Source of the DNA: Myxococcaceae bacterium JPH2
Lineage (GTDB): Bacteria > Myxococcota > Myxococcia > Myxococcales > Myxococcaceae
Assembly (NCBI GenBank): GCA_016458225.1
Contig: JAEMGR010000003.1
Span: 1 to 64,000 of the forward strand
Direction: 5' to 3'
DNA length: 64,000 nucleotides
Each line of letters opens with the position of its first letter. Positions within the stretch are counted from its first letter, which is position 1. This document shows positions 1 through 64,000 of the stretch, one piece after another. The position numbers and the translations under genes were made by a program. Under the pieces are notes generated by a model. That model saw only the letters and a list, made by a program, of their open reading frames with translations. It made no database searches and was not told the DNA's origin.

Positions 1-967
1 ACGCGTTCACGTAGCCGGAGTCGTAGTGCACCGTGCTGATGAACGTGTGGCCCAGGGCGTCGTACGAGTCGCGGTTGAAGTTCTGCTTGTAGCAGTCGTA
101 CGTGTAGCCCAGCATGTCGTAGTTCGCGTCCACGACCGCGTCGCCGGTGGCCGCCTGGCCCTCGCTGCGCTTGAGCGTACCGGGCTGCACGACCTTGTTT
201 CCGGCCGAGTACACCTGGCGATTCAGCGCCGTGTGGATCTCCGGAACGCGCATCAGCGTGGAGGAGTCCAGCGCGCTCACGTACACGCGGTCGCGCAGGG
301 GCATGCCGTCACCCTGGCCCACGACCTTCACTTCCCACGCGAGGTTGAGCTTGCCCGCCTCGCTGCGCACGTACACCAGACGGGGCTCGCCCTTCACGGA
401 CAGGCCCGAGCCCACCGTGGAGCGCAGCGCCGCGGCGGACGCGCCGCTGCTGGCAACGCGCGGCTGCGACGACACCTTCTCGCCGTCACGCGCTGAGCCG
501 TTCGCCATGTACACCGTGCCATCCGCGCGAACGTGGACGATGAGGTCGCCGCCGATGACCTCCAGGCCGTCCTTCGTCTGCTGATAGCGCAGGTGCTGGT
601 TGCCCTGCGCGTCGGTGTGAGACTTGCGGAACACCATGTCCTGCGCGCGCAGCCGGAAGGCCGGCGCCACCATCGACACCACGGGGGCCGCGGCCTGGCC
701 CACCGACAGCACCGACAGCGTCCGCTCCACGCGGCCCAGCTCGCCCCGGATGGTGTCCGGGATGCCGTCCGGGTGCACACCCAGCACCTGGGCGCCACCG
801 AGCGCCTCCAGGGTCGACTGGATGTCCTGGCCCGCCACCTTCTCCTGAGACGGAGACTGAGGAGCCGGGGTCTCGTTACCACCACCGGTCTGGTCCGCTG
901 CACCGCAGGCCGCGAGGGAAACTCCCAGCCAAGCTGCGCCAAACGTCTTCAAAACTCGATGAGCCAA
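1..967 (-). CDS. M4 (thermolysin-type) metalloprotease lipoprotein, C-terminus outside window
   Basis: This gene runs off the left edge; only about 322 N-terminal residues are visible. I chose a TTG start at 967 because GGAGGT lies 6 bases upstream on the minus strand. The N-terminus is a lipoprotein signal ending in LAAC (Cys21). Residues about 70-125 look like an FTP/PepSY inhibitory propeptide (HLRYQQTKDGLEVIGG). The end of the visible part matches the start of an M4 catalytic domain (VVDANYDMLGYTYDCY, then NRDSYDALGHTF). The zinc-binding HExxH would lie outside the window. By family knowledge, such proteins are secreted proteases kept inactive by the propeptide until cleavage. The gene diverges from the DUF1615 lipoprotein across an AT-rich, repeat-containing spacer. 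The family call is firm; activity cannot be judged. Confidence 0.85.
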   Translation of the reverse strand, partial: MAHRVLKTFGAAWLGVSLAACGAADQTGGGNETPAPQSPSQEKVAGQDIQSTLEALGGAQVLGVHPDGIPDTIRGELGRVERTLSVLSVGQAAAPVVSMVAPAFRLRAQDMVFRKSHTDAQGNQHLRYQQTKDGLEVIGGDLIVHVRADGTVYMANGSARDGEKVSSQPRVASSGASAAALRSTVGSGLSVKGEPRLVYVRSEAGKLNLAWEVKVVGQGDGMPLRDRVYVSALDSSTLMRVPEIHTALNRQVYSAGNKVVQPGTLKRSEGQAATGDAVVDANYDMLGYTYDCYKQNFNRDSYDALGHTFISTVHYDSGYVNA

Positions 968-1010
968 CGCAATACCTCCGTGAAGAACGGCCCCCAAGTC
1001 CTGACACACC

Positions 1011-1140
1011 TGGAAACAGTAGATCAACTGATTTTTAGACAAAGTCGCTTTAAACACTCTCTCCCACATTGCATGAATCATGACACTTTCACGAATTGCA
1101 TGACTTGATTGATTTTCCGTGAAGTGTTTCAGGTGATTTC
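1011..1140. promoter_or_regulatory. AT-rich divergent control region with repeats
   Basis: This stretch is clearly more AT-rich than its surroundings. It contains two copies of the 9-mer ATTGCATGA (1068-1076 and 1095-1103, 27 bases apart). It also holds an imperfect inverted repeat, ACACTTTCACG near 1083-1093 against CGTGAAGTGT at about 1118-1127. It sits between the M4 protease (leftward) and the DUF1615 lipoprotein (rightward), so it probably carries both promoters and a regulator site. No known regulator consensus was recognised. Confidence 0.5.
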
Positions 1141-1229
1141 CAGTGGACGTGAAGCCCGCCGAGCGGATGTATCACCTGTCACATGGGACACAGGGACTGC
1201 GCGTGGGACGGTCTGGGTTGATGCCAGGA

Positions 1230-2444
1230 ATGACGGCGACACGACGCATCAGGAGCGCTCGGGGCACGTGGATGTCCCTGCTGGGACTGCTGTGCACACT
1301 CGCGGCGTGCGCCCATCGACAGGAAGTGACGCTGCCCTCGGTGCCGCCGCCGCCGCTGCTCACCGCTTCGCAGGTGGCGGGTCTGATTCCTGGCACCGTG
1401 AAGGACCGCGAGGGTTGGGCCACGGATGTCCTCGCGGCGCTGGAGCAGGAGGCGATTCCGCCTTCGCCTCCGGCGGTCTGTTCGGTCCTGGCAATCATCG
1501 AGCAGGAGTCAGGCTTCCAGGCGGATCCCGCGGTGCCGGGGCTGGCGCGCCTGGTGCGCCAGCGCCTGGATGCGGAGGCCGGGAGGTTGGGGCCGCTGGG
1601 CAAGCGCCTGCTGTCGGAGGTGCTGGCCGCGAAGGCCCCGGGACAGACGCGCTCGTTCGACGCGCGGCTCGGCGCCCTGCGCACGGAGCGAGACCTGGAC
1701 CGCCTCTTCCGAGACATGCTCGCGTACGGGGAGCAGACGTATCCGAAGACGTTCGCGGCGGCGGACCTGGCCAGCAGCCTGTTGCGCGCGCAGAAGCTGG
1801 AGGACCTCAATCCCATCACCACCGCGGGCTCGATGCAGGTGAGCGTGCAATACGCGCTGGAGAAGGCGGGCGAGGACGCGGACCCCGTGGCGGTCCGCGA
1901 GTCGCTCTACACGCGCGCGGGCGGCGTGCGCTACGGCACGGCGCGCCTGCTGGGCTTCGACGCCGCGTACCCCGAGCCCCTCTTCCGTTTCGCGGACTAC
2001 AACGCGGGCTTCTATGCCTCGCGCAACGCGGCGCTCCAGTCCCAGGTGAGTCAGCTCACGGGGCTTGGGCTCGCGACCGATGGCGACCTCCAGCTCTATG
2101 ACAAACAAGGCGAGCCGCGCGACGAGGACAGCCAGAGCCTGCGCGCCCTGCTCGTCTTCCGACAGCGCTTCGCGCCGGACCTCTCCGAGCGACAGGTGCG
2201 CCGCGACGTGCGCGCGGAGAAGACGCTGGACCTCGAGTCCACCGACACGTGGCGGGCCGTGAAGCGCGCCGCGGCGAGGCGGACAGGAGAGACGCCCGCC
2301 TACGCCCAGCTCCCCGAGGTGACGCTGAAGAGCCCCAAGCTGCGCTCGGAGCGCACCACCGCGTGGTTCGCGCGCTCGGTCGACACGCGCTACCAGAAGT
2401 GCCTGACCCGCTACCACGCACAGGAGCGGGCCGGCACCCCTTGA
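1230..2444 (+). CDS. DUF1615-family lipoprotein
   Basis: A protein of about 404 residues. From 1230 it has an Arg-rich n-region, a hydrophobic stretch and a lipobox LAAC at Cys27, so it should be anchored as a lipoprotein. The frame is open from 1143, with ATGs at 1221, 1230 and 1272. None has a good ribosome site, so the start is uncertain. The body matches DUF1615 as I know it: IIEQESGF near residues 90-96, DPAVPGLARLVRQ just after, TAGSMQVSV in the middle and FADYNAGFYASRNAA in the C-terminal half. The Glu in IIEQESGF and the layout resemble lysozyme-like or transglycosylase folds, so a cell-wall role is possible, but the family is functionally uncharacterised. Its 3' end is 10 bases from the convergent lipoprotein gene. 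Confidence 0.8.
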   Translation: MTATRRIRSARGTWMSLLGLLCTLAACAHRQEVTLPSVPPPPLLTASQVAGLIPGTVKDREGWATDVLAALEQEAIPPSPPAVCSVLAIIEQESGFQADPAVPGLARLVRQRLDAEAGRLGPLGKRLLSEVLAAKAPGQTRSFDARLGALRTERDLDRLFRDMLAYGEQTYPKTFAAADLASSLLRAQKLEDLNPITTAGSMQVSVQYALEKAGEDADPVAVRESLYTRAGGVRYGTARLLGFDAAYPEPLFRFADYNAGFYASRNAALQSQVSQLTGLGLATDGDLQLYDKQGEPRDEDSQSLRALLVFRQRFAPDLSERQVRRDVRAEKTLDLESTDTWRAVKRAAARRTGETPAYAQLPEVTLKSPKLRSERTTAWFARSVDTRYQKCLTRYHAQERAGTP

Positions 2445-2454
2445 AGCCAGACGA

Positions 2455-4080
2455 CTACGGCGTGGTGAAGGTGGCGCTGAACGTGTCCGCCGTGAAGATG
2501 GGCAGCAGCTCCCCGGAGGTGTTGGGCGCGCGCCACGGTTCATAGTGGGGCGAGCCATCCGCGATGAGCCGGACGTAGTACGTGCTGCCCGGCTCCAGCG
2601 TGTTGGGCGGCACGCGGAACTGGGTGGCCGAGCCCGGCACGATGATGCGCAGACGCACCTGCGGATAGTCCATGCCGGACAGCTTGTAGAACGACGCACG
2701 GTAGGCCGTGGGCGTGCCCATCACGGGCGACTGCCACGCGAACACGGGGCTGGTGGCCCCCACGGCGCGCGGCACATATGCGTTCACGCCATCGATGGTC
2801 AGCTCGCGCGGGGGCGAGATGCGCGGCACCACCGGCCCCGCGATCAAATTGTCCAAGGTGTCGATGACGCCCAGGCTGCCACTCGGGAAGTACACCAGCC
2901 CGGAGTCCGTGGTGACGGGCGTAGACGCCCGGAACGAGTAGGTGGCGGACCCGAGGACACCCCAACTGGACGGATAGGGATTGCCGTAGGACAGCCGGCG
3001 CGCCACGTCCCACGACGCCCCGCGCGGCATCGTCAGGGTCATCAGCTCCCCTGTGTAACCCACCCAGCCATCCTGGAGGCCGTGCGCCACGGGATAGACA
3101 CTGAGCAGCGGGATGGACGCGGTGGCCTGCGGGTTCACCGCCGAGGTCCACTGGGTGAACGCGGGCAGCCGCCACTCGACGGAGAAGTCGTTCTGGGGAA
3201 CCGCCTGCATCACCCCCGTCACCGGCATGGGCGTGGTGCCATCCGGCGCGAAGGAGAAGGTCCCCATCCGCACGCTGCTCACCACGGACGTGTACGCGAG
3301 GGGCCCTCCATCCGGCATCGTGCCCGCGTCGAGCGTGTTGAGCTGATTGACATACAGCCGGTCGCCCTTGTCCGCGTCGAAGACGGGCAGCGTGTAGCCG
3401 GTGTTGCTGTAGATGTGGCCATCGCGGCTGAGCACGAACGTCTGGCCCGCGACCGGCGTGTCCATGCCGAAGTCGGACGGGGCATACAGGTCGACGTCAC
3501 CCGACGTGAGCTGCACCGAGGTGCCCGGCGCGTTGATCGAGCGGTAGTCCTGCCACGGCTCCATGTTGACCAGGTTCACCTGGGCCGGCGAGTCACTGAA
3601 CGCGGAGTAGACCGCGTCCGAGCGCCCCACCCGGTTCACGCCCAGGTCCACGTGCGTGGCGTCCCCCAGGAGATAGAGGCTCCCCGTGCGCAGGTAGTGC
3701 GCGCCCGAGGGCACGCCGGTGAAGCGCACGCCACCGCCCTCCACCGCCGTGCCCGTCATGCGCGTGAAGCCCACGCCATCGGGGATGAGCAGCTCCACCG
3801 ACTCGGGCGCCACGGTCTCCTGCCGCAGGGCCACGCCCACCGCGGTGTGGAAGCGCGTGGTGCGCGTCACCAGCACCGTGCCCCCCTCGGGCACCCCCGC
3901 GTCCATCTCCCCGCAGCCGGGCAGCAGCGGAACACCCTCCACCTGCGCGGGGTTCCCATCCGCGTTCAGCGTGGCCTCTCCGCCCGCGGGCCCGTTCTCC
4001 AGCCCCGGGTCTCCTTCCGCGCAGCCCAGCCACGCGGCACACAGCGACACCATCCCCCACGACAACCGACGCAACGACAT
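2455..4080 (-). CDS. Large surface lipoprotein of unknown function
   Basis: 541 residues from the ATG at 4080, which has GGAGG 4-5 bases upstream; the longer frame to 4119 lacks such a site. The signal peptide ends in WLGC (Cys20), so the protein is a lipoprotein. The body is rich in Thr, Ser, Gly, Pro and aromatic residues without charged helices, suggesting beta-sandwich repeats. The last ~90 residues (PVFAWQSPVMGTPTAYRAS, then TLEPGSTYYVRLIADGSP) read like a fibronectin type III-like domain. No catalytic motif is visible. Myxobacteria encode many such outer-surface lipoproteins; I do not assign a function. Two strong hairpins lie in the 139 bases upstream. Confidence 0.75.
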   Translation of the reverse strand: MSLRRLSWGMVSLCAAWLGCAEGDPGLENGPAGGEATLNADGNPAQVEGVPLLPGCGEMDAGVPEGGTVLVTRTTRFHTAVGVALRQETVAPESVELLIPDGVGFTRMTGTAVEGGGVRFTGVPSGAHYLRTGSLYLLGDATHVDLGVNRVGRSDAVYSAFSDSPAQVNLVNMEPWQDYRSINAPGTSVQLTSGDVDLYAPSDFGMDTPVAGQTFVLSRDGHIYSNTGYTLPVFDADKGDRLYVNQLNTLDAGTMPDGGPLAYTSVVSSVRMGTFSFAPDGTTPMPVTGVMQAVPQNDFSVEWRLPAFTQWTSAVNPQATASIPLLSVYPVAHGLQDGWVGYTGELMTLTMPRGASWDVARRLSYGNPYPSSWGVLGSATYSFRASTPVTTDSGLVYFPSGSLGVIDTLDNLIAGPVVPRISPPRELTIDGVNAYVPRAVGATSPVFAWQSPVMGTPTAYRASFYKLSGMDYPQVRLRIIVPGSATQFRVPPNTLEPGSTYYVRLIADGSPHYEPWRAPNTSGELLPIFTADTFSATFTTP

Positions 4081-4131
4081 GCAACCTCCAGGAAAGGAAG
4101 AACACGCCTCGCGGGGCACGACGGACCCACG

Positions 4132-4163
4132 AGGCTCGCGAGCAAAGACGTACTCGCGAGCCT
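4132..4163. repeat. Perfect 11-bp inverted repeat upstream of the surface lipoprotein gene
   Basis: AGGCTCGCGAG (4132-4142) and CTCGCGAGCCT (4153-4163) form a perfect 11-bp stem around a 10-base loop, about 52 bases upstream of the lipoprotein start at 4080. It could be an operator palindrome or a 5' leader hairpin. It is followed in either direction by no clear T-run, so it is not an obvious terminator. Confidence 0.6.
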
Positions 4164-4180
4164 TTCCTGAGATGCAAAAT

Positions 4181-4214
4181 GAACAGTCCTTCGTCTGGGA
4201 ATGAAGGACTGTTC
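4181..4214 (-). terminator. Intrinsic terminator after the M16 operon
   Basis: A perfect 12-bp stem (4181-4192 with 4203-4214) surrounds a 10-base loop. On the minus strand the stem is followed by ATTTTGC, a short T-run. It lies 6 bases past the stop of the leftward M16 gene (4220), the right place to end that operon. Confidence 0.7.
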
Positions 4215-4219
4215 AGGAC

Positions 4220-5680
4220 CTAACGGGCCGGGGCCGGGGCGAAGCGCTTGTCAGCGAGCTTCATCTCGGTGACGGGGCCGTACTTGCGCGCCAGCTCGCG
4301 GATGTCAGCGGCCTTGCCCACCAGGACGAAGGTGAGGTTCTCGGGCGCGGGCAGCACGCGCTGGAGGACGGTGCGCACGCCGTCGCGGGTGGAGGCGGAG
4401 ATGGCGGCGGCGAAACCATCCACGTCGTCATGGTCGAGCCCATAGAAAGACAGCTCGGCCAGCTTGGTGGCCACGGCGAGCCCCATCTCCAGCTTGGGCG
4501 GGAACTGCCCCAGCACGTAGGCCTGGGCGGACGCGAGCGTGGCGTCATCCATGCCCGTCTGGCGATAGCGGGCGAGGATGTCCAGGGCCAGGTCGATGGC
4601 GCGGCCCGTGGTCTCCGTCTTCGTGTACGAGGAGATGACCAGCGGCCCCGGCTGCGTGCCCGGGAACGAGATGGACCGGGCGCCATACGTGAGGCCGGTC
4701 TTCACGCGCAGCTCGCTGTTGAGCAGCGAGGTGAAGCGCCCACCCAGCACGGTGTTCCCCAGCTCCAGCGCGACGCGGTCCGCGTCCGTGCGGGAGATGC
4801 CCGTGTTGCCAATCCAGAAGTACGTCTGCGTGGCGTCCGGCTTGTCCACCAGCAGCACGCGGCGACCCTTCGTGGGCGCCGTGGCCGCCACCGTGGGCGC
4901 CGGCTGTCCCGCGCGAGCCCAGCCGCCGAGCGCGGCCTCCAGCTTCGCGGCGAGCGCGCGCGCATCGAAGTCACCCACCACGGAGAGCACCAGCCGGTCC
5001 CCGCCCAGGTGCGCCTTGGCCCAGCCCTGCACGTCCTCGCGGGTGAGCGCGGCCAGCGACGCCTCCGAGCCTCCCACTGGATTGCCATACGGGTGCCCCG
5101 CGAAGTGGAAGGCATTAAAGTACGTGCCCACCACGTTGCGCAGGTCGCCGTCCTTGTTGGACGCAATCTCAGACACCATGCGCTCGCGCGTCTTCTCCAG
5201 CTCCTTCGCGTCGAAGCGCGGCCGGGTGAGCAGGTCCGAGAGCAGCTCCACCATCAGGCCGGTGTCGCGCGCCAGGAACTCACCCGAGAGGATGACCGCC
5301 TCGCGGCCGGCGACGACCTCCATCTGTCCGCCCACGCCCTCCATCGCCTCGGCGAACTGGCGGGCATCGCGCGCGCCAGCGCCCTTCTGGAGCAGCTCGG
5401 CGGTGAGCGCGGAGAGGCCCTCCTTGCCGGCCGGGTCGGTGATGGCGCCGCCCTTCAGCCACGCGCTGAAGGACACGAGCGGCAGCTCGCGCCGCTCCAC
5501 GAGGATGAGCTTCGCGCCGTTCTTCAGCGTGACGATGGTGGCCTGGGGCAGCTTCACGCCCGAGCGGGCCGCGGGCGCGGACGTCGCGGGCGCGGACGCG
5601 GCGGGGGCCATGGCCCAGGTGGGCAGCGAGCCGAGCAGCAGCGCGGCGAGGACGGGCTTCAAGCAAGTCGAGGGGTTCAT
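4220..5680 (-). CDS. M16-family peptidase-like protein, non-catalytic subunit
   Basis: 486 residues with an N-terminal signal peptide ([18 protein letters not shown], cleavage near ALA/APA-type sequence), so probably periplasmic. The fold is M16: an N-terminal half beginning [20 protein letters not shown] and a C-terminal half with the usual GLTYGARS segment. The zinc motif HxxEH is missing: the equivalent stretch reads [14 protein letters not shown]. By analogy with mitochondrial processing peptidase and similar bacterial pairs, this would be the inactive partner of the active subunit encoded just upstream. Its ATG overlaps that gene's stop (ATGA at 5677-5680), so translation is coupled and co-expression is near certain. 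Confidence 0.9.
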
Positions 5681-7083
5681 CGCGCGGCGTCCTTCGCGGC
5701 CGGAGTGGAGGCTTCCTGCGTATCGGTGGGCACCAGCCAGCCCACGGTGCGGCGCTGCGAATCGAAGATGCGCGCGGCCACCTTCTTCACCTGCTCGCGC
5801 GTCACCTTCTCGTAGCGCGCGGGCGCGTCGAACAGCTGGCGGTAGTCGCCTCGGAACGTTTCGGTGGCGCCCAGCTCGCGGGCACGGCCATCGTTGGTCT
5901 CCAGGCCACGCCAGAAGGTGGCCAGGGCGATGTTGCGCGCCTTGCGCAGCTCGGCGTCCGTGACGCCCTCACGCGCCACGCGCGCCAGCTCCTCCGTGGC
6001 GAGCGCCTCGGCCTTCGCGAGGTCTCCACCGGGCGGGACATCCACGAGCAGCCACACCAGCGAGGGGTCGAACCCGCCGGAGAACGAGCCGCGCACGCGA
6101 ATGGCCGCGCGCTCCTCCTCCACCAGCCGCCGATGCAGGCGCGACGAGTCACCGTCCGAGAGGATGCGCACGAGCAGGTCGAGCGCCTCCGAGTCCGCGT
6201 CCTTGGCGGCGAGCCCGTGGTACGCGAGCTGGAGCAGCGGAGACTGCGCGAACTTCTTCACCACCACGCGGCGCTCCCCCTGCTGCTCGGGCTCCTTCGT
6301 GCGCACGGGCTCGGGCGCGGGCTGCGCGGGGATGGGCTCCAGCGTCTTCTCGATGAGGGCGAAGATTTGCTGGGGCTGCACGTCGCCCGCGATGACGAGC
6401 GTGGCGTTGTTGGGGGCGTAGTACGTCTTGAAGTACCGCTGGAGGTCCTCGATGCGCCAGGACTCGATGTCCGAGGGCCAGCCAATGACAGGAATCTGGT
6501 ACGGGTGCGCGACGAACGCGGTGGCCTGCACCTGCTCCATCAGCGAGCCCGTGTTGTCATTGTCCACGGACGAGCGGCGCTCGGAGTAGACGACGCCGCG
6601 CTCGGACTCGATGACCTGCGGATCAAACGCGAGGTTCTGCAGCCGGTCCGCCTCCAGGTCGAGGATGACGGGCAGCGCCGAGACCGGGAACCAGTCCTGA
6701 TAGACAGTCACATCCTCGGAGGTGAAGGCGTTGTTGGCGCCGCCGTTGGCCTCCATGACGCGGTCGAACTCACCCGGGCCGTACTTCTTCGCGCCGTTGA
6801 ACATCATGTGCTCGAAGAAGTGAGACAGGCCGGTGATGCCGGGGCGCTCGTTGCGGCTGCCCACGCGGAACCAGTTGTTCAGCGCGACATTGGGGATGTC
6901 GTGGTGCGGCCAGACGATGACCTTGAGGCCGTTCTTGAAGGTGCGGGCCTCGACGCCGGCCCCGAGCTTGGGCGTAGCGGAGGCCGAGGAAGGCCGGGGG
7001 GCAACCCGGCCTGACTGGGCGCTGGCGGCGGGCGCGGCCAGCAACGACAGGCACGCGGACCACAACAACGGCTGACGGAACAT
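5677..7083 (-). CDS. M16-family zinc metallopeptidase, catalytic subunit
   Basis: 468 residues from the ATG at 7083, supported by AGGAG about 7 bases upstream. The frame continues to 7419 but without a better start. The signal peptide is [22 protein letters not shown]. The inverted zinc motif HFFEH is at residues 88-92, in [13 protein letters not shown], with the third ligand Glu about 76 residues on (VVYSERR). This is a complete active site of the pitrilysin/MPP class. A C-terminal M16 domain follows ([18 protein letters not shown]). It probably degrades or processes peptides in the periplasm together with the inactive subunit 3' of it. It is the first gene of a two-gene operon. Confidence 0.92.
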
Positions 7084-7175
7084 CCTTGCTCCTGAGCAGG
7101 GGACGAGGCCCGCGAACGGGCGAAGTCGCACGATATTCCAGAACCCGCCAGGTGCCCTGCCCCTCTCACGCGGCG

Positions 7176-10100
7176 TCACTCCCGCGCGGTGTCTCCACTG
7201 AAGCGCAGGAGCGCCAGGAGCTGCTCCGAAGACAGCGCGCCGCCCCCATCCGCCTCGGACAACAGGCTGTCCGCCAGGTCGCGCTTCTCGGCGTGCAGGG
7301 CGAGGATGGCCTCCTCGATGGTCCCCTCCGAGACGAACCGGCACACCGTGACGGGCCGCGTCTGACCGATGCGGTGCGCCCGGTCCGTCGCCTGGTCCTC
7401 CACCGCGGGGTTCCACCACGGGTCCAGGTGGAGGACATGGTCCGCGCCGGTGAGGTTGAGTCCGGTGCCACCCGCCTTGAGGGAGATGAGGAACAGCTCG
7501 CCCTCGCCGCGCTGGAACGCGTCCACGCGCGCCTGTCGCTCCGCGGCCGGTGTCTGTCCATCCAGGTACAGCACGGACAGGCCCCGCGCGAGCAGGGCCT
7601 CCCGCACGAGCGAGAGGTGTCTCACGAACTGGCTGAACACGAGCGCCCGGCCGCCCTCCGCGCGCAGTGCCTCCACGTGCTCCAGCACCCGCTCCAGCTT
7701 CGCGGAGGACAACCCCGACTCACCGTCCACCAGGCGCGGATGACACGCCGCGAGTCGCAAGCGCGTGAGCGCGGCGAGCAGCTCGAACCGAATGTCCTGT
7801 CCCGAAGTGCCCACGCCCATGCGCGCCAGCGCGGCCAGCCGGGTGTCTTCGTAGAGCCGCCGCTCCGCATCCGACAGCGTCACGGGGACCACGGTCTCCA
7901 CGCGCGGAGGAAGCTCACGCGCCACCTGGGCCTTGGTGCGGCGCAGGAGGAAGGGACGCACCACGCGCGCCAGCGAGGCCCGCGCTTCGGGGTCGCGGTC
8001 GCGCTCGATGGGCTGGGCGAAGCGGTCGCGGAAGGACTCGCGTCCCCCCAAGAGCCCCGGGAACAGGAAGTGGAAGAGGCTCCACAGCTCGGCCAGCCGG
8101 TTCTCCACGGGCGTGCCGGAGAGGGCCACGCGCGCCTGTGCCTTCACGGCGCGCACCGCGCGGGCCCGCACCGTGTCTGGATTCTTGATGGCCTGGGCCT
8201 CGTCCACCACCAGCGTGGCGAACGTCAGCGAGGCCAGCCGCTCCGCGTCGCGCGCCAGGAGGCCGTAGCTCATCACCAGCACGTCCTTGCGTCCGAGCTG
8301 TGCGGGCAGCGTGTCGCGATCCGCCTCATGCCAGACGTGCACGCGCAAGGACGGAGCGAAGCGCGCCGCCTCCCGCACCCAGTTGCCACACACGGACGTG
8401 GGCGCCACCACCAGCGCCGGCCCCTCGCTGGCGCGATGCAGCAGCAACGCCAGCGTTTGCAGCGTCTTGCCCAGGCCCATGTCATCCGCGAGGCACGCGC
8501 CCGCGCCCCACTCCGCGTGCCGAGCCAGCCAGACGAAGCCCTCGCGCTGGTAGTCGCGCAGCTCGGCCTTGAGGCCACGGGGCACGGACACCTTCAAGTC
8601 ACGGGCCTCGCGGATGCGCGCGGCCAGCGTGCGCCACTCGGCGGGGGCCTTCACGCTCGCGCCCGCCTCCGTCAGCGCATCGAGCACCGGAGCCGCCGCC
8701 GCGCTCACCTCCACGCCCTGCCGCGTCGGCTGCGCATGGTCCGCCAGCGGGAGGAGCCGCTCACGCAGGGCCTCCGTCAGGCGCAACCATCGCCCGGGGC
8801 CCAGCAGCACGTAGCGCTGACGCCGCCGCAGCGCATCGAGCAGGAGCGCCAGCTCCACGCGCTCCCCCTCCAGCTGCACCCCGCCCTTCACGCCGAACCA
8901 GTCGTTCTGGCGCACCACCTCCACCCGCAGCTTCGAGGCATCGGGCGAGCGCACCACCGACCACGCCTGCTCCTCCCACTCGACGCGCAGCGCCCCCGCG
9001 TCCGCCAGGGGTTCCAGGGACTCCAGCAGCGTCAGCGCGGCCTCGGTGTCGTCTCGATGAAAGACATACTCGCCCGCGGTCAATCCCAGACGTCCGAGAA
9101 GGGCATCGGCGCGCTCACGCTCAGGCTCGAACGCGCGGCGCACCATGACGCGCTGGCGCGAGCGCAGTCCTCGCACCACCTCGGGCCCCGCGCCGGGAGG
9201 CTGGGGAGGCGCCTCCGGGAGCGGTTGGACATACACCCCGCCCGACAATCCCGCCTCACCCGAGGGCCGCAGTCGCACAACGAGCGCGGTGGAGCCCTCA
9301 ACCTCGTGGGCCTCCAGTGACGCGGGCAGGGACAGGGCGAAGCGCGCCTCCAATCCGGACAGGCGCTCCAGCAGCGCCTCGCGCGCGGTGCTGGGCAGGC
9401 GCGCGCCTTGGGTGCGCAGTGTGTCGAGCAAGGGCCGCGCCTCGGGAGGCACGGACACGAGCGTGAGGCGGGGCAGCTCCGGCTCCATGAGCAGCCACGG
9501 CTGCGGCCAGGTGGAGTCTTCGGGCGAAGCCTGCAAGGCGTCAATGCCGACGACCGTGCCCTCGATGGCGGGGCGCAGCCGGAGCGTGCCCTCGTCGTCC
9601 TCCACGGCGAAGCCCAGCGGGGCCTCGCGCACTCGCAGCGGAGCCTCCGGTTCTTCCGCCCAGCGCAAGCGAGGATTGCGCGCGAGCAGGCGCAACGCCT
9701 GGAGATAGAAGCCATGCACGGGATGCGCGGCATCATGGAAGCGCGCGGACATCGAGGCGGCGGACTGGATGAGCGCGAGCGCCTCCGCCTCTCCGGGTCC
9801 AGTGAGCACGGCCCGCGCCTCGTCGACCTCTCGCAAGCCCAGGAGCGCGCCCGCGGACATCCCGCCCTTCTTCAGCGGGCGGTGCACATAGACCCTGATG
9901 CGCAGGGGGACGCGATCCGCGCCGCCCTCGACTCGAAACGAGACATCGAGCGCGCGAGTTCCCGGCGCATGAGCGGTCACCGCCACGGCGGTCCGCTCCA
10001 ACGCGGTCAATAGCTCCTCACCCGCCACCACGAAGAGCAGCTCGGCCAGCCGGGCGTTGCTCTCCGCGGCCTTCGGGTCAGCGAGCTGGTCCAACACGGC

Positions 10101-11051
10101 GTCAATGGCAGACAGCGCGTGGACGCACGCCGGCTCGGCGACGCCAGGAGAGCAAGGACACGCGAGCCCCGCGCGACCGTCGAGCAGTCCCACCGGATTC
10201 ACTTCCACGAAGCCCGGCAGGTCCACGCCATGACTGGGAAGGCCACTCGACCAGGCCACCAGCTCGGGCTCGGAGACGCACAGCCGGACGGGCCGGTCCT
10301 GGAGCACGACCGAGAGACGCGGACCGTGGACGCGCGGCATGGCCTGCGCGCGCACCCGCTCCCGAGCAAGCTGGAGCGCCTGCACCAGAGGGAGCAGCCG
10401 CGAGTCCGTGGGTGGAGCGCGAGGAGCGCCCGTGGCCTCCCGCTCCAGCCCCAGCCGCACGCGCTCGGCCTCGGCGTCGAGCCAATCCCAAGCGGCCTGG
10501 GTGATGGGCGGGAGGTTGTGCTCCACGAAGTACCGGCTGGAGAGCTTCCCCAGCAGCGGTGTCACCACCTTGTCCTCACCGAAGAAGTGGGTGAGGTGCC
10601 GACTGAACGAGGGAGGCAGGTGCGGCGTCACCACCGAGAGCCGCAGCGAAGCGGCGCGAGACAGGTGCCGCGCCTCCAGCCACTCCGTCAACGACTCCGC
10701 ATCCGACGGCCGCTCCGATGAAGGGGCGGCGCGGGCGTGCCGTTGCAACCAGAGCAGGGCCAGGACACCGGCGTGAACACAGCTCCCTTCCGCCAGATAG
10801 TCCTCGCACTGGCACTCGAAGACGAGCCCCAGGTCATCGCTCGAGACGACGGTCTGGAGCGGCGGGCGCCCCGCGACACGGAACTGCCCCTGGATGCGAT
10901 GGGCCGTCGCCGCCCAGGCGACCGAGGGATAGCTCGACAGGTACAGCTCCGCGGTCGAGAGCCGCGCCGGGCCCAGCATCTCGACCAGCGCCTCCCGGGT
11001 GAGCCAGGTCGAGACGGCGGATGACGTGCGAGCTGGCGAACGCGGAGACAT
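7176..11051 (-). CDS. SNF2-family helicase with two SWIM-type zinc motifs
   Basis: About 1291 residues from the ATG at 11051; an ATG at 11087 is possible and neither has a clear ribosome site. The C-terminal third is a Snf2/RapA-type ATPase: DMGLGKTLQTLALL (motif I, near residue 857), VVDEAQAIKNP (motif II), LSGTPVENRLAELW (motif III), then the helicase C part with SLKAGGTGLNLTGADHV and DRAHRIGQTRPV. The N-terminal half carries two identical-spacing motifs CxCx8CxH, at about residues 80-93 (CQCEDYLAEGSCVH) and 298-311 (CPCSPGVAEPACVH). The first is a classical SWIM finger. Such proteins remodel DNA-protein complexes; substrate unknown. It stands alone on the minus strand. Confidence 0.9.
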   Translation of the reverse strand: MSPRSPARTSSAVSTWLTREALVEMLGPARLSTAELYLSSYPSVAWAATAHRIQGQFRVAGRPPLQTVVSSDDLGLVFECQCEDYLAEGSCVHAGVLALLWLQRHARAAPSSERPSDAESLTEWLEARHLSRAASLRLSVVTPHLPPSFSRHLTHFFGEDKVVTPLLGKLSSRYFVEHNLPPITQAAWDWLDAEAERVRLGLEREATGAPRAPPTDSRLLPLVQALQLARERVRAQAMPRVHGPRLSVVLQDRPVRLCVSEPELVAWSSGLPSHGVDLPGFVEVNPVGLLDGRAGLACPCSPGVAEPACVHALSAIDAVLDQLADPKAAESNARLAELLFVVAGEELLTALERTAVAVTAHAPGTRALDVSFRVEGGADRVPLRIRVYVHRPLKKGGMSAGALLGLREVDEARAVLTGPGEAEALALIQSAASMSARFHDAAHPVHGFYLQALRLLARNPRLRWAEEPEAPLRVREAPLGFAVEDDEGTLRLRPAIEGTVVGIDALQASPEDSTWPQPWLLMEPELPRLTLVSVPPEARPLLDTLRTQGARLPSTAREALLERLSGLEARFALSLPASLEAHEVEGSTALVVRLRPSGEAGLSGGVYVQPLPEAPPQPPGAGPEVVRGLRSRQRVMVRRAFEPERERADALLGRLGLTAGEYVFHRDDTEAALTLLESLEPLADAGALRVEWEEQAWSVVRSPDASKLRVEVVRQNDWFGVKGGVQLEGERVELALLLDALRRRQRYVLLGPGRWLRLTEALRERLLPLADHAQPTRQGVEVSAAAAPVLDALTEAGASVKAPAEWRTLAARIREARDLKVSVPRGLKAELRDYQREGFVWLARHAEWGAGACLADDMGLGKTLQTLALLLHRASEGPALVVAPTSVCGNWVREAARFAPSLRVHVWHEADRDTLPAQLGRKDVLVMSYGLLARDAERLASLTFATLVVDEAQAIKNPDTVRARAVRAVKAQARVALSGTPVENRLAELWSLFHFLFPGLLGGRESFRDRFAQPIERDRDPEARASLARVVRPFLLRRTKAQVARELPPRVETVVPVTLSDAERRLYEDTRLAALARMGVGTSGQDIRFELLAALTRLRLAACHPRLVDGESGLSSAKLERVLEHVEALRAEGGRALVFSQFVRHLSLVREALLARGLSVLYLDGQTPAAERQARVDAFQRGEGELFLISLKAGGTGLNLTGADHVLHLDPWWNPAVEDQATDRAHRIGQTRPVTVCRFVSEGTIEEAILALHAEKRDLADSLLSEADGGGALSSEQLLALLRFSGDTARE

Positions 11052-11330
11052 GGGCGCAGGGAGACACGACTCGGCGGGTTGCCGCAATCAGGAACAGAAG
11101 GGGGGTGTCTCTGGCGCGAACCCACGGCGAGTCGCCGTGCATCCGTCGCGGGGAACTGGAGCCAAAGCGGTCGTCGCGTCGCCGGCCGTCACGCCCCCGA
11201 AGCGCGAACAGGGCCACGGGAAGGACCTGCCCGCGTACGGGCCTCACCGCCTGACGGGGCCGAGGCAGGGGGAGAACGGGACGCACTCCCTTCCTCGGCC
11301 ACTGAGCGGTCGGCTCGCCGCCCCGTCACT

Positions 11331-11873
11331 TCAGGCGCCGAGCACTTCGCGGAGCACGTGCTGGAAGTAGTTCGTGCTGCCGACGTGGGTGTTGTAGTGC
11401 TTGGCGGACTGATGGAGGCGCTGGGCGACGGCCTCGAACTCCGCCTCGCTGACGTCGCGCAGGGACATGTAGAGGCGAGCGGCGGCGCGCAGGTGGGAGA
11501 AGAGCGGGTTCTTCGCCTCACCGTCGGGGCGACGGAGCAGGTGGCGGAAGAGCTGCTCGAACTCCTGGTCCGGCTCGGCGCGGCCGGTGGCGCGGCAGAA
11601 CGCGGCGGCGGTGGTTTCGATGAGGAAGAAGAACGGCTGGTAGTCCGGGGGCGGCGCCTTGGTGAAGTTGGGCGGCTGCTTGTTCCCGGTCCAGAGCTTC
11701 GAGATGGACTGGAGCGTCACGTGGGCGGTGGTGTCTCCGAAGCGCACGGGGACGAGGTCGCCCACGGTCTTCACCTGCCCTTGCTCATCCCGCTCCACGG
11801 GAACGAACAGGCGCATGGGGTCATCCACCTTCACGCCCGCCTTCTCCAACTCCGCCACCGCAGTCACGTCCAT
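11331..11873 (-). CDS. Unknown protein
   Basis: 180 residues from the ATG at 11873, about 10 bases downstream of GGAGGAG; the frame extends to 11900. No signal peptide, membrane segment or catalytic motif is visible. The C-terminal part (HLRAAARLYMSLRDVSEAEF, then AQRLHQSAKHYNTHVG) looks helical. I do not recognise the family. It is separated by 279 bases from the SNF2 gene, where I see nothing, and diverges from the zinc-ribbon protein gene. Confidence 0.65.
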   Translation of the reverse strand: MDVTAVAELEKAGVKVDDPMRLFVPVERDEQGQVKTVGDLVPVRFGDTTAHVTLQSISKLWTGNKQPPNFTKAPPPDYQPFFFLIETTAAAFCRATGRAEPDQEFEQLFRHLLRRPDGEAKNPLFSHLRAAARLYMSLRDVSEAEFEAVAQRLHQSAKHYNTHVGSTNYFQHVLREVLGA

Positions 11874-12042
11874 TGCCTGGGCACTCCTCCGAAGGCGCAC
11901 CCTACCTGTCTCGGGGGAGTGCCATCCACGTCAGAGTGAATCCCGTCCGCTCCGCAACGAACTCCCACCCATGGACTTCCCCGGAGACCCACGAATCCAC
12001 CCCCGCATTGCCTGCACGTGGGTCGTGACCTACACACGAGCC

Positions 12043-12429
12043 ATGTCGGAGTTCCCCAATCGCAGTCCCCGTCCGTATGACGAGGAGCAGGAGCTGACAT
12101 GGTACGTGATTCACAACTACCAACGCTTCGCCACGAACCTGGACCGTCGCGTCTTCAGGTCCATCCACGGAAGGCGCTCGGCCCTCCCGCGGACAACAGC
12201 GCCGGAGAACAGCGTCAGGCGGAAGTGGGAGGGATGGGACGATCCTGAAGTGAACGCCGCGCTAGCAGATGGACTCGATGCGGCCGAGCACAACTTCCGG
12301 AACCGTGTGCTCAAGGACCACGCCCAGGACATCCACATCAACCGCTGTGGCCAGTGCAATCGGATTGTAAGAACACCGAAGGCCCGCCAGTGCTTCTGGT
12401 GCGGCTACGACTGGCACCCGAAGCCCTGA
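12043..12429 (+). CDS. Small unknown protein with C-terminal zinc ribbon
   Basis: 128 residues from the ATG at 12043. An in-frame ATG at 11971 would add 24 residues, and neither start has a good ribosome site. The C-terminus has CGQC, ten residues, then CFWC: a likely four-cysteine zinc ribbon. The N-terminal two thirds are charged and Trp/Tyr/Arg-rich (VRRKWEGWDDPEVNAAL, helical). Codon use here is less GC-biased than the neighbours. I do not recognise the family. Zinc ribbons of this size often bind nucleic acid or protein partners, but no target is implied by the context. Confidence 0.65.
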   Translation: MSEFPNRSPRPYDEEQELTWYVIHNYQRFATNLDRRVFRSIHGRRSALPRTTAPENSVRRKWEGWDDPEVNAALADGLDAAEHNFRNRVLKDHAQDIHINRCGQCNRIVRTPKARQCFWCGYDWHPKP

Positions 12430-12434
12430 CGGGC

Positions 12435-12464
12435 CAACCACCGAGACAACCGCGTCAGTGGTTG
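12435..12464. terminator. Hairpin between convergent genes
   Basis: CAACCAC (12435-12441) and GTGGTTG (12458-12464) form a 7-bp stem just after the zinc-ribbon gene. It overlaps the last codons of the convergent lipoprotein gene (stop at 12455). A terminator role is plausible; there is no T-run. Confidence 0.35.
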
Positions 12465-13483
12465 AAGCGGGCTTCCAGCGAGCTCAAGCGCTGCTGGTCC
12501 GCCGGACCGAATTCAGCGGAGTAGAGCGGGCGACCATCGGCGCCGTCGACCCGCACCACCTCCAGGGCCAGCTTGAGGTTCGGAGCTTCCGCCACGCGCC
12601 CCCAATCACTCTCAACTCCGGGAGACAGCGTCCAATCCGCGGAGGCGCCCGGCTCCAGCCCGCCGGGAATCGCATACTCGAAGTTCGCTTGGAGCACGGG
12701 CGTCGAGCTGGCGGGCCCAGTCAAGACACCTCGGAAGGCAACATGTGAGATGCGCTGCTCCAGGTCGTTCTTCACCGAGATGTCGATGAGGGGCTTCTTC
12801 TCTCCGGACTGCACCGCAACCTTCCGGAACAGCGACCGCGTCACCGGGAAGCGCGCCAGCTCGACGCGAGCCTTCTCCGCCGCGAGCTTCTTCTGGGTCA
12901 GCGACTTCAGCTCCGCCACGGCCTGAGCGCGCTTGCGCTCCTCGGCCTGGGCCTGAAGGTCGTACCGAACGCGCCAGCCGTCCTGCGTCCGCACGAACGA
13001 GAGCGCATGGGTCGTCTCCCGTCGCGGGCTCGCCTGGGCCCACGCATCGACGCGAGCGAGGCGAGCCTCCTTCGAGCCCATCTGGGTCAACTCGCCCAAC
13101 CTGCCGAAGAAGTCCGTCGGACCAAGGTCCGGATGGAGGCGCTTGACCGAGACCATGGCCGAGTCATCGCTCACGGCCATCACCGTCACCTCGCAGTCCG
13201 TGTGCTTGGACATCCCCTCGGCGAGCGCCTGCATCCCAGGCGCCAGCGCGGCCTTCATGCCCTGAGAGATGGGATTGCCTCCAGCGCCATGCTTCTGGAG
13301 GAACTCCAGGTCTTCCTTTCGCAGATGCTCCGAGGGCTGGACTCCCTCGGGGAAGGACTCGAGCGTCGGTGACGTGAGTTGGTTGTAGTGACAGAGCCAC
13401 TCCGCCTGTGTGCGGAGTTCGCTCTCATCTCGACGACAGCCGACGAGCGCCAGCGTGAGCAGCACTCCCAAGGCGATGCGCAT
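12455..13483 (-). CDS. Lipoprotein of unknown function
   Basis: 342 residues from the ATG at 13483, preceded by GGGGGAG. The longer frame to 13777 has no support. The signal ends in LVGC (Cys16). Residues about 185-215 form a Lys/Ala/Glu-rich coiled coil (EERKRAQAVAELKSLTQKKL). The C-terminal ~110 residues resemble an immunoglobulin-like or FxLYD-type sandwich (ISVKNDLEQRISHVAFRG, then SADWTLSPGVES). No enzyme motif is seen. Convergent with the zinc-ribbon gene and divergent from the thioesterase gene. The 292-base divergent spacer (13484-13775) shows nothing beyond ordinary promoter space. Confidence 0.75.
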   Translation of the reverse strand: MRIALGVLLTLALVGCRRDESELRTQAEWLCHYNQLTSPTLESFPEGVQPSEHLRKEDLEFLQKHGAGGNPISQGMKAALAPGMQALAEGMSKHTDCEVTVMAVSDDSAMVSVKRLHPDLGPTDFFGRLGELTQMGSKEARLARVDAWAQASPRRETTHALSFVRTQDGWRVRYDLQAQAEERKRAQAVAELKSLTQKKLAAEKARVELARFPVTRSLFRKVAVQSGEKKPLIDISVKNDLEQRISHVAFRGVLTGPASSTPVLQANFEYAIPGGLEPGASADWTLSPGVESDWGRVAEAPNLKLALEVVRVDGADGRPLYSAEFGPADQQRLSSLEARFNH

Positions 13484-13775
13484 GACTCCCCCGTTCGGTG
13501 GCACGGTCACCGCCTGCGCGATGACGACTGGGACGGGGGCGCAGCGTAGGGATGGCGCCACGGGCTGACGACCCACCCCACGGGATGGGCCGAAGATGCT
13601 CGCCAACAGGAGCCTCCGCCGAGGGGCGGGCCGATGCGCCTGGGAGGCCCATCCCCGAGTCTCGTGCCCAACGGATGCGCGGGCGGGGTCGACTCGCCCA
13701 CATTCCACTTTGGATTCACGGGAGCCCATCCCATGCTTCCCGGCTTCGCACCTTCGAACCAGGAAGACCCACACC

Positions 13776-14186
13776 ATGGATGACCTTCAAGAGTTCGCGC
13801 GGCAGGTCTTCGCAGCCCAGCCCTTCAGTCAGTTCCTCGGCGCTCAGCTGGCGAGCGCGGGCCCCGGGACCGCGGAGCTCCGGCTGCCCATCGTCGATCA
13901 CCTGAAGCAGCAGCACGGCTTCGTCCACGGAGGCGTGCTCAGCTACCTCGCGGACAACGCCATCACCTTCGCCGGAGGGCTGGCCCTGGGAGGCAACGCG
14001 CTGACCTCCGAGTACAAGATCAACTACCTGCGGCCCGCGGTGGGAACGCTGCTCATCGCCAGGGCCCAGGCCAAGGGAACGGGAAAGAAGCAAGCCGTCT
14101 GCCAATGCGAAATCTTCGCGGTCAACAACGGCGAGGAGAAGCTCTGCGCCCTCGCCCAAGGAACCGTGGTCTCCGCCGCGTCCTGA
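13776..14186 (+). CDS. PaaI-like hotdog thioesterase
   Basis: 136 residues from the ATG at 13776, with AGGAAG upstream; the open frame begins at 13596 without support. It is a single hotdog domain of the PaaI/YbgC type. The key stretch QQHGFVHGGVLSYLADNAI holds the usual HGG turn and the Asp/Asn at the start of the long helix. SEYKINYLRPA and the closing beta strands complete the fold. Length is typical. It should hydrolyse an acyl-CoA thioester in the cytoplasm; the acyl group cannot be told from sequence. It is followed by a convergent oxidoreductase gene. Confidence 0.85.
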   Translation: MDDLQEFARQVFAAQPFSQFLGAQLASAGPGTAELRLPIVDHLKQQHGFVHGGVLSYLADNAITFAGGLALGGNALTSEYKINYLRPAVGTLLIARAQAKGTGKKQAVCQCEIFAVNNGEEKLCALAQGTVVSAAS

Positions 14187-14332
14187 GGATGCGGTTGGGA
14201 GACCCGGCTCCTGACCTTGGCACCAGCGAGGCCGCGGCCCTGGACGTCTGTCGAGCCGAGGTCACCATCCGCGACCACCGCGAGCCCAGGTGTCCCCCGG
14301 CACAACACACCCAGGGGGCACCGGGTCAGCGC

Positions 14333-15433
14333 TCAGAGCGTGGGATAGTCGATGTAGCCCTTCGCTCCGCCGCCGTAGAGCGTGGTCTTGTCGAGCTTCG
14401 CCAGCGGCGCGTTCTCGCGCAGGCGACGCACCAGGTCTGGGTTCGAGATGTACGAGCGACCGAAGGACACCAGGTCCGCGCCATCCTCGACGGCCTTCTT
14501 CGCCAGCGCGCCGTCGTAGCCGTTGTTCACCATCCACGCGCCCTTGCCCCCGGCGTCGCGGTACGCCTGCTTCAGCGCCGCGTAGTTGAATGGCCGGTCC
14601 GGCAGCTCGCGCGGGCCCCCCGTCGCGCCCTCGATGACATGGACATACGACAGGTCCCACTTCGCCAGCTCGCGCACGACGTACTCGAAGAGCGGCTGCG
14701 GGTTGGCATCGAACGCATCATTGGCAGTCGTGACCGGGGACAAGCGAATGCCTGTCTTCTTCGCGCCAATGGCATCCACGACCGCGCGCATCACCTCCAG
14801 CATGAAGCGGGCGCGATTCTCGATGCTCCCACCGTAGGCATCCGTCCGATGGTTGGAGCCGCTCTTGAGGAACTGATCGAGCAGGTAGCCATTGGCCCCA
14901 TGCACCTCGACGCCGTCGAAGCCCCCGAGCGTCACCGCGTTGCGCGCGGCGGTGGCGTAGTCGCGCACGATGCCCGGCAGCTCCGCCAGCTCCAGCGCGC
15001 GAGGCACGGACGTGGGCACGAACTCAGCGGCCCCATTGCGAAGCAGCACGGTCTTGGCGTTCGCCACGATGGCGGACGGCGCGACCGGAGCCCCGTGGTT
15101 CGGCTGAAGCTCATGGTGCGAGACGCGCCCCACATGCCAGAGCTGCGCGACGATGCGGCCCTTCGCCTCATGCACCGCGTCCGTCACGCGCCGCCAGCCC
15201 GCGAGCTGCTCGGGGTGGTACAGGCCGGGCACGTCGGCGTAGCCCTGGCCCTGGTGTGAGATGGCGGTGGCCTCGCTGATGAGCAGCCCCGCGGTCGCGC
15301 GCTGCGCGTAATAGGTGGCGGCGATGTCCGGGGGGATCGCGTTGGGAGAGCGGTTGCGCGTCAGCGGAGCCATGACGACGCGGTTGGCGAGCGGCAGGTC
15401 GCCCACGGTGATGGGGTCGAACAGAGTCGGCAT
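14333..15433 (-). CDS. Old Yellow Enzyme-family FMN oxidoreductase (N-ethylmaleimide reductase type)
   Basis: 366 residues from the ATG at 15433, a normal length for NemA-like enzymes; the frame is open to 15748. It is a TIM barrel binding FMN. The N-terminus PLTRNRSP holds the flavin-tuning Thr25. The substrate-binding pair and the conserved Tyr are in VEVHGANGYLLDQFL. Phosphate binding is represented by VSFGRSYISNPDLV near the end. Family members reduce activated alkenes, nitro esters or quinones with NAD(P)H. The physiological substrate is unknown. No TetR/NemR-type regulator is adjacent. Confidence 0.92.
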   Translation of the reverse strand: MPTLFDPITVGDLPLANRVVMAPLTRNRSPNAIPPDIAATYYAQRATAGLLISEATAISHQGQGYADVPGLYHPEQLAGWRRVTDAVHEAKGRIVAQLWHVGRVSHHELQPNHGAPVAPSAIVANAKTVLLRNGAAEFVPTSVPRALELAELPGIVRDYATAARNAVTLGGFDGVEVHGANGYLLDQFLKSGSNHRTDAYGGSIENRARFMLEVMRAVVDAIGAKKTGIRLSPVTTANDAFDANPQPLFEYVVRELAKWDLSYVHVIEGATGGPRELPDRPFNYAALKQAYRDAGGKGAWMVNNGYDGALAKKAVEDGADLVSFGRSYISNPDLVRRLRENAPLAKLDKTTLYGGGAKGYIDYPTL

Positions 15434-15604
15434 GAGCGCTTCGTCCAGAGGGGGAAAGAGAGAACGGCGCAACGTAACGATCTGCCGTCCGGGTCTCCAT
15501 TGATTGTGGCCGCGCTCGAACGCGGCAGCGGGAGGGCCACGCGCTCGGCCCCTGGGCACCCGGAACAAGGCCGCTGCACCGTGCCTGGATGACTCAGGGA
15601 CCGA

Positions 15605-15626
15605 GGAGCGAGGATAGGCTCGCTCC
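15605..15626 (+). promoter_or_regulatory. Perfect hairpin abutting the start codon of the next gene
   Basis: GGAGCGAG (15605-15612) and CTCGCTCC (15619-15626) form an 8-bp stem with loop gatagg. The ATG follows at 15627 with no gap. The only purine-rich ribosome-site candidates are inside the stem and loop. It could be a translational control hairpin or a DNA operator; short perfect repeats also occur by chance in GC-rich DNA. Confidence 0.4.
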
Positions 15627-16973
15627 ATGGCAGCCCACCGAGCACTCCCCTTCCAGGCATTCCCATCGCTGGCCCCCGAGGACGTCGAGCGGGCGGTCTC
15701 CTTGCTCGAGCGAATCTTCTCGCCGCGAAACCCCGGCGGACACAACACGGTCTACATTCCGAAGACCCTGGCCGCGAGCGACCTGGACTGGCTTCGTGGC
15801 GTGGGACTCGACCCGAACACGAGCCTCCGGCTCACGCATGACGAGGCCGTGGCCGCTGTCGTGGCGGCCCGGGAGCGCTACACCATCGCTGAAGGTGTCG
15901 AGGCCTTCGTGAGCAGCCTCGACAACGTGGGCGCGCCGCCGCATGGGTGTTTTCTCGAAGCCGTCCTCCTCGCGCACGGCATGCCGGCGCATCCCATGTC
16001 CTCTCCGAGGGAGGACCCGGCCACGGCGTGGTGCCGCGTGTGTGGACTTTCGCCCGAACTGCTCGTGCGTCCCGCGAGCATGTTCGCGCAATGGCAGACA
16101 GGAGGCTCGGGCATCCCAGGAAGAATCGAGTGGGCGCTCGTGGCCCTGGGACAGTTGGAAAGTTGGAAGACGCGTGTGCCCACGCCCCTCGCCAAGGCTC
16201 GGCTTGCGCATGTGGTGAAGGTCCTGGATGGCCTGGCCCCGGATACCCCTCCCGGGGGCGCGTTCGGCGCAGTGCAAGCCTTGGGCTTGGACAAGGCAGC
16301 GGCGCGATCCATCGTGGAGACGTTGGCCTTCGCGGGCGTGCTCGAAGCCCCGCCGCACGAGGGAATGGCGACGCGCTTCGTCTCCTTCGCCGAGCGAGAT
16401 CAACGGCCGAGCGTCCGGGTCGAGGTCGACGCGCCCCTGGGTTTCTGGCGAGGCCGGAACGGAGTGCAGTGGACGAATGCCCAGACTCTGTTTGGACTGA
16501 GCCGGGACATGCCGCTGCCACCGCTGGAGCAGCCCGCGGCACACACGCCGGCCAAGAAGAAGGCAGCCCCCAAGAAGCCCGGGGCGGCGGAGCGAAAGAA
16601 GACACTGCCGCGCCGTCCGCCCGCCAAAGGAGATGTCTGGGCCCTCCGAATCCGAGAGGACGCCTGGGCCCTGCTCTACGTGTGGACGGTGAAAGAGCAA
16701 GCCCAGAGGCCCTACGCCCGCTGTGAGTTCATCGAGACGCTGTCGCTCGAGTGCCCCACCTCCGTGACGCCGCCGCTGACCACGCGGCCGCGCTATGACG
16801 GGCGCTGGCAGTACTGGGCCTCGGGGCTCGAGAAGGTGACAGGGAGCGCGCTCATCGCCGAGAACGTGCCAGAGCCCACCGCGAAGGAGCCGGTCCCCGA
16901 GCGCCTCTCGCATGGCGGAGCCAAGGACCTGCCCTGGTTGGCAAGCAGTTGCTTCGACTCGCTCGACGACTGA
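15627..16973 (+). CDS. Unknown protein with Lys/Ala/Pro-rich linker
   Basis: 448 residues, not recognised. The N-terminal ~320 residues are globular and include a possible single CxxC (WCRVCGLSP) and a helix-turn-helix-like stretch (LGLDKAAARSIVETLAFAGV). Residues about 310-335 are a basic linker (AKKKAAPKKPGAAERKK), as seen in myxobacterial nucleic-acid-associated proteins. The C-terminal part, beginning GDVWALRIREDAWALLYVW, looks like a beta-rich domain. Alone on the plus strand, divergent from the flavin oxidoreductase. The start is the ATG directly after a perfect hairpin. Confidence 0.7.
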   Translation: MAAHRALPFQAFPSLAPEDVERAVSLLERIFSPRNPGGHNTVYIPKTLAASDLDWLRGVGLDPNTSLRLTHDEAVAAVVAARERYTIAEGVEAFVSSLDNVGAPPHGCFLEAVLLAHGMPAHPMSSPREDPATAWCRVCGLSPELLVRPASMFAQWQTGGSGIPGRIEWALVALGQLESWKTRVPTPLAKARLAHVVKVLDGLAPDTPPGGAFGAVQALGLDKAAARSIVETLAFAGVLEAPPHEGMATRFVSFAERDQRPSVRVEVDAPLGFWRGRNGVQWTNAQTLFGLSRDMPLPPLEQPAAHTPAKKKAAPKKPGAAERKKTLPRRPPAKGDVWALRIREDAWALLYVWTVKEQAQRPYARCEFIETLSLECPTSVTPPLTTRPRYDGRWQYWASGLEKVTGSALIAENVPEPTAKEPVPERLSHGGAKDLPWLASSCFDSLDD

Positions 16974-17004
16974 CCGGAGCCAGAGCCTGATGCCCAAAAG
17001 ACAA

Positions 17005-17033
17005 AGGGCTTTGAACCGGAGGTCCAAAGCCCT
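17005..17033 (-). terminator. Intrinsic terminator after tRNA-Phe
   Basis: AGGGCTTTG (17005-17013) pairs with CAAAGCCCT (17025-17033), and a further ACC/GGT pairing lies inside. Read on the minus strand the stem is followed by TTTGTCTTTTGG. This is a convincing terminator 20 bases past the tRNA 3' end. Confidence 0.8.
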
Positions 17034-17052
17034 GAAGACTTTCCAACTTGTG

Positions 17053-17125
17053 TGCCCAGGGGCGGAATCGAACCACCGACACGGGGATTTTCAGTCCCCT
17101 GCTCTACCGACTGAGCTACCTGGGC
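17053..17125 (-). tRNA. tRNA-Phe (anticodon GAA)
   Basis: A 73-base cloverleaf on the minus strand. The acceptor stem is GCCCAGG with CCTGGGC plus discriminator A. The D arm is GCTC...GAGC. The anticodon arm GGGGA-CTGAAAA-TCCCC has GAA at the anticodon. The T arm contains GGTTCGATTCC. The 3' CCA is not encoded (A is followed by CAC). No integrase or attachment-site duplication is seen beside it. Confidence 0.97.
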
Positions 17126-17203
17126 GAAACGCGGCTGCGAGAAGCACCGCGCTTGTAGAGGCAGACGCTGGCGGCGTCAACCTCTTTCCACCCCAGTTTC
17201 ACC

Positions 17204-18001
17204 TCAAGCCGCCAGCCGCAGCGCCTCACCGTCCCAGGCCGTACAACTCGCGGTGAGCCGGTGCCGCAGCTTGGTCCGCAGCGCCTGCTCAATCTGCCGG
17301 ATGCGCACCGCCGTCACCCCGAACCGGCGGGCCAGCAGCTCCGCGCTCGCCCCCTCCTCCACCAGCATCCGCTCCTCCACCAGCGCCCGCTCCCGCGCGT
17401 CCAACTCGGGCCAGGCTTCCTCCACGCTCTCGCGCAGCTTCGCCACCCACCGCGTGCGGTCCGCGGACTCCTCCGGCGACACGTCATCGGCCATGAGCTG
17501 CTCCAACCGCGTCACCTCCCCGTCCTGGCCCACCGGAGCGTCCAGCGACACGTCCTTGGCCAGCCCCTCGGCGCCCTTCGCCACGTCCTCCTCCTTCCGG
17601 CCCAGCACGTCCGCCAGCCGCTTCTCCACCTCCGGGTGCCCCTCCCCCCAGCGGGCCTCCAGCCGCGCGCGCTCCCGCCGAAGCTGGAACACCACCCACG
17701 GCGCCCGCCCGCCCGCCACGCTCCAATTGCGCGCCACGTAGGCGCGGATCCGCGCGCGGATCCACTGCTGGGCATAGGCCCCGAACGGAATCCCTCGGTC
17801 CTCGAAGCGGCTCGCCGCCTCCATCAGGCCCACGTTCCCCTCCGCCACCAGCTCGTCCAGCGGGAGGCCCGTCCAGCGGTATTTCCACGCCAGCCGCTGC
17901 ACCAGCTCCAGATGGCCGCGAACTCGCGCCTCCACCTGCGGCCCGCTTCCCCCCTGCACCGGGCACTTCGTCGTGGTCACACTCACCTCCATCGCTTCCA
18001 T
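17204..18001 (-). CDS. RpoH-like alternative sigma factor (sigma-70 family)
   Basis: 265 residues from the ATG at 18001, chosen because GGAGGG lies 6 bases upstream; an ATG at 17992 is weaker. Region 2 is clear (LPLDELVAEGNVGLMEAASRF then GAYAQQWIRARIRAYV). Region 4 ends the protein (ARRFGVTAVRIRQIEQALRTKL). There is no region 1.1, and the length is near RpoH rather than RpoD. Region 2.4 (RAYVARNWSVAGG) departs from housekeeping factors, so promoter choice probably differs. It is a group 3/RpoH-type factor directing RNA polymerase to a special regulon, not identified here. It diverges from the NhaR-like gene over 120 bases. Confidence 0.88.
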   Translation of the reverse strand: MEAMEVSVTTTKCPVQGGSGPQVEARVRGHLELVQRLAWKYRWTGLPLDELVAEGNVGLMEAASRFEDRGIPFGAYAQQWIRARIRAYVARNWSVAGGRAPWVVFQLRRERARLEARWGEGHPEVEKRLADVLGRKEEDVAKGAEGLAKDVSLDAPVGQDGEVTRLEQLMADDVSPEESADRTRWVAKLRESVEEAWPELDARERALVEERMLVEEGASAELLARRFGVTAVRIRQIEQALRTKLRHRLTASCTAWDGEALRLAA

Positions 18002-18121
18002 GGACAGCCCTCCTGCAAGTCACCCGCGCCCCCACTGCGCGCGAACGCCCAAGAGATAAGCGGAAGGCGTCCATGAGAAAATGAGGTAGTTTGAGCGTTA
18101 TCCTTCGGTTATTTCTAACTC

Positions 18122-19021
18122 ATGTCCTGGCTCAACTATCACCATCTCCTGTATTTCTGGACGGTTGCGCGAGCGGGCAGCATCGCCAAGGCCAGCGAGG
18201 AGCTGCACCTGGCGCAGCCCACCATCAGCAGCCAGCTCAAGCTCCTGGAGGAGTCGCTGGGCCACAAGCTGTTCGAGCGCCAGGGCCGCAAGCTGGCGCT
18301 CACCGACGTGGGCCGCACGGTCATGCGGTACGCGGACGAGATCTTCCGGCTGGGCAACGAGTTGAAGAACGTGGTCGCCGGCCACCCCGCGGGCCAGCAG
18401 GCGCGACTCAACGTCGGGCTGCTCGACGTCATCCCCAAGCTCGTCGCCGAGCAGCTCCTCAAGCCCGCGCTCGAGGCCGGTCCCTCGCTGCGTGTCATCT
18501 GCCGCGAAGGGCCGCTGCCCCAGCTGCTCGCCTCCCTGGCGCTGCATGAGCTGGACGTGGTGCTCGCGGACGCGCCGGGCGCGGAGACGGTGAGCGTGCG
18601 CTCGTTCAATCACTTGCTGGGCAAGTGTGGCGTCACCTTCTTCGCCGCGAGCGGGCTGGCCCATTTGAAGAAAGACTTTCCGCGCTCGCTCGATGGCGCG
18701 CCCGTGCTGTTGCCCTCCGATGAATCCTCGGTGCGCCGCTCGTTGGACCTGTGGTTCGAGCGACAGGGCCTGCGTCCCCTCATCGCGGGAGACTTCGACG
18801 ACAGCGCCATGCTCCAGGCCTTTGGGCAGACGGGCCACGGCGTCTTCGCCATGCCCTCCATCACCGAGGCCGAGGTGATCCGCCAGCTCAACGTCTCCGT
18901 CATCGGCCGGACGGATGAAATCGAGACCTGCTTCTACGCCATCACCGTGGAGCGGCGCCTGCGCCACCCCTCCGTCGTCGCCATCGCCGAGGCGGCGCGC
19001 GCGCACGTGTTCGGGACCTGA
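18122..19021 (+). CDS. nhaR: NhaR-like LysR-family regulator
   Basis: 299 residues. The first residues MSWLNYHHLLYFWTVARAGS align closely with E. coli NhaR as I know it (MSHINYNHLYYFWHVYKEGS), which fixes the ATG at 18122 although no ribosome site precedes it. The winged helix (ASEELHLAQPTISSQLKLLE) is followed by a LysR effector domain with NhaR-typical segments (GECG-like GKCGVTFFAA, GDFDDSAMLQAFGQTGHG). In enterobacteria NhaR activates the Na+/H+ antiporter nhaA in response to Na+. No antiporter gene lies nearby, so its target here is unknown. It diverges from the RpoH-like sigma gene. Confidence 0.85.
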   Translation: MSWLNYHHLLYFWTVARAGSIAKASEELHLAQPTISSQLKLLEESLGHKLFERQGRKLALTDVGRTVMRYADEIFRLGNELKNVVAGHPAGQQARLNVGLLDVIPKLVAEQLLKPALEAGPSLRVICREGPLPQLLASLALHELDVVLADAPGAETVSVRSFNHLLGKCGVTFFAASGLAHLKKDFPRSLDGAPVLLPSDESSVRRSLDLWFERQGLRPLIAGDFDDSAMLQAFGQTGHGVFAMPSITEAEVIRQLNVSVIGRTDEIETCFYAITVERRLRHPSVVAIAEAARAHVFGT

Positions 19022-19027
19022 GCCCGC

Positions 19028-20749
19028 TCAGCTCGCCTGGGTCAACACGCCGGGCACGGGCTGCCCGATCTCCGTGCAGAGGGCCTCCGCCTTCTTCACC
19101 TCCTGGCGCAGCGCCTTGAGGTGATTGCGGCTCGTCACCAGGGACGCGCGCCCGAGCAGCCGGAAGGCCTCGTCTCGCCCCACCTGCTGCACGGCCTCCG
19201 CCAGGACGAAGCCGCGCAGCGTCTCCGCGAAGTCGATGTCCAACGGCGCCTGTCTTCGCTGCGCCTCCTGAACGAAGACGCGCGCGGTCTGGCACATCGC
19301 CTCGGGCAGCGAGCGCTGCGTCCCACCCTCATAGGCCAGCGCTTGTTGGACGTGGGCCTCGCGCACCTCCAGCTCTGGCCCCATGCCGCCCTGCTGCATC
19401 CACGCGAGCGTGTAGGCGCGGCGGACGATGTTGTCGAGCTGTCTGAGATTGCCCGGCCACGCGTTCTGCTCCAGGCGCTGCGCTGCTCCCGAGGCCAGCC
19501 GCACGACGCACTCCGAGCGCTTCTCTCGGTGATGGCGCTCGAGCAGGTAGCGCGCCCAATCGCCAATCTCATCCCTGCGCTCGTCCAGCGCGGGCAGCCG
19601 CACGGGCAGGACGTTGATGCGGTAGTAGAGGTCCTCGCGGAAGGCGCCCTTGCGGACCGCGTCGGCGAGGTCCGCGTTGGTCCCCACGATGAAGCGGACC
19701 TCTGCGGCGTGTTCCCCCGAGGCATCGCCCAGCGAGCGGAAGGTGCGCTCCTCCAGGACGTGCAGCAGCCCCGCCTGGGCCTTGAGCGACAGCTTGTCGA
19801 TCTCGTCGATGAACAACGTCCCGCCCCGCGCCCGCATCAGCGCGCCGGGGTTGTCTCGCACCGCGCCCGTGAAGGCGCCGCGCCGCCATCCGAAAAGCTC
19901 CGCCATCTGGAGTTCCTCGGGGATCATCGTCAGGTCCAGGCTCTCGAAGCGCCCCTCCTGCCGCGACGATTGGGTATGGCACCAGCGCGCCATCCGCGAC
20001 TTGCCCGCGCCCGTGGGGCCGCTGAGGAGCAAGGTCTCCTCCTGCTGAGCGAAGACGCGCAGCACGTCGACCAAGGGGGCCATGGATGGGCCCACCACGG
20101 GGAGGAACGCATCGGGCTCCGGCGTGGCGCTCGGGCGCCAGGGCAGGCCTACGAGGTATGGCGCCGCGACGTCCGCGGCGAGCTGGAGCGAATCACTCAG
20201 CTCACGCCAGAGGAACTCCTGGTCCAACGCGGAGGGGCAGCTTGCCTCCAACGCGAGCATTCCATCGATGCGCCCGCCGACCGTGCGCAGGGGCAGAACA
20301 CAGACATGGGTGGCCTCTCGGCTGAGCAGCCGTTGCTGACTCTCCTGCGTGACGTGGGTGAGGAGGGCCGGCGCGAGCGTGCTGGGCGCTCGGGCAGCGT
20401 GAGGGTGCAGCGTGCCCAGGCCCACGTTGAGGGAGACCGCGCCGCCGTGCTCCATCACGGCCCGCCACGCGGACACGGAGGCGAGCAAAGCCGCTCGCGG
20501 TCCATCCGTCAGCTCCGCGTTCGACTCCGGCGCGTGGGGCTCCCACTCCAGCGCCACCAACCGGCGATAGGCATCCGCCGGACGCAGGTGCACCACCCCG
20601 CGCAGCAGTCGCCCCTGTCCGGCGAAGAGGCTGGCGTCCAGGTGTCGCTGTGCCCGCTCCAGCATGGCGCGCAGGGTGAGCCGCGCGGCCTGCTCGAAGT
20701 GCCTCGCGGCATGCAGCCCCGTCACCAGGGCCGAGAACTCCTCGTACAT
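19028..20749 (-). CDS. Sigma-54-dependent transcription activator (enhancer-binding protein) with GAF-like sensor
   Basis: 573 residues from the ATG at 20749, where GGGAGG sits 6 bases upstream; the ATG at 20755 would touch that site. Residues about 1-200 look like a GAF-type sensor. The AAA+ domain follows: Walker A GPTGAGKSRMARW, the sigma-54 contact loop RRGAFTGAVRDN, Walker B GGTLFIDEIDKL, and the R-finger region FREDLYYRINVLPVRLP. The C-terminus (DEAFRLLGRASLVTSRNHLKALRQ) is a Fis-like helix-turn-helix. It should bind an enhancer and open sigma-54 promoters when its sensor is triggered. It starts 95 bases after the ECF sigma gene on the same strand, so the two may be one transcript. Confidence 0.92.
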   Translation of the reverse strand: MYEEFSALVTGLHAARHFEQAARLTLRAMLERAQRHLDASLFAGQGRLLRGVVHLRPADAYRRLVALEWEPHAPESNAELTDGPRAALLASVSAWRAVMEHGGAVSLNVGLGTLHPHAARAPSTLAPALLTHVTQESQQRLLSREATHVCVLPLRTVGGRIDGMLALEASCPSALDQEFLWRELSDSLQLAADVAAPYLVGLPWRPSATPEPDAFLPVVGPSMAPLVDVLRVFAQQEETLLLSGPTGAGKSRMARWCHTQSSRQEGRFESLDLTMIPEELQMAELFGWRRGAFTGAVRDNPGALMRARGGTLFIDEIDKLSLKAQAGLLHVLEERTFRSLGDASGEHAAEVRFIVGTNADLADAVRKGAFREDLYYRINVLPVRLPALDERRDEIGDWARYLLERHHREKRSECVVRLASGAAQRLEQNAWPGNLRQLDNIVRRAYTLAWMQQGGMGPELEVREAHVQQALAYEGGTQRSLPEAMCQTARVFVQEAQRRQAPLDIDFAETLRGFVLAEAVQQVGRDEAFRLLGRASLVTSRNHLKALRQEVKKAEALCTEIGQPVPGVLTQAS

Positions 20750-20844
20750 CGACATCCTCCCACTCGCCGGCTCCCGCTCGGGAAACGGCGAGGGAATGTG
20801 AGCACAAGCCCCGTGCGCCCGTCGCGCCTGGAATGAGGACGCGC

Positions 20845-21414
20845 TCATGCCGCGAGCACCGTGGGCTGGAGTTGTGCGAGCAGCTTCGCTCGCGCGTCAT
20901 GCATCCGCTTGGAGACCGTGCCCACCGAGATGCCCTGCGACGCCGCGATGTCCTGGTACTTCAGTCCCGCGGAGTGAAGCTCGAACGTGCTGCGCAGCTT
21001 CGGACTCAGGCCTCGCAGCGCTCGGGCGAACTGCTCGTCCGTGATGGCCTCGAAGCGCGGTGACGCGCTGTCGACCTGCCCGCCCATCACCTCGCCCGGG
21101 AGGCAGGGGTCATTCTCCTGGCGCGCGCGGACCCGCCGCTTCCGACACAGGTCATAGAAGAGTCGTGTGAGCGTGGTGACGAGCCACGCGTCACAGGAGG
21201 CGTCACGCGGCCGGCGCGCGGGCCCACCGAAGGTCTGGAGGAAGCGCAGCAGGACATCCTGAACGAGGTCCTCCGCGTCCGCGCCGTTGCGACACACCCG
21301 CCTCGCGTGGGTCAGCAGCCACGCCCGACGGCGGGCGACGAACACGCCGCTCGCGCACTCGCCTGGCACCCGCGCGGTGCCTGGGTCGGGCCCACCTCTG
21401 TCTCGTGCGGTCAT
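20845..21414 (-). CDS. ECF-type RNA polymerase sigma factor
   Basis: 189 residues from the ATG at 21414; the frame opens at 21441. Region 2 is seen in CRNGADAEDLVQDVLLRFLQ and DAWLVTTLTRLFYDLCRKRR. Region 4 is LSPKLRSTFELHSAGLKYQD and SVGTVSKRMHDARAKL. This is a minimal two-domain ECF factor. No anti-sigma gene with a membrane segment or zinc motif adjoins it. Instead the next gene in the same direction is a sigma-54 activator, and the divergent neighbour is a large Ser/Thr kinase. Regulation by phosphorylation or by the activator is possible but not shown. Confidence 0.9.
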   Translation of the reverse strand: MTARDRGGPDPGTARVPGECASGVFVARRRAWLLTHARRVCRNGADAEDLVQDVLLRFLQTFGGPARRPRDASCDAWLVTTLTRLFYDLCRKRRVRARQENDPCLPGEVMGGQVDSASPRFEAITDEQFARALRGLSPKLRSTFELHSAGLKYQDIAASQGISVGTVSKRMHDARAKLLAQLQPTVLAA

Positions 21415-21578
21415 CACGCCGCCGCCCTGAGCAGCCCCCATGCCAGCGGGCCTTCTCCCCGAGAGACGCGCGGACCGCAGGCGGGAGGTACCGACTCACG
21501 CGTGTCGCGGCTACGGCGGCGCGTCACCCGAACACGCGGAGATAGGCCGCCCGTGGCGCACGCCCTAGACTCCGCGCC

Positions 21579-24500
21579 ATGCCGCCAGCCCGGCCCGCCG
21601 GGGCGCCTCTGCCCGTGCTCCCCGCCGCCACCCTCATCGCCGAGCGCTTCTCGCTGACGGACTTCATCGGTCACGGCGGGATGGGCTCCATCTACCGCGC
21701 GGCGGATCTCCGCTCGGGGCGGACCGTCGCGCTCAAGCTGCTCCACGAGGACAGCGCCGAGGCCCTGCATCGCTTTCATCGCGAGGCCACGCTCCTCTCG
21801 GAGCTGGAGCACCCGGGCATCGTCGGCTACGTGGCCCATGGCACCGGAGCCGAGAGCCCGCCCTTTCTCGCCATGCAGTGGCTGGAGGGCGAGGACCTCG
21901 CGCGGCGACTCGCGCGGCGACGCTTGAGTCCCACCGAGGCGCTGGAGGTGCTGACGCACGCGGCGCGGGCGCTCGCTCGGGCCCACGCGCACGGCGTCAT
22001 CCACCGCGACCTCAAGCCCTCGAACCTCTTCCTGCGCAACGGACGGACCGAGGAGGTCGTGCTGCTCGACTTCGGGCTCGCGCGGCGCGTGCGGCCCTCC
22101 GTGGCGATGACAGCCCACCAGATGGTGCTGGGCACGCCGGGCTACATGGCCCCCGAGCAGATCTCCGGACACGAGGCGCTGACGCCCGCCGCGGACATCT
22201 TCTCCCTGGGCTGCGTGCTCTACGAATGTCTCACGGGCCGGCCGCCCTTCGCCGCGCCCCACTTCGTCGCGGCGCTCGCCAAGGTTCTCTTCACCCAGCC
22301 CGAACCCGTGCGCGCGCGGTGTCCCGAGCTGCCGCGTGGCCTGGAGGCGCTCCTGGAGCGCATGCTCGCCAAGCAGCCAGCACATCGCATCCCAGACGCG
22401 AGCGCGCTGGTCACCCTGCTGGAGTCCACGTCCCTCCTGGCCTCGGAGGCGGAGCCGCTCGCGGGTTCGCCGGAGAGCGTGCCCCGCGTCCTGCTGGGCG
22501 CCGAGCAGCAGCTCGTCAGCGTGCTGCTGGCCATGCCGCGTCCGTCCGTTGCCAGCCCGCGCGAGACATGGCAATCCTTGCGCGACACCCTGCGCCAGGT
22601 GTTGTCGCCACACGGCGCACAGGTGGAGCTGCTCGCGGATGGCGCGCTCGTGGTCACGCTCGCCGCGACCCATGGCTCCGCGATGGACCCCGCCGCGCTC
22701 GTGGCCCGGTGTGCGCTGCTTCTTCAAGAGCGGTGTCCCGAGGCCGCCGTGGTGCTCACCACGGGGCGCGGACGCCTGGATGCGCCCCTGCCCGTGGGCG
22801 AGGCGGTGGATCGCGCCGGGCAGTTGATGCACCAGTGGGAGCAGTTCCCCACCGAGCCGTCCGCGCGCGTGCTGCTGGATGAGGTCACCGCGGGGCTGCT
22901 CGGCCCCGACTTCCAGCTCACGCGTCCGCGCGAGGACCTGTTCCTGCTTCGCGGCGCACAGGTGGATGCCGACGAGTCACGCCCGCTGCTCGGCAAGCCC
23001 ACGCCCTGCGTTGGCCGTGAGCAGGAGTTGGCGCTGCTGGAGCTGACCTTCAACACCTGCGTGCAGGAGTCCTCCGCGCAGGCGGTGCTGGTGAAGGCGC
23101 CGGCGGGCCTGGGCAAGTCGCGGCTGCGCCATGAGTTCCTGCGCCGCTTGCGCAGGCAGGAGCAGCCCGTGTTGGAGCTGCTCGGCCGTGGCGACCCGAT
23201 GAGCGCTGGCTCCGCGGACGGACTGATAGGACAGGCATTGCGGCGCCTGTGTGGGATGACTGGCGCGGAGCCTCTCGGCCCTCGACGTGAGCGCTTGGCC
23301 GAGCGCATCGGCCGGCACCTGCCCGCCGCGCACCAGGCGGAGGTGACAGGCTTTCTGGGCGAGCTGTGCGGTGTGCCCTTCCCGGAGTCTCACCATCCCC
23401 GGCTGAGCGCCGCGCGTGGCAACCCGCAGCTCCTGAGCACGCAGGTCGGCCGGGCCCTGGTGACGTTCCTCCGCGCCGAGTGCGCGCAGCAGCCGGTGCT
23501 GCTCGTCCTGGAGGACCTGCACTGGGGAGAAGCGCACACCGTGAGGCTGCTGGACGAGACGTTGCGCGAGCTGGCCGAGCAGCCCTTCATGGTGCTGGCC
23601 CTGGCTCGCCCTGACGTGGAGCACCTGCTCCCCACGTCCGGCGCGCGGCGCATGCAAGAGCTGCCGCTGCGGGGACTGAGCCGCAAGGCCGAGGCACGAC
23701 TGGCGCGCGAGGTGTTGGGCGCGGAGGTTCCCGAGGCGGTCATCGAGCGCCTCGTGGAGCACGCGGCGGGCAATCCGCTGTTCCTGGAGGAGCTGATCCG
23801 AGGCGAGGCCGAGGGCCGCGGAGAAGCCGCGCCGCGCACGGTGCTCGCCATGATTCAAGCGCGCCTGGGGCGACTGGAGCCTCGCGCGCGGCAGGTGCTG
23901 CTGGCCGCGAGCTTCTACGGGCGCGCCTTCTGGGGCAACGGCGTGCTCGCGCTGCTGGGCGAGGCGATGCCTCCCGCGGAGCTGGAGCACTGGCTGCGCC
24001 GACTGGTGGACCTGGAGTGGGTGGAGCCCCAGGACTCCAGTCGCTTCCCCGAGCAGGTCGAGTATCGCTTCCGACACGCGCTGGTGCGCGATGCGGCGCA
24101 TGGCCTGGTGCCGGATGACGACAAGGCCGCGGGGCATGACCTCGCGGGGCGCTGGTTGGAGCGGACAGGGGAGCGGGATCCGCACGTCCTCGCGGAGCAC
24201 TTCCGCCTGGGCGCGAAGCCCGAGCGCGCCATCCCCTACTTCCTCCTCGCCGCCGAGCACCTCTTCGATCGGCATGACCTGGGCGGCATGGAGCGCTGCA
24301 TGGACGCCACCCTCGCGCTGTCTCCGCCGGAGGAAGCGCGGGTCCGGCTGCGAGCCCTGCGCGCCACCACCGCGTTCTGGATGGATGACTTCAGCACGCT
24401 CGGCGAGCTGGGCCATGCGGTGTTGCCCAGCCTGGAGCCGGGCAGCGCGCAGTGGAGCCGGCTCATCAGTGGACTCAGCCTGGGCTCCACGCTCAGCGGG

Positions 24501-25520
24501 CATCGGGACTTTGTCGTCGAGCTGTGCGCTCAACTGCGCGCCGCACGCCCCGGCGCCGAGTCGCGAGGGGCCTACTTCCTGGCGCTCTGCTTCGCGTGCT
24601 GCATGGCGTCCTACCTGGGAGACATGCCCGAGGTGACCGCGTGCTTCGCGCACCTCGAAGGGCTGGGCCAGGAGGTCATCGCGCGGGACGGCGTCGTGAG
24701 GGGCTGGCGTGGCATCGCTCATGGCTTTCGCGACCTGTGCCTGACCGGCAGTCCGTGGACCGCGCTGGATTGGGCGGAGCAGGCCGCGCGGGCGCTCCAG
24801 GAAGTGGGCTCCGAGCGCGACGAGGTGGCCGCGCTCACCTGGCGAGCCCAGGCGCTGATGGCCCTGGGACGAACCGAGGAGGCCCTGGAGCAGGTGCGCC
24901 GAGGCATGGCGCTGGCGCTGCGCGTGGGACAGCTCTTCCCCATCACCCATGCGCGGCAGACGCTCGCGCTGCTGCTGGCGGGGAGCCCTGAAGTCGCGCA
25001 CCAGGACGAGGCCCGCGCCCTGGTCCTCGAATGGGTGGATGCGCGCCTGCCCAACCTCGTGCACCGAGGGACAGCGCACCTCGTGCTCTCTCGGGTCGCC
25101 ACGAGCCAGGGGCGACTCACCGAAGCGCTGGAGCACGCGCGGCTGGCGTGTGACGTGCTCGCGCTGTTCGCGCCTTTCCTCGCCCAGGCGCGCTGGAACT
25201 TGAGTGCGCTGCTTCTCGCGTGGGGGCACTGCGACGAGGCACGGAGGACGGCATCACTCGCGCTGGAGGCGCTGGCGCGAAGCGGCGGCGAGGGCGTGGC
25301 CCGGGTGGGCCTGCTCCAGGTGCTGGCGGAGTCCTGCCTCGCCTTGGGCGATACATCGGCCGGAGAGGCGGCGCTGCGGCAAGCCCTGCGCTGCATCCAC
25401 GCACGTGCTCGGGAGATTCCCGATGGCCCTTTGCGCGAGCGCTACCTGGCACATGTCCCCGAGAACGCCCGGGTGCGCGAGCTGACTCGACAGCGCTGGG
25501 GCGACACGCACCCGACTTGA
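21579..25520 (+). CDS. Ser/Thr protein kinase fused to cyclase-like, STAND ATPase and TPR domains
   Basis: 1313 residues. Residues about 27-290 are a Hanks-type kinase with all key motifs: IGHGGMGSIYRA, VALKLL, HRDLKPSN, DFGLA, GTPGYMAPEQ. Next, about 305-460, is a degenerate nucleotide-cyclase-like region. A MalT/STAND-type ATPase starts near residue 470 (PCVGREQELALLELTF) with Walker A APAGLGKSRLRHEF near 508 and LLVLEDLHWGEAHTVRLL as Walker B. The last ~430 residues are helical TPR-like repeats. Such kinases are common in myxobacterial signalling. No transmembrane segment is present, so it is cytoplasmic. It diverges from the ECF sigma gene over 164 bases. Confidence 0.92.
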   Translation: MPPARPAGAPLPVLPAATLIAERFSLTDFIGHGGMGSIYRAADLRSGRTVALKLLHEDSAEALHRFHREATLLSELEHPGIVGYVAHGTGAESPPFLAMQWLEGEDLARRLARRRLSPTEALEVLTHAARALARAHAHGVIHRDLKPSNLFLRNGRTEEVVLLDFGLARRVRPSVAMTAHQMVLGTPGYMAPEQISGHEALTPAADIFSLGCVLYECLTGRPPFAAPHFVAALAKVLFTQPEPVRARCPELPRGLEALLERMLAKQPAHRIPDASALVTLLESTSLLASEAEPLAGSPESVPRVLLGAEQQLVSVLLAMPRPSVASPRETWQSLRDTLRQVLSPHGAQVELLADGALVVTLAATHGSAMDPAALVARCALLLQERCPEAAVVLTTGRGRLDAPLPVGEAVDRAGQLMHQWEQFPTEPSARVLLDEVTAGLLGPDFQLTRPREDLFLLRGAQVDADESRPLLGKPTPCVGREQELALLELTFNTCVQESSAQAVLVKAPAGLGKSRLRHEFLRRLRRQEQPVLELLGRGDPMSAGSADGLIGQALRRLCGMTGAEPLGPRRERLAERIGRHLPAAHQAEVTGFLGELCGVPFPESHHPRLSAARGNPQLLSTQVGRALVTFLRAECAQQPVLLVLEDLHWGEAHTVRLLDETLRELAEQPFMVLALARPDVEHLLPTSGARRMQELPLRGLSRKAEARLAREVLGAEVPEAVIERLVEHAAGNPLFLEELIRGEAEGRGEAAPRTVLAMIQARLGRLEPRARQVLLAASFYGRAFWGNGVLALLGEAMPPAELEHWLRRLVDLEWVEPQDSSRFPEQVEYRFRHALVRDAAHGLVPDDDKAAGHDLAGRWLERTGERDPHVLAEHFRLGAKPERAIPYFLLAAEHLFDRHDLGGMERCMDATLALSPPEEARVRLRALRATTAFWMDDFSTLGELGHAVLPSLEPGSAQWSRLISGLSLGSTLSGHRDFVVELCAQLRAARPGAESRGAYFLALCFACCMASYLGDMPEVTACFAHLEGLGQEVIARDGVVRGWRGIAHGFRDLCLTGSPWTALDWAEQAARALQEVGSERDEVAALTWRAQALMALGRTEEALEQVRRGMALALRVGQLFPITHARQTLALLLAGSPEVAHQDEARALVLEWVDARLPNLVHRGTAHLVLSRVATSQGRLTEALEHARLACDVLALFAPFLAQARWNLSALLLAWGHCDEARRTASLALEALARSGGEGVARVGLLQVLAESCLALGDTSAGEAALRQALRCIHARAREIPDGPLRERYLAHVPENARVRELTRQRWGDTHPT

Positions 25521-25527
25521 AAAGACA

Positions 25528-25567
25528 CTCGCGCCGAGGCCCCTGGAGGGGACAGCCTCGGCGCGAG
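25528..25567 (-). terminator. Terminator hairpin between kinase and Kelch genes
   Basis: CTCGCGCCGAGGC (25528-25540) and GCCTCGGCGCGAG (25555-25567) form a perfect 13-bp stem, with a small CCC/GGG pairing in the loop. On the minus strand it is followed by TGTCTTTTC, so it fits best as the terminator of the leftward Kelch gene. It may also stop the rightward kinase transcript. Confidence 0.7.
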
Positions 25568-25595
25568 CGGCGCTCAGGCCTTCAACACCTGCGCG

Positions 25596-28500
25596 TTACA
25601 TCTCCTCCTCGTCATTGCTCACGGTGAGGTCGACCTTGAGGTAGTCATTCGAGCCCGACTCTCCGTTCTTGATCTTGAAGTACAGGGGCGCGGCGCTGTC
25701 GCGGACGACGTCCACGACATTGGTCGTCTCCGCATCCAGGTCCGTGTTGCTGCACGACCAGCCCTCGTACAGCTTGCCGTGCGCGCTCACCGAGACGTCT
25801 GTCTTGTTGCTCGCGCGGGTGAGGGTCAGGGTGACCTCCATGCGGACCTCGTCATCCACGCACTTGGAATAGCTCCACGTCTCGCTCTCGTGGCCGTCCT
25901 CCAGATACGCCGTCTGGTCGATGGGGATGGTCGCGTACTTGTTGCCCAACAAGTCCTCCTCCATCGCCTCCAGGACGCCGGTGACGTGGACCGCGCGGTA
26001 GTACTCGGGGGGGTGAGCCGGGTCGTTCTGGTGGAAGACCTGGATGGTGCGCGTGAACGGGGTGTTCAGCGTGCGGCCATGGCTGTCATGCAGCGCGGTG
26101 ACCTGCACCGTCTTGTCTCCAAACGTCGTCCACCGGTGGCGCTTGAGGAACGTCTCGTCGAACCGGGCTCCGGTGAACTCGGTGGGCGCGGTGCCGTCTC
26201 CCCAGTCGACGCGGTAGGTGATGGCGTTGTCCTGCTGGAGCGAGGCCGGCGAGGCCAGCGCATTGTCCTTCTCGAACGGGAAGCAGGGGCGCATGCGGAT
26301 GGTGTAGCCCGTGCTGTCGTACTGGCCCGGGTTGCCCGTGCCGACCAGCATCGGCGCGAGGGCGTTCGCGCCACCCGGGACGGACGAGACGAGGTTCTGG
26401 AAGTAGAGGTGGCGCTTGCCCGTGGAGAAGATGTCGTTCCACTGCTTCGCGCCGAGGAAGATGAGCCCCACTTCGCCCGTCACGTTGAGACGCCAGTTGA
26501 GGTCGAAGTAGCCACCCTGGACGAACTCCTCCGTGCCATCCCCGTCGCCGTCACCGCAGTTGTTGCCCGAGTAGCCCCACAGGTCTCCGTCGATGTACGG
26601 CCGCACCCCGGCCTGTCCGTACGCCAGCTCATCCGTGTAGAGGAAGAGGCGCACCGCCGCCTGCGCCCAGACTGACGGCTGCACGCGGCCGGAGATGCTG
26701 CCCGTTGCGTTCAACCCCGAGGGCGGCGGCATGCTCGCGGTCGTCACCGACGTGCAGCCGTCCGGCGTGCAGTCCACGCCGAAGTGGACCGAGGTGCTCT
26801 GCGTGGCCGCGTAGGTCAGGCTGGTGGTGGCGTTGGCCGCCACGTCGATGCCCACGGTGATGGGCAGGTTGAGGCCCACGACCACGGGCACCGGGCCTGC
26901 CATGAAGGGCATGGTCACCAGGTTCGGCTTCGCGATGGGGAACGCCCAGGTGTTCGCATAGGCGATGGTCCCGTTCACCGTGGCGCCGTAGTTGAGCGCG
27001 CCATCGCCCGACACCTTGAAGGACTCGAAGCTGGCGCCCACCGGGATGCACAAGCCGAAGAGGCCGTAGCGAGGAACATTCATGTTCAGCTCGCCCGACG
27101 CCTGCGCGGTGAGGTTGCCGCTCGTGGTGATGGAGCCGGTGAAGCCCGAGCCCAGGTCCTTCTGGTAGTTGAGGTTCGACGTGAAGTCGAACGTGTGTCC
27201 CCACGAGGCGTGCTCGTCCGGACACCCGAAGCTCAGCGCATTGAAGCCCGAGGCCGGCGGCGAGGCGATCGACTGGAGATAGGGCGTGAGCGAGCCCTGC
27301 AGCTCGGAGGCGCGAATCTCCTCGAGGATGCGCTTGTCGAGGAAGAACATCGTCGTCTTCCCGACCGAGCGGTCCGCGAGCTGCGTGCGCAGCCCCTCCG
27401 GCATCGGCGCGTTCGCGATGCCCAGGTCATCACTCACCACGTAGAGGTCCGAGTTGAACGGCCCCGTGGCGCTGTCCGTGTTGCCACCGCTGGCGTTGAT
27501 GAGTTCCCAGCCCGTGCCCGTGTCGAGCACGACCTGGACGTAGAGCGCGGAGAAGACCTCGGCGGAGGCCTGGTCCCCCGTGCTGATGCCACCGACCACG
27601 AGCACACGGCCGTTGTTCAGCAGCGTGGCGGTGTGCTGGTAGCGAGACACGCCCATGGCGGGCACCGTGTCCCAGACACCGCGCGCCGGGTCATACAGCT
27701 CCGAGGCCGTCTGGATGCCCGTGGACGTGTCATAGCCGCCCGTGACGAGCACCTTGCCGTTGGCCAGCACCGTCGCCGTGTGGAGATGGCGCGGCTGGCT
27801 CATGGCACCAGTGGCGGACCACGTCCCCGTCGCCGGGTCATACAGCTCGGCGCGCGTGGAGGGCTCGCCATCCGCCGCGCCACCCGAGACGAGCACCTGC
27901 CCGTTGGCCAGCACCGTGGCCGAGTGGTCCGCGCGCGCCGTCCCCAGCGCCCCCGCCGCGGTCCACGTCCCCGTCGCCGGGTCATACAGCTCCGCCGAGG
28001 TCAGCCGCCCCGACGCGCCCTCGCCTCCGGACACCAGCACCTTGCCGTTCGACAGCAGCGTCGCGGTGTGGTGCGCGCGGGCCGTGCCGAGTGAGCCCGC
28101 CGCCGTCCACGCGCCCGTCGCCGGGTCATACAGCTCCGCCGAACCCAGCGCGGCGCCGCCGTACTCCCCGGACGCGCCGCCCGTGACGAGCACCTTGCCG
28201 TTGCCGAGCAACGTGGCGGTGTGGTGATAGCGAGCCGTGCTCAGCGGCGCGGGCGTCGTCCAGGTCCCCGAGGCAGGGTCGAACAGCGCCGTGGTGACGC
28301 CCACGTCCGTTCCACCCACGACGAGCACCTTGCCGTTCGACAGCAGCGTCGCGGTGGGCCGATGGAAGCTCGCGGGCGCGGCGCCCGTCTGGCTCCAGGT
28401 GCCGGTGGCCGGGTCATACACCTCCACCGAGGGGTTGTAGCCGCCCACGACGAGCACGCGTCCGTCTTGCAACTTGATGGCGGAATGCAGCAGCCGCGCC

Positions 28501-28685
28501 GCGGCCAGGTTGGGCGTCCGCGTCCAGCCCGTCTCCGCCGCGTTCGACACGGTGCCGATGGCCTGGGCCTGCATGCCCACGGCGGGCGCTGCCTCGGGAT
28601 TCCCCTCGGGCTTTCCCGTCCCGGTGTCCTCACAGCCGCCGGTCAGCAGCAGCGCGAGGACGCCGAACTTCATGAATCGAGTCAC
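25596..28685 (-). CDS. Kelch-repeat beta-propeller surface lipoprotein
   Basis: 1029 residues from a GTG at 28685, chosen for GGAGGAG about 5 bases upstream. The signal peptide ends in LLTGGC (Cys18). Residues about 60-390 hold seven Kelch-type blades of the form NGKVLVSGG...AELYDPATGTW...ARxHHTATLL, enough for one propeller. The middle is beta-rich with many Gly/Thr. Around residue 860 a PKD-like strand occurs (YRVDWGDGTAPTEFTG). The C-terminus has ASNKTDVSVSAHGKLYEGW. Probably an extracellular adhesion or scaffold protein; no enzyme motif. The blades are also near-identical in DNA (GCCGGGTCATACAGCTC recurs), so slippage or recombination between blades is possible. Confidence 0.88.
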   Translation of the reverse strand: MTRFMKFGVLALLLTGGCEDTGTGKPEGNPEAAPAVGMQAQAIGTVSNAAETGWTRTPNLAAARLLHSAIKLQDGRVLVVGGYNPSVEVYDPATGTWSQTGAAPASFHRPTATLLSNGKVLVVGGTDVGVTTALFDPASGTWTTPAPLSTARYHHTATLLGNGKVLVTGGASGEYGGAALGSAELYDPATGAWTAAGSLGTARAHHTATLLSNGKVLVSGGEGASGRLTSAELYDPATGTWTAAGALGTARADHSATVLANGQVLVSGGAADGEPSTRAELYDPATGTWSATGAMSQPRHLHTATVLANGKVLVTGGYDTSTGIQTASELYDPARGVWDTVPAMGVSRYQHTATLLNNGRVLVVGGISTGDQASAEVFSALYVQVVLDTGTGWELINASGGNTDSATGPFNSDLYVVSDDLGIANAPMPEGLRTQLADRSVGKTTMFFLDKRILEEIRASELQGSLTPYLQSIASPPASGFNALSFGCPDEHASWGHTFDFTSNLNYQKDLGSGFTGSITTSGNLTAQASGELNMNVPRYGLFGLCIPVGASFESFKVSGDGALNYGATVNGTIAYANTWAFPIAKPNLVTMPFMAGPVPVVVGLNLPITVGIDVAANATTSLTYAATQSTSVHFGVDCTPDGCTSVTTASMPPPSGLNATGSISGRVQPSVWAQAAVRLFLYTDELAYGQAGVRPYIDGDLWGYSGNNCGDGDGDGTEEFVQGGYFDLNWRLNVTGEVGLIFLGAKQWNDIFSTGKRHLYFQNLVSSVPGGANALAPMLVGTGNPGQYDSTGYTIRMRPCFPFEKDNALASPASLQQDNAITYRVDWGDGTAPTEFTGARFDETFLKRHRWTTFGDKTVQVTALHDSHGRTLNTPFTRTIQVFHQNDPAHPPEYYRAVHVTGVLEAMEEDLLGNKYATIPIDQTAYLEDGHESETWSYSKCVDDEVRMEVTLTLTRASNKTDVSVSAHGKLYEGWSCSNTDLDAETTNVVDVVRDSAAPLYFKIKNGESGSNDYLKVDLTVSNDEEEM

Positions 28686-29097
28686 GATGTCTCCTCCACA
28701 AGGATGGGGGTCGATGCCCTCCCGCGAATGCCTGCTCAAACGGCGGCCTCGCGGACAGAGCGTGGAGAAGACGTGGGCTCCCTCGTTTTGTTACCCCGCC
28801 CTCCGCGAAGACGCCGCATGTCTGGAATGGCCTTGCACCGAGGTAACAAATCGCGCGCTGAGCGTCGTGCCGCGGGGAGGTATGCCTTCACCCGGGTGGG
28901 TACCCCCGCGGGCCGAGGACTGCTGACCCTCGGACAATCCCACGCACGGATGTCCAACACCCGGCGCCCTTGGCGTTTTCACGTTTTCCAACGATTGCAC
29001 AAGCATTGAGCGTGCTGGTGGTGTAGAGGACGCCGCATCGCCCCGGGGCCACGATGCGGCCGGCCCCGCGGCTCAATCCGCCCAACAGGAGAACGTG
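28686..29097. other. 412-base divergent intergenic region
   Basis: This spacer lies between the leftward Kelch lipoprotein and the rightward adenosine deaminase-like lipoprotein and must carry both promoters. It contains the inverted repeat TTTGTTACC (28787-28795) and GGTAACAAA (28842-28850), perfect over 9 bp with 46 bases between arms. It also has an AT-richer patch near 28975-29010. No small coding frame with a ribosome site was found. Confidence 0.5.
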
Positions 29098-30699
29098 ATG
29101 GTGAAAGCACTTCATTGGGGAGTGTGTGTGGCATTGCTCGCGGCGGGGTGCTCGGACGAGCCCACTTCGCCCCCACCCGCGGAGGCGTCTCGCGAGGAGC
29201 GCGTGGGCCAGAAGCTGGAGTCCCTGCGCGACCAGCCCGCGCCGCTGCGTGACTTCCTGGTGCAGCTGCCCAAGGGAGCGGACCTCCACACTCACCTGTC
29301 TGGCGCGGTGACGATGGAGAACCTCATCCAGTGGGGCACGGAGGACGGCGTCTGCGTGAACACCACCACCTGGGTGGCGGCGGCGCCGCCGTGCGCGACG
29401 GGCGCGGTGTCCATGGTCAATACCCAGACGGACGCGACCTTCAAGCGCAACATCCTGCAGGCGTGGTCCATGGAGGGGTTCCAGGGCACGCTCCTGGAGG
29501 GGCACCAGCACTTCTTCGACGCGTTCGGGAAGTTCGGGGCGGTCCTCAGCGAGCCGCGCACGGATGACTCCATCGCGGACGTGCTGAACACCGCGGGCCG
29601 GAACCATCAAATCTACGTGGAGTTGCTCCAGGGGCTGAGCTCCAGCACCGTGGGGCGCCTGGCCACGAAGTACATCCAGCCGGGGGACCCGTGGGACGAG
29701 GCCTATCTCCTGAAGAAGCGGGGCGAGCTGATGGCGGACCCCGTGTTCGCCGCCACGCTGGAGGCCACGCAGGCGTCCATCACCAAGTCCATCACCGGCG
29801 CGCGCGACCTGCTCAAGTGCGGCACGGCCGCCGCGGAGCCGGGCTGCGACGTGGCGACGCGCTTCGTCCTGTCCGCCAATCGCACCCAGGACCGCGGCTA
29901 TGTCTTCGCCCAGTGGGTCTACGCCTACGAGCTGGCGCAGGTCTCCCCGGAGGTCGTGGGCATCAACCTGGTGTCCCCCGAGGAGAATGACAACTCATTG
30001 AAGTTCTACGACGACGAGATGTTCGCGCTCGACGTCCTGCGCCGCTTCAACCAGCGCACCGCCAACCGCCGCACCGTCCACATCTCCCTCCACGCCGGAG
30101 AGCTCATCCCCTCCGTCCTCCCCACCACGCCCGAGGGCCAGCGGCAGCTCTCCTTCCACATCCGCCACGCGGTGGAGATCGCCCACGCCGAGCGCATCGG
30201 ACACGGCGCGGATGTCCTCGACGAGACCGCGGGCGACGGCGCGGAGGACCTGCTCTGGGACATGAACGGCTTGGATGTGATGGTGGAAATTTGCCTGTCG
30301 TCCAACAGCATCCTGTTGGGCAAGTCGGGCGCGGCCCATCCGCTCAAGAGCTACCTGGGCCATGGCGTCCCGGTGGCGCTCTCCACGGATGACCAGGGCA
30401 TCTTCCGCACCAACATCACGGATGAGTACGTGCGCGCCGTGAGCGACCAGGGCCTGGACTACCGCACGCTCAAGGCCATGGTGCGCACCAGCCTGGAGCA
30501 CGCCTTCCTGCCCGGCGTGAGCCTGTGGAAGACCCGCAGCCAGTACGACGGCCGCGTCGAGGCGTGTGCCCAGGACACGCCCGGCCCGAACGCGCCCTCG
30601 GCGACCTGCGCCGCGCTGCTCGCCAGCAGCGAGCGCGCCGCGCTCCAGTGGAAGCTGGAGTCCCAGTTCGCCGCGTTCGAGGACGCGGTCCTGAAGTAA
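29098..30699 (+). CDS. Secreted adenosine deaminase-like lipoprotein
   Basis: 533 residues from the ATG at 29098; AGGAG is 6 bases upstream. An adjacent in-frame GTG at 29095 is less well placed. The signal ends in LLAAGC (Cys18). The metal-dependent deaminase barrel is complete: DLHTHLSGA (HxH), HAGE (general acid/base Glu and metal His), AERIGHG and ALSTDDQGIF (metal Asp). It is longer than cytoplasmic Add and carries extra Cys-containing insertions (VCVNTTTWVAAAPPCATG). The type is closer to ADGF-like secreted enzymes. It probably deaminates extracellular adenosine or a related purine; the nucleoside is inferred. No purine transporter adjoins. Confidence 0.88.
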   Translation: MVKALHWGVCVALLAAGCSDEPTSPPPAEASREERVGQKLESLRDQPAPLRDFLVQLPKGADLHTHLSGAVTMENLIQWGTEDGVCVNTTTWVAAAPPCATGAVSMVNTQTDATFKRNILQAWSMEGFQGTLLEGHQHFFDAFGKFGAVLSEPRTDDSIADVLNTAGRNHQIYVELLQGLSSSTVGRLATKYIQPGDPWDEAYLLKKRGELMADPVFAATLEATQASITKSITGARDLLKCGTAAAEPGCDVATRFVLSANRTQDRGYVFAQWVYAYELAQVSPEVVGINLVSPEENDNSLKFYDDEMFALDVLRRFNQRTANRRTVHISLHAGELIPSVLPTTPEGQRQLSFHIRHAVEIAHAERIGHGADVLDETAGDGAEDLLWDMNGLDVMVEICLSSNSILLGKSGAAHPLKSYLGHGVPVALSTDDQGIFRTNITDEYVRAVSDQGLDYRTLKAMVRTSLEHAFLPGVSLWKTRSQYDGRVEACAQDTPGPNAPSATCAALLASSERAALQWKLESQFAAFEDAVLK

Positions 30700-30700
30700 C

Positions 30701-30728
30701 GCGAGCCACGGGCCCGCGCGCGGCTCGC
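30701..30728. terminator. Hairpin between convergent deaminase and hydroxylase genes
   Basis: GCGAGCC (30701-30707) and GGCTCGC (30722-30728) give a 7-bp GC stem filling the whole 29-base gap between the two stop codons. It may terminate both directions; no T-run. Confidence 0.4.
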
Positions 30729-32303
30729 CTAAGCGCGCGCGGTTCCGCGCAGCTCGTTCACCTCGGCGAGCAGCAGCCAGTCCGAGGGGAAGTCCGAGGA
30801 GGCGCGGACGAGCTGCTCCAGCCGCTCGGGACGCAGCGCGCCCTTCTCGCGCATCTCGCGCACCTCGCGGTAGAGCGTGGCCAGCGCCGGAGACAGCGCC
30901 TCGGCCTTGCGCTCCCGAGCGCGCTCCTCGCCGTCCCCGGCGGTGAAGGCGTCCAGCTCCCCGAACCACTGGTCCCACGCGCCCGTGTCCGCCGGGCCGC
31001 CCGCCACGGAGGGCAGCCGCTCGGAGACGTACAGGTGCGCCACCGCCGGCAGCTCCAGCGGACGCCCCGCGAGCTGCCCGTGCAGCGCGAGCACTTCTCC
31101 GCCGCCCGCCGCGAAGCCCTCCAGCACCAGGCCGCTGTCGAGCGCGAGCCGGAAGGCCCCTCGCTCCGGAAGACGCGCCGCGCCGAAGGCCACCAGCGCG
31201 GGGCCATTCCAGGGCTTGCCCACCGCCTTGCCTCGCAGCGACGTGACGACGGGCCCCTCCAGGCGCGCCAGCGCGGTGGACAGTCCGGGCGCCACCGGGC
31301 GCGGTGCGGCGAGCAGCTCCACCACGCGGCCCGTCACCTCGCGCCCATCCGCGAGCACCAGATGGTTGACGGTGCGCGCGTGCATCGCCTCGCGCAGGCC
31401 GTAGTCCCCGCCGCGCTTCCAGGCCAGCGTGGACTCGAACTCGGCGAGCACCTCGAACAGGTGCTCGAAGTCGCGCGCGACGAAGAGCTGCGGCTGCATC
31501 CGGGTGATGTCGTAGTCCGTGTCCGCGCAGGCCACGCTCAGGGGCAGCTTGCGCACCGCGGAGGTGAGGCAGTGCTTCGCCTCGCCGATGCTCGACAGCA
31601 GGCCCGCGCCATAGATGCGCGGGTTCGACACGTCGCCGATGAGCCCGTACTCCGCTGTCCACCAGTACAGCCGGCTGGCCCGCGTGCCCTCGCTGACGCC
31701 TCGGCGGCTGGCGCTGGCGGCCTCCAGCCGGGCCTGCGCGTGCGACACCTCGACCTCGCTCGTGGTGGGGTCTTCCTTCACCACCGACAGGTTGCGGATC
31801 GCCTCGAAGACCGCCTGGTCCTCCACGCTGGAGATGGACTTGAAGCCCACCAGCCCGCAGGCCTTCAGGTACTCGGCATAGCGGCGGTTGGCGATGATGG
31901 GCGCGTGGCCCGCGCTCTCATGGACGATGTCCGGCGCGGGCGTGTACTCGATGTGCTCGTGGGTGCGGATGTCCGACGCGATGGCCAGCACGCCCAGCGA
32001 CTGAAGCTCGGTGAAGACCGCGGGCGGGATGAAGCCGCGCACGCCCACGCACGCCCACCCCAGCTTCGACAGCCGCTCGTTCATCTCGTCCAGGCTGGGG
32101 ATGGACTCCATCCCGATGCCCGTCGCCTCCAGGCCCTCCAGGTAGACCGGGTGGGCCTTGTCCGCCAGGTGACCGCGCAGCTTGCCGAGGATGTGACGCC
32201 ACACCGCCTGGTCCCGCGGGGTGTACGCCGCGTAGTCCTGCCCCACCACATACCGGCGAAGGTGAGCGGGCAGGTTGGCGATCGTCCGTTCCGTGGGCGT
32301 CAT
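30729..32303 (-). CDS. Long-form aromatic amino acid hydroxylase (phenylalanine 4-monooxygenase type)
   Basis: 524 residues from the ATG at 32303, with GGAGGT 10 bases upstream. The catalytic domain is N-terminal. HEHIEYTPAPDIVHESAGHA contains the two iron-binding His (128, 133), and YWWTAEYGLIG contains the Glu ligand (218): the full 2-His-1-Glu triad. The enzyme uses O2 and a tetrahydropterin to hydroxylate Phe (or Tyr/Trp). Short bacterial PhhA is about 260-300 residues; this one has ~250 extra C-terminal residues of unknown role, as in the long Bacillus-type forms. A LysR gene lies upstream on the same strand, and three phased repeats sit in the 97-base gap. Confidence 0.88.
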   Translation of the reverse strand: MTPTERTIANLPAHLRRYVVGQDYAAYTPRDQAVWRHILGKLRGHLADKAHPVYLEGLEATGIGMESIPSLDEMNERLSKLGWACVGVRGFIPPAVFTELQSLGVLAIASDIRTHEHIEYTPAPDIVHESAGHAPIIANRRYAEYLKACGLVGFKSISSVEDQAVFEAIRNLSVVKEDPTTSEVEVSHAQARLEAASASRRGVSEGTRASRLYWWTAEYGLIGDVSNPRIYGAGLLSSIGEAKHCLTSAVRKLPLSVACADTDYDITRMQPQLFVARDFEHLFEVLAEFESTLAWKRGGDYGLREAMHARTVNHLVLADGREVTGRVVELLAAPRPVAPGLSTALARLEGPVVTSLRGKAVGKPWNGPALVAFGAARLPERGAFRLALDSGLVLEGFAAGGGEVLALHGQLAGRPLELPAVAHLYVSERLPSVAGGPADTGAWDQWFGELDAFTAGDGEERARERKAEALSPALATLYREVREMREKGALRPERLEQLVRASSDFPSDWLLLAEVNELRGTARA

Positions 32304-32370
32304 GGTGGCTGGGACCTCCGTCAGCAAAGGCTTGAACGAGGGAGGTATAGCCACCCGGACGGCCAACGAA

Positions 32371-32400
32371 AATCCGGCAGAATCCGACGGAATCGTCGTT
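32371..32400 (-). promoter_or_regulatory. Three 10-bp-phased direct repeats upstream of the hydroxylase
   Basis: On the plus strand the tandem units AATCCGGCAG, AATCCGACGG and AATCGTCGTT follow each other without gaps (32371-32400). They lie just past the LysR stop and 68 bases upstream of the hydroxylase ATG. A 10-bp period puts each unit on the same DNA face, as expected for a cooperative regulator. No known consensus is recognised. Confidence 0.45.
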
Positions 32401-33321
32401 TTATCGCCGTTTGCCCAAACGATGACGCAGCCCGTCCAAGACGGCGCGCGCACCAGGGCCGAGCCCTCCCACGGGCCACAGCGCCACGACCTCCACCGCC
32501 TGCGGCTCCTCCTCGCGCAGCGGCCACACGCGCAGGTCCGGGGGAAACGGCTGGAGCAGGCGCATGTCCGGGGCGATGGCGCAGGCGCGGTAGGCGCGCA
32601 AGAGCTCGTAGAGGTGGAGGAAGCTCTCCACCCGCGCCACCTCCTCCACCGTCACGCCTTGCGAGGCGAAGCGCACGCTGTTCGCCCCGCCGTACGGATC
32701 ATCCCTCAACCAGTCCACGAAGGGCTGGCCCCGCAGGTCGCGGGGATGGAGCGCGCGGCGCGAGGCGGCGGTGGTGGCCAGTCCACACTCGGGCCCCGCG
32801 ATGACCACGAAGGTCATCCGCAGGAGCGACTCGGACTCCACGCCCTCATGGGGTGGCAGGGGCGTGAAGTCCAGGGCGAGATCGAGCTGACGCGTCTGCA
32901 CCTGGCGCACCAGTTCGTGCGGCCCACCGAAGCTCACCACCAGCTTGAGGCCCTGGCTGGCCGTGTCGTGCGCCAGGCCCCCCAGCAGCGCCCCGGAGAG
33001 CGTGGGGTTGAGGCCCAGCCGCAGCGAGGGCTCGGCGCTGGCCAGGTCCTTCAGCCGCTTCATGTCGAGCTGATGCAGCGGCGTCTGCGTGCCCGCGAAG
33101 AGGCGCTCTCCGCGCGCGGTGAGCTGCAGCCGCCGGCCCGGGCCTCGCTCCAACAGCGCCTCACCGTCCGCGAGGGCCTCCTCCAGCGCGCGGATGTGCT
33201 CGCTCACCACCGAGCGGGCCACGCCCAGGTGCTCGGCCGCCGCGTCGATGCTGCCGGCCTCCACGGCCGCGGCGAAGGACTCCAGCCAGACGAGGTGTCG
33301 CAGCAGCTTGCGCGGAGGCAT
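32401..33321 (-). CDS. LysR-family transcription regulator
   Basis: 306 residues, ATG at 33321 with GGGGAGG upstream. Winged helix at residues ~8-65 ([20 protein letters not shown]), followed by a linker helix and a LysR substrate-binding domain. Length is typical. It precedes the aromatic amino acid hydroxylase by 97 bases on the same strand. It may control that gene, with an aromatic compound as effector (inference from position only). Confidence 0.88.
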
Positions 33322-33372
33322 GGGGACATCCTCCCCTTCCCTCGCGCTCGCGGGAAGCGGCTGCGTCAGTCG

Positions 33373-33582
33373 TCACTGCGGCTTGGGCGGGCCGCTGCCT
33401 CCGTCCGAGGGGAAGGGCGCGGCGGGCCCGGGAGGCGTGTCCGGCACGTTCTGGACGGGCTCGCGCACGGTGTCGGGTCCCTCCAGCGGCTCCTGGTTCT
33501 GCGTGCCCGGTGGCTGGGTGGTCTTGCAGGCCAGCGGCGACACGGCCAGACACAAGGCGACGAGGAGCACGGCGCGACGCAT
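33373..33582 (-). CDS. Short proline-rich lipoprotein
   Basis: 69 residues from the ATG at 33582 with GGGAGG 5 bases upstream. The N-terminus [19 protein letters not shown] is a lipoprotein-like signal, although its lipobox (PLAC) is imperfect. The mature part is only ~50 residues, rich in Pro, Gly and Asp/Glu, with no fold visible. It ends 51 bases before the LysR start. Function unknown. Confidence 0.65.
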
Positions 33583-33800
33583 GGAGCCTCCCGCTTCGGA
33601 TGGTGGGGACGCTAGGGAGCGAGGCGCCCCCCGGCAACGCGCCCGGGGCGCCAACGTCCACCACTGGATGCCCGCGCTCGCGACCATCCCCTCTCTCCGT
33701 CCGTCGCCCACCCGCCCGTCACGGTGGCGCTTCGGAAGTCTCCGCGCCGCGTGTGCACCGTTGCCTCGAACCGGAAGCGGCACCAGGAGGCAGCCTCGCC

Positions 33801-35108
33801 ATGCTGGACCTCGTCGATGTCGGAAAGCGCTCGCTGGAGGCGTATCGCGGCGTCGCGCCCGATGCCCAGCTCGATGAGCTGCACCGGCTGGCGGGACGGC
33901 TGCGTGGCGCCCGGTGCCTGCACGTCAACGCCACGCCGTATGGCGGAGGCGTATCGGAAATCCTCCGCTCGCTCGTGCCGCTCTACAACGACCTGGGGCT
34001 GGTGGCGGATTGGAAGATCATCCGCGGCGACGAGGCGTTCTTCCAGGTCACCAAGCGCATCCACAACGGACTGCAAGGCAGCCCCGGGGAGCTGACCGAG
34101 GCGGAGAAGGCCACCTTCCTGGGCAACTCGCAGATCAACGCCGGCTACTGCGACGGCGACTACGACTTCATCATCATCCACGACCCGCAGCCGGCCGCGC
34201 TCGCCGCGCTGTGTCCTCGCGCCAACGCGCGCTGGCTGTGGCGCTGTCACATCGACACCTCGCATCCCAATCCCTTCTTCTGGGAGTTCCTCGAGCCGTT
34301 CCTGCGCGCCTACGACGCCGCCATCTTCACGCTCCCGGACTTCATCCCGCCCCAGCTCCCCATCTCCCGCGTGCTGCTGCACCCACCGGCCATCGACCCC
34401 TTCAGCCCGAAGAACCAGCCCCTGCCCGTCCAGCTCGCGCAGCACGTATTGGAATGGATTGGCGTGCGGCTCAGCCGGCCCCTCATCACGCAGGTCAGCC
34501 GCTTCGACCCGTGGAAGGATCCGCTCGGCGTCATCGCCGCGTACCGGCGCGTGCGGCCGCATGTCCCCGACCTCCAGCTCGCCCTCGCGGGCTCGCTTGC
34601 CCTGGACGACCCGGAGGCCTGGGAGGTCTACGAGGAGATCCGCGCCGTCACGGCGGGGGACCCGCTCATCCACGTCCTCACCAACCTGGTCGGCGTGGGC
34701 AACATCGAGGTCAATGCCTTTCAATCCCTCTCCAACGTCGTCGTGCAGAAGTCGCTGCGCGAGGGCTTCGGGCTCGTCGTGTCCGAGGCGCTGTGGAAAG
34801 GCACGCCCGTCGTGGGAGGCCGCGCGGGCGGCATTCCCATGCAGCTCCCGGATGACATCGGCGGCGTGCTGGTGGACACCGTCGACGAGTGCGCCGAGGC
34901 CGTGCTCCGCCTCCTGCGCCAACCCGACGAGGCCCGCATCCTGGGCGGGCGGGGCCGAGAGCATGTGCGCGAGCACTTCCTCATGTCGCGGCTCCTGCTC
35001 GATGACCTGCGCTTGCTCGACGACCTCATCCACCAGCGTCCACTCTCGCCTCGCGACATCGTCCCCGCGACGCCCATTGCGAACACCCCCACGGAGGCAC
35101 ACCCATGA
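33801..35108 (+). CDS. treT: TreT-type trehalose synthase (GT4 glycosyltransferase)
   Basis: 435 residues from the ATG at 33801; GGAGG is 10 bases upstream. The frame is open from 33510, but without homology. The sequence matches GT4 trehalose glycosyltransferring synthases as I know them: [16 protein letters not shown] at the N-terminus, [22 protein letters not shown], then [15 protein letters not shown] and the donor-binding [20 protein letters not shown]. TreT couples an NDP-glucose and glucose to make trehalose in one reversible step. It is the first gene of a three-gene run; its stop overlaps the next ATG. Confidence 0.88.
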
Positions 35109-36490
35109 GCCTCCGCCGGCATGGCGTGCTCGCCCCTCGGTCGTCGCTCCGGGTCGGCGTCCTCCTCATGCTGGGGCTGATGGGTCTCGCGCTCCTCGCG
35201 CCCTCGGCACCTCGGGCCCAGCCGGAGACGCGAGCGGCTCCGCCCGTGGTCCGGTGTGATTGGGAGGGCGTGGTGGACACGGGCGCCGGGGCGTACCTGT
35301 CCGACTGCGTGAAGCGCGCCGAGGCCGTGGGCGCCACCGCGTTGCTCGTGCGACTGGACACGCCCGGAGGCGCGCTGGATGCCACGCGCGACATCGTGCG
35401 CGCCTTCCTGGAGTCGAACGTCCCCGTGCTCGTCTGGGTGGGACCGGCCGGCGCGCGCGCCAGCAGCGCGGGCCTCTTCATCACGCTCGCCTCGCACCTG
35501 GCGGGCATGGCCCCGGGTACTCGCGTGGGCGCCGCGCATCCACTCCTCGGCATCAAGGGTGAGGACCCGGAGCAGGTGGTCGGAGCCCAGCTCGCTCGCA
35601 AGTGGGAGAACGATGCCGCCGCTTTCGCCTCGGGGCTCGCGCGTGAGCGCGGTCGCAATGCCGCGTGGGCGGCCTCGGCCGTGCGCGACAGCGCCAGCCT
35701 TCCCGCCGATGGCGCCGTGGCCCAACGCGTGGTCGAGTTCGAGTCACCCACCGCGGCCGCGTTCCTCGCCCAGGTCGATGGCCGCTCCGTGCGCGTCGCG
35801 AGTGGAGACACCGTGCGGCTCGCCACGCGGGACGCGCGCGTCGTCACGCTGTCGCCCGGCATCTCCCGGCAGGTGGTCCACGCGCTTGCCCGCCCCGTGG
35901 TCATCTATCTCTTGTTCCTGGTCGCGGCGCTCGGGCTGGTGGCGGAGCTGTCACATCCTGGCTCCTTCGCGCCAGGCCTCGCGGGCGTCGTCGCGCTCGT
36001 GCTCGCGCTGATGGCGGCGTCGGCCCTGCCGGTGCGTGCCGGAGCGTTGGCGTTGATGCTCGTGGGCCTGGGCCTGCTCATCGCGGAGCTGTTCGTCACC
36101 AGCGGGCTGCTCGGCGCCTCGGGCGCGGCGCTGCTCGCGCTGGGGGGCTTGTTGCTCGTGGACCGCGTCGCGCCGGGTTGGTTCATCGACCCGTCGTTCC
36201 GCGTGTCGTGGGCGGTGGCCATTCCCTCCGCCGTGGTGCTCGCCGCGGGCGCGGTGTTCCTCGCCTTCCGAGGCGCCCAGACGCGCCGCCTGCCTCAACG
36301 CGCGGGCGACGCGGGGCTCGTGGGCGAGCGCGGCACCACCCTGGCGCCCGTGAGCCCGGACGGCGGCGAGGTCTTCGTCCATGGCGAGCGCTGGCGCGCC
36401 ATCTCATCCGAGCCCCTGCGCACCGGAACCCGCGTGGTGGTGCGCGCCGTCCAGGGCCTGACTCTCACCGTCGCGGAGGCGCCGTCATGA
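35105..36490 (+). CDS. nfeD: NfeD-family membrane protease (ClpP-class, long form)
   Basis: 461 residues; its ATG overlaps the TreT stop (ATGA). Signal or anchor helix at the N-terminus, then a ClpP/SppA-like serine protease domain: [14 protein letters not shown] and [17 protein letters not shown] (nucleophile Ser of the ASSAG turn). The Lys expected in the Ser-Lys dyad is less certain. Four or five membrane segments follow (residues ~255-385), then a C-terminal OB-fold domain ([20 protein letters not shown]). Long NfeD proteins are encoded beside stomatins and cleave their C-termini. That is exactly the arrangement here. Confidence 0.92.
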
Positions 36491-37302
36491 ACGAACTGGC
36501 CGGTGCCCTGGGGACACTCATCCCCCTGGGCCTGCTCTTCCTGCTGTTCCTCTCCGGCGTCCGCATCGTCAACGAGTACCAGAACGGCGTCGTGTTCCGG
36601 CTCGGGCGCTACGTGGGCCTCAAGCGCGCGGGCTTCCGCTGGCTCATCCCCTTCATCGAGCGCATGGTCATCATCGACCTGCGCACCGTCGCGCGAGACG
36701 TGCCGCCCCAGGACGTCATCACCCGCGACAACGTGAGCGTGAAGGTCAGCGCCGTCGTCTACTTCCGCGTCATCCACGCGGAGAAGGCCGTCCTCCAGGT
36801 GGAGGACTATCTCTACGCGACGAGCCAGCTCGCGCAGACCACGCTGCGCGCCATCCTGGGACAGGTGGAGCTGGATGAGCTGCTGTCCCAGCGGGACCGC
36901 GTCAACCGCGAGCTGCAGAAGGTGCTCGACGCGCACACCGACCCGTGGGGCATCAAGATCTCCAACGTGGAGGTGAAGCACATCGACCTGCCCGCGGAGA
37001 TGCAGCGCGCCATCGCTCGCCAGGCGGAAGCCGAGCGCGAGCGCCGCGCGAAGATCATCGCCGCCGAGGGCGAACATCAGGCCGCCGAGCGACTCGCGCA
37101 GGCCGCCGACGTGCTCAGCCGCAACCCCGCCTCCCTCCAGCTGCGCTATCTGCAGACGCTGGTGGAGATCACCGGCGGCGGCAACCACACCATCCTGCCC
37201 ATCCCGCTCGAGCTGCTGAACGCGCTGGGCACCGCGGTGGAGCGCCGCGCACGCGAGGACGGCCCCGTCACTGCCGAGGCGGCTCCTCCAGCGCCTCATT
37301 GA
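36487..37302 (+). CDS. Stomatin/SPFH-domain membrane protein
   Basis: 271 residues, ATG overlapping the nfeD stop (ATGA). One N-terminal membrane helix ([17 protein letters not shown]) precedes the SPFH domain ([20 protein letters not shown], then [20 protein letters not shown]). A helical, Ala/Glu/Arg-rich part follows ([20 protein letters not shown]), then the hydrophobic C-terminal patch ([16 protein letters not shown]) that NfeD proteases cut in archaeal homologues. It should oligomerise at the membrane and organise lipid or protein domains. Its 3' end overlaps the convergent DUF2721 gene by 35 bases. Confidence 0.93.
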
Positions 37303-37765
37303 GCATCTCCAACTGCTCCAGGCGGATGGCCCGCCGCCCGAGCCGCAGGGACGCCAGCGCGAACACCGCCACCCCCCCGAGCAGGCCCACGCCCACGGAG
37401 AACGTCAGCACCGGCATGACCTCCGGGACGTTCACGTCGGCGCGCTTGAGCAGGTACAAGAGCGACGTGGCCACGAAGGACAACAGCGCCGCATAGGTGC
37501 AGTTCATCCCCATCGCGAGGATGCCGTGGCGCCGGTCCAGGATGGCCACCTCCTCGCGCAACAACTGACGGCGAGGATGCCCCTCCGGCAGCGAGCGCCA
37601 CTCCCGCGCCATGTCTCGGATGCGCGCCGTCATCCGCGCGATCTGATTGTCCAACCCCGTCGCCAGGATGCCGCAACCCGACACCATCACCGCCGGCGTC
37701 ACCGCCGCGCCAATCAGCCGCAGCGACGCCAGGTCCATCAACTCGACCGCCGTGCTTCCCGCCAT
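37268..37765 (-). CDS. DUF2721-family membrane protein
   Basis: 165 residues, ATG at 37765 with GGGAG 4 bases upstream. Three hydrophobic segments: near residues 15-35, 85-108 and 115-137. Between the first two is a charged loop typical of DUF2721 ([18 protein letters not shown] then [15 protein letters not shown]). The family is of unknown function. The gene faces the MerR/vWA control region and its end overlaps the stomatin gene. Confidence 0.85.
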
Positions 37766-37809
37766 GTCTCCCTCTGTCCCACCCCGCCCCGGGCCCTCGC
37801 AAGTCCTCG

Positions 37810-37832
37810 ACTCGCCACCATTTATGGCGAGT
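37810..37832. repeat. 8-bp inverted repeat in the MerR/DUF2721 spacer
   Basis: ACTCGCCA (37810-37817) and TGGCGAGT (37825-37832) form a perfect 8-bp repeat around ccattta. It lies immediately before the first TTGACA of the MerR promoter region and between two divergent genes, so it is a candidate operator. Confidence 0.5.
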
Positions 37833-37881
37833 TGACACTGTCGTCTTGACAGTCGAACTGTCGAGTCTTACTGTCTGGGGT
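37832..37881 (+). promoter_or_regulatory. MerR-operon promoter with four copies of ACTGTC
   Basis: Two perfect TTGACA hexamers (37832-37837 and 37846-37851) lie here. The second is followed after 17 bases by TACTGT (37869-37874) as a -10 candidate. ACTGTC occurs at 37837-37842, 37857-37862 and 37870-37875, and inverted (GACAGT) at 37848-37853. The middle pair makes the palindrome GACAGTCGAACTGTC. Transcription from this promoter would begin at or beside the GTG start codon (37882), implying a leaderless message. Promoter and operator assignments are inference from sequence. Confidence 0.6.
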
Positions 37882-38385
37882 GTGAGCACGCGCAAGACAC
37901 AGACAGAGTGGAAGCTGGCGGAGCTGGCCGAGGCGGCGGAGGTCTCGCCGCGCACGGTCCGCTACTACGTCCAGCGCGGGCTGCTCTCCGCGCCGCCCTT
38001 CCGAGGGCCGGACACGGTGTACACGGAGGAGCACCTGGTGCGGCTCAAGGCCATCCGGGTGTTGCAGGCGCGCTTCCTTCCGTTGGACGCCATCCAGGCG
38101 GAGCTGACGCGGCTGACGCCCGAGGCGCTGCGGACGCTGTCGGAGTCGGACGCGACGACCACGCCACCGCACGTGCCGGCCTCGCATCCGATGACGGGCG
38201 CGTCCAAGCCGCACGCGCCACCGCGCCGGGGAGACCGGAAGGACGAGGGCGTGCGTTACCAGCGCTGGGAACTCGCGCCCGGGCTGGAGCTGCAGCTGGC
38301 GGACGGAGCGGAGCCAGGAGTTCGGGCGCTCGCGGAGCGGGTGCGCGCCTTCATCGAAGAGTCCCAGGAAAGGGAGAAGCCATGA
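37882..38385 (+). CDS. MerR-family transcription regulator
   Basis: 167 residues from the GTG at 37882; the frame extends to 37846 but that part lies on the promoter. The winged helix is WKLAELAEAAEVSPRTVRYY, followed by the MerR signature QRGLLSAPPFRGPDTVYTEE and dimer helix to about residue 85. A disordered Pro/Thr/His linker leads to a C-terminal block (YQRWELAPGLELQLADGAE) that resembles a small ligand- or partner-binding tail. No Cys for metal sensing. The start has no ribosome site and may be leaderless. Its stop overlaps the ATG of the VIT/vWA gene, so the two act together. Confidence 0.85.
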   Translation: MSTRKTQTEWKLAELAEAAEVSPRTVRYYVQRGLLSAPPFRGPDTVYTEEHLVRLKAIRVLQARFLPLDAIQAELTRLTPEALRTLSESDATTTPPHVPASHPMTGASKPHAPPRRGDRKDEGVRYQRWELAPGLELQLADGAEPGVRALAERVRAFIEESQEREKP

Positions 38386-40985
38386 ACGAGCAGTGTGGAT
38401 GCGGGCTGTTCACGCGCGACGGGGCGCAGGTTCCACTTCAGGGCGTCGAGGTGACGGGAGAGCTGCTCGGAGGCCATGCGCGGGTGCGCGTGCGCCAGCG
38501 CTACCTCAACACGGAGTCGCGGCCGGTGGAGGCCGTGTACACGTTCCCGCTGCCCTCCGAGGGCACGCTCACCGCCTTCTCCATGACGTGCGCCGGGCGC
38601 CGCGTGGAGGGCATCGTGAAGGAGCGCGAGGAAGCGTTCCGCGCCTATGACTCGGCCATCACCTCCGGGCACGGCGCGGCGCTGCTGGACGAGGAGCGCC
38701 CCAACGTCTTCACCGCGCAGGTGGGCAACCTGCTCCCCGGCGAGGAGACGGTGGTGGAGGTGGAGTTCCTTCAGGCCATCACCGCGGAGGAGGGCAGCGT
38801 GCGGTGGATGCTGCCCACGCTGGTGGCGCCTCGCTACATCCCCGGCGGACCCCAGGGCCACCGCACCGCGCATGGCGTGGCCGACCCCACGGTCCGCGTG
38901 CCGGACGCGGATCGCATCACGCCGCCCGTGGGCGACGCCCGCTATGGCCTGAAGCTGGACCTGCTCGTCGACGTGGGCTCCGAGGTCGTGGTGGAGAGCC
39001 CCTCGCACCAGCTGGCGCTCACCCGCGAGGGGACTCGCGTGCGCGTGGGCTTCTCGCAGGGCGAGGTGGCGTTGGACCGCGACTTCGTGCTGACGCTGCG
39101 CCACCCGGATTCGAACGCGATGCTCACGCCCGTCGTCGCGCACCGCTCGGGCACGGGCCCCGGCACGTTCGCGCTCACGGTGGTGCCGGACCTGCTCACG
39201 CTCGCCGCCGCGCCGCCGCGCCAGGAGGTGGTGTTCCTGGTGGACACCTCCGGCTCCATGGATGGTGAGAGCCTGCCCCAGGCCCAGGCCGCGCTGCGGC
39301 TGTGCCTGCGCCACCTGCGCGAGGGTGACCGCTTCAACGTCATCGCGTTCCAGAGCAGCTTCCGTGGCTTCAAGCCCGAGCCCGTGCCCTTCACCCAGCG
39401 CACGCTGGAGGAGGCGGACGCGTGGGTCGCCAAGCTGCACGCGGACGGTGGCACCGAGCTGCTCGCGCCCATGGTGGCGGCGACGAAGGCCGTGCCGGAC
39501 GGCGTGGTGGTGCTGCTCACCGACGGACAGGTGGGCAACGAGGCGGAGATCCTCAACGCCGTGCTGAGCGCGCGGAAGACGGCGCGGGTGTACTCGTTTG
39601 GCATTGGCACCAACGTGAGCGATGTGTTGCTGCGCGACCTCGCGCGCCAGACGGGCGGCGCGGTGGAGTTCATCCATCCGGGCGAGCGCATCGACGACAA
39701 GGTGGTGGCGCAGTTCGCCAAGGCGCTCGCGCCGCGCGTGACGGACCTGGAGGTGCAGTTCGATGGCGTGCAGGCCAACGAGCTGTCTCCCACGGACCTG
39801 CCCCCGCTCGTGGATGGCGTGCCCTGGACGCTGTTCGGCCGCTACGACGCGCCGGGCCTCGGCTCGGTGCGAATCAAGGGGCGCTCGGGCCGCGAGAGCT
39901 TCTCGCTCACCGTGCGCTTGGACCTGCCGGCCACGTCCGACCGTCCGGCGGTGGAGAAGTTGTGGGCCGCCGAGCGCATCCGCGGTTGGGATGCGGCGGT
40001 GCTCACCGGCCGGCGCGCCCAGGCGATGAAGGAGCGCATCGTCCAGCTCGCGCTCGCGCACCAGATTGTCACGCGCCACACCTCGTTCGTGGTGGTGGAG
40101 GAGCGCGTGGGCGCGCGGCTCTCCACCGCGCAGCCCGAGACGCGCGTCGTCCCGGTGCACGCACCGGCCGGCTGGGCCATGTTCGGCGCGAAGAAGGACG
40201 AGGCCGCCGATGGAGGCCCTGGCATGGCGGTGGGCGGTGGCGGAAGCATGCGCAACCGAGGCGCCGTCTCCGGAGGTCCGCCGTCGGTCGCGATCGCCGC
40301 GGGCCCACCCCGCATGTCCTCCCCCATCACGGGCAGCTTCGCCGCGGTGCCTCCTCCTCCGAGCGCACCCGCGCCCGCGCCCATGATGGACGCGATGGAG
40401 ATGGAGCGCGCCGCGCCCATGCGCAAGGAGCTCGAGGAGGCGCGCCGTGCGCCCAAGCTGCTCTCCAAGAAGAAGGGCGGTCCGCCGCCTGGAGCGCTCG
40501 CGCAGGACAAGGCCGCGTGGCCCGCGCCGATGGAGGTGGCGCCGTCCGATGACGACGCCTTCTCCGAGCCGATGGAGTCGCTGGCGCAGGGCGAGGGCGG
40601 AGAAGACGGGGTCGTCGCGCTGCTCGGGCGACAGCTCGCCAATGGCCTGTGGGCCGGAACCGGCACGGGCGCGGAGCCCGTGCGTCAGGCCCGCGCCACC
40701 GCGCTGGTGCTCCTGGAGCTGCTGCGCCAGGGCGTCACCAGTGGCCACGCGCTGCACGGCGCGCAGGTGAAGAAGGCGGTGGACGCGCTGCTCGCGCTCG
40801 TCGCGCAGCTCAGCGGTGAGCCCGCGGTGGCGGAACTCGCGCTGGGTGTCGCCTGGCTGGTGGCCGCGGGTCCGCGCACGCGAGGCCGCATCGAGCAGGC
40901 CGCGAAGCCGCTCAGCGGCCTCTCCGGCCGGATGGGCAACGAGGTGGCCCTGCGCGAGCACGTGGACGCGCTCTCCACGCGCTAG
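38382..40985 (+). CDS. VIT and von Willebrand factor A domain protein
   Basis: 867 residues; ATG at 38382 overlaps the MerR stop, with GGGAG upstream. Residues ~5-135 form a VIT domain (VRVRQRYLNTESRPVEAVYT, then EERPNVFTAQVGNLLPGEE). Residues ~280-455 are a vWA domain with a full MIDAS: FLVDTSGSMDG, the Thr in GGTELLAPM and the Asp in LLTDGQVGNEAE. A beta-rich region, a Pro/Met/Gly-rich linker (~600-700) and a helical C-terminal domain follow. No signal peptide, so it may stay in the cytoplasm, unlike animal ITI chains. Metal-dependent protein binding is expected; partner unknown. Confidence 0.9.
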   Translation: MNEQCGCGLFTRDGAQVPLQGVEVTGELLGGHARVRVRQRYLNTESRPVEAVYTFPLPSEGTLTAFSMTCAGRRVEGIVKEREEAFRAYDSAITSGHGAALLDEERPNVFTAQVGNLLPGEETVVEVEFLQAITAEEGSVRWMLPTLVAPRYIPGGPQGHRTAHGVADPTVRVPDADRITPPVGDARYGLKLDLLVDVGSEVVVESPSHQLALTREGTRVRVGFSQGEVALDRDFVLTLRHPDSNAMLTPVVAHRSGTGPGTFALTVVPDLLTLAAAPPRQEVVFLVDTSGSMDGESLPQAQAALRLCLRHLREGDRFNVIAFQSSFRGFKPEPVPFTQRTLEEADAWVAKLHADGGTELLAPMVAATKAVPDGVVVLLTDGQVGNEAEILNAVLSARKTARVYSFGIGTNVSDVLLRDLARQTGGAVEFIHPGERIDDKVVAQFAKALAPRVTDLEVQFDGVQANELSPTDLPPLVDGVPWTLFGRYDAPGLGSVRIKGRSGRESFSLTVRLDLPATSDRPAVEKLWAAERIRGWDAAVLTGRRAQAMKERIVQLALAHQIVTRHTSFVVVEERVGARLSTAQPETRVVPVHAPAGWAMFGAKKDEAADGGPGMAVGGGGSMRNRGAVSGGPPSVAIAAGPPRMSSPITGSFAAVPPPPSAPAPAPMMDAMEMERAAPMRKELEEARRAPKLLSKKKGGPPPGALAQDKAAWPAPMEVAPSDDDAFSEPMESLAQGEGGEDGVVALLGRQLANGLWAGTGTGAEPVRQARATALVLLELLRQGVTSGHALHGAQVKKAVDALLALVAQLSGEPAVAELALGVAWLVAAGPRTRGRIEQAAKPLSGLSGRMGNEVALREHVDALSTR

Positions 40986-40987
40986 GT

Positions 40988-40999
40988 CCTGTCGACAGG
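40988..40999. repeat. 12-bp perfect palindrome CCTGTCGACAGG
   Basis: Lies directly after the vWA gene stop. Its core CTGTCGACAG shares CTGTCGA with the operator upstream of the MerR gene. It could be a further regulator site or chance. Confidence 0.35.
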
Positions 41000-41045
41000 G
41001 TCCCGCGGTGAAGCGTGGAGACCCGCGAGAGAAGACAGAGCAAGT

Positions 41046-41074
41046 CGTGGCTGGGGCAGCAGTCCCCAGCCGCG
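41046..41074 (+). terminator. Strong GC hairpin after the MerR-vWA operon
   Basis: An 11-bp stem (41046-41056 with 41064-41074) contains one G-T pair around a 7-base loop (core GGCTGGGG/CCCCAGCC). It lies 61 bases past the vWA stop and 62 bases before the LytS start. No T-run follows, so termination is only probable. Confidence 0.45.
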
Positions 41075-41135
41075 ATGCGTCGAGGCCGCGCTTGAGCCAT
41101 AGTGCACGGCTGAAGTTGAGCGACGGAGCCGGTGG

Positions 41136-42182
41136 GTGTTGTCAGCGAAAACAGCGAAGTTCTGGCTCCTCCAGGGTCTGGGCTGGTTGCCCTACACGCT
41201 CTTGCAGCTCTTGTTTCGAGCAGACGACCCGCCTCACTTTCGCTTCGAGCACGGCCTCTTCGCCGCAAGCCTCACGCTGCTGGCCTTGCTCGGCAGCCTG
41301 GCGCTGCGCGCTGTCTATCGAAGGAGCGGGGCACGCCCGGGGGGTGAGCTGAGAGGGTTGGCGCTCGTCCTGGGCGCCAGCCTGATGGTCGCGCTCGCCG
41401 TGGACCTGGGGCATCACGCCCTGCTGTGGATGCTGGCCCGGCTGCAAGAGCGCTTCATCCCGCTGGCGGATGAGCAGCCCCTGTTCTCCCGAGCGCCCCT
41501 CCTGGTCATCACCTACCTCGCCTGGAGCCTCCTCTATCTGGCGCTGAGCCGTCAGGAGCGGCTGGCGCATGCGGTGTTGGCCCAGCAAGAGCTGGCCTTT
41601 GCCCTGCGCGAGGCGGAGCTGCAAAGCCTGCTCACGCAGTTGAGTCCCCACTTTCTCTTCAATGCCATCAACAACATTCGCGCGCTCATCCTGAAAGACG
41701 CCGAATCCGCCCGTCAGATGCTCGGCAAGTTCGCGGACCTGTTGCGCTATCGGATCGACGGCAACAAGGCCGCCTTGGTCACGGTCGCCGACGAACTGGC
41801 GGTGGTGCACGACTACCTGGACCTGATGCGCCTCCAGCTGGGCAAGCGCCTGCACTATGAAGAACGCATCGACAGCGCGAGCTTGACCCGGATGACGCCC
41901 AAGCTGTCGCTGCAATTGCTCGTGGAGAATGCCGTGAAACACGGCATGAGCAGGACCTCCGCCCCCGGGGCGTTGCACTTGGAGGTCGACGCGGACGACA
42001 CCTCTCTGCGCATGGTGGTCCGCAATACCGGCAGGCTCGGCGACACCAGCTCAGCGCCGGGCATGGGCTTGACCAACCTCAAGAAACGGCTGGCCCTGGC
42101 CTTTGGTGACGCGGCCCGCTTCTCCCTGCAGCAAGAGGGAGAGTGCGTCACGGCCCGAATCCACATTGAGAGCGCATCGTGA
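41136..42182 (+). CDS. LytS-family sensor histidine kinase
   Basis: 348 residues from the GTG at 41136 (GGAG 7 bases upstream). Four hydrophobic segments span residues ~10-140, so it is an inner-membrane protein without a large sensor domain. The His_kinase motif LLTQLSPHFLFNAINNIR holds the phosphorylated His near residue 171. The ATPase part has LLVENAVKHGM and GMGLTNLKKRL. It pairs with the LytTR regulator whose GTG overlaps its stop (GTGA). Confidence 0.92.
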   Translation: MLSAKTAKFWLLQGLGWLPYTLLQLLFRADDPPHFRFEHGLFAASLTLLALLGSLALRAVYRRSGARPGGELRGLALVLGASLMVALAVDLGHHALLWMLARLQERFIPLADEQPLFSRAPLLVITYLAWSLLYLALSRQERLAHAVLAQQELAFALREAELQSLLTQLSPHFLFNAINNIRALILKDAESARQMLGKFADLLRYRIDGNKAALVTVADELAVVHDYLDLMRLQLGKRLHYEERIDSASLTRMTPKLSLQLLVENAVKHGMSRTSAPGALHLEVDADDTSLRMVVRNTGRLGDTSSAPGMGLTNLKKRLALAFGDAARFSLQQEGECVTARIHIESAS

Positions 42183-42880
42183 TTCGCACGCTGATCGTCG
42201 AAGATTCAGAACTGGCCCGGTTCGAGCTGGAACACCAACTGCGCGCACACCCGCAGATCCAACTCGTTGGCCAGGCGGACGACATCGACAGCGCCGAGGC
42301 CCTGATTGAGGCCTCGGCTCCCGACCTGATTCTTCTGGATATCGACCTGCCCGGAGGCAACGCGTTTCAATTGCTGGAGCGGTTGGAGCACATCCCGCCC
42401 ATCATCTTCACCACGGCGTTCGAGCAGTACGCCTTGGCCGCCTTCGAGTTCAACACGGTGGACTATCTGCTCAAGCCCATCAAACCGGAGCGCCTGGCCA
42501 AGGCCTTGGCGAGGGTGCCCGCCGAGCCCGTGCGGCAAGCCACGCTCACTCCGGAGAATCAAATCTTCGTCAAGGACGGCGAGCGCTGCTTCCTGGTCAA
42601 GCTCAAGGACATCCGCTGCCTTGAAGCCGTGGGAAACTACACCCAGCTGTACTTCGGAACGAACTCCCCGCTCCTCTACCGCTCGCTGAACAAGATCGAG
42701 GAACGGCTGGACCCCAACGTGTTCTTCCGCGCCAGCCGTCAACACCTCGTCAACCTGGGCTACGTAGAACACGTCGAGCCCTGGTCGAATGGTGGACTGC
42801 GACTCACACTGCGCGGCGGCCAGGAGATCGACGTCTCCCGCCGCCAGAGTGGCCTCCTGAAACAGTTGCTCAGCCTGTGA
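42179..42880 (+). CDS. LytTR-family response regulator
   Basis: 233 residues, GTG start overlapping the kinase stop. Receiver domain with acidic pocket (VEDS) and phospho-acceptor Asp54 in LILLDIDLPG, the Thr in FTTAFE and the Lys in LLKPIKPE. The C-terminal LytTR DNA-binding domain has IRCLEAVGNYTQLYF and FFRASRQHLVNLGYV. Targets are not evident; a following gene on the same strand is absent, since the next gene is convergent 18 bases away. Confidence 0.93.
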   Translation: MIRTLIVEDSELARFELEHQLRAHPQIQLVGQADDIDSAEALIEASAPDLILLDIDLPGGNAFQLLERLEHIPPIIFTTAFEQYALAAFEFNTVDYLLKPIKPERLAKALARVPAEPVRQATLTPENQIFVKDGERCFLVKLKDIRCLEAVGNYTQLYFGTNSPLLYRSLNKIEERLDPNVFFRASRQHLVNLGYVEHVEPWSNGGLRLTLRGGQEIDVSRRQSGLLKQLLSL

Positions 42881-42898
42881 GCGGCCCCATGCGCCCGG

Positions 42899-44266
42899 TC
42901 ACCGCGTCTTGACGCCCACGCTGTCGCCGGCGAGGCGGTCGTGCAGGGTCATCACGCGCTTCCCGTCCGCACCTTCGCTGAAGGTGACGTGGTTGAAGCC
43001 CTCCGCGAAGAAGTAGCGACCGTCCACGCTCTGGAGCAGTTCCACTGGCTCGCTGCCGACGCGCTGGGAGTAGAGCTTTCCCTCGCGGGCCAGGACTTCA
43101 CGCACCACGCCCTGTCCAAAGTCATACGCCCCCAGCCACTCATCCGCGTGCGGATGCGGCGTGGGCAGCTTGTTGTACGGCTTTCCCAAGGCGATGGCCG
43201 CCAACTCCACCGCGAGGTCGCTGGGGTCCAGGAACTCGGCATTCGTCAGGATCGCGACATACACACGCTGCTCGGGGATGCGCAGGACATAGGCGTTGTA
43301 GCCATCAATGAACCCGCTGTGCTCGAAGCTCGGCACCCCTTGCACCTCCGCGGTGAACCAGCCGAAGCCGTAGGGCTGTTTCGTGCCATCCACCAGCACC
43401 GCCTGGCTGAACGCCTGGGCCAGCAGGCGCTGGCTCACCAGCGTGTCCGAGTAGAGCGCCAGGTCCCACCGGTTCAAGTCGTCGACCGTGCTCACCAGGC
43501 CGCCGGCGCCCTGCGGCTGGCTCATGCTGATGAAGTCCGCGTTCATCAACTGCCCCTCTCGCTTCTGATACCCCTGGGCGCGACCCGGGATGAGCGCGAG
43601 GTGGCTGCCGTAGCGCGTCTGCTTCATGCCCAGTGGCGCGAAGATGGCTCGCTGCATGTAGTCCGCGTAGGACTGCTGACTGGCCAGCTCAATCAACCGG
43701 GTGAGCAGGATGTAGTTGGAGTTGCTGTAGCTGAAGCGCGTGCCTGGCTCGAACTCCAGGGGCAGGTCCTTGAAGAAGGCCAGCAGCTCATCCAGCGAGG
43801 CATCCTTGCGCCGGGCCGCGCGCGACTCCGGGATGCGGCTGATGTTCTTCACGCCCGAGGTATGGGTCAGCAGTTGGCGAACCGTGACAGCCGCCAGGGG
43901 TCCGGTTGCCCCCGAGAAGGTCGCGCCTATCGGCGCATCCAGTGACAGCTTGCCCGCCTCCACCAACTGGAGCACCGCCACCGCGGTGAACTGCTTGCTG
44001 ACCGAGGCCAGCCGCAACACGCTGTCTGGCCGCATCGCCACCTGGTTCTCCACGTCCGAGAGACCGTAGGCCTTGCGCAAGAGGACCTCGCTTCCCTTGC
44101 GGACCAGCACGACTCCACCCGGCCCTGAGGGCGAGAAGACGGGCTGTGCGGCCCGCTCCAGCCGCGCCACGACGGCGGAAGCAGGCTTGCCTTGCGCCAC
44201 CAGCGGGGCCACCGTGGCGAGCAGGACGATGAGCCCCATCACTCTCAGGGGTTGGGATGTGTTCAA
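42899..44266 (-). CDS. Class C beta-lactamase-like serine hydrolase
   Basis: 455 residues from a TTG at 44266, supported by GGAG 6 bases upstream. Signal peptide to about residue 29 (GLIVLLATVAPLVAQG). Active-site motifs of the beta-lactamase/PBP fold are present: SVSK (Ser88, Lys91), YSN in FSYSNSNYILL, and HSG in FEHSGFIDGYN in place of KTG. The C-terminal ~100 residues form an extra lipocalin-like domain (LGAYDFGQGVVREVLARE). Such proteins are usually periplasmic esterases or peptidases rather than drug-degrading lactamases. The ribosome site lies inside a hairpin. Confidence 0.9.
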   Translation of the reverse strand: MNTSQPLRVMGLIVLLATVAPLVAQGKPASAVVARLERAAQPVFSPSGPGGVVLVRKGSEVLLRKAYGLSDVENQVAMRPDSVLRLASVSKQFTAVAVLQLVEAGKLSLDAPIGATFSGATGPLAAVTVRQLLTHTSGVKNISRIPESRAARRKDASLDELLAFFKDLPLEFEPGTRFSYSNSNYILLTRLIELASQQSYADYMQRAIFAPLGMKQTRYGSHLALIPGRAQGYQKREGQLMNADFISMSQPQGAGGLVSTVDDLNRWDLALYSDTLVSQRLLAQAFSQAVLVDGTKQPYGFGWFTAEVQGVPSFEHSGFIDGYNAYVLRIPEQRVYVAILTNAEFLDPSDLAVELAAIALGKPYNKLPTPHPHADEWLGAYDFGQGVVREVLAREGKLYSQRVGSEPVELLQSVDGRYFFAEGFNHVTFSEGADGKRVMTLHDRLAGDSVGVKTR

Positions 44267-44272
44267 GGCGTT

Positions 44273-44294
44273 CTCCAGGTGGGGGTTCCTGGAG
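44273..44294 (-). promoter_or_regulatory. Hairpin covering the ribosome site of the serine hydrolase
   Basis: CTCCAGG (44273-44279) and CCTGGAG (44288-44294) make a perfect 7-bp stem. On the mRNA the GGAG ribosome site, 6 bases before the TTG start, is in the 3' arm paired with CTCC. It could lower or regulate translation. Confidence 0.4.
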
Positions 44295-44404
44295 GCAAGC
44301 TACGGTCCGCGGCCCTCCCGCCCCAGACAGTTAGGATGAGCGGTCGGGACGCTGTTTGAGCGGCGAGGCTCGCGTGGCGGACGGCGCGAGCGCGAGCGAA
44401 TGGC

Positions 44405-45421
44405 TCAGCGCATCTTCAGCACCACTCGGAAGCGGGCATGGTTGCTCATCATCCGGTCGAAGGCCTCGCCCGCGCGCTCCAGGGGAAACACCTCGTTCAT
44501 CGAGCGCACCCCCGTGAGCGCGCTGAAGTCCATGGTGTCCTGCGAGTCCTGGGGAACGCCGCTGGGCCACCCCTGGACGCGCTGGCGCTTCGCGATGAGC
44601 TGCAGGCTCGTGACGGGAATGGGCTCGGCGCCCGCGCCCAGCAAGAGCAGGACGCCGTCGCGGCCCAGGCCGCCAATCAGGTCCGCCGCCAGGCGACTGC
44701 TCGACGCGGTCATCATGATGACGCGCGCGCCGCCCAGGGCCTGGAGCGCCTTGGCCACCTCGACCTTTTCCGTGTCGATGTAGTCATGGGCGCCCAGCTC
44801 CAGCGCGAGCTTCCGCTTGTCCTCTCCGCGCGAGATGGCCACGGTGCGGTAGCCCAGCTTGCGCGCGAACTGGATGGCCAGGTGCCCCAGGCCCCCAATG
44901 CCTTGCACCGCCACCAGCGAGCCCGGCTTCGCGCCCATGTTCCGCAAGGAGTTGAACGTCGTCACGCCCGCGCACAAGAGCGGCGCGGCGTCCTCGGGCT
45001 TCATGCCGTCCGGGACGCGGGCCAGGGCCTCCTGGGGCGCGAGCATGTACTCGGCGTAGCCGCCGTCGTAGCTGATGCCGCAGACTTGCTGGAAGTCACA
45101 GGTGACGAAGTCACCCACGCGGCACGCGGGGCACTGGCCGCAGTGGCCGCCGTGCCAGCCCACGCCCACGTGCTGGCCCACCTTCCACGCCGTCACCCCG
45201 GGCCCCGCCTTGTCGATGCGGCCCACCACTTCATGGCCGGGCACCCGTGGGTACTTCACGGGCATCCACCCCTCCTTGGTAATCGCGTCGCTGTGACAGA
45301 CGCCGCACGCGTCCACGGCGATGAGCACCTGCCCGGGACCAGGCTCGGGGACGTCCTGCTCCACGACCTCGAGCGGGCCCTTCGCCTGCTTCACCTGCAC
45401 CGCCTTCATCTTCCTGGCCAT
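44405..45421 (-). CDS. Zinc-dependent alcohol dehydrogenase
   Basis: 338 residues, ATG at 45421 with GGGAGG 5 bases upstream. Catalytic zinc ligands are Cys42, His63 and Cys150 (CGVCHSD, GHEVVG, LLCAGVTTF). Structural zinc ligands are Cys94, 97, 100 and 108 (HCGQCPACRVGDFVTC). The nucleotide fold has GIGGLGHLAIQ. Length and motifs match the AdhP/AdhT class of NAD-dependent ethanol-type dehydrogenases. Substrate not determinable. It stands alone, downstream of a strong hairpin that ends the esterase gene. Confidence 0.93.
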   Translation of the reverse strand: MARKMKAVQVKQAKGPLEVVEQDVPEPGPGQVLIAVDACGVCHSDAITKEGWMPVKYPRVPGHEVVGRIDKAGPGVTAWKVGQHVGVGWHGGHCGQCPACRVGDFVTCDFQQVCGISYDGGYAEYMLAPQEALARVPDGMKPEDAAPLLCAGVTTFNSLRNMGAKPGSLVAVQGIGGLGHLAIQFARKLGYRTVAISRGEDKRKLALELGAHDYIDTEKVEVAKALQALGGARVIMMTASSSRLAADLIGGLGRDGVLLLLGAGAEPIPVTSLQLIAKRQRVQGWPSGVPQDSQDTMDFSALTGVRSMNEVFPLERAGEAFDRMMSNHARFRVVLKMR

Positions 45422-45500
45422 CGCGCCCTCCCCCGTGGGTGTGAAGAACGCGGATGAATATGGACAGGCCCCGAAGTGAAGACGACAGCCCCTCTGGAGT

Positions 45501-45534
45501 CATGGAGGCGGCCATGCGGGCGGCCGCCTCCATG
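45501..45534 (-). terminator. Hairpin between esterase and alcohol dehydrogenase genes
   Basis: CATGGAGGCGGCC (45501-45513) and GGCCGCCTCCATG (45522-45534) form a perfect 13-bp stem with an 8-base loop, 47 bases after the esterase stop. There is no T-run, but the place suits a terminator. Confidence 0.5.
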
Positions 45535-45580
45535 TCAGCGATGCTCCGTCACACGGACCGGAGCCGTGGGGCACGCCGTC

Positions 45581-47257
45581 TCAGGGACGGTGCTGCGACA
45601 GCATCCAGTTGAACACCTTGGGGTCCTTGTAGACGTTGTCCCAGATGCTGTGGCCGCCCACGTCGTAGAGCGTGAAGAGCACGGGGGGCGAAGCAGGCTG
45701 GCCGTTCGCATCCACGGCCGTCTGTCCATCCACCCACTCCCAGGTGCCCGTGGCCGGGCGGAAGAACGCGGTCTGCGTGCGGTTTGGATACGTGTACGCG
45801 TCCATCACGCTGCCCGTTCCGCCCATGGCCAACCCCAACTGGTTGAACCAGTCGCGCGTGCCCGAGTACGAGAGCGGATCATTCCGGGCGTGTGAACCCC
45901 AGACCGCGAGCTGCCCGCTCACCATGACCTGGGCATGCGCCGCCGACGAGCCGAAGCCGCCATTGCAGATGGGGACGATGGCCGCCAGCTTCGACGCGAA
46001 ATACGCCGCATAGGAGAACGTGCCCGCGCCGCCCATGCTGAGGCCCGTCAAATACACACGCTTCGGGTCCACCTTGTACGTCGACACAATCCGGTCGATG
46101 AACGGGCTCAGGTCCTGCTGGGCCTCGTAGTCATTCCAGTAATTGCCGTCCGCCGTCTGGGGTGACACGAGGATGAACGGGTAATCCTTCCCCTCCTTGT
46201 CGATGTAGGACTGGGGCCCGAGGTTCCGGACGTTGTGCAGGTCCGTGCCGCCGTTGCCGCGCTCACCCGCGCCGTGGAGGAAGAACACGATGGGCCAGTT
46301 CGAGGCCGACGCGTAGCCCGGCGGCAGGTACACGACGTGGCCGTAGTTCCCCGCCCCCGGCGTGCTCGACTTGTAGATTTCCTGGGTGGTGCCGCGCCCG
46401 CTGGGCGAGGGGTCCACGCGAACCTTCGTGCGCGAGGTCGCCGCGGCGCCCTGGTCATCCGTCACGCGCAGCTCGAACTCGTAGAGCCCCACCACCAACC
46501 CGAGCGCCGAGGCGGACAGCGAGGTCGCCGCCGAGAGCGTCGCGGTGTTCGGCCCCGAGACCTGGGTCCACTGCTGCGAGACGACGGTGCCATCGCTGTC
46601 GCTCGCGGTGCCCGTCAGCGACGCGGACGACGCGGGCGCCACCAGCACCTGGTCCGCTCCGGCCAGGGCCGTGGGCGGCACGTTGGTGGGCGCGCCCCCC
46701 GCAGGCGTGCCGTAGACGACAATCTCGTTCGAGGCCCCGTACATGCTGCGCACGAAGTGCAGGTAGCGCGTGCGCTGCCCCACGGGCGCCAGCGTCCACT
46801 CCTGCCACTTGTTGGTGGTGATGGCTGGCAGGTCGGTCCAGGCCCCCGGCGAGCCCGTGCCGAAGGTGATGGTGCCCGTGTCATAGGTGTCGAACACGCC
46901 CACCTGGCTGATGTCGTAGAGCTGTCCCAGGTCGATGACGAAACCCATGGGATACTGCGACTCGTTGTAGACGACGTTGCCCCACGTCGTGGCGGGCTTG
47001 AAGGTCGAGCCCACTCGGGGGTCGCCAATCAACGTCTGCTCATCGAAGAGATTCTGGTAGGCCCCCAGCGTCGGGCGGACGCCGTCGGGCTGGACCATCG
47101 ACGGGGTGATGACAACCTGCTGTCCCACCAAGGCCGAGCTGTGCGAGCCCAGTTGCTGCGCCTCGGGTGCCATGTCGGGAGTTCCGCAGCCCGCCAACAT
47201 CAGGGCCAGCGCGGCGAAACCATGCTTCCGTGTCACAGGAAACTGCCATCGAATCAC
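45581..47257 (-). CDS. PKD-domain esterase lipoprotein
   Basis: 558 residues from a GTG at 47257 with GAGGAGG close upstream. Signal ends in MLAGC (Cys24). Residues ~45-190 look like a discoidin/F5-8-type carbohydrate-binding domain (GFVIDLGQLYDISQVGVFDT). Residues ~195-285 are PKD-like (QWTQVSGPNTATLS). The C-terminal alpha/beta hydrolase has the nucleophile elbow YLTGLSMGGAGTF, the oxyanion stretch VFFLHGAGERGNGG and a late His (GHSIWDNVY). It resembles feruloyl or acetyl-xylan esterases, so attack on plant or microbial polysaccharide esters is likely. The ribosome site sits in a hairpin. Confidence 0.88.
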   Translation of the reverse strand: MIRWQFPVTRKHGFAALALMLAGCGTPDMAPEAQQLGSHSSALVGQQVVITPSMVQPDGVRPTLGAYQNLFDEQTLIGDPRVGSTFKPATTWGNVVYNESQYPMGFVIDLGQLYDISQVGVFDTYDTGTITFGTGSPGAWTDLPAITTNKWQEWTLAPVGQRTRYLHFVRSMYGASNEIVVYGTPAGGAPTNVPPTALAGADQVLVAPASSASLTGTASDSDGTVVSQQWTQVSGPNTATLSAATSLSASALGLVVGLYEFELRVTDDQGAAATSRTKVRVDPSPSGRGTTQEIYKSSTPGAGNYGHVVYLPPGYASASNWPIVFFLHGAGERGNGGTDLHNVRNLGPQSYIDKEGKDYPFILVSPQTADGNYWNDYEAQQDLSPFIDRIVSTYKVDPKRVYLTGLSMGGAGTFSYAAYFASKLAAIVPICNGGFGSSAAHAQVMVSGQLAVWGSHARNDPLSYSGTRDWFNQLGLAMGGTGSVMDAYTYPNRTQTAFFRPATGTWEWVDGQTAVDANGQPASPPVLFTLYDVGGHSIWDNVYKDPKVFNWMLSQHRP

Positions 47258-47261
47258 AGAG

Positions 47262-47285
47262 CCTCCTCATGCAAGAGATGAGGAG
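47262..47285 (-). promoter_or_regulatory. Hairpin covering the ribosome site of the PKD-esterase gene
   Basis: CTCCTCAT (47263-47270) and ATGAGGAG (47278-47285) form a perfect 8-bp stem with a 7-base loop. On the mRNA the GAGGAGG ribosome site of the GTG start at 47257 is almost wholly in the 3' arm. The upstream ~100 bases are unusually AT-rich and probably hold the promoter. Confidence 0.5.
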
Positions 47286-47443
47286 ACAGACATAAATAGA
47301 CCCATTCAAGAAAATCAAGACTACCTAACATTCCCAACATTTTACACTTCAAGGTGCAAGTACCCAGACATGGGACGCGAAGCGACGCGTCACGGGGTGG
47401 GCCCGCAGTCCCGATAACCCAAAACGTTTTGAGACAATTGGGT

Positions 47444-48457
47444 TCAGCGCGACGCGGCGTGTTTCGCGTCCTGGGAGGACTCGCTTGGAGCCGTGAGCCG
47501 CGCGCCCAGCAATTGGACATAGCGGGGCCGGCTGATGTTGCGCCCGGTGATGACCACCGCCACGTTCCGGAAGCCCTCGGGCGGATGCCGGAGCAGCGCG
47601 GCCACGGGCGCGGCGCCCGAGGGCTCGACCACGAGCTGGTGCTCCTCCAGCAGCCACGCCATGGCGTCCCGAATCTCCTCCTCCGAGACGAGCAGCATGC
47701 GGTCCACGTACCGCATCACGAGGGGCACGGTGAGCGAGTCTGGCTCCAGATGAGCGCCCAACCCATCCGCGATGCTCGGCTGCGTCTCCACGGGCACGGG
47801 CCGCCCCGCGCGCATCCACGTGGCGAGCACCGGGCTCACCTCGGGCTGGACGCCCCACAGCCGCACGCGCGGGCTCCACTCCTTCAAGGCCAGGCCCAGG
47901 CCGCTGATGAGCCCGCCACCGCCCATCCCCACCACCACGAGGTCCACCTCCGGCAGGTCTTCCCGCAGCTCCAGCCCCACCGTGCCACCGCCCGCGATGA
48001 TGTCCGGGTCGTTGTACGCGGAGACGAACAGGCGCCCCTGCGCGCGGGCCTCCGCCATCGCCGCCTCGCGCGCCTCGGACACCGAGTCGAAGACGTGCAG
48101 CCGCGCCCCGTTGCGGCGCATGACGTCCACCTTGCGCGCGTCCGCGGTGCGCGGAATGAACAGGTCCACCGGCACGCCCAGGGTTCGCGCGACATGGGAC
48201 AGGCCCATTCCGTGGCCGCCCGCCGTGGAGGCCACCACGCCCGGCGCCCGCGTCCGCGCGTCCACCGCGAGCAGCTTGCTGAAGGACACGCGCGGCTTGA
48301 ACGAGCCCGTCACCTGGAGGCACTCCAGCTTGAGGAAGACTCGCGCGCCGGTGCCCCCCGCCAGCTCGGGCGAGGGCTCCAGCGGCGTGTGGCGGATGAA
48401 GGGCGCGATGCGCTCGCGTGCAGCAAGGACGGTGTCGGGAGACAGCGCGGAGGACAT
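47444..48457 (-). CDS. PLP-dependent threonine/serine dehydratase-like enzyme
   Basis: 337 residues of fold-type II PLP enzymes. The cofactor lysine is Lys54 in GSFKPRVS; the usual SFKxRGA is changed to SFKPRVS. The glycine-rich phosphate loop is MGGGGLISGLG, and VAVVITGRNISRPRY ends the domain. No regulatory ACT domain. It may deaminate Thr/Ser or act as a racemase or ammonia-lyase on a related amino acid. It diverges from a LysR gene over 67 bases, the usual pattern for a metabolic gene and its regulator. Confidence 0.85.
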   Translation of the reverse strand: MSSALSPDTVLAARERIAPFIRHTPLEPSPELAGGTGARVFLKLECLQVTGSFKPRVSFSKLLAVDARTRAPGVVASTAGGHGMGLSHVARTLGVPVDLFIPRTADARKVDVMRRNGARLHVFDSVSEAREAAMAEARAQGRLFVSAYNDPDIIAGGGTVGLELREDLPEVDLVVVGMGGGGLISGLGLALKEWSPRVRLWGVQPEVSPVLATWMRAGRPVPVETQPSIADGLGAHLEPDSLTVPLVMRYVDRMLLVSEEEIRDAMAWLLEEHQLVVEPSGAAPVAALLRHPPEGFRNVAVVITGRNISRPRYVQLLGARLTAPSESSQDAKHAASR

Positions 48458-48524
48458 GTCGCCTTCAGTGCCATCCCGACGCGTGAAGCGAAACGGGCAG
48501 GAGCGCGGGGATGGGCATGCGAGA

Positions 48525-49451
48525 ATGCAGGGCGTGGATTGGAACGACCTGCGCTACCTGCTCGCGGTGCACACGGGCGGCTCGCTCGCGGCGGCGGGGC
48601 GCGCGCTGCGGGTGGACGCGGCCACGGTGGGGCGCAGGCTCGCGGCGCTGGAGCGCGACGTGGGGGTGGCGCTGCTGGAGAAGGCCCCGGGCGGCATGCG
48701 CCTGACCCCCGCGGGGGAGCAGGCCCTCGAGGCCGCCCAGCTCATCGACGACGCGGCCACCGCGCTGGAGCGACAGCTCTCCGGCACGTCCTCACAGGTG
48801 TCCGGCACCGTGCGCATCACCGCGCCCGAGACCATCGTCAGCCACGTGCTCGCGCCTCACCTGCCAGCGTGGCGCAAGGCCCATCCCGCGCTGCACCTGG
48901 AGCTGCTGGCCGCGACCCAGGTGCTCAACCTGTCGCGCCGCGAGGCCGACGTCGCCGTGCGCCTGTTCCGTCCTCCCGCCGAGCCCGCGCTCGTCACGCG
49001 CAAGCTGGGCACGTTCGCCTGCGCGCTGTATGCCTCGCGAGGCTACGTGCGCGAGCATGGCCGCGCGCGTCCGGAGACCTTGCGCGAGCACATCCTGCTG
49101 GGTCACGACGCGTCGCTCGCGCACACGCCGGAGCAGCAGTGGCTGCAGCGCCTGGGCGCGGGAGCCTTCTTCGCGATGCGCAGCAACAACCGCTACGCGC
49201 TGCTGGAGGCGACGCGCGCGGGCGTGGGCGTCACGGTGCTGCCGTGCTACCTGGCGGATGGGCATGACGACCTCGTGCGGCTGTGCGCCCCCGAGGTCGC
49301 GCCCGAGCGAGAAGCGTGGCTCGCCCTCCACCCCGACCTCCAGCGGGCGCCTCGCGTGCGCGCGGCCATCGACTTCCTCGTGGACGCCTTCACGCGGGCC
49401 AGGCCTCGGCTGCGGGGTGACGTCGCCTCCCCGCGGCGTCGGAGGACCTGA
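48525..49451 (+). CDS. LysR-family transcription regulator
   Basis: 308 residues from the ATG at 48525; a GTG at 48534 is possible and neither has a clear ribosome site. Winged helix LLAVHTGGSLAAAGRALRVD with TVGRRLAALERDVGVALL, then a LysR effector domain (VSGTVRITAPETIVSHVLAP; RREADVAVRLFRP). Probably controls the divergent PLP enzyme; effector unknown. Confidence 0.88.
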   Translation: MQGVDWNDLRYLLAVHTGGSLAAAGRALRVDAATVGRRLAALERDVGVALLEKAPGGMRLTPAGEQALEAAQLIDDAATALERQLSGTSSQVSGTVRITAPETIVSHVLAPHLPAWRKAHPALHLELLAATQVLNLSRREADVAVRLFRPPAEPALVTRKLGTFACALYASRGYVREHGRARPETLREHILLGHDASLAHTPEQQWLQRLGAGAFFAMRSNNRYALLEATRAGVGVTVLPCYLADGHDDLVRLCAPEVAPEREAWLALHPDLQRAPRVRAAIDFLVDAFTRARPRLRGDVASPRRRRT

Positions 49452-49507
49452 GCCCCGAGGCCACGGCGGAGGCTTCGAGCGAGCACTTCGCGTAACGTGG
49501 CGGAGAC

Positions 49508-50605
49508 ATGGTCCTTCTTCCCGTGCTGTTGCTCACCCTCGGCGCGCTCCAGCCCACGCCTCCGGACGTCCCGCCGGGCTCGACGTCCCTGCCCGCGCCG
49601 CCGCTCCTCGCCAGCCCGACGGCGTGCACGCAAGAAGCGGAGTACGAAGCGGGCTTCAACGCGCTCGCGCAGGGACGGGATTCGGACGCGCTCCAGTTCT
49701 TCGAGCACGTGATGACCGCGTGTCCGCACCACCCCTTCGCGGAGGAGATGGCCCGGCTCGCGAAGACGCGCCTCAACCCTGGCGCGCGGCTGGCCCAGGC
49801 CACCGTGGTGGAGATGTCACGCGAGACGCCCTCGGGTGGCGCGCGCGCCTCGCTCACCGTGCTGCAGACGCTGCACGGCATCACCCAGGGCATCCTCCTG
49901 TGCGTGGTCGCGGAGTGCGATGCGCAGACGGGCGTGGCCGTGTCCCTGCTCGGCGGAGGACTGGGGACCACCATCGCCCTGCTCGGCTCCGCGAACGGCA
50001 TCACCGCGGGACAAGCGGCGGCCATCAACTCCGGCACGCTGTGGGGCCTGGGCTATGGGCTCGCCTCGATGGAGTCCATGAACCTGGAGGGAGACGCGCG
50101 GGTGGGCATGGTGATGGGCAGCACGCTGGCCTTCACCGGCGTGGGGCTCTTCATCGCCACGCAGCTCCACCCGAGCGTGGGGCAGGTCTCCATGGCCAAC
50201 TCCGGCGGCCTGTGGGCGGGCGCCATCACCGGCCTGTTCCTCGGCACGATTGACGGTGGCGACAGCCAGACGTTCTTCGCCGTGGAGCAAGGCGTCGTGT
50301 CGGCGGGAATCATCGGGATGGCGCTGCTGGCCCGCAGCGAGCCCGTGTCCCAGGGGCGCATGCTCCTCATCGACTCGGGCGGCATCCTGGGCGGACTGCT
50401 GGGCGCCAGCCTCGTCTTCATCGCCGATGAGCACAACGGCGACGCCATCCTCGTGGGCAGCGGGGTGGGCGCGCTCGCGGGGCTGGCCTCCGCCACCTGG
50501 CTGACCCACAACTTCGACATGCCCACGGCCCCCGCCGTCACGGTCGCGCCTGCTCGGATGGGACGCGGCACGGGCGCGGGGCTCGCGGTGATGGGCCGCT
50601 TCTAG
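49508..50605 (+). CDS. Glycine-rich repeat membrane protein of unknown function
   Basis: 365 residues with a signal peptide (MVLLPVLLLTLGALQ). A short tetratricopeptide-like stretch (EYEAGFNALAQGRDSDALQF) follows. From residue ~115 onward are about eight hydrophobic, Gly-rich segments built on a recurring unit: INSGTLWGLGYG, ANSGGLWAGAITG, IDSGGILGGLLG, VGSGVGALAGLA. These could be short membrane helices packed by Gly zippers, or a glycine-rich barrel. No family recognised. Its TAG stop shares CTAG with the stop of the convergent DUF1232 gene. Confidence 0.75.
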   Translation: MVLLPVLLLTLGALQPTPPDVPPGSTSLPAPPLLASPTACTQEAEYEAGFNALAQGRDSDALQFFEHVMTACPHHPFAEEMARLAKTRLNPGARLAQATVVEMSRETPSGGARASLTVLQTLHGITQGILLCVVAECDAQTGVAVSLLGGGLGTTIALLGSANGITAGQAAAINSGTLWGLGYGLASMESMNLEGDARVGMVMGSTLAFTGVGLFIATQLHPSVGQVSMANSGGLWAGAITGLFLGTIDGGDSQTFFAVEQGVVSAGIIGMALLARSEPVSQGRMLLIDSGGILGGLLGASLVFIADEHNGDAILVGSGVGALAGLASATWLTHNFDMPTAPAVTVAPARMGRGTGAGLAVMGRF

Positions 50606-50898
50606 ACGCGCGTGCGGCCCTGCCCGTCGCGCGGGAGGCCATCCAGCACCTCGACCTGCACCTCGGCGGTGGGCTGGTAGCGCTGCACCTCGCGCATCAC
50701 GAAGAGCGCCGCCGCCGACAGCACGCCCAGGTCATCCAGCCAACCCAGCACCGGGATGAAGTCCGGAATCGCGTCCACCGGCGACAGGAAGTAGAGCACC
50801 GCCAACACGCCGACGAGCTTCCGCCAGGTCGGCACACGCGGGTCTCGCACGTAGCGGAAGAAGCGGGTCCCCATGCCTCGTAGTCCTGCGATGTTCAT
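50602..50898 (-). CDS. DUF1232 small membrane protein
   Basis: 98 residues from the ATG at 50898 (AGAGGTGGG just upstream; a GTG at 50904 is less likely). The DUF1232 signature is obvious: VLYFLSPVDAIPDFIPVLGW then LDDLGVLSAAALFV. Two hydrophobic helices, so a small membrane protein of unknown role. It overlaps the convergent gene by 4 bases. Confidence 0.9.
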   Translation of the reverse strand: MNIAGLRGMGTRFFRYVRDPRVPTWRKLVGVLAVLYFLSPVDAIPDFIPVLGWLDDLGVLSAAALFVMREVQRYQPTAEVQVEVLDGLPRDGQGRTRV

Positions 50899-50941
50899 AC
50901 CCACCTCTACGCGTGAGCGGCCCCCAGGATTGCGCCGCGAG

Positions 50942-50985
50942 CCAGACGGTGAGCGTAGGCTGTCTGGCCGCTCGTAGGACAGCCG
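50942..50985 (-). terminator. Two overlapping alternative hairpins after the ABC ATPase gene
   Basis: GCCAGAC/GTCTGGC (50942-50948, 50963-50969) and GGCTGTC/GACAGCC (50959-50965, 50979-50985) share bases 50963-50965, so only one can form at a time. They lie just past the ABC ATPase stop. A simple terminator is the likeliest role. Confidence 0.35.
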
Positions 50986-50988
50986 GGC

Positions 50989-52044
50989 TCACTCCGGACT
51001 GTCTTCCAGCACCACCGCGCGCCCCGCCACCTCCAGCCGCGCTCGGCTGCCCTCGCGCAACGCCAGGTCGGCCGCGCCGCGCACCAGGAGCGCCTGCCCC
51101 GAGCACGCCACGGTGAACTCCACGCTGCCACCCTGGAAGGCCCGCGACAGCACCTCCGCGCGCAGCGCCCCGCCCACCGCGACCTTGTCCGTGTCCGGCA
51201 CCAGCCGCAGCGCCTCGGGCCGCAGGGACAGCAGCACGTTGCCGCGCGCCTCGCGGTCGAGCGGCAGGTTGCCCAGCGCGGTGCGCGCGCCGTTGCCGAA
51301 GCCCGTCCCGGGCAGGAGGTTGGTGCCCCCCAGGAAGTACGCCACGAAGGCCGTGCGCGGGCGCGCGTACACGTCCTCGGGCGTGCCCGTCTGCGCCACC
51401 GTCCCCGACCGCAGCACGGCCAGCCGGTCCGCGAAGGACAGGGCATCCGCCTGCTCGTGCGTGGCGAAGAAGAGCGAGCTGCCTCGCGACGCCAGCACGC
51501 GCCGCAGCTCGCCGCGCACTTGGGCGCGCAGCATGAAGTCCATGTCCGCGAACGGCTCGTCCCACACGAGCAGCCGGTGTCCGGGCAGCAGCGACTGGAG
51601 CAGCGACACGCGCCGGACCTGTCCGCGAGACAGCGTGCCGAGCGGACGCGACTCCAGCCCGCTCAGGTTGAACAGCTCCAGCAGCGCGCGGATCCGCACG
51701 AGCGAGTCCTCCGGCGGACGCGCGCCCAGGCTCGCCATGAGGTGCGCCTGCACGGGCACCTGCGGCGTCGCGGGAACGTCTCCCCACGCCGCGCCCACGC
51801 TGCGCTCCTCGGGCGGCATGAACGCGCCCGGCCCCGCCATGACGCGCCCATCGAGCAGGATGCTGCCCGCGTCCGGCCGCGCCAGCCCCGCCAGCAGCCG
51901 CAAGAGCGTCGTCTTCCCCGAGCCCGACGAGCCGAGCAGCGCGAAGACCTGCCCCGGCTCCATCGTCAGCGACACGCCCTCCACGGCAGGGACGCCGCTG
52001 ACAGGGTGACGCAAGGACACGGACTCGAGCGAGAGCAAGGGCAT
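50989..52044 (-). CDS. ABC transporter ATP-binding subunit (CysA/PotA/FbpC-like), no permease nearby
   Basis: 351 residues. Walker A GSSGSGKTTLL, signature LSRGQVRRVSL (LSGGQ altered to LSRGQ), Walker B LLVWDEPFADMD and H-loop FFATHEQ. The last ~110 residues form a TOBE-like domain (GNVLLSLRPEALRL; GALRAEVLSRAFQGGSVEFT), typical of sulfate, iron or polyamine importers. No permease or binding protein adjoins it, so it may serve a distant transporter. The D-loop reads ADMD rather than SALD. ATP binding looks intact. Confidence 0.88.
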   Translation of the reverse strand: MPLLSLESVSLRHPVSGVPAVEGVSLTMEPGQVFALLGSSGSGKTTLLRLLAGLARPDAGSILLDGRVMAGPGAFMPPEERSVGAAWGDVPATPQVPVQAHLMASLGARPPEDSLVRIRALLELFNLSGLESRPLGTLSRGQVRRVSLLQSLLPGHRLLVWDEPFADMDFMLRAQVRGELRRVLASRGSSLFFATHEQADALSFADRLAVLRSGTVAQTGTPEDVYARPRTAFVAYFLGGTNLLPGTGFGNGARTALGNLPLDREARGNVLLSLRPEALRLVPDTDKVAVGGALRAEVLSRAFQGGSVEFTVACSGQALLVRGAADLALREGSRARLEVAGRAVVLEDSPE

Positions 52045-52167
52045 GGCGGGCGGGCACAGTACGGCCTCCCCTCGGGCAGGAGAAGCGCCACCGTGTCACG
52101 GGCGCCAGTCCCCAACGCTCGTGCCAGAATGCTCGGCCGCCGTGTCCCTCGCCGTCGCGGAGTCGCC

Positions 52168-52806
52168 ATGCTGCGCCCTCTCGTCGCTGGTGCCGTCCTG
52201 TTCGCCACCTCTCCCGCGCTCGCTGCGGATCCCCCGCGCGCCGCGCCGCCACCGCCGTCGCAGACGAACTCGCAGAGCCCCCCGCAGACCAACCCCCTCA
52301 AGGCCGCCGCCGAGCGCACGCAAGCCGCGCTCGCCAGCGCCCCCACCGCCAGGCCCGAGGACGTGCGCACGGTGGACGCGCTGCTCGCCGCCCTCTACGA
52401 CGTCATCAGCGGACCGCCGGGTACGCCGCGCGACTGGCAGCGGATGCGCTCGCTGTTCCACCCCGGCGCGCAGATGCTCCCCGTCGGCCGAGGCAAGTCC
52501 GCGGGCGCGGGGCTGCACGCCACCGTCACCACCCCGGAGGAGTACATCGCCTGGGGCACCGGCTACTTCCAGACGCACGGCTTCTACGAGAAGGAGCTGT
52601 CGCGCCAGACGATGGGCTACGGCGACCTGGTCCAGGTGCTGAGCGCCTACGAGACGCGCGAGGCCCTGGACGGCCCCATCACCTCGCGGGGCGTGAACAG
52701 CCTCCAGCTCTTCAACGACGGCACGCGCTGGTGGGTGCTGAGCATCTCCTGGCTCGACGAGAAGTCCGCCGGCGTCCCGCTGCCCAAGGACTTCGCGCGC
52801 AAGTAG
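52168..52806 (+). CDS. Exported SnoaL/NTF2-like protein
   Basis: 212 residues from the ATG at 52168 with GGAG 5 bases upstream; an ATG at 52129 is less likely. Signal peptide ends ALA before ADPPR. After a Pro/Gln-rich segment, residues ~65-205 fit the alpha+beta barrel of NTF2/SnoaL proteins (LLAALYDVISGPPGTPRDWQ, then FHPGAQMLPVG, and WWVLSISWLDE at the end). No catalytic residues can be assigned. Convergent with gyrA. Confidence 0.7.
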   Translation: MLRPLVAGAVLFATSPALAADPPRAAPPPPSQTNSQSPPQTNPLKAAAERTQAALASAPTARPEDVRTVDALLAALYDVISGPPGTPRDWQRMRSLFHPGAQMLPVGRGKSAGAGLHATVTTPEEYIAWGTGYFQTHGFYEKELSRQTMGYGDLVQVLSAYETREALDGPITSRGVNSLQLFNDGTRWWVLSISWLDEKSAGVPLPKDFARK

Positions 52807-52819
52807 TCCCCACATGCGA

Positions 52820-52861
52820 AGAGGGCCCGAGGGGAAGCCATCGCTCCCTCCCGAGCCCTCT
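52820..52861. terminator. Bidirectional terminator hairpin between SnoaL-like gene and gyrA
   Basis: AGAGGGC (52820-52826) and GCCCTCT (52855-52861) close a stem that continues imperfectly inward through G/C-rich pairs. It fills the 85-base gap between the two convergent stop codons. No T-run. Confidence 0.5.
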
Positions 52862-52891
52862 GGGCTTCAGCTCACCTCACCGCCGGGGCGC

Positions 52892-55678
52892 TCAGCCCTC
52901 GGCGGGAGGCTCCTCGGACGACGGGGCCGCCGCCTCGGTGGACTCCGAAGCAGGCTCGGGAGCGGACTCGGTGGAAGCCTCCGCCACGGGCGCCTCGCCC
53001 GCCGCGGACTCGCCGGTCGCGCCCTCCTCGCCGCTGCCCTCCTCGTACTCGGAGGCCTCGGACTCGGGCAGCTTGGAGAGGGCCATGACCTTCTCGTCGC
53101 CGTTCTCCAGCGCGATGAGGCGCACGCCCTGCGTGTTGCGGCCGATGACGGAGATCTCCTTCACCTTCATGCGGATGAGCATTCCGCCGTTGGTGACGAG
53201 CATCACCTCGTCCGCTTCCTTCACCTGCACCAGGCCCACCACGCGGCCATTCCGCTCGGTGGTCTTGATGTCGATGATGCCCTTGCCGCCGCGCCCCTGC
53301 TGCCGGTACTCGGACTCCTGGGTGCGCTTGCCGTAGCCGTTCTCCGTCACGGTGAGGATGGCCGCGTCGTTCTCCACCACGTCCGCGCCCACCACCTCGT
53401 CGCCGTCCTCCAGCGTGATTCCCTTCACGCCGTAGGCCTGCCGGCCCATGGAGCGAACCTCTTCCTCCGGGAAGCGGATGCTCATGCCCGTCGCGGTGGA
53501 CAGGAGGATGTCCTTGGTGCCGTCGGTAATCATCACGCCGACCAGCTCGTCACCCTCGTCGATGCCCAGCGCGATGAGGCCGCTCGAGCGCACGTTGGCG
53601 AACGCGCTCAGGTCCGTGCGCTTCACCACGCCCTTCTTCGTGACGAAGAAGACGTAACGGTTCTCCGGGAAGTCGCGCGTCACCAGCACCTGCGCCAGCC
53701 GCTCGCCCTCACCGAACTGCACCAGGTTCACGATGGCCTTGCCGCGCGAGGTGCGGCTGGCCTGCGGAATCTGGTGCACCTTCAGCGAGTACAGCTTGCC
53801 CTTGGTGGTGATGGGCATGATGTACGCGTGGGTGCTGGCCACGAAGACCTTGGTGACGAAGTCGTCTTCCTTCGTCGCCGCGCCCGTCTTGCCGCGCCCG
53901 CCGCGCTTCTGCGCGCGGTACTCGGACAGGGGCGAGCGCTTCACGTAGCCCGTGTGCGAGAGGGTGACCACCATCGTCTCCTCGGCGATGAGGTCCTCAT
54001 TGGTCAGGTCATCCACCGCGCCGGTGATTTCCGTGCGGCGCTTGTCGCCGTAGCGCTCGCGGATCTCCATCAGCTCGGCCTTGATGACGCCGAGCAGGCT
54101 GCGCTCGTTGGCCAGGATGTCCTGGAGCCGGATGATGTCGCGCGCGAGCGCGATCAGCTCGCGGAACAGCTCCTCGCGCTGCAGGCCGGTGAGGCGCTGC
54201 AGGCGCATCTCCAGGATGTTCTGCGACTGCTCCTCGCTGAAGCCCGCGCCCTCGTACTTGTGCGCGAGCCCCTGGTAGCTGGGCTCCTCGCTGCGCGCGC
54301 GGGAGACGAGCAGCTCCATCTGCGCCTTGGCCTGCGCGAGGTCGATGCGCTGGAGTTCCTTGAAGCGCTCACGCTCGTAGAGCGTGGGGGACAGGATGTT
54401 CATCAGGCCCCAGCGCGCCTCGTCCGGGTCTCGGGACGCGCGGATGAGGCTAACCACCAGGTCGATGAGGTCCTGGGCCACCAGCAGGCCCTCGACGATG
54501 TGCATGCGCGCCAGCGCCTTGCGCAGCTCGTAGCGGCTGCGGCGCGTGACCACGTCGCGGCGGTGCGCCACGAAGCGGTCCAGCATCTCCTTCAGGTTGA
54601 GCGTGCGCGGCTGGCCGCCGTCGATGGCCAGCATCACCGCGCCGAAGGTCGTCTCCAGCGACGTCATGGAGAAGAGGTTGTTGAGCACCACCTGGGCGAT
54701 GGCATCGCGCTTCAGCTCGATGACGATGCGCATGCCCTGACGGTCGCTCTCGTCACGGATGTCGCTGATGCCCTCGACCTTCTTCTCGCGCACCAGCTCG
54801 GCGATCTTCTCGATGAGGCGCGCCTTGTTCACCTGGTACGGCAGCTCGGTGACGATGATGGACTCGCGGTCCCCCTTCTTCGTCGCCTCGATCTCCGTGC
54901 GCGCGCGGGTGGTGATGATGCCGCGGCCCGTCTCATAGGCCCGGAGGATGCCCTCGCGGCCAGTGATGATGGCGGCGGTGGGGAAGTCCGGACCGGTGAT
55001 GAACTCCATCAGGTCGCGGACGGTGCACTCGGGGTTGTCGATGAGGTGCAGCGTGCCGCTGATGACCTCCGTCATGTTGTGCGGCGGGATGTTGGTGGTC
55101 ATGCCCACCGCGATGCCGCTGCTGCCGTTGACGAGGAGGTTGGGGAACTTGGACGGCAGGACGAGCGGCTCCTCGAGGGAGTCGTCGTAGTTGGGACCGA
55201 AGTCGACGGTCTCCTTCTCGATGTCCGCCAGCAGGTCCTCCGCCAGCCGGTCCATGCGCACTTCCGTGTAACGCATGGCCGCGGGGGAGTCGCCGTCCAC
55301 CGAGCCGAAGTTGCCCTGGCCGTCCACCAGCAGGTAGCGAAGGCTCCACTCCTGCGCCAGGCGCACCATGGCCTCGTACACCGAGGCGTCGCCGTGCGGA
55401 TGGTACTTACCGATGACGTCACCCACGACGCGCGCGCTCTTCTTGTACGCGCGGTTGTGGGTGTTCCCCAGGTCGTTCATCGCGAAGAGAACGCGGCGAT
55501 GCACGGGCTTGAGGCCGTCGCGGACGTCGGGCAGCGCGCGCCCGATGATGACGGACATCGAGTAGTCGAGATACGAGCGGCGCATCTCGTCTTCGATGTT
55601 CACGGGGATGAGCTCCCCGGCGCTTCCCGGGGGAGGCGCGGGGGGCATTGCCGGCTTGTCGGTCGTGTCGTCAGCCAT
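52892..55678 (-). CDS. gyrA: DNA gyrase subunit A
   Basis: 928 residues from the ATG at 55678; the frame goes on to 55726 without a ribosome site. Winged helix and tower/coiled-coil domains are complete, with the DNA-linking Tyr137 in RYTEVRM. The C-terminal part has the six-bladed pinwheel with GyrA-box [11 protein letters not shown] ~45-residue acidic Glu/Ala/Ser tail is extra. In the quinolone region the sequence is [15 protein letters not shown]: Ala98 at E. coli Ser83 and Glu102 at Asp87. This could reduce quinolone binding, but may be ordinary in this lineage. gyrB is not in the window. Confidence 0.98.
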
Positions 55679-55823
55679 GAGCTCTGGAAGGGTGATGGAC
55701 GGGGCCGCAGCGCGGGGCGCCGTCACATGGGTGAGCGTTCGTAACCCCCGGATTTCCCTACGTCAACAGAGGAAACAAGGCAGTGATGACCCGCGCGCCC
55801 GCCCGCTCGGCGGAGGGGCGCGG

Positions 55824-55848
55824 AAAAGGGTCCGGGAGGCCCTTTTTT
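55824..55848 (-). terminator. Terminator after the TPR/histone-like protein gene
   Basis: AAAGGGTCC and GGCCCTTT (55825-55833 with 55838-55845, one bulged base) form a stem with T-runs on both sides. On the minus strand CCCTTTTCC follows the stem. It lies 20 bases past the stop at 55869, upstream of gyrA. Confidence 0.65.
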
Positions 55849-55868
55849 GAACGCCTGAGCGGCGTGTT

Positions 55869-56627
55869 TCAAGCCGGGTTTCGCAAGGGCGCGGCCAGCC
55901 GCTCCGCTTCGAGTCCGGCGGGCCCCTCGGGGTCCTGCTGACGGGCCTTCTCGAAGGCCGCCAGGGCCCCTTCCCGGTCGCCTTTCAGCTTGAGCGCCAC
56001 GCCCATGTTGAGGTGCGCGCCGGCGTTGTCGCGGTCCATGTTCAGCGCCTCGCGGAACAGGGCGAGCGCCTGGTCCATGTCGCCGGACAGCAGGGCCTCC
56101 CGGCCGGCTTGCACGCGCTTGTCCGCGTCGTTCACCAGCTCCACCTGGAACACACTGCCGCCCACCACGTTGGCGATGAGCATGCGCAGGATTCCGCCCC
56201 AGTAGAAGGTCAGCCCCTCGGCGGCCACCACCGCGGCGAAGGGCAGGTCGGGCAGCAGCTGCTTGCCCCGGAACTTGAAGCGCACCTTGGTGTAGCGGCC
56301 CTTGTTGGCCCAGTGGACCAGCTCCCCTTGCAGCTTCTTGAGGCCCTCCTCCACGCGCTTGGGGTCGATCTCGAACGGGAGCACGCGCCCCGGGAGATCG
56401 CCGCCCGAAGGCAGCGCGCGAGGCTCGGCGCGCACGTCGTCGAACACGGGCTCGGCCTCCAGCACCGGCGACGCGCTCCGGCGCGCGGGCAGCTTCCGAG
56501 CCGCGGGCGCCTTGCGTGCCGCGGGCGCCTTGCGCGTCGCGGCCCCCTTCTTCGCGGGAGCCTTCTTCTTCACGGGAGCCTGCTTCGCCTTCGCCGAGGA
56601 CTTCTTTCGGGGGGAACTCTTGGCCAT
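55869..56627 (-). CDS. TPR protein with histone H1-like basic tail
   Basis: 252 residues. The first ~50 residues are Lys/Ala/Pro/Arg repeats (AKQAPVKKKAPAKKGA), as in histone H1 or bacterial Hc1-like tails. The middle (KGRYTKVRFKFRGKQLLPDL) is a PilZ-like or unknown beta domain. Two TPR repeats follow: DMDQALALFREALNMDRDNA and DREGALAAFEKARQQDPEGP. The basic tail suggests DNA or membrane-phosphate contact. No ribosome site precedes the ATG at 56627. Its own terminator separates it from gyrA. Confidence 0.75.
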   Translation of the reverse strand: MAKSSPRKKSSAKAKQAPVKKKAPAKKGAATRKAPAARKAPAARKLPARRSASPVLEAEPVFDDVRAEPRALPSGGDLPGRVLPFEIDPKRVEEGLKKLQGELVHWANKGRYTKVRFKFRGKQLLPDLPFAAVVAAEGLTFYWGGILRMLIANVVGGSVFQVELVNDADKRVQAGREALLSGDMDQALALFREALNMDRDNAGAHLNMGVALKLKGDREGALAAFEKARQQDPEGPAGLEAERLAAPLRNPA

Positions 56628-56746
56628 GTCCGTACTCTAAGCGAGCCCCTCATTCAGTGCTTGTCCCCCTCTCCGGGGCGCGCGCGCGAGCACGCGGGCC
56701 TTCGTGGAAGAATCGCCGGGCTCCCCTCACCTGGAAGACCCCATCC

Positions 56747-58096
56747 ATGACGCGTGCACGGTCCGCCCTCCTCCCGTCCCTCTTGCTCCTCACCGCGCCC
56801 ATGGCGCCCATGGCCCAGGCGGCCTCGCCCGCGGTGCCCGCCGCGGAGGGTGCCTGGCCGCGCATCCGCAAGGAGCGAATCCAGAAGCTGCTGCCCTCGG
56901 CCATGGCGCAGGCGAAGGTGGACGCCTGGGTGGTCATCTGCCGCGAGAACGACAACGACCCGCTGGCCGCGCACGTGGGCTGCGAGAACGCGGGAGGCAC
57001 CGCCGCGTTCCTCTTCTTCCGCGAGGGTGACCGCGTGCGCGCGGTGGGGCTGTCGCCGGCGGGCGAGGCCGTCGCGCTCCGGGACATGAACCTGCTCGAC
57101 GAGGTCATCGCGTTCGAGCGCGGCGCGAATGTGTACACGAAGGTGGCCGAGCAATTGGCCCAGGCGAAGTCCACGCGTGTGGCCATCAACGCGTCCGAGT
57201 CCGTCACGGTGGCGGATGGCCTGTCCGCCACGCAGCGCGCGGCGCTGGAGAAGGCGCTGCCGCCCGCGCTGCGCAAGCGGCTGGTGTCCTCCGAGGACCT
57301 GGTGAGCGAGTGGATGGCGGTGAAGCTGCCCGAGGAGGTGGACATCCTGCGCCGCGCCGCCGCCCTCACCGCGAAGATGGAGGAAGAGGCGTACCGCGCG
57401 GTGGTGCCGGGCAAGACGCGGGACTCGGACGTGGCGCGCTTCCTGCGCCAGCGCATGGCGGAGCTGGGCGTGGGCGACGCCTGGGCGCCGGACCAGAACC
57501 CCAACGTCAACAGCGGCCCCACGCGCGGCCACTCCAACGCCACCGACCGCGTCATCCAGCCCGGGGACTTCATCCAGACGGACTTCGGCATCCGCGTGGG
57601 CGGCGCGTGGGGCACGGACATCCAGCGCTTCGCCTACGTCCTGGCCCCGGGAGAGACCCAGCCTCCGAAGGAGGCGCTGGCGAAGTGGGAGAAGTCCAAG
57701 AAGGGCAGCCGCGTGGCGCTGGCCGCGATGAAGCCGGGCGCGCGCGGCTACGACGTGGACAAGGCCCAGCGCGACTGGATGCGCGAGGCCGGCTCCGAGG
57801 GCGTCATGTGGGGCACGGGACACCCGGTGGGCTACTGGGCGCATGACGCGGGGCCGGCGCTGTCCGGCGCGGCCTCGGGCAAGCCGCCCACGGGCTCGGC
57901 GCTGCGCGTGCTCAGGCCCGGGCAGGTCTTCGCCTTCGACGGCTTCTTCGCGTGGAAGGTGGGCGAGCCGGACCAGCAGCGCATCCTCTCCGTGGAGGAG
58001 ATGGCGGTCGTCACCGACACCGGCGCCGAGTACCTCAACCCGCCCCAGGAGGACCTCATCCTCATCCCCTCGCCGGCGTCCGCCAGCCGGCCCTGA
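56747..58096 (+). CDS. Exported M24-family aminopeptidase-like protein
   Basis: 449 residues from the ATG at 56747; the open frame starts earlier, at 56516. Signal peptide ends AQAAS. A creatinase-like N-terminal domain precedes the pita-bread domain. Metal ligands are visible: QTDFGIRVGG (Asp), GTDIQRFAYV (Asp), WGTGHPVGYWAHDAGP (His) and EEMAVVTDTG (Glu). It is a Xaa-Pro aminopeptidase/prolidase relative probably in the periplasm. The second Glu ligand is not obvious, so activity is not certain. It precedes a CheY-like gene by 43 bases. Confidence 0.82.
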   Translation: MTRARSALLPSLLLLTAPMAPMAQAASPAVPAAEGAWPRIRKERIQKLLPSAMAQAKVDAWVVICRENDNDPLAAHVGCENAGGTAAFLFFREGDRVRAVGLSPAGEAVALRDMNLLDEVIAFERGANVYTKVAEQLAQAKSTRVAINASESVTVADGLSATQRAALEKALPPALRKRLVSSEDLVSEWMAVKLPEEVDILRRAAALTAKMEEEAYRAVVPGKTRDSDVARFLRQRMAELGVGDAWAPDQNPNVNSGPTRGHSNATDRVIQPGDFIQTDFGIRVGGAWGTDIQRFAYVLAPGETQPPKEALAKWEKSKKGSRVALAAMKPGARGYDVDKAQRDWMREAGSEGVMWGTGHPVGYWAHDAGPALSGAASGKPPTGSALRVLRPGQVFAFDGFFAWKVGEPDQQRILSVEEMAVVTDTGAEYLNPPQEDLILIPSPASASRP

Positions 58097-58139
58097 TAGG
58101 ATGCGCGCGTCCACGCGCAACCGGCCGGAGGGAACGCGG

Positions 58140-58508
58140 ATGAAGACGGTGTTGATCATCGACGACGACGTCTTCGTCCTCGTGACGGTGGGTGACCTGC
58201 TCCGCAAGGCGGGCTACCAGGTCCTCACGGTGCAGACCCCCGAGGAGGCCTTCGACCTGGACGTGGCCTCCGTGTCCGCCATCCTCTGCGACTACAACAT
58301 GCCGAGGATGTCGGGCACCGACGTGCTCATCGCCATGCGCGAGCTGAAGGACTGCCGCGCGCCGTTCATCTTCCTCACCGGACACGAGGCGCTGGATGAC
58401 CTGTTGTCCGTGGCCATCCGCTACAACGCGGAGCTCTTGCCCAAGCCCATCGACCCCGCGGAGTTGACGCGGCTGTTGCAAAAGCAACTCAACTCCGCGG
58501 CGGCGTGA
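58140..58508 (+). CDS. CheY-like single-domain response regulator
   Basis: 122 residues from the ATG at 58140 with GGAGGG 8 bases upstream (an ATG at 58101 lacks one). A lone receiver: acidic pocket DDD at residues 8-10, phospho-acceptor Asp51 in LCDYNMP, Thr80 in FLTGH and Lys102 in LLPKPIDP. No output domain, so it acts by protein contact or phosphate relay. No kinase is adjacent. Confidence 0.92.
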   Translation: MKTVLIIDDDVFVLVTVGDLLRKAGYQVLTVQTPEEAFDLDVASVSAILCDYNMPRMSGTDVLIAMRELKDCRAPFIFLTGHEALDDLLSVAIRYNAELLPKPIDPAELTRLLQKQLNSAAA

Positions 58509-58509
58509 G

Positions 58510-59313
58510 TCAGCCGAGCACCGCCACCAGCTGGCGGCACTGGGCCAGCAGCAGGCCGTCCTCGGTCCAGAGCTGCTGGAACTCCTCCGAGTAGCCCTCG
58601 GAGGCCTGCCGCGAGCGCCCCACGCGCAGGTAGTGCATGTCCGGCCGCAGGCCCTCGCGCGGCAGGGCGTGGAAGAAGTGGACGGTGAAGTCCACGGACG
58701 CGGCGGGCCGGAAGCCATCCACGCGCGACAGCACGGACGGCGGATACGCGTCCATGAGCCCCACGCACAGCGCGGCGTCCAGCGTCAGCGGCTCGCGAGG
58801 CCTCAGCCAACCGCCCACCTCCGCCGTGTCCGCGCCCGAGTACGGGGCCGCACCCAGGCAGTAGCGGTACTCGAAGAAGCGGCAGAAGTCCGGCATGGGC
58901 GCGTCGTCCGGAACCATCCCCACCTCCGACGGCGGCGGCACCTGGGGCATGGCCCACTCGTTGTAGGTGACAGCACCCGTGCGCGTGCCGCCGAAGGTCG
59001 CGGTGGCCACGCACACCACGCCGGCCGCGTTCTCCGCGCGCGCGGTGGCGTGCGTGACGAGCTTCCCCGCGCGCTCCAGCCGGGTGTGGATCTCCGCCGG
59101 CCCCTCCACCGCGGGCGAGCAGAAGTGCACCGTGAACGAGCGCACCGGTCGGCCCGCGTCCGCCACGTGGTGCTCCATGGCGCGGAGCACCTGCCCCGCC
59201 ACCACGCCTCCATAGGCGCCCTTCCCCTGGTACCAAGGGGCCGTGTAGCGCGCGAGGTAATGTCCCGGGTTGAGGGGCTCGACGAGGGTGGCGGCGAGGA
59301 AGGCAGCGGTCAT
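58510..59313 (-). CDS. TesB-like double-hotdog acyl-CoA thioesterase
   Basis: 267 residues from the ATG at 59313; the frame extends to 59394. Two hotdog halves are visible: the first with YGGVVAGQVLRAMEHHV and RSFTVHFCSPAVEGPAEI, the second with LCVGLMDAYPPSVLSRVDG and SVDFTVHFFHALPREGL. Such proteins hydrolyse acyl-CoA. The substrate chain is unknown. Convergent with the CheY-like gene at one base distance. Confidence 0.85.
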   Translation of the reverse strand: MTAAFLAATLVEPLNPGHYLARYTAPWYQGKGAYGGVVAGQVLRAMEHHVADAGRPVRSFTVHFCSPAVEGPAEIHTRLERAGKLVTHATARAENAAGVVCVATATFGGTRTGAVTYNEWAMPQVPPPSEVGMVPDDAPMPDFCRFFEYRYCLGAAPYSGADTAEVGGWLRPREPLTLDAALCVGLMDAYPPSVLSRVDGFRPAASVDFTVHFFHALPREGLRPDMHYLRVGRSRQASEGYSEEFQQLWTEDGLLLAQCRQLVAVLG

Positions 59314-59405
59314 GGCGCGGCGCACCGTATCAGGCCGCGCGATGTCCAGCCGCGCGGCATCAGGCCGCATGCCCCACGTCCGCATGCCCTTCAATCAGGC
59401 GGGCT

Positions 59406-60995
59406 TCACCCTTGGTAGACCTCGTCCTGCTCGATGCGGCTGAGCACCCAGTCGAACTCGCCGGACGACACGCGCGCCTGGCAGTGCGTGCAGTGGCCCG
59501 CCATGTTGATGGACAGGGGAGCGCCGCAGGACGGGCAGTACCGCGAATCCGCGGGCACGCCCTTCACGCCCACGCCACGGATGAGGGTCCAGTACTCGCT
59601 GTACACGCGCTCGCGCGTGCGGCTGCCGCCCACCACCTGCTGCCGGTTCGCCTCCCGCACGGTGTAGTCCAGGCCGGTGGCGAACACGCGGAAGGTGACG
59701 GCGTGGTAGTAGCGGTCGCTCGTCACGCGGACCAACTCCGTGCGCGTGATGCGCGCGTTCTCGGAGATGTTGCGAAGGCCCGCCGCGCGGTACGCGTTCA
59801 TCCAGTAGAGCTGCGTCTGGAAGAGGTTGTCGCTCACGCACGGGCGCGAGCGCTCCCACATCAGCTCGGACCAGGCGATCTGGATTTCATCGAAGATGAA
59901 CTGCACGCGCTGACGGAGGCTCGTGAGCGAGAGGTCCCCGTCATCGGACATGATTTCCCGCAGCCCCTCGCGCGCGCTCGGGTCCACCAGCGTCCGAAGC
60001 TGCGTGCCCTCTTCCTCCGTCGTGCCGGTGAGCTGCGGGCCTCGCGCCTCACGCGCCTCCTCGCGCACCTGCGTGACGACCCAGTCGAACTCGCCCGTGT
60101 TCACGATCCGCTCGCAGTACGAGCAGGTGTAGCCCTGCATCGCGTCCAGCGCGGCGCCGCAGTTGGGGCACTTGAAGACACGGGCCTCCGCGGGCGGACG
60201 CGAGCGGGCCGTCGTGGCGCGCTCCAGCGTCCACTCCTCGGCCACGTACCAGCTCTGGTCGCGCTCGCCGTCGATGACCTCGGTGTAGTTCGCCTCGAAG
60301 CGGACCTTCACGATGACGACCTGGCTCTCCGGGCGGAGGTCCGACACGGAGAGGTAGTGGAGCGCGCCCACCACCACGGCCTTCACCTGCATCACCTCGC
60401 CCATCCGCGCGAAGTGCTCCATCGCGGCCTCGGACAGGTAGGCCGACATGGTGTCCAATCGGCCCGCGCCTCGCTCCGTGTGCACGCGCGCATAGAGGGC
60501 GGAGAGGAAGTCCTCGAACAGGATGACGGAGAAGTCCGGGTCGAACGGCTCCATGTGCCCGTCCGAATTGCGTGCCCCCACCGTGCGCAGCTTCGCCAGC
60601 TTGTTGCGCAGCGAGCCCAACGGGCGCGGCGGCGGCCGATAGTCCGGCGGCGGCGAGGAGGCCCAGTCCTCGGGCTCGTTCTGCGACGCGCGCATGACGA
60701 TGATGGCGATGGCCACCAGCAGGATGAGCACCAGGAAGGGCAGCACCGAGAAGGAGCCGCCCGTCGAGTACACCACCCCGGAGGTGCCACTGCTGTAGCG
60801 CGTGCTGGAAGACGATGAACTCCAGCTCCGCCCACCGGACGAGCCTCGGCTGCCAGAGGAGCCCCGGCTGGACGAGCCGCTGAACGAGTGACCGCCGCCC
60901 GGACGGGCCTCCGCGTCGGGCACGCTGAGCACGGCGCACAGGAGCAGGGGCGCGAGCAGCGCCATCCACCGCAGCGAGCGACGCGGCGCCCTCAC
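59406..60995 (-). CDS. Membrane protein with duplicated Tim44-like and zinc-ribbon domains
   Basis: 529 residues from a GTG at 60995 that overlaps the upstream stop (GTGA). Signal-like N-terminus, then a Ser/Gly-rich stretch (ARPGGGHSFSGSSSRGSSGS) and a membrane helix (VLPFLVLILLVAIAIIVMRA). After that comes a Tim44-like domain (DFSVILFEDFLSALYARVH), a zinc ribbon (CPNC...CSYC) ending GEFDWVV, then a second Tim44-like domain (QRVQFIFDEIQIAWSELMW) and a second ribbon (CPSC...CTHC) ending GEFDWVL. The unit is duplicated. Tim44-like domains bind membranes or unfolded proteins; function here unknown. Confidence 0.82.
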   Translation of the reverse strand: MRAPRRSLRWMALLAPLLLCAVLSVPDAEARPGGGHSFSGSSSRGSSGSRGSSGGRSWSSSSSSTRYSSGTSGVVYSTGGSFSVLPFLVLILLVAIAIIVMRASQNEPEDWASSPPPDYRPPPRPLGSLRNKLAKLRTVGARNSDGHMEPFDPDFSVILFEDFLSALYARVHTERGAGRLDTMSAYLSEAAMEHFARMGEVMQVKAVVVGALHYLSVSDLRPESQVVIVKVRFEANYTEVIDGERDQSWYVAEEWTLERATTARSRPPAEARVFKCPNCGAALDAMQGYTCSYCERIVNTGEFDWVVTQVREEAREARGPQLTGTTEEEGTQLRTLVDPSAREGLREIMSDDGDLSLTSLRQRVQFIFDEIQIAWSELMWERSRPCVSDNLFQTQLYWMNAYRAAGLRNISENARITRTELVRVTSDRYYHAVTFRVFATGLDYTVREANRQQVVGGSRTRERVYSEYWTLIRGVGVKGVPADSRYCPSCGAPLSINMAGHCTHCQARVSSGEFDWVLSRIEQDEVYQG

Positions 60996-61636
60996 GCCAC
61001 GGCCTCGGGCATGTCGGGCAGCTCGTTCACGTCGTCCTCCAGCCGAGGCAGGACGCGCGAGAGGGGGTGCTCGAAGCGACGGAGCGCCTCGAAGAAGGGC
61101 TCGGGCGCGGCCGAGGTGGCCACCGCACTGCTCAGCGCATCCAACACTGAGCGCCACTCGGGCCCCAGCGCCTGCGCGTCCACGCCGATGTCCGCCACCA
61201 CCTCCACGCGCCGCTCGAAGTGCGACACGAAGACGAGGATGCCGGTGCGCCGCGAGGTGCGCGACACGCCCAGCTCCACGAAGGCCGCGTTCGCGGCCGT
61301 GCGCACCGAGGTCTCTTGCAGCGTCCGGGACACGAGCTTCCTCCTCAGCGCTGGCACGCTCGCGCACCCCACCGCACCGAGGGCGAAGGCCAGCACCACG
61401 CCCAGGGGGAACAGCTCCAACGCGAGCTCCTGGGGGACGTATAGGAGGGCGAGCAGCGCGACGAAAGCGAGCCCCGCGCCCGCCAGATAGTCCGCGTGGC
61501 GGTACTGGCCCGAGGCGGCGCGCACAGCGACGACCACCTCCGCCGACGTCCGGGACTCGATGGCCGCGACCACCTCGGCGGCGCGCTTGCGGGTGGACTC
61601 CTCGAAGAGGGGCGGGCTCCGGCGGGACAAGGACAT
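60992..61636 (-). CDS. TPM-domain membrane protein
   Basis: 214 residues from the ATG at 61636. The TPM fold (YgcG/Psb32 type) is split around two membrane helices. AAIESRTSAEVVVAVRAASG opens it; AGAGLAFVALLALLYV and LGVVLAFALGAVGCASV are hydrophobic; RTGILVFVSHFERRVEVVAD closes it. TPM proteins often sit next to Gly/Ser-rich YgcG or LemA-like partners. Here the partner is the Tim44/zinc-ribbon protein, coupled by GTGA. Probably acts at the membrane in a phosphatase-like or assembly role that is not established. Confidence 0.8.
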   Translation of the reverse strand: MSLSRRSPPLFEESTRKRAAEVVAAIESRTSAEVVVAVRAASGQYRHADYLAGAGLAFVALLALLYVPQELALELFPLGVVLAFALGAVGCASVPALRRKLVSRTLQETSVRTAANAAFVELGVSRTSRRTGILVFVSHFERRVEVVADIGVDAQALGPEWRSVLDALSSAVATSAAPEPFFEALRRFEHPLSRVLPRLEDDVNELPDMPEAVA

Positions 61637-61692
61637 GGCGCGACAGCGTAACCGGCCCGGGCGCGCCAGAACACCCGCCGCCCGCTCGGCCC

Positions 61693-62370
61693 TCAGGAGG
61701 GCAGCGTCCAGTCGATGGGCTCGCGGCCCCGCTTCTCCAGCTCCGCGTTGACGGTGCTGAATGGACGGCTGCCGAAGAAGCCGCTCTTGGCGGACAGCGG
61801 CGAGGGGTGCGTCCCCTTGAGGATGACGTGCCGGCTCGCGTCGATGAGCGGCTCCTTCTTCTGGGCGTACTTGCCCCACAGGAGGAACACCACGGGCTCG
61901 GGGCCGGCGCTCACCGCGCGGATGACCGCGTCCGTGAAGTCCTCCCAGCCGTGGCCCGCGTGGCTGTTGGGCTCGGCCTGGCGCACCGTCAACACGGCGT
62001 TGAGCAGCAGCACCCCCTGCCGGGCCCACGGCTCGAGCGAGCCATCACGCGGCTTGGGCGCGCCCACGTCGCTCTGGAGCTCCTTGAAGATGTTCACCAG
62101 CGAGGGCGGCACCGCGACGCCCGGGTGCACGGAGAACGCCAGCCCGTTGGCCTGTCCCGGGCCGTGATACGGGTCCTGCCCCAGCAGCAGCACGCGCACC
62201 GCGCTCGGCGGCGTGAGCTGGAAGGCGGAGAACAGCTCGTCCTCGGGCGGGTAGACGGTGAATTGCTCGCGCTCCTCGGCCACGAAGCGCTCCAGCTTCG
62301 CGAAGGACGGCGAGGCCAACGCCTCGCGCAGGAGCTGTTTCCACTCATCGGGCAGCCGGTCCGCCAACAT
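61693..62370 (-). CDS. ung: Uracil-DNA glycosylase
   Basis: 225 residues from the ATG at 62370 with GGAGG 6 bases upstream; the open frame runs to 62463. Family 1 UDG motifs are exact: water-activating loop GQDPYHGPGQANGLAFS (Asp66), GVLLLNAVLTVR, and the Leu-intercalation motif HPSPLSAKSGFFG. It removes uracil from DNA for base-excision repair. Slightly shorter than E. coli Ung but complete. Confidence 0.97.
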   Translation of the reverse strand: MLADRLPDEWKQLLREALASPSFAKLERFVAEEREQFTVYPPEDELFSAFQLTPPSAVRVLLLGQDPYHGPGQANGLAFSVHPGVAVPPSLVNIFKELQSDVGAPKPRDGSLEPWARQGVLLLNAVLTVRQAEPNSHAGHGWEDFTDAVIRAVSAGPEPVVFLLWGKYAQKKEPLIDASRHVILKGTHPSPLSAKSGFFGSRPFSTVNAELEKRGREPIDWTLPS

Positions 62371-62502
62371 GGGTTCCTCCAGGGGGCGGGCATTGAAGCA
62401 CCCGTCCCACCTGCCCGCTCGCTTCTTTTCGCGCGCGGGGGTCCCAGTGGACGCGGCGGACATTTGGGCTCGGGGAGCGGGGCGCGCTAACCTGCGGCCG
62501 CC

Positions 62503-64000
62503 ATGTCGATGTACAACGAGTCACTCCGCGCCTTCCTCAAGCCCGTCCTCCCGTACCTGGACGACGAGTCGGTGTCGGAGATCATGATCAACGGCCCCAC
62601 CGACGTGTGGATTGAACGCAGGGGCCAGCTGACGCACACCGACGCTTCCTTCACGGAGGAAGGCCTGCTGGGCGCCGCGCGCAACATGGCCCAGTTCGTG
62701 GGCCGCATGCTCAACGAGGAGCGGCCTCGCCTGGATGCGCGCCTCCCGGATGGAAGCCGTATCCACGTGGTGATTGCGCCCATCGCGCGCAAGGGCACCA
62801 CCATCTCCATCCGCAAGTTCTTCAAGGAGAAGCTGACGATTGACGCGCTGTTGCGCTTCAAGTCGCTCACCAAGCCCATGGCGCGCCTCATCGAGGCGGG
62901 CATCGCCACCAAGCTGAACATGCTGGTGGCGGGCGGCACGGGCTCCGGCAAGACGACGCTGCTCAACATCGTCTCGTCGCTCATCCCCGACGAGGAGCGC
63001 ATCCTCACCATCGAGGACTCCGCCGAGCTTCAGCTCAACCAGACCCACGTCGTCCCCTTCGAGTCCCGGCCCGCCGACAAGTTCGGCAAGGGTCAGGTGG
63101 ACATGGGTGACCTGCTCCACTCGGCGCTGCGTCTGCGCCCGGACCGCATCGTGGTCGGCGAGGTGCGCGGCGGCGAGGCCTTCCACCTCATGCAGGCCAT
63201 GAACACGGGCCACGGCGGCTCGCTGGCCACGACGCACGCGAACACGCCCACGGACACGCTGCGCCGCATCGAGTCCCTGTGCCTCATGTCCGGCGTGGAG
63301 CTGCCCATGGTCGCCGTGCGCGCCCAGGTGGCCAGCGCCATCAACTTCATCATCTGCTGCGAGCGCTACCATGACGGTAGCCGCAAGACGAGCGCCCTGT
63401 CCGAGGTGCTGCCCCTCAACGAGAAGGGCGACTACCGCACGCAGGACATCTTCGTCTTCACGCCCGTCACCAAGGACGAGGACGGCCACATCCTCGGCTA
63501 CCACGCGCCCACGGGCATCATCCCCAACTTCGTCGCCAAGGCGCGCGCGTACGGCTTCGGAGACCTGGAGGAGTCCTTCTTCGACCCCGTCACCTACGGC
63601 CTGCCGCCTCCGCCGGTCTTCCACGCGGGCGAGTCCTACACCGTGCGCTGGGCGCCCTCGCTGAAGCACCGCGAGTCCGGTCACCCGGATCCGGACAACT
63701 ACAAGACGGAGTGGGCGCGCTTCGAGCAGCGCCTGCGCGACGAGGCCCGCGACGCCAAGGCCGCCGCGCCCAAGCCGGCGCCCTCCGCGCAGGTGCAGGT
63801 CCCCGCCGCGCTGCCCGCGGGTGCCGCCCGCCCGCCGCCCGCCAAGCCCGCCGCGGCGACGCCTCCTCCCGCGAAGCCCGCCGCGCCGCCGCGCCCGCCT
63901 CCCGCGGCGAGCGATGACGACAAGACGCCGCCGCCCACGCGCAATCCCTTCGGGCGCGCGGACGCCGCCGAGGAGTCCACCAACGCCGGCCCGCTGCCGT
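62503..64000 (+). CDS. CpaF/TadA-type secretion ATPase, C-terminus outside window
   Basis: At least 499 residues visible. It starts MSMYNESLRAFLKPVL; ATGs at 62503 and 62509 are both possible and there is no ribosome site. N-terminal domain with EIMINGPTDVWIERRG. Walker A is VAGGTGSGKTTLLNIV (near residue 145), Asp box ILTIEDSAELQL, Walker B/His box DRIVVGEVRGGEAF and NTGHGGSLATTHANTP. This is the type II/IV-like motor of Tad pilus or related secretion. A long Pro/Ala-rich tail (residues ~410-499) is unusual. Other tad genes, if any, lie to the right of the window. Confidence 0.93.
   Translation, partial: MSMYNESLRAFLKPVLPYLDDESVSEIMINGPTDVWIERRGQLTHTDASFTEEGLLGAARNMAQFVGRMLNEERPRLDARLPDGSRIHVVIAPIARKGTTISIRKFFKEKLTIDALLRFKSLTKPMARLIEAGIATKLNMLVAGGTGSGKTTLLNIVSSLIPDEERILTIEDSAELQLNQTHVVPFESRPADKFGKGQVDMGDLLHSALRLRPDRIVVGEVRGGEAFHLMQAMNTGHGGSLATTHANTPTDTLRRIESLCLMSGVELPMVAVRAQVASAINFIICCERYHDGSRKTSALSEVLPLNEKGDYRTQDIFVFTPVTKDEDGHILGYHAPTGIIPNFVAKARAYGFGDLEESFFDPVTYGLPPPPVFHAGESYTVRWAPSLKHRESGHPDPDNYKTEWARFEQRLRDEARDAKAAAPKPAPSAQVQVPAALPAGAARPPPAKPAAATPPPAKPAAPPRPPPAASDDDKTPPPTRNPFGRADAAEESTNAGPLP

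Follow-up and report, generated by a model that had tools for sequence, protein, structure and literature searches.

The canonical activators of the MerR family (MerR, CueR, SoxR and BmrR) combine a wHTH domain with a palindrome near the promoter spacer; the spacer of MerR-activated promoters is 19 to 20 bp long, and shortening it abolishes activation (PMC9909328). In type V-K CRISPR transposons the MerR-type repressor CvkR is made from a leaderless mRNA (PMC9938897); its operator is AnnACATnATGTnnT, its partners are cas12k and tnsB, and its setting is a cyanobacterial mobile element. The light-dependent MerR repressors CarA/CarH of Myxococcus and other bacteria block RNA polymerase at a -35 element that is embedded in repeat units (PMC9304148); CarH operators consist of 11-bp direct repeats in tandem, and a B12-binding domain is part of these proteins. 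BldC, which has 68 residues and no C-terminal part, binds direct repeats as multimers and controls entry into development (PMC5859096). The locus described here shares some features with each of them, and the best reading of its sequence is a further non-canonical MerR repressor with a leaderless message and an operator arranged in its own way.

The window, that is, the whole 64-kb stretch of DNA that was analysed, belongs to a 9.0-Mb Myxococcaceae genome, and its nearest relative among the genomes compared is Citreicoccus inhibens (MerR identity, 92%). A MerR-family regulator gene (37882 to 38385, plus strand; 167 amino acids, no cysteine; Pfam MerR_1, E = 4.1e-15) without a Shine-Dalgarno signal is followed by a VIT-VWA gene (38382 to 40985, plus strand; 867 amino acids; Pfam VIT, E = 8e-31, and VWA_3, E = 3e-21), which has a strong Shine-Dalgarno signal and whose ATG overlaps the MerR stop codon (ATGA). 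The family and also more remote relatives keep this gene order, and the pair is found in Myxococcus xanthus too; our literature search for the MerR/VIT-VWA pair found no paper describing it. A divergent DUF2721 gene (37268 to 37765, minus strand; Pfam DUF2721, E = 8e-22), which is the neighbor in most family members, shares the intergenic region with the MerR gene. Its end at 37268 overlaps tail to tail, by 35 bases, with a plus-strand Band-7 gene that ends at 37302. The VIT-VWA protein scored 396 bits against NCBIfam TIGR03788 (marine sortase target), which is below the cut-off of 552, so this name is not transferable to it.

The first-pass annotation had described the segment upstream of the MerR gene as a repeat-dense operator, and the elements that it listed are all in place: two exact TTGACA boxes (37832 to 37837 and 37846 to 37851), four copies of ACTGTC (at 37837, 37857 and 37870, and inverted, as GACAGT, at 37848), the palindrome GACAGTCGAACTGTC (37848 to 37862), and TACTGT (37869 to 37874) ahead of the GTG codon (37882 to 37884). 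TTGACA occurs three times in the window, twice in this segment; ACTGTC/GACAGT occurs 9 times, compared with 25 in shuffles, 4 of the 9 lying within 39 bases here, and across the 64-kb window none of the other rare hexamers is so clustered. The perfect 8-bp inverted repeat that had been reported just upstream is present as well (ACTCGCCA-N7-TGGCGAGT, 37810 to 37832, with 8-bp arms and a 7-base loop), and in shuffled sequence the probability of an inverted repeat with 8-bp arms at this position is about 0.001. However, it is not conserved beyond the genus, and we rejected it as a part of the operator because only the window species and its sister have it; the counterpart in the sister (L002) has 9-bp arms and a different loop, and none of that kind was found in 54 other upstream regions. 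This inverted repeat may belong to the divergent DUF2721 gene.

We then aligned 60 distinct orthologous Myxococcaceae promoters on the start codon, with gaps disallowed; they come from related species, and counts of promoters or genomes do not represent independent events. The -35 element TTGACA (37846 to 37851, plus strand) is found in 60/60 promoters, and the spacer between it and the -10 element is exactly 17 bp in 60/60. The -10 element (37869 to 37874, plus strand) reads TACTGT in 55/60, TAGTGT in 2, TACAGT in 2 and TATTGT in 1, and its end lies 7 nt before the start codon in 58/60 and 6 nt in 2/60, which agrees with the -10 candidate near the GTG that had been proposed. A search of relatives for the hexamers had also been suggested, in which a lack of conservation would have spoken against the reading; when it was run, 60/60 Myxococcaceae promoters proved to keep the units, the spacing of 17 bp and the distance from the -10 to the start codon. 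The first TTGACA (37832 to 37837, plus strand), missing at that place in the sister species and the other orthologs, is probably not the working -35; it was rejected in this role because it is not conserved beyond the genus. Since TTGACA and TACTGT look like promoter boxes, they could in principle be -35/-10-like words that gathered by chance in DNA of high GC content, but conservation in relatives refutes this account: the boxes are conserved in 60 distinct promoters, the exact ACTGTC/GACAGT unit occurs on average 2.45 times per 120 bp against 0.04 in shuffled sequence (56 orthologous 120-bp upstream regions), and a TGTC in the spacer is conserved, which leaves this account extremely improbable. 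The repeats are real and not due to chance. It seems that they form the core promoter and operator of the MerR gene, with a sigma70-type promoter (TTGACA, 17 bp, TACTGT), as one part of the explanation that we favor.

TTGACA and TACTGT are promoter boxes themselves, so a part of their conservation needs no operator. The spacer TGTC (-23 to -20) is present in 56/60 promoters, with a per-base conservation of 56 to 58/60, and a sigma70 promoter requires no particular bases inside its spacer. Together with the GACA of the -35 element as left half-site, it makes up the putative operator palindrome GACA-N7-TGTC, which overlaps the -35 and the spacer and occurs in 56/60 orthologs; a wider form, TnnACA-N7-TGTnnA, occurs in 35/60. 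Another putative operator unit, ACTGTC (37870 to 37875, plus strand), overlaps the -10 and follows the preceding ACTGTC at a distance of 13 bp, and TGTC is found here in 44/60 orthologs. The upstream putative unit at -45 (ACTGTC, 37837 to 37842, plus strand) is conserved in part of the family only, with TGTC here in 14/60 orthologs; other species have GACA units at -48, -62 and -76, in 14-bp steps, instead of it. Upstream of the MerR start in L010, L017, L018 and L019, from several genera, GACAGT-type units recur every 14 bp, where the window has a single ACTGTC. Judged from these alignments, the candidate operator has a rigid core and a variable upstream arm.

Such a layout invites comparison with CarA/CarH, with which the locus shares a MerR-type DNA-binding domain, TnnACA-type units embedded in the -35 TTGACA, a presumed repression by RNA polymerase block and an operator layout that varies among myxobacteria. 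The spacing is different: whereas CarH operators are direct repeats of 11 bp, here the GACA peaks lie at -34, -48, -62 and -76 (14 bp) and those of TGTC at -23 and -10 (13 bp), so that steps of 13 to 14 bp are combined with a palindrome.

The start codon is GTG in 53/60 orthologs and ATG in 7/60, at the same place. Between -36 and this codon, 13/60 orthologs, M. xanthus included, have a stop in the same frame, and no alternative start (ATG, GTG or TTG) occurs within 40 codons after the window GTG; the in-frame stops upstream and the lack of a later start codon fix the start of MerR. Thus the in-frame TTG at 37846 was rejected as a start, because a stop codon separates it from the GTG in those 13/60 orthologs, and starts downstream of the GTG were rejected because there are none within these 40 codons. 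With a -10 that ends 6 to 7 nt before the start codon, transcription is expected to begin on or beside the first base of the codon. A pyrimidine usually precedes the transcription start site (the Y/R rule), and one is found just before the start codon in 60/60 promoters; from this base and the -10 spacing, the predicted start is 37882 (plus strand), the G of the GTG, with 37881 possible.

The ribosome-binding site, which had been described as absent before the GTG, was assessed by anti-Shine-Dalgarno energy in the proper window. MerR averaged -0.44 and the VWA gene that shares its operon -7.54, and values of -4 or lower were reached by 0/45 MerR starts versus 45/45 VWA starts, which bears out the absence. 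In a survey of leaderless bacterial genes, the rule was a -10-like signal around 12 bp upstream (PMC3160421), applied here as a -10 box about 10 to 12 nt before the start codon. Both marks of a leaderless gene, the position of the -10 (60/60 promoters) and the lack of a Shine-Dalgarno signal (0/45), are seen here, and we infer that the MerR message is leaderless, its 5' end being placed by promoter spacing. A promoter further upstream would instead give an untranslated region and initiation independent of a Shine-Dalgarno signal, and the additional TTGACA at 37832 could serve it. That box is not conserved, the Shine-Dalgarno signal that would serve a leader is missing, and the best sigma70-like site lies 6 to 9 nt from the start in 60/60 core promoters and ranks first at this distance in 12/14 distant promoters; such a leader is therefore quite unlikely.

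The distant promoters just mentioned come from the proposed search for clusters before MerR-vWA pairs in relatives, which revealed the leaderless layout again outside the family and outside the class. MerR-VIT-VWA pairs with TTGACA and GACAGT- or ACTGT-type units are present in further families of this order (L022-L026, L029, L099/L111) and, elsewhere in the phylum, in further classes (L113, L114, L116), and in these distant pairs the -10 ends 6 to 9 nt before the start codon. L118, read by eye, has TTGACA, 17 bp, TACAGT, 6 nt and GTG. In L119 the leaderless layout comes at second rank only, and the VIT-VWA gene was undetected in the examined stretch. The distant L044 keeps the palindrome as ACTGTC-N3-TTGACAGT-N3-ACTGTC; a clear leaderless -10 was looked for upstream of its MerR gene and was not seen. 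In L021 (MerR 56% identical, VIT-VWA 63%) the operator motif is wholly missing upstream, for which a natural loss or a rewired promoter are candidate readings. In another family of the order, a different MerR gene comes after a haemolysin III-like gene (L028, 752 to 800; L108, minus strand, about 518; L109, about 378); the promoter there is related, TTGACA...TGTAACGGTTATAG-gTGTC, but has a Shine-Dalgarno-like signal and a leader; this is possibly a second MerR system that reads GACA/TGTC.

The MerR protein itself belongs to the family by sequence (Pfam MerR_1, 56 bits against a cut-off of 21.6) and by fold matches, which are MerR proteins. In the 167-residue protein Pfam found nothing beyond MerR domains, and the B12-binding domain that CarA/CarH carry was not found. 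All NCBIfam equivalogs scored far below cut-off (the best 26.9 versus 151 bits), so that the protein falls into none of the named metal or redox MerR groups. The model, of moderate confidence (pLDDT 72, pTM 0.47), comprises a wHTH and, beyond a disordered linker, a hairpin and helix that make up a small C-terminal part; its top fold match is CvkR, weakly (E = 1.7e-3), and a sequence search of solved structures returned generic MerR proteins only.

Whether the product represses or activates its operon had been left open, and the spacer favors repression and disfavors activation, because it is 17 bp long versus 19 to 20 bp at MerR-activated promoters. A classical MerR would always be bound to the promoter and, with its effector, would activate by twisting an over-long spacer; the wHTH domain and an operator palindrome that overlaps the spacer agree with it. 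However, the spacer is already optimal at exactly 17 bp in 60/60 promoters rather than 19 to 20 bp, as DNA distortion would need, the palindrome is centered at 37855, off the spacer middle at 37860, and the protein contains zero cysteines and matches no metal/redox MerR model above cut-off. Canonical activators also lack a counterpart of the extra direct-repeat units over the -10 and upstream that are seen at the present locus. We regard classical activation as unlikely; a 17-bp spacer in 60/60 points to a promoter that is active without help and that the MerR protein closes.

Conservation alone cannot name the binding protein, and the operator could be genuine but read by another regulator, the MerR protein having other targets. 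The occurrence of the motif across genomes bears on this question. The own genome was searched by pattern, with up to 3 mismatches allowed in the composite motif, and even so the motif was found at one site only, before the MerR gene; a wider regulon was rejected, as there is no other match in this genome at 3 or fewer mismatches. At 2 or fewer mismatches it is present in 41/76 family genomes (G004 has a second match, at the end of a short contig), and a reversed control gave 0 matches. All 41 carry a strong match to the window MerR, and wherever both were located the two are adjacent, the motif directly before the gene; in other words, 41/45 genomes with a strong MerR match have the motif versus 0/31 without (Fisher p about 3e-17, the genomes being related). 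As in an autoregulatory operon, the putative operator lies beside the regulator gene and is specific for it, at one site per genome, as expected of an autoregulator with a local role and not of a global regulator. Another regulator would find some support in L021, which has MerR and VWA without the motif, but a global regulator would hardly have one site per genome, the motif goes together with the MerR gene (41/45 versus 0/31), and the unit tracks the MerR lineage into other families and classes, so this reading is improbable.

The reading that we prefer, with a probability of about 0.65, is that MerR and VIT-VWA form a two-gene operon, leaderless and negatively autoregulated by its MerR, and that this segment serves as its promoter and operator. 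Transcription would start on the GTG or one base before, giving a MerR message without leader that is translated without a Shine-Dalgarno signal, while the VWA gene would use a strong Shine-Dalgarno signal of its own, its translation probably being coupled to that of MerR. As a dimer or short multimer, the MerR protein is predicted from the repeats to bind the GACAGT/ACTGTC units, contacting GACA-N7-TGTC across the -35 and the spacer, one more unit at the -10 and the variable upstream units. Occupation of both promoter boxes would exclude RNA polymerase and result in negative autoregulation, and a signal may relieve the repression, possibly via the VIT-VWA partner or the short part at the C terminus.

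The likeness to CvkR covers the MerR wHTH, a small protein without known effector domain, the leaderless mRNA, a 15-nt palindrome with ACA/TGT cores and a 17-nt spacer at one CvkR target promoter, repression being a prediction here. Unlike CvkR, the present locus has several units in both orientations before its own gene, and a VIT-VWA partner. With BldC it shares a MerR-type DNA-binding domain on repeated short units (PMC5859096), whereas the site here is a single one per genome, before the regulator's own gene.

Leaderless genes have been described as rare in Gram-negative bacteria (PMC9938897), and here the layout is kept at base-pair precision across a family and is seen again in further classes of Myxococcota. 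The putative operator, now defined, offers a handle on a widespread MerR/VIT-VWA pair; a Cappable-seq start-site data set exists for M. xanthus (PMC8844925). A MerR gene of this layout and a VWA gene of the ordinary route in one operon also make a natural pair for testing why leaderless starts persist. It is possible, though on balance doubtful, that in the phylum Myxococcota selection keeps a leaderless start fused to the operator of this MerR autoregulator and a strong Shine-Dalgarno signal on its partner, so that with two initiation routes the regulator:VIT-VWA ratio shifts with the ribosome population or initiation factors. If so, this ratio could shift, for example, in starvation or development.
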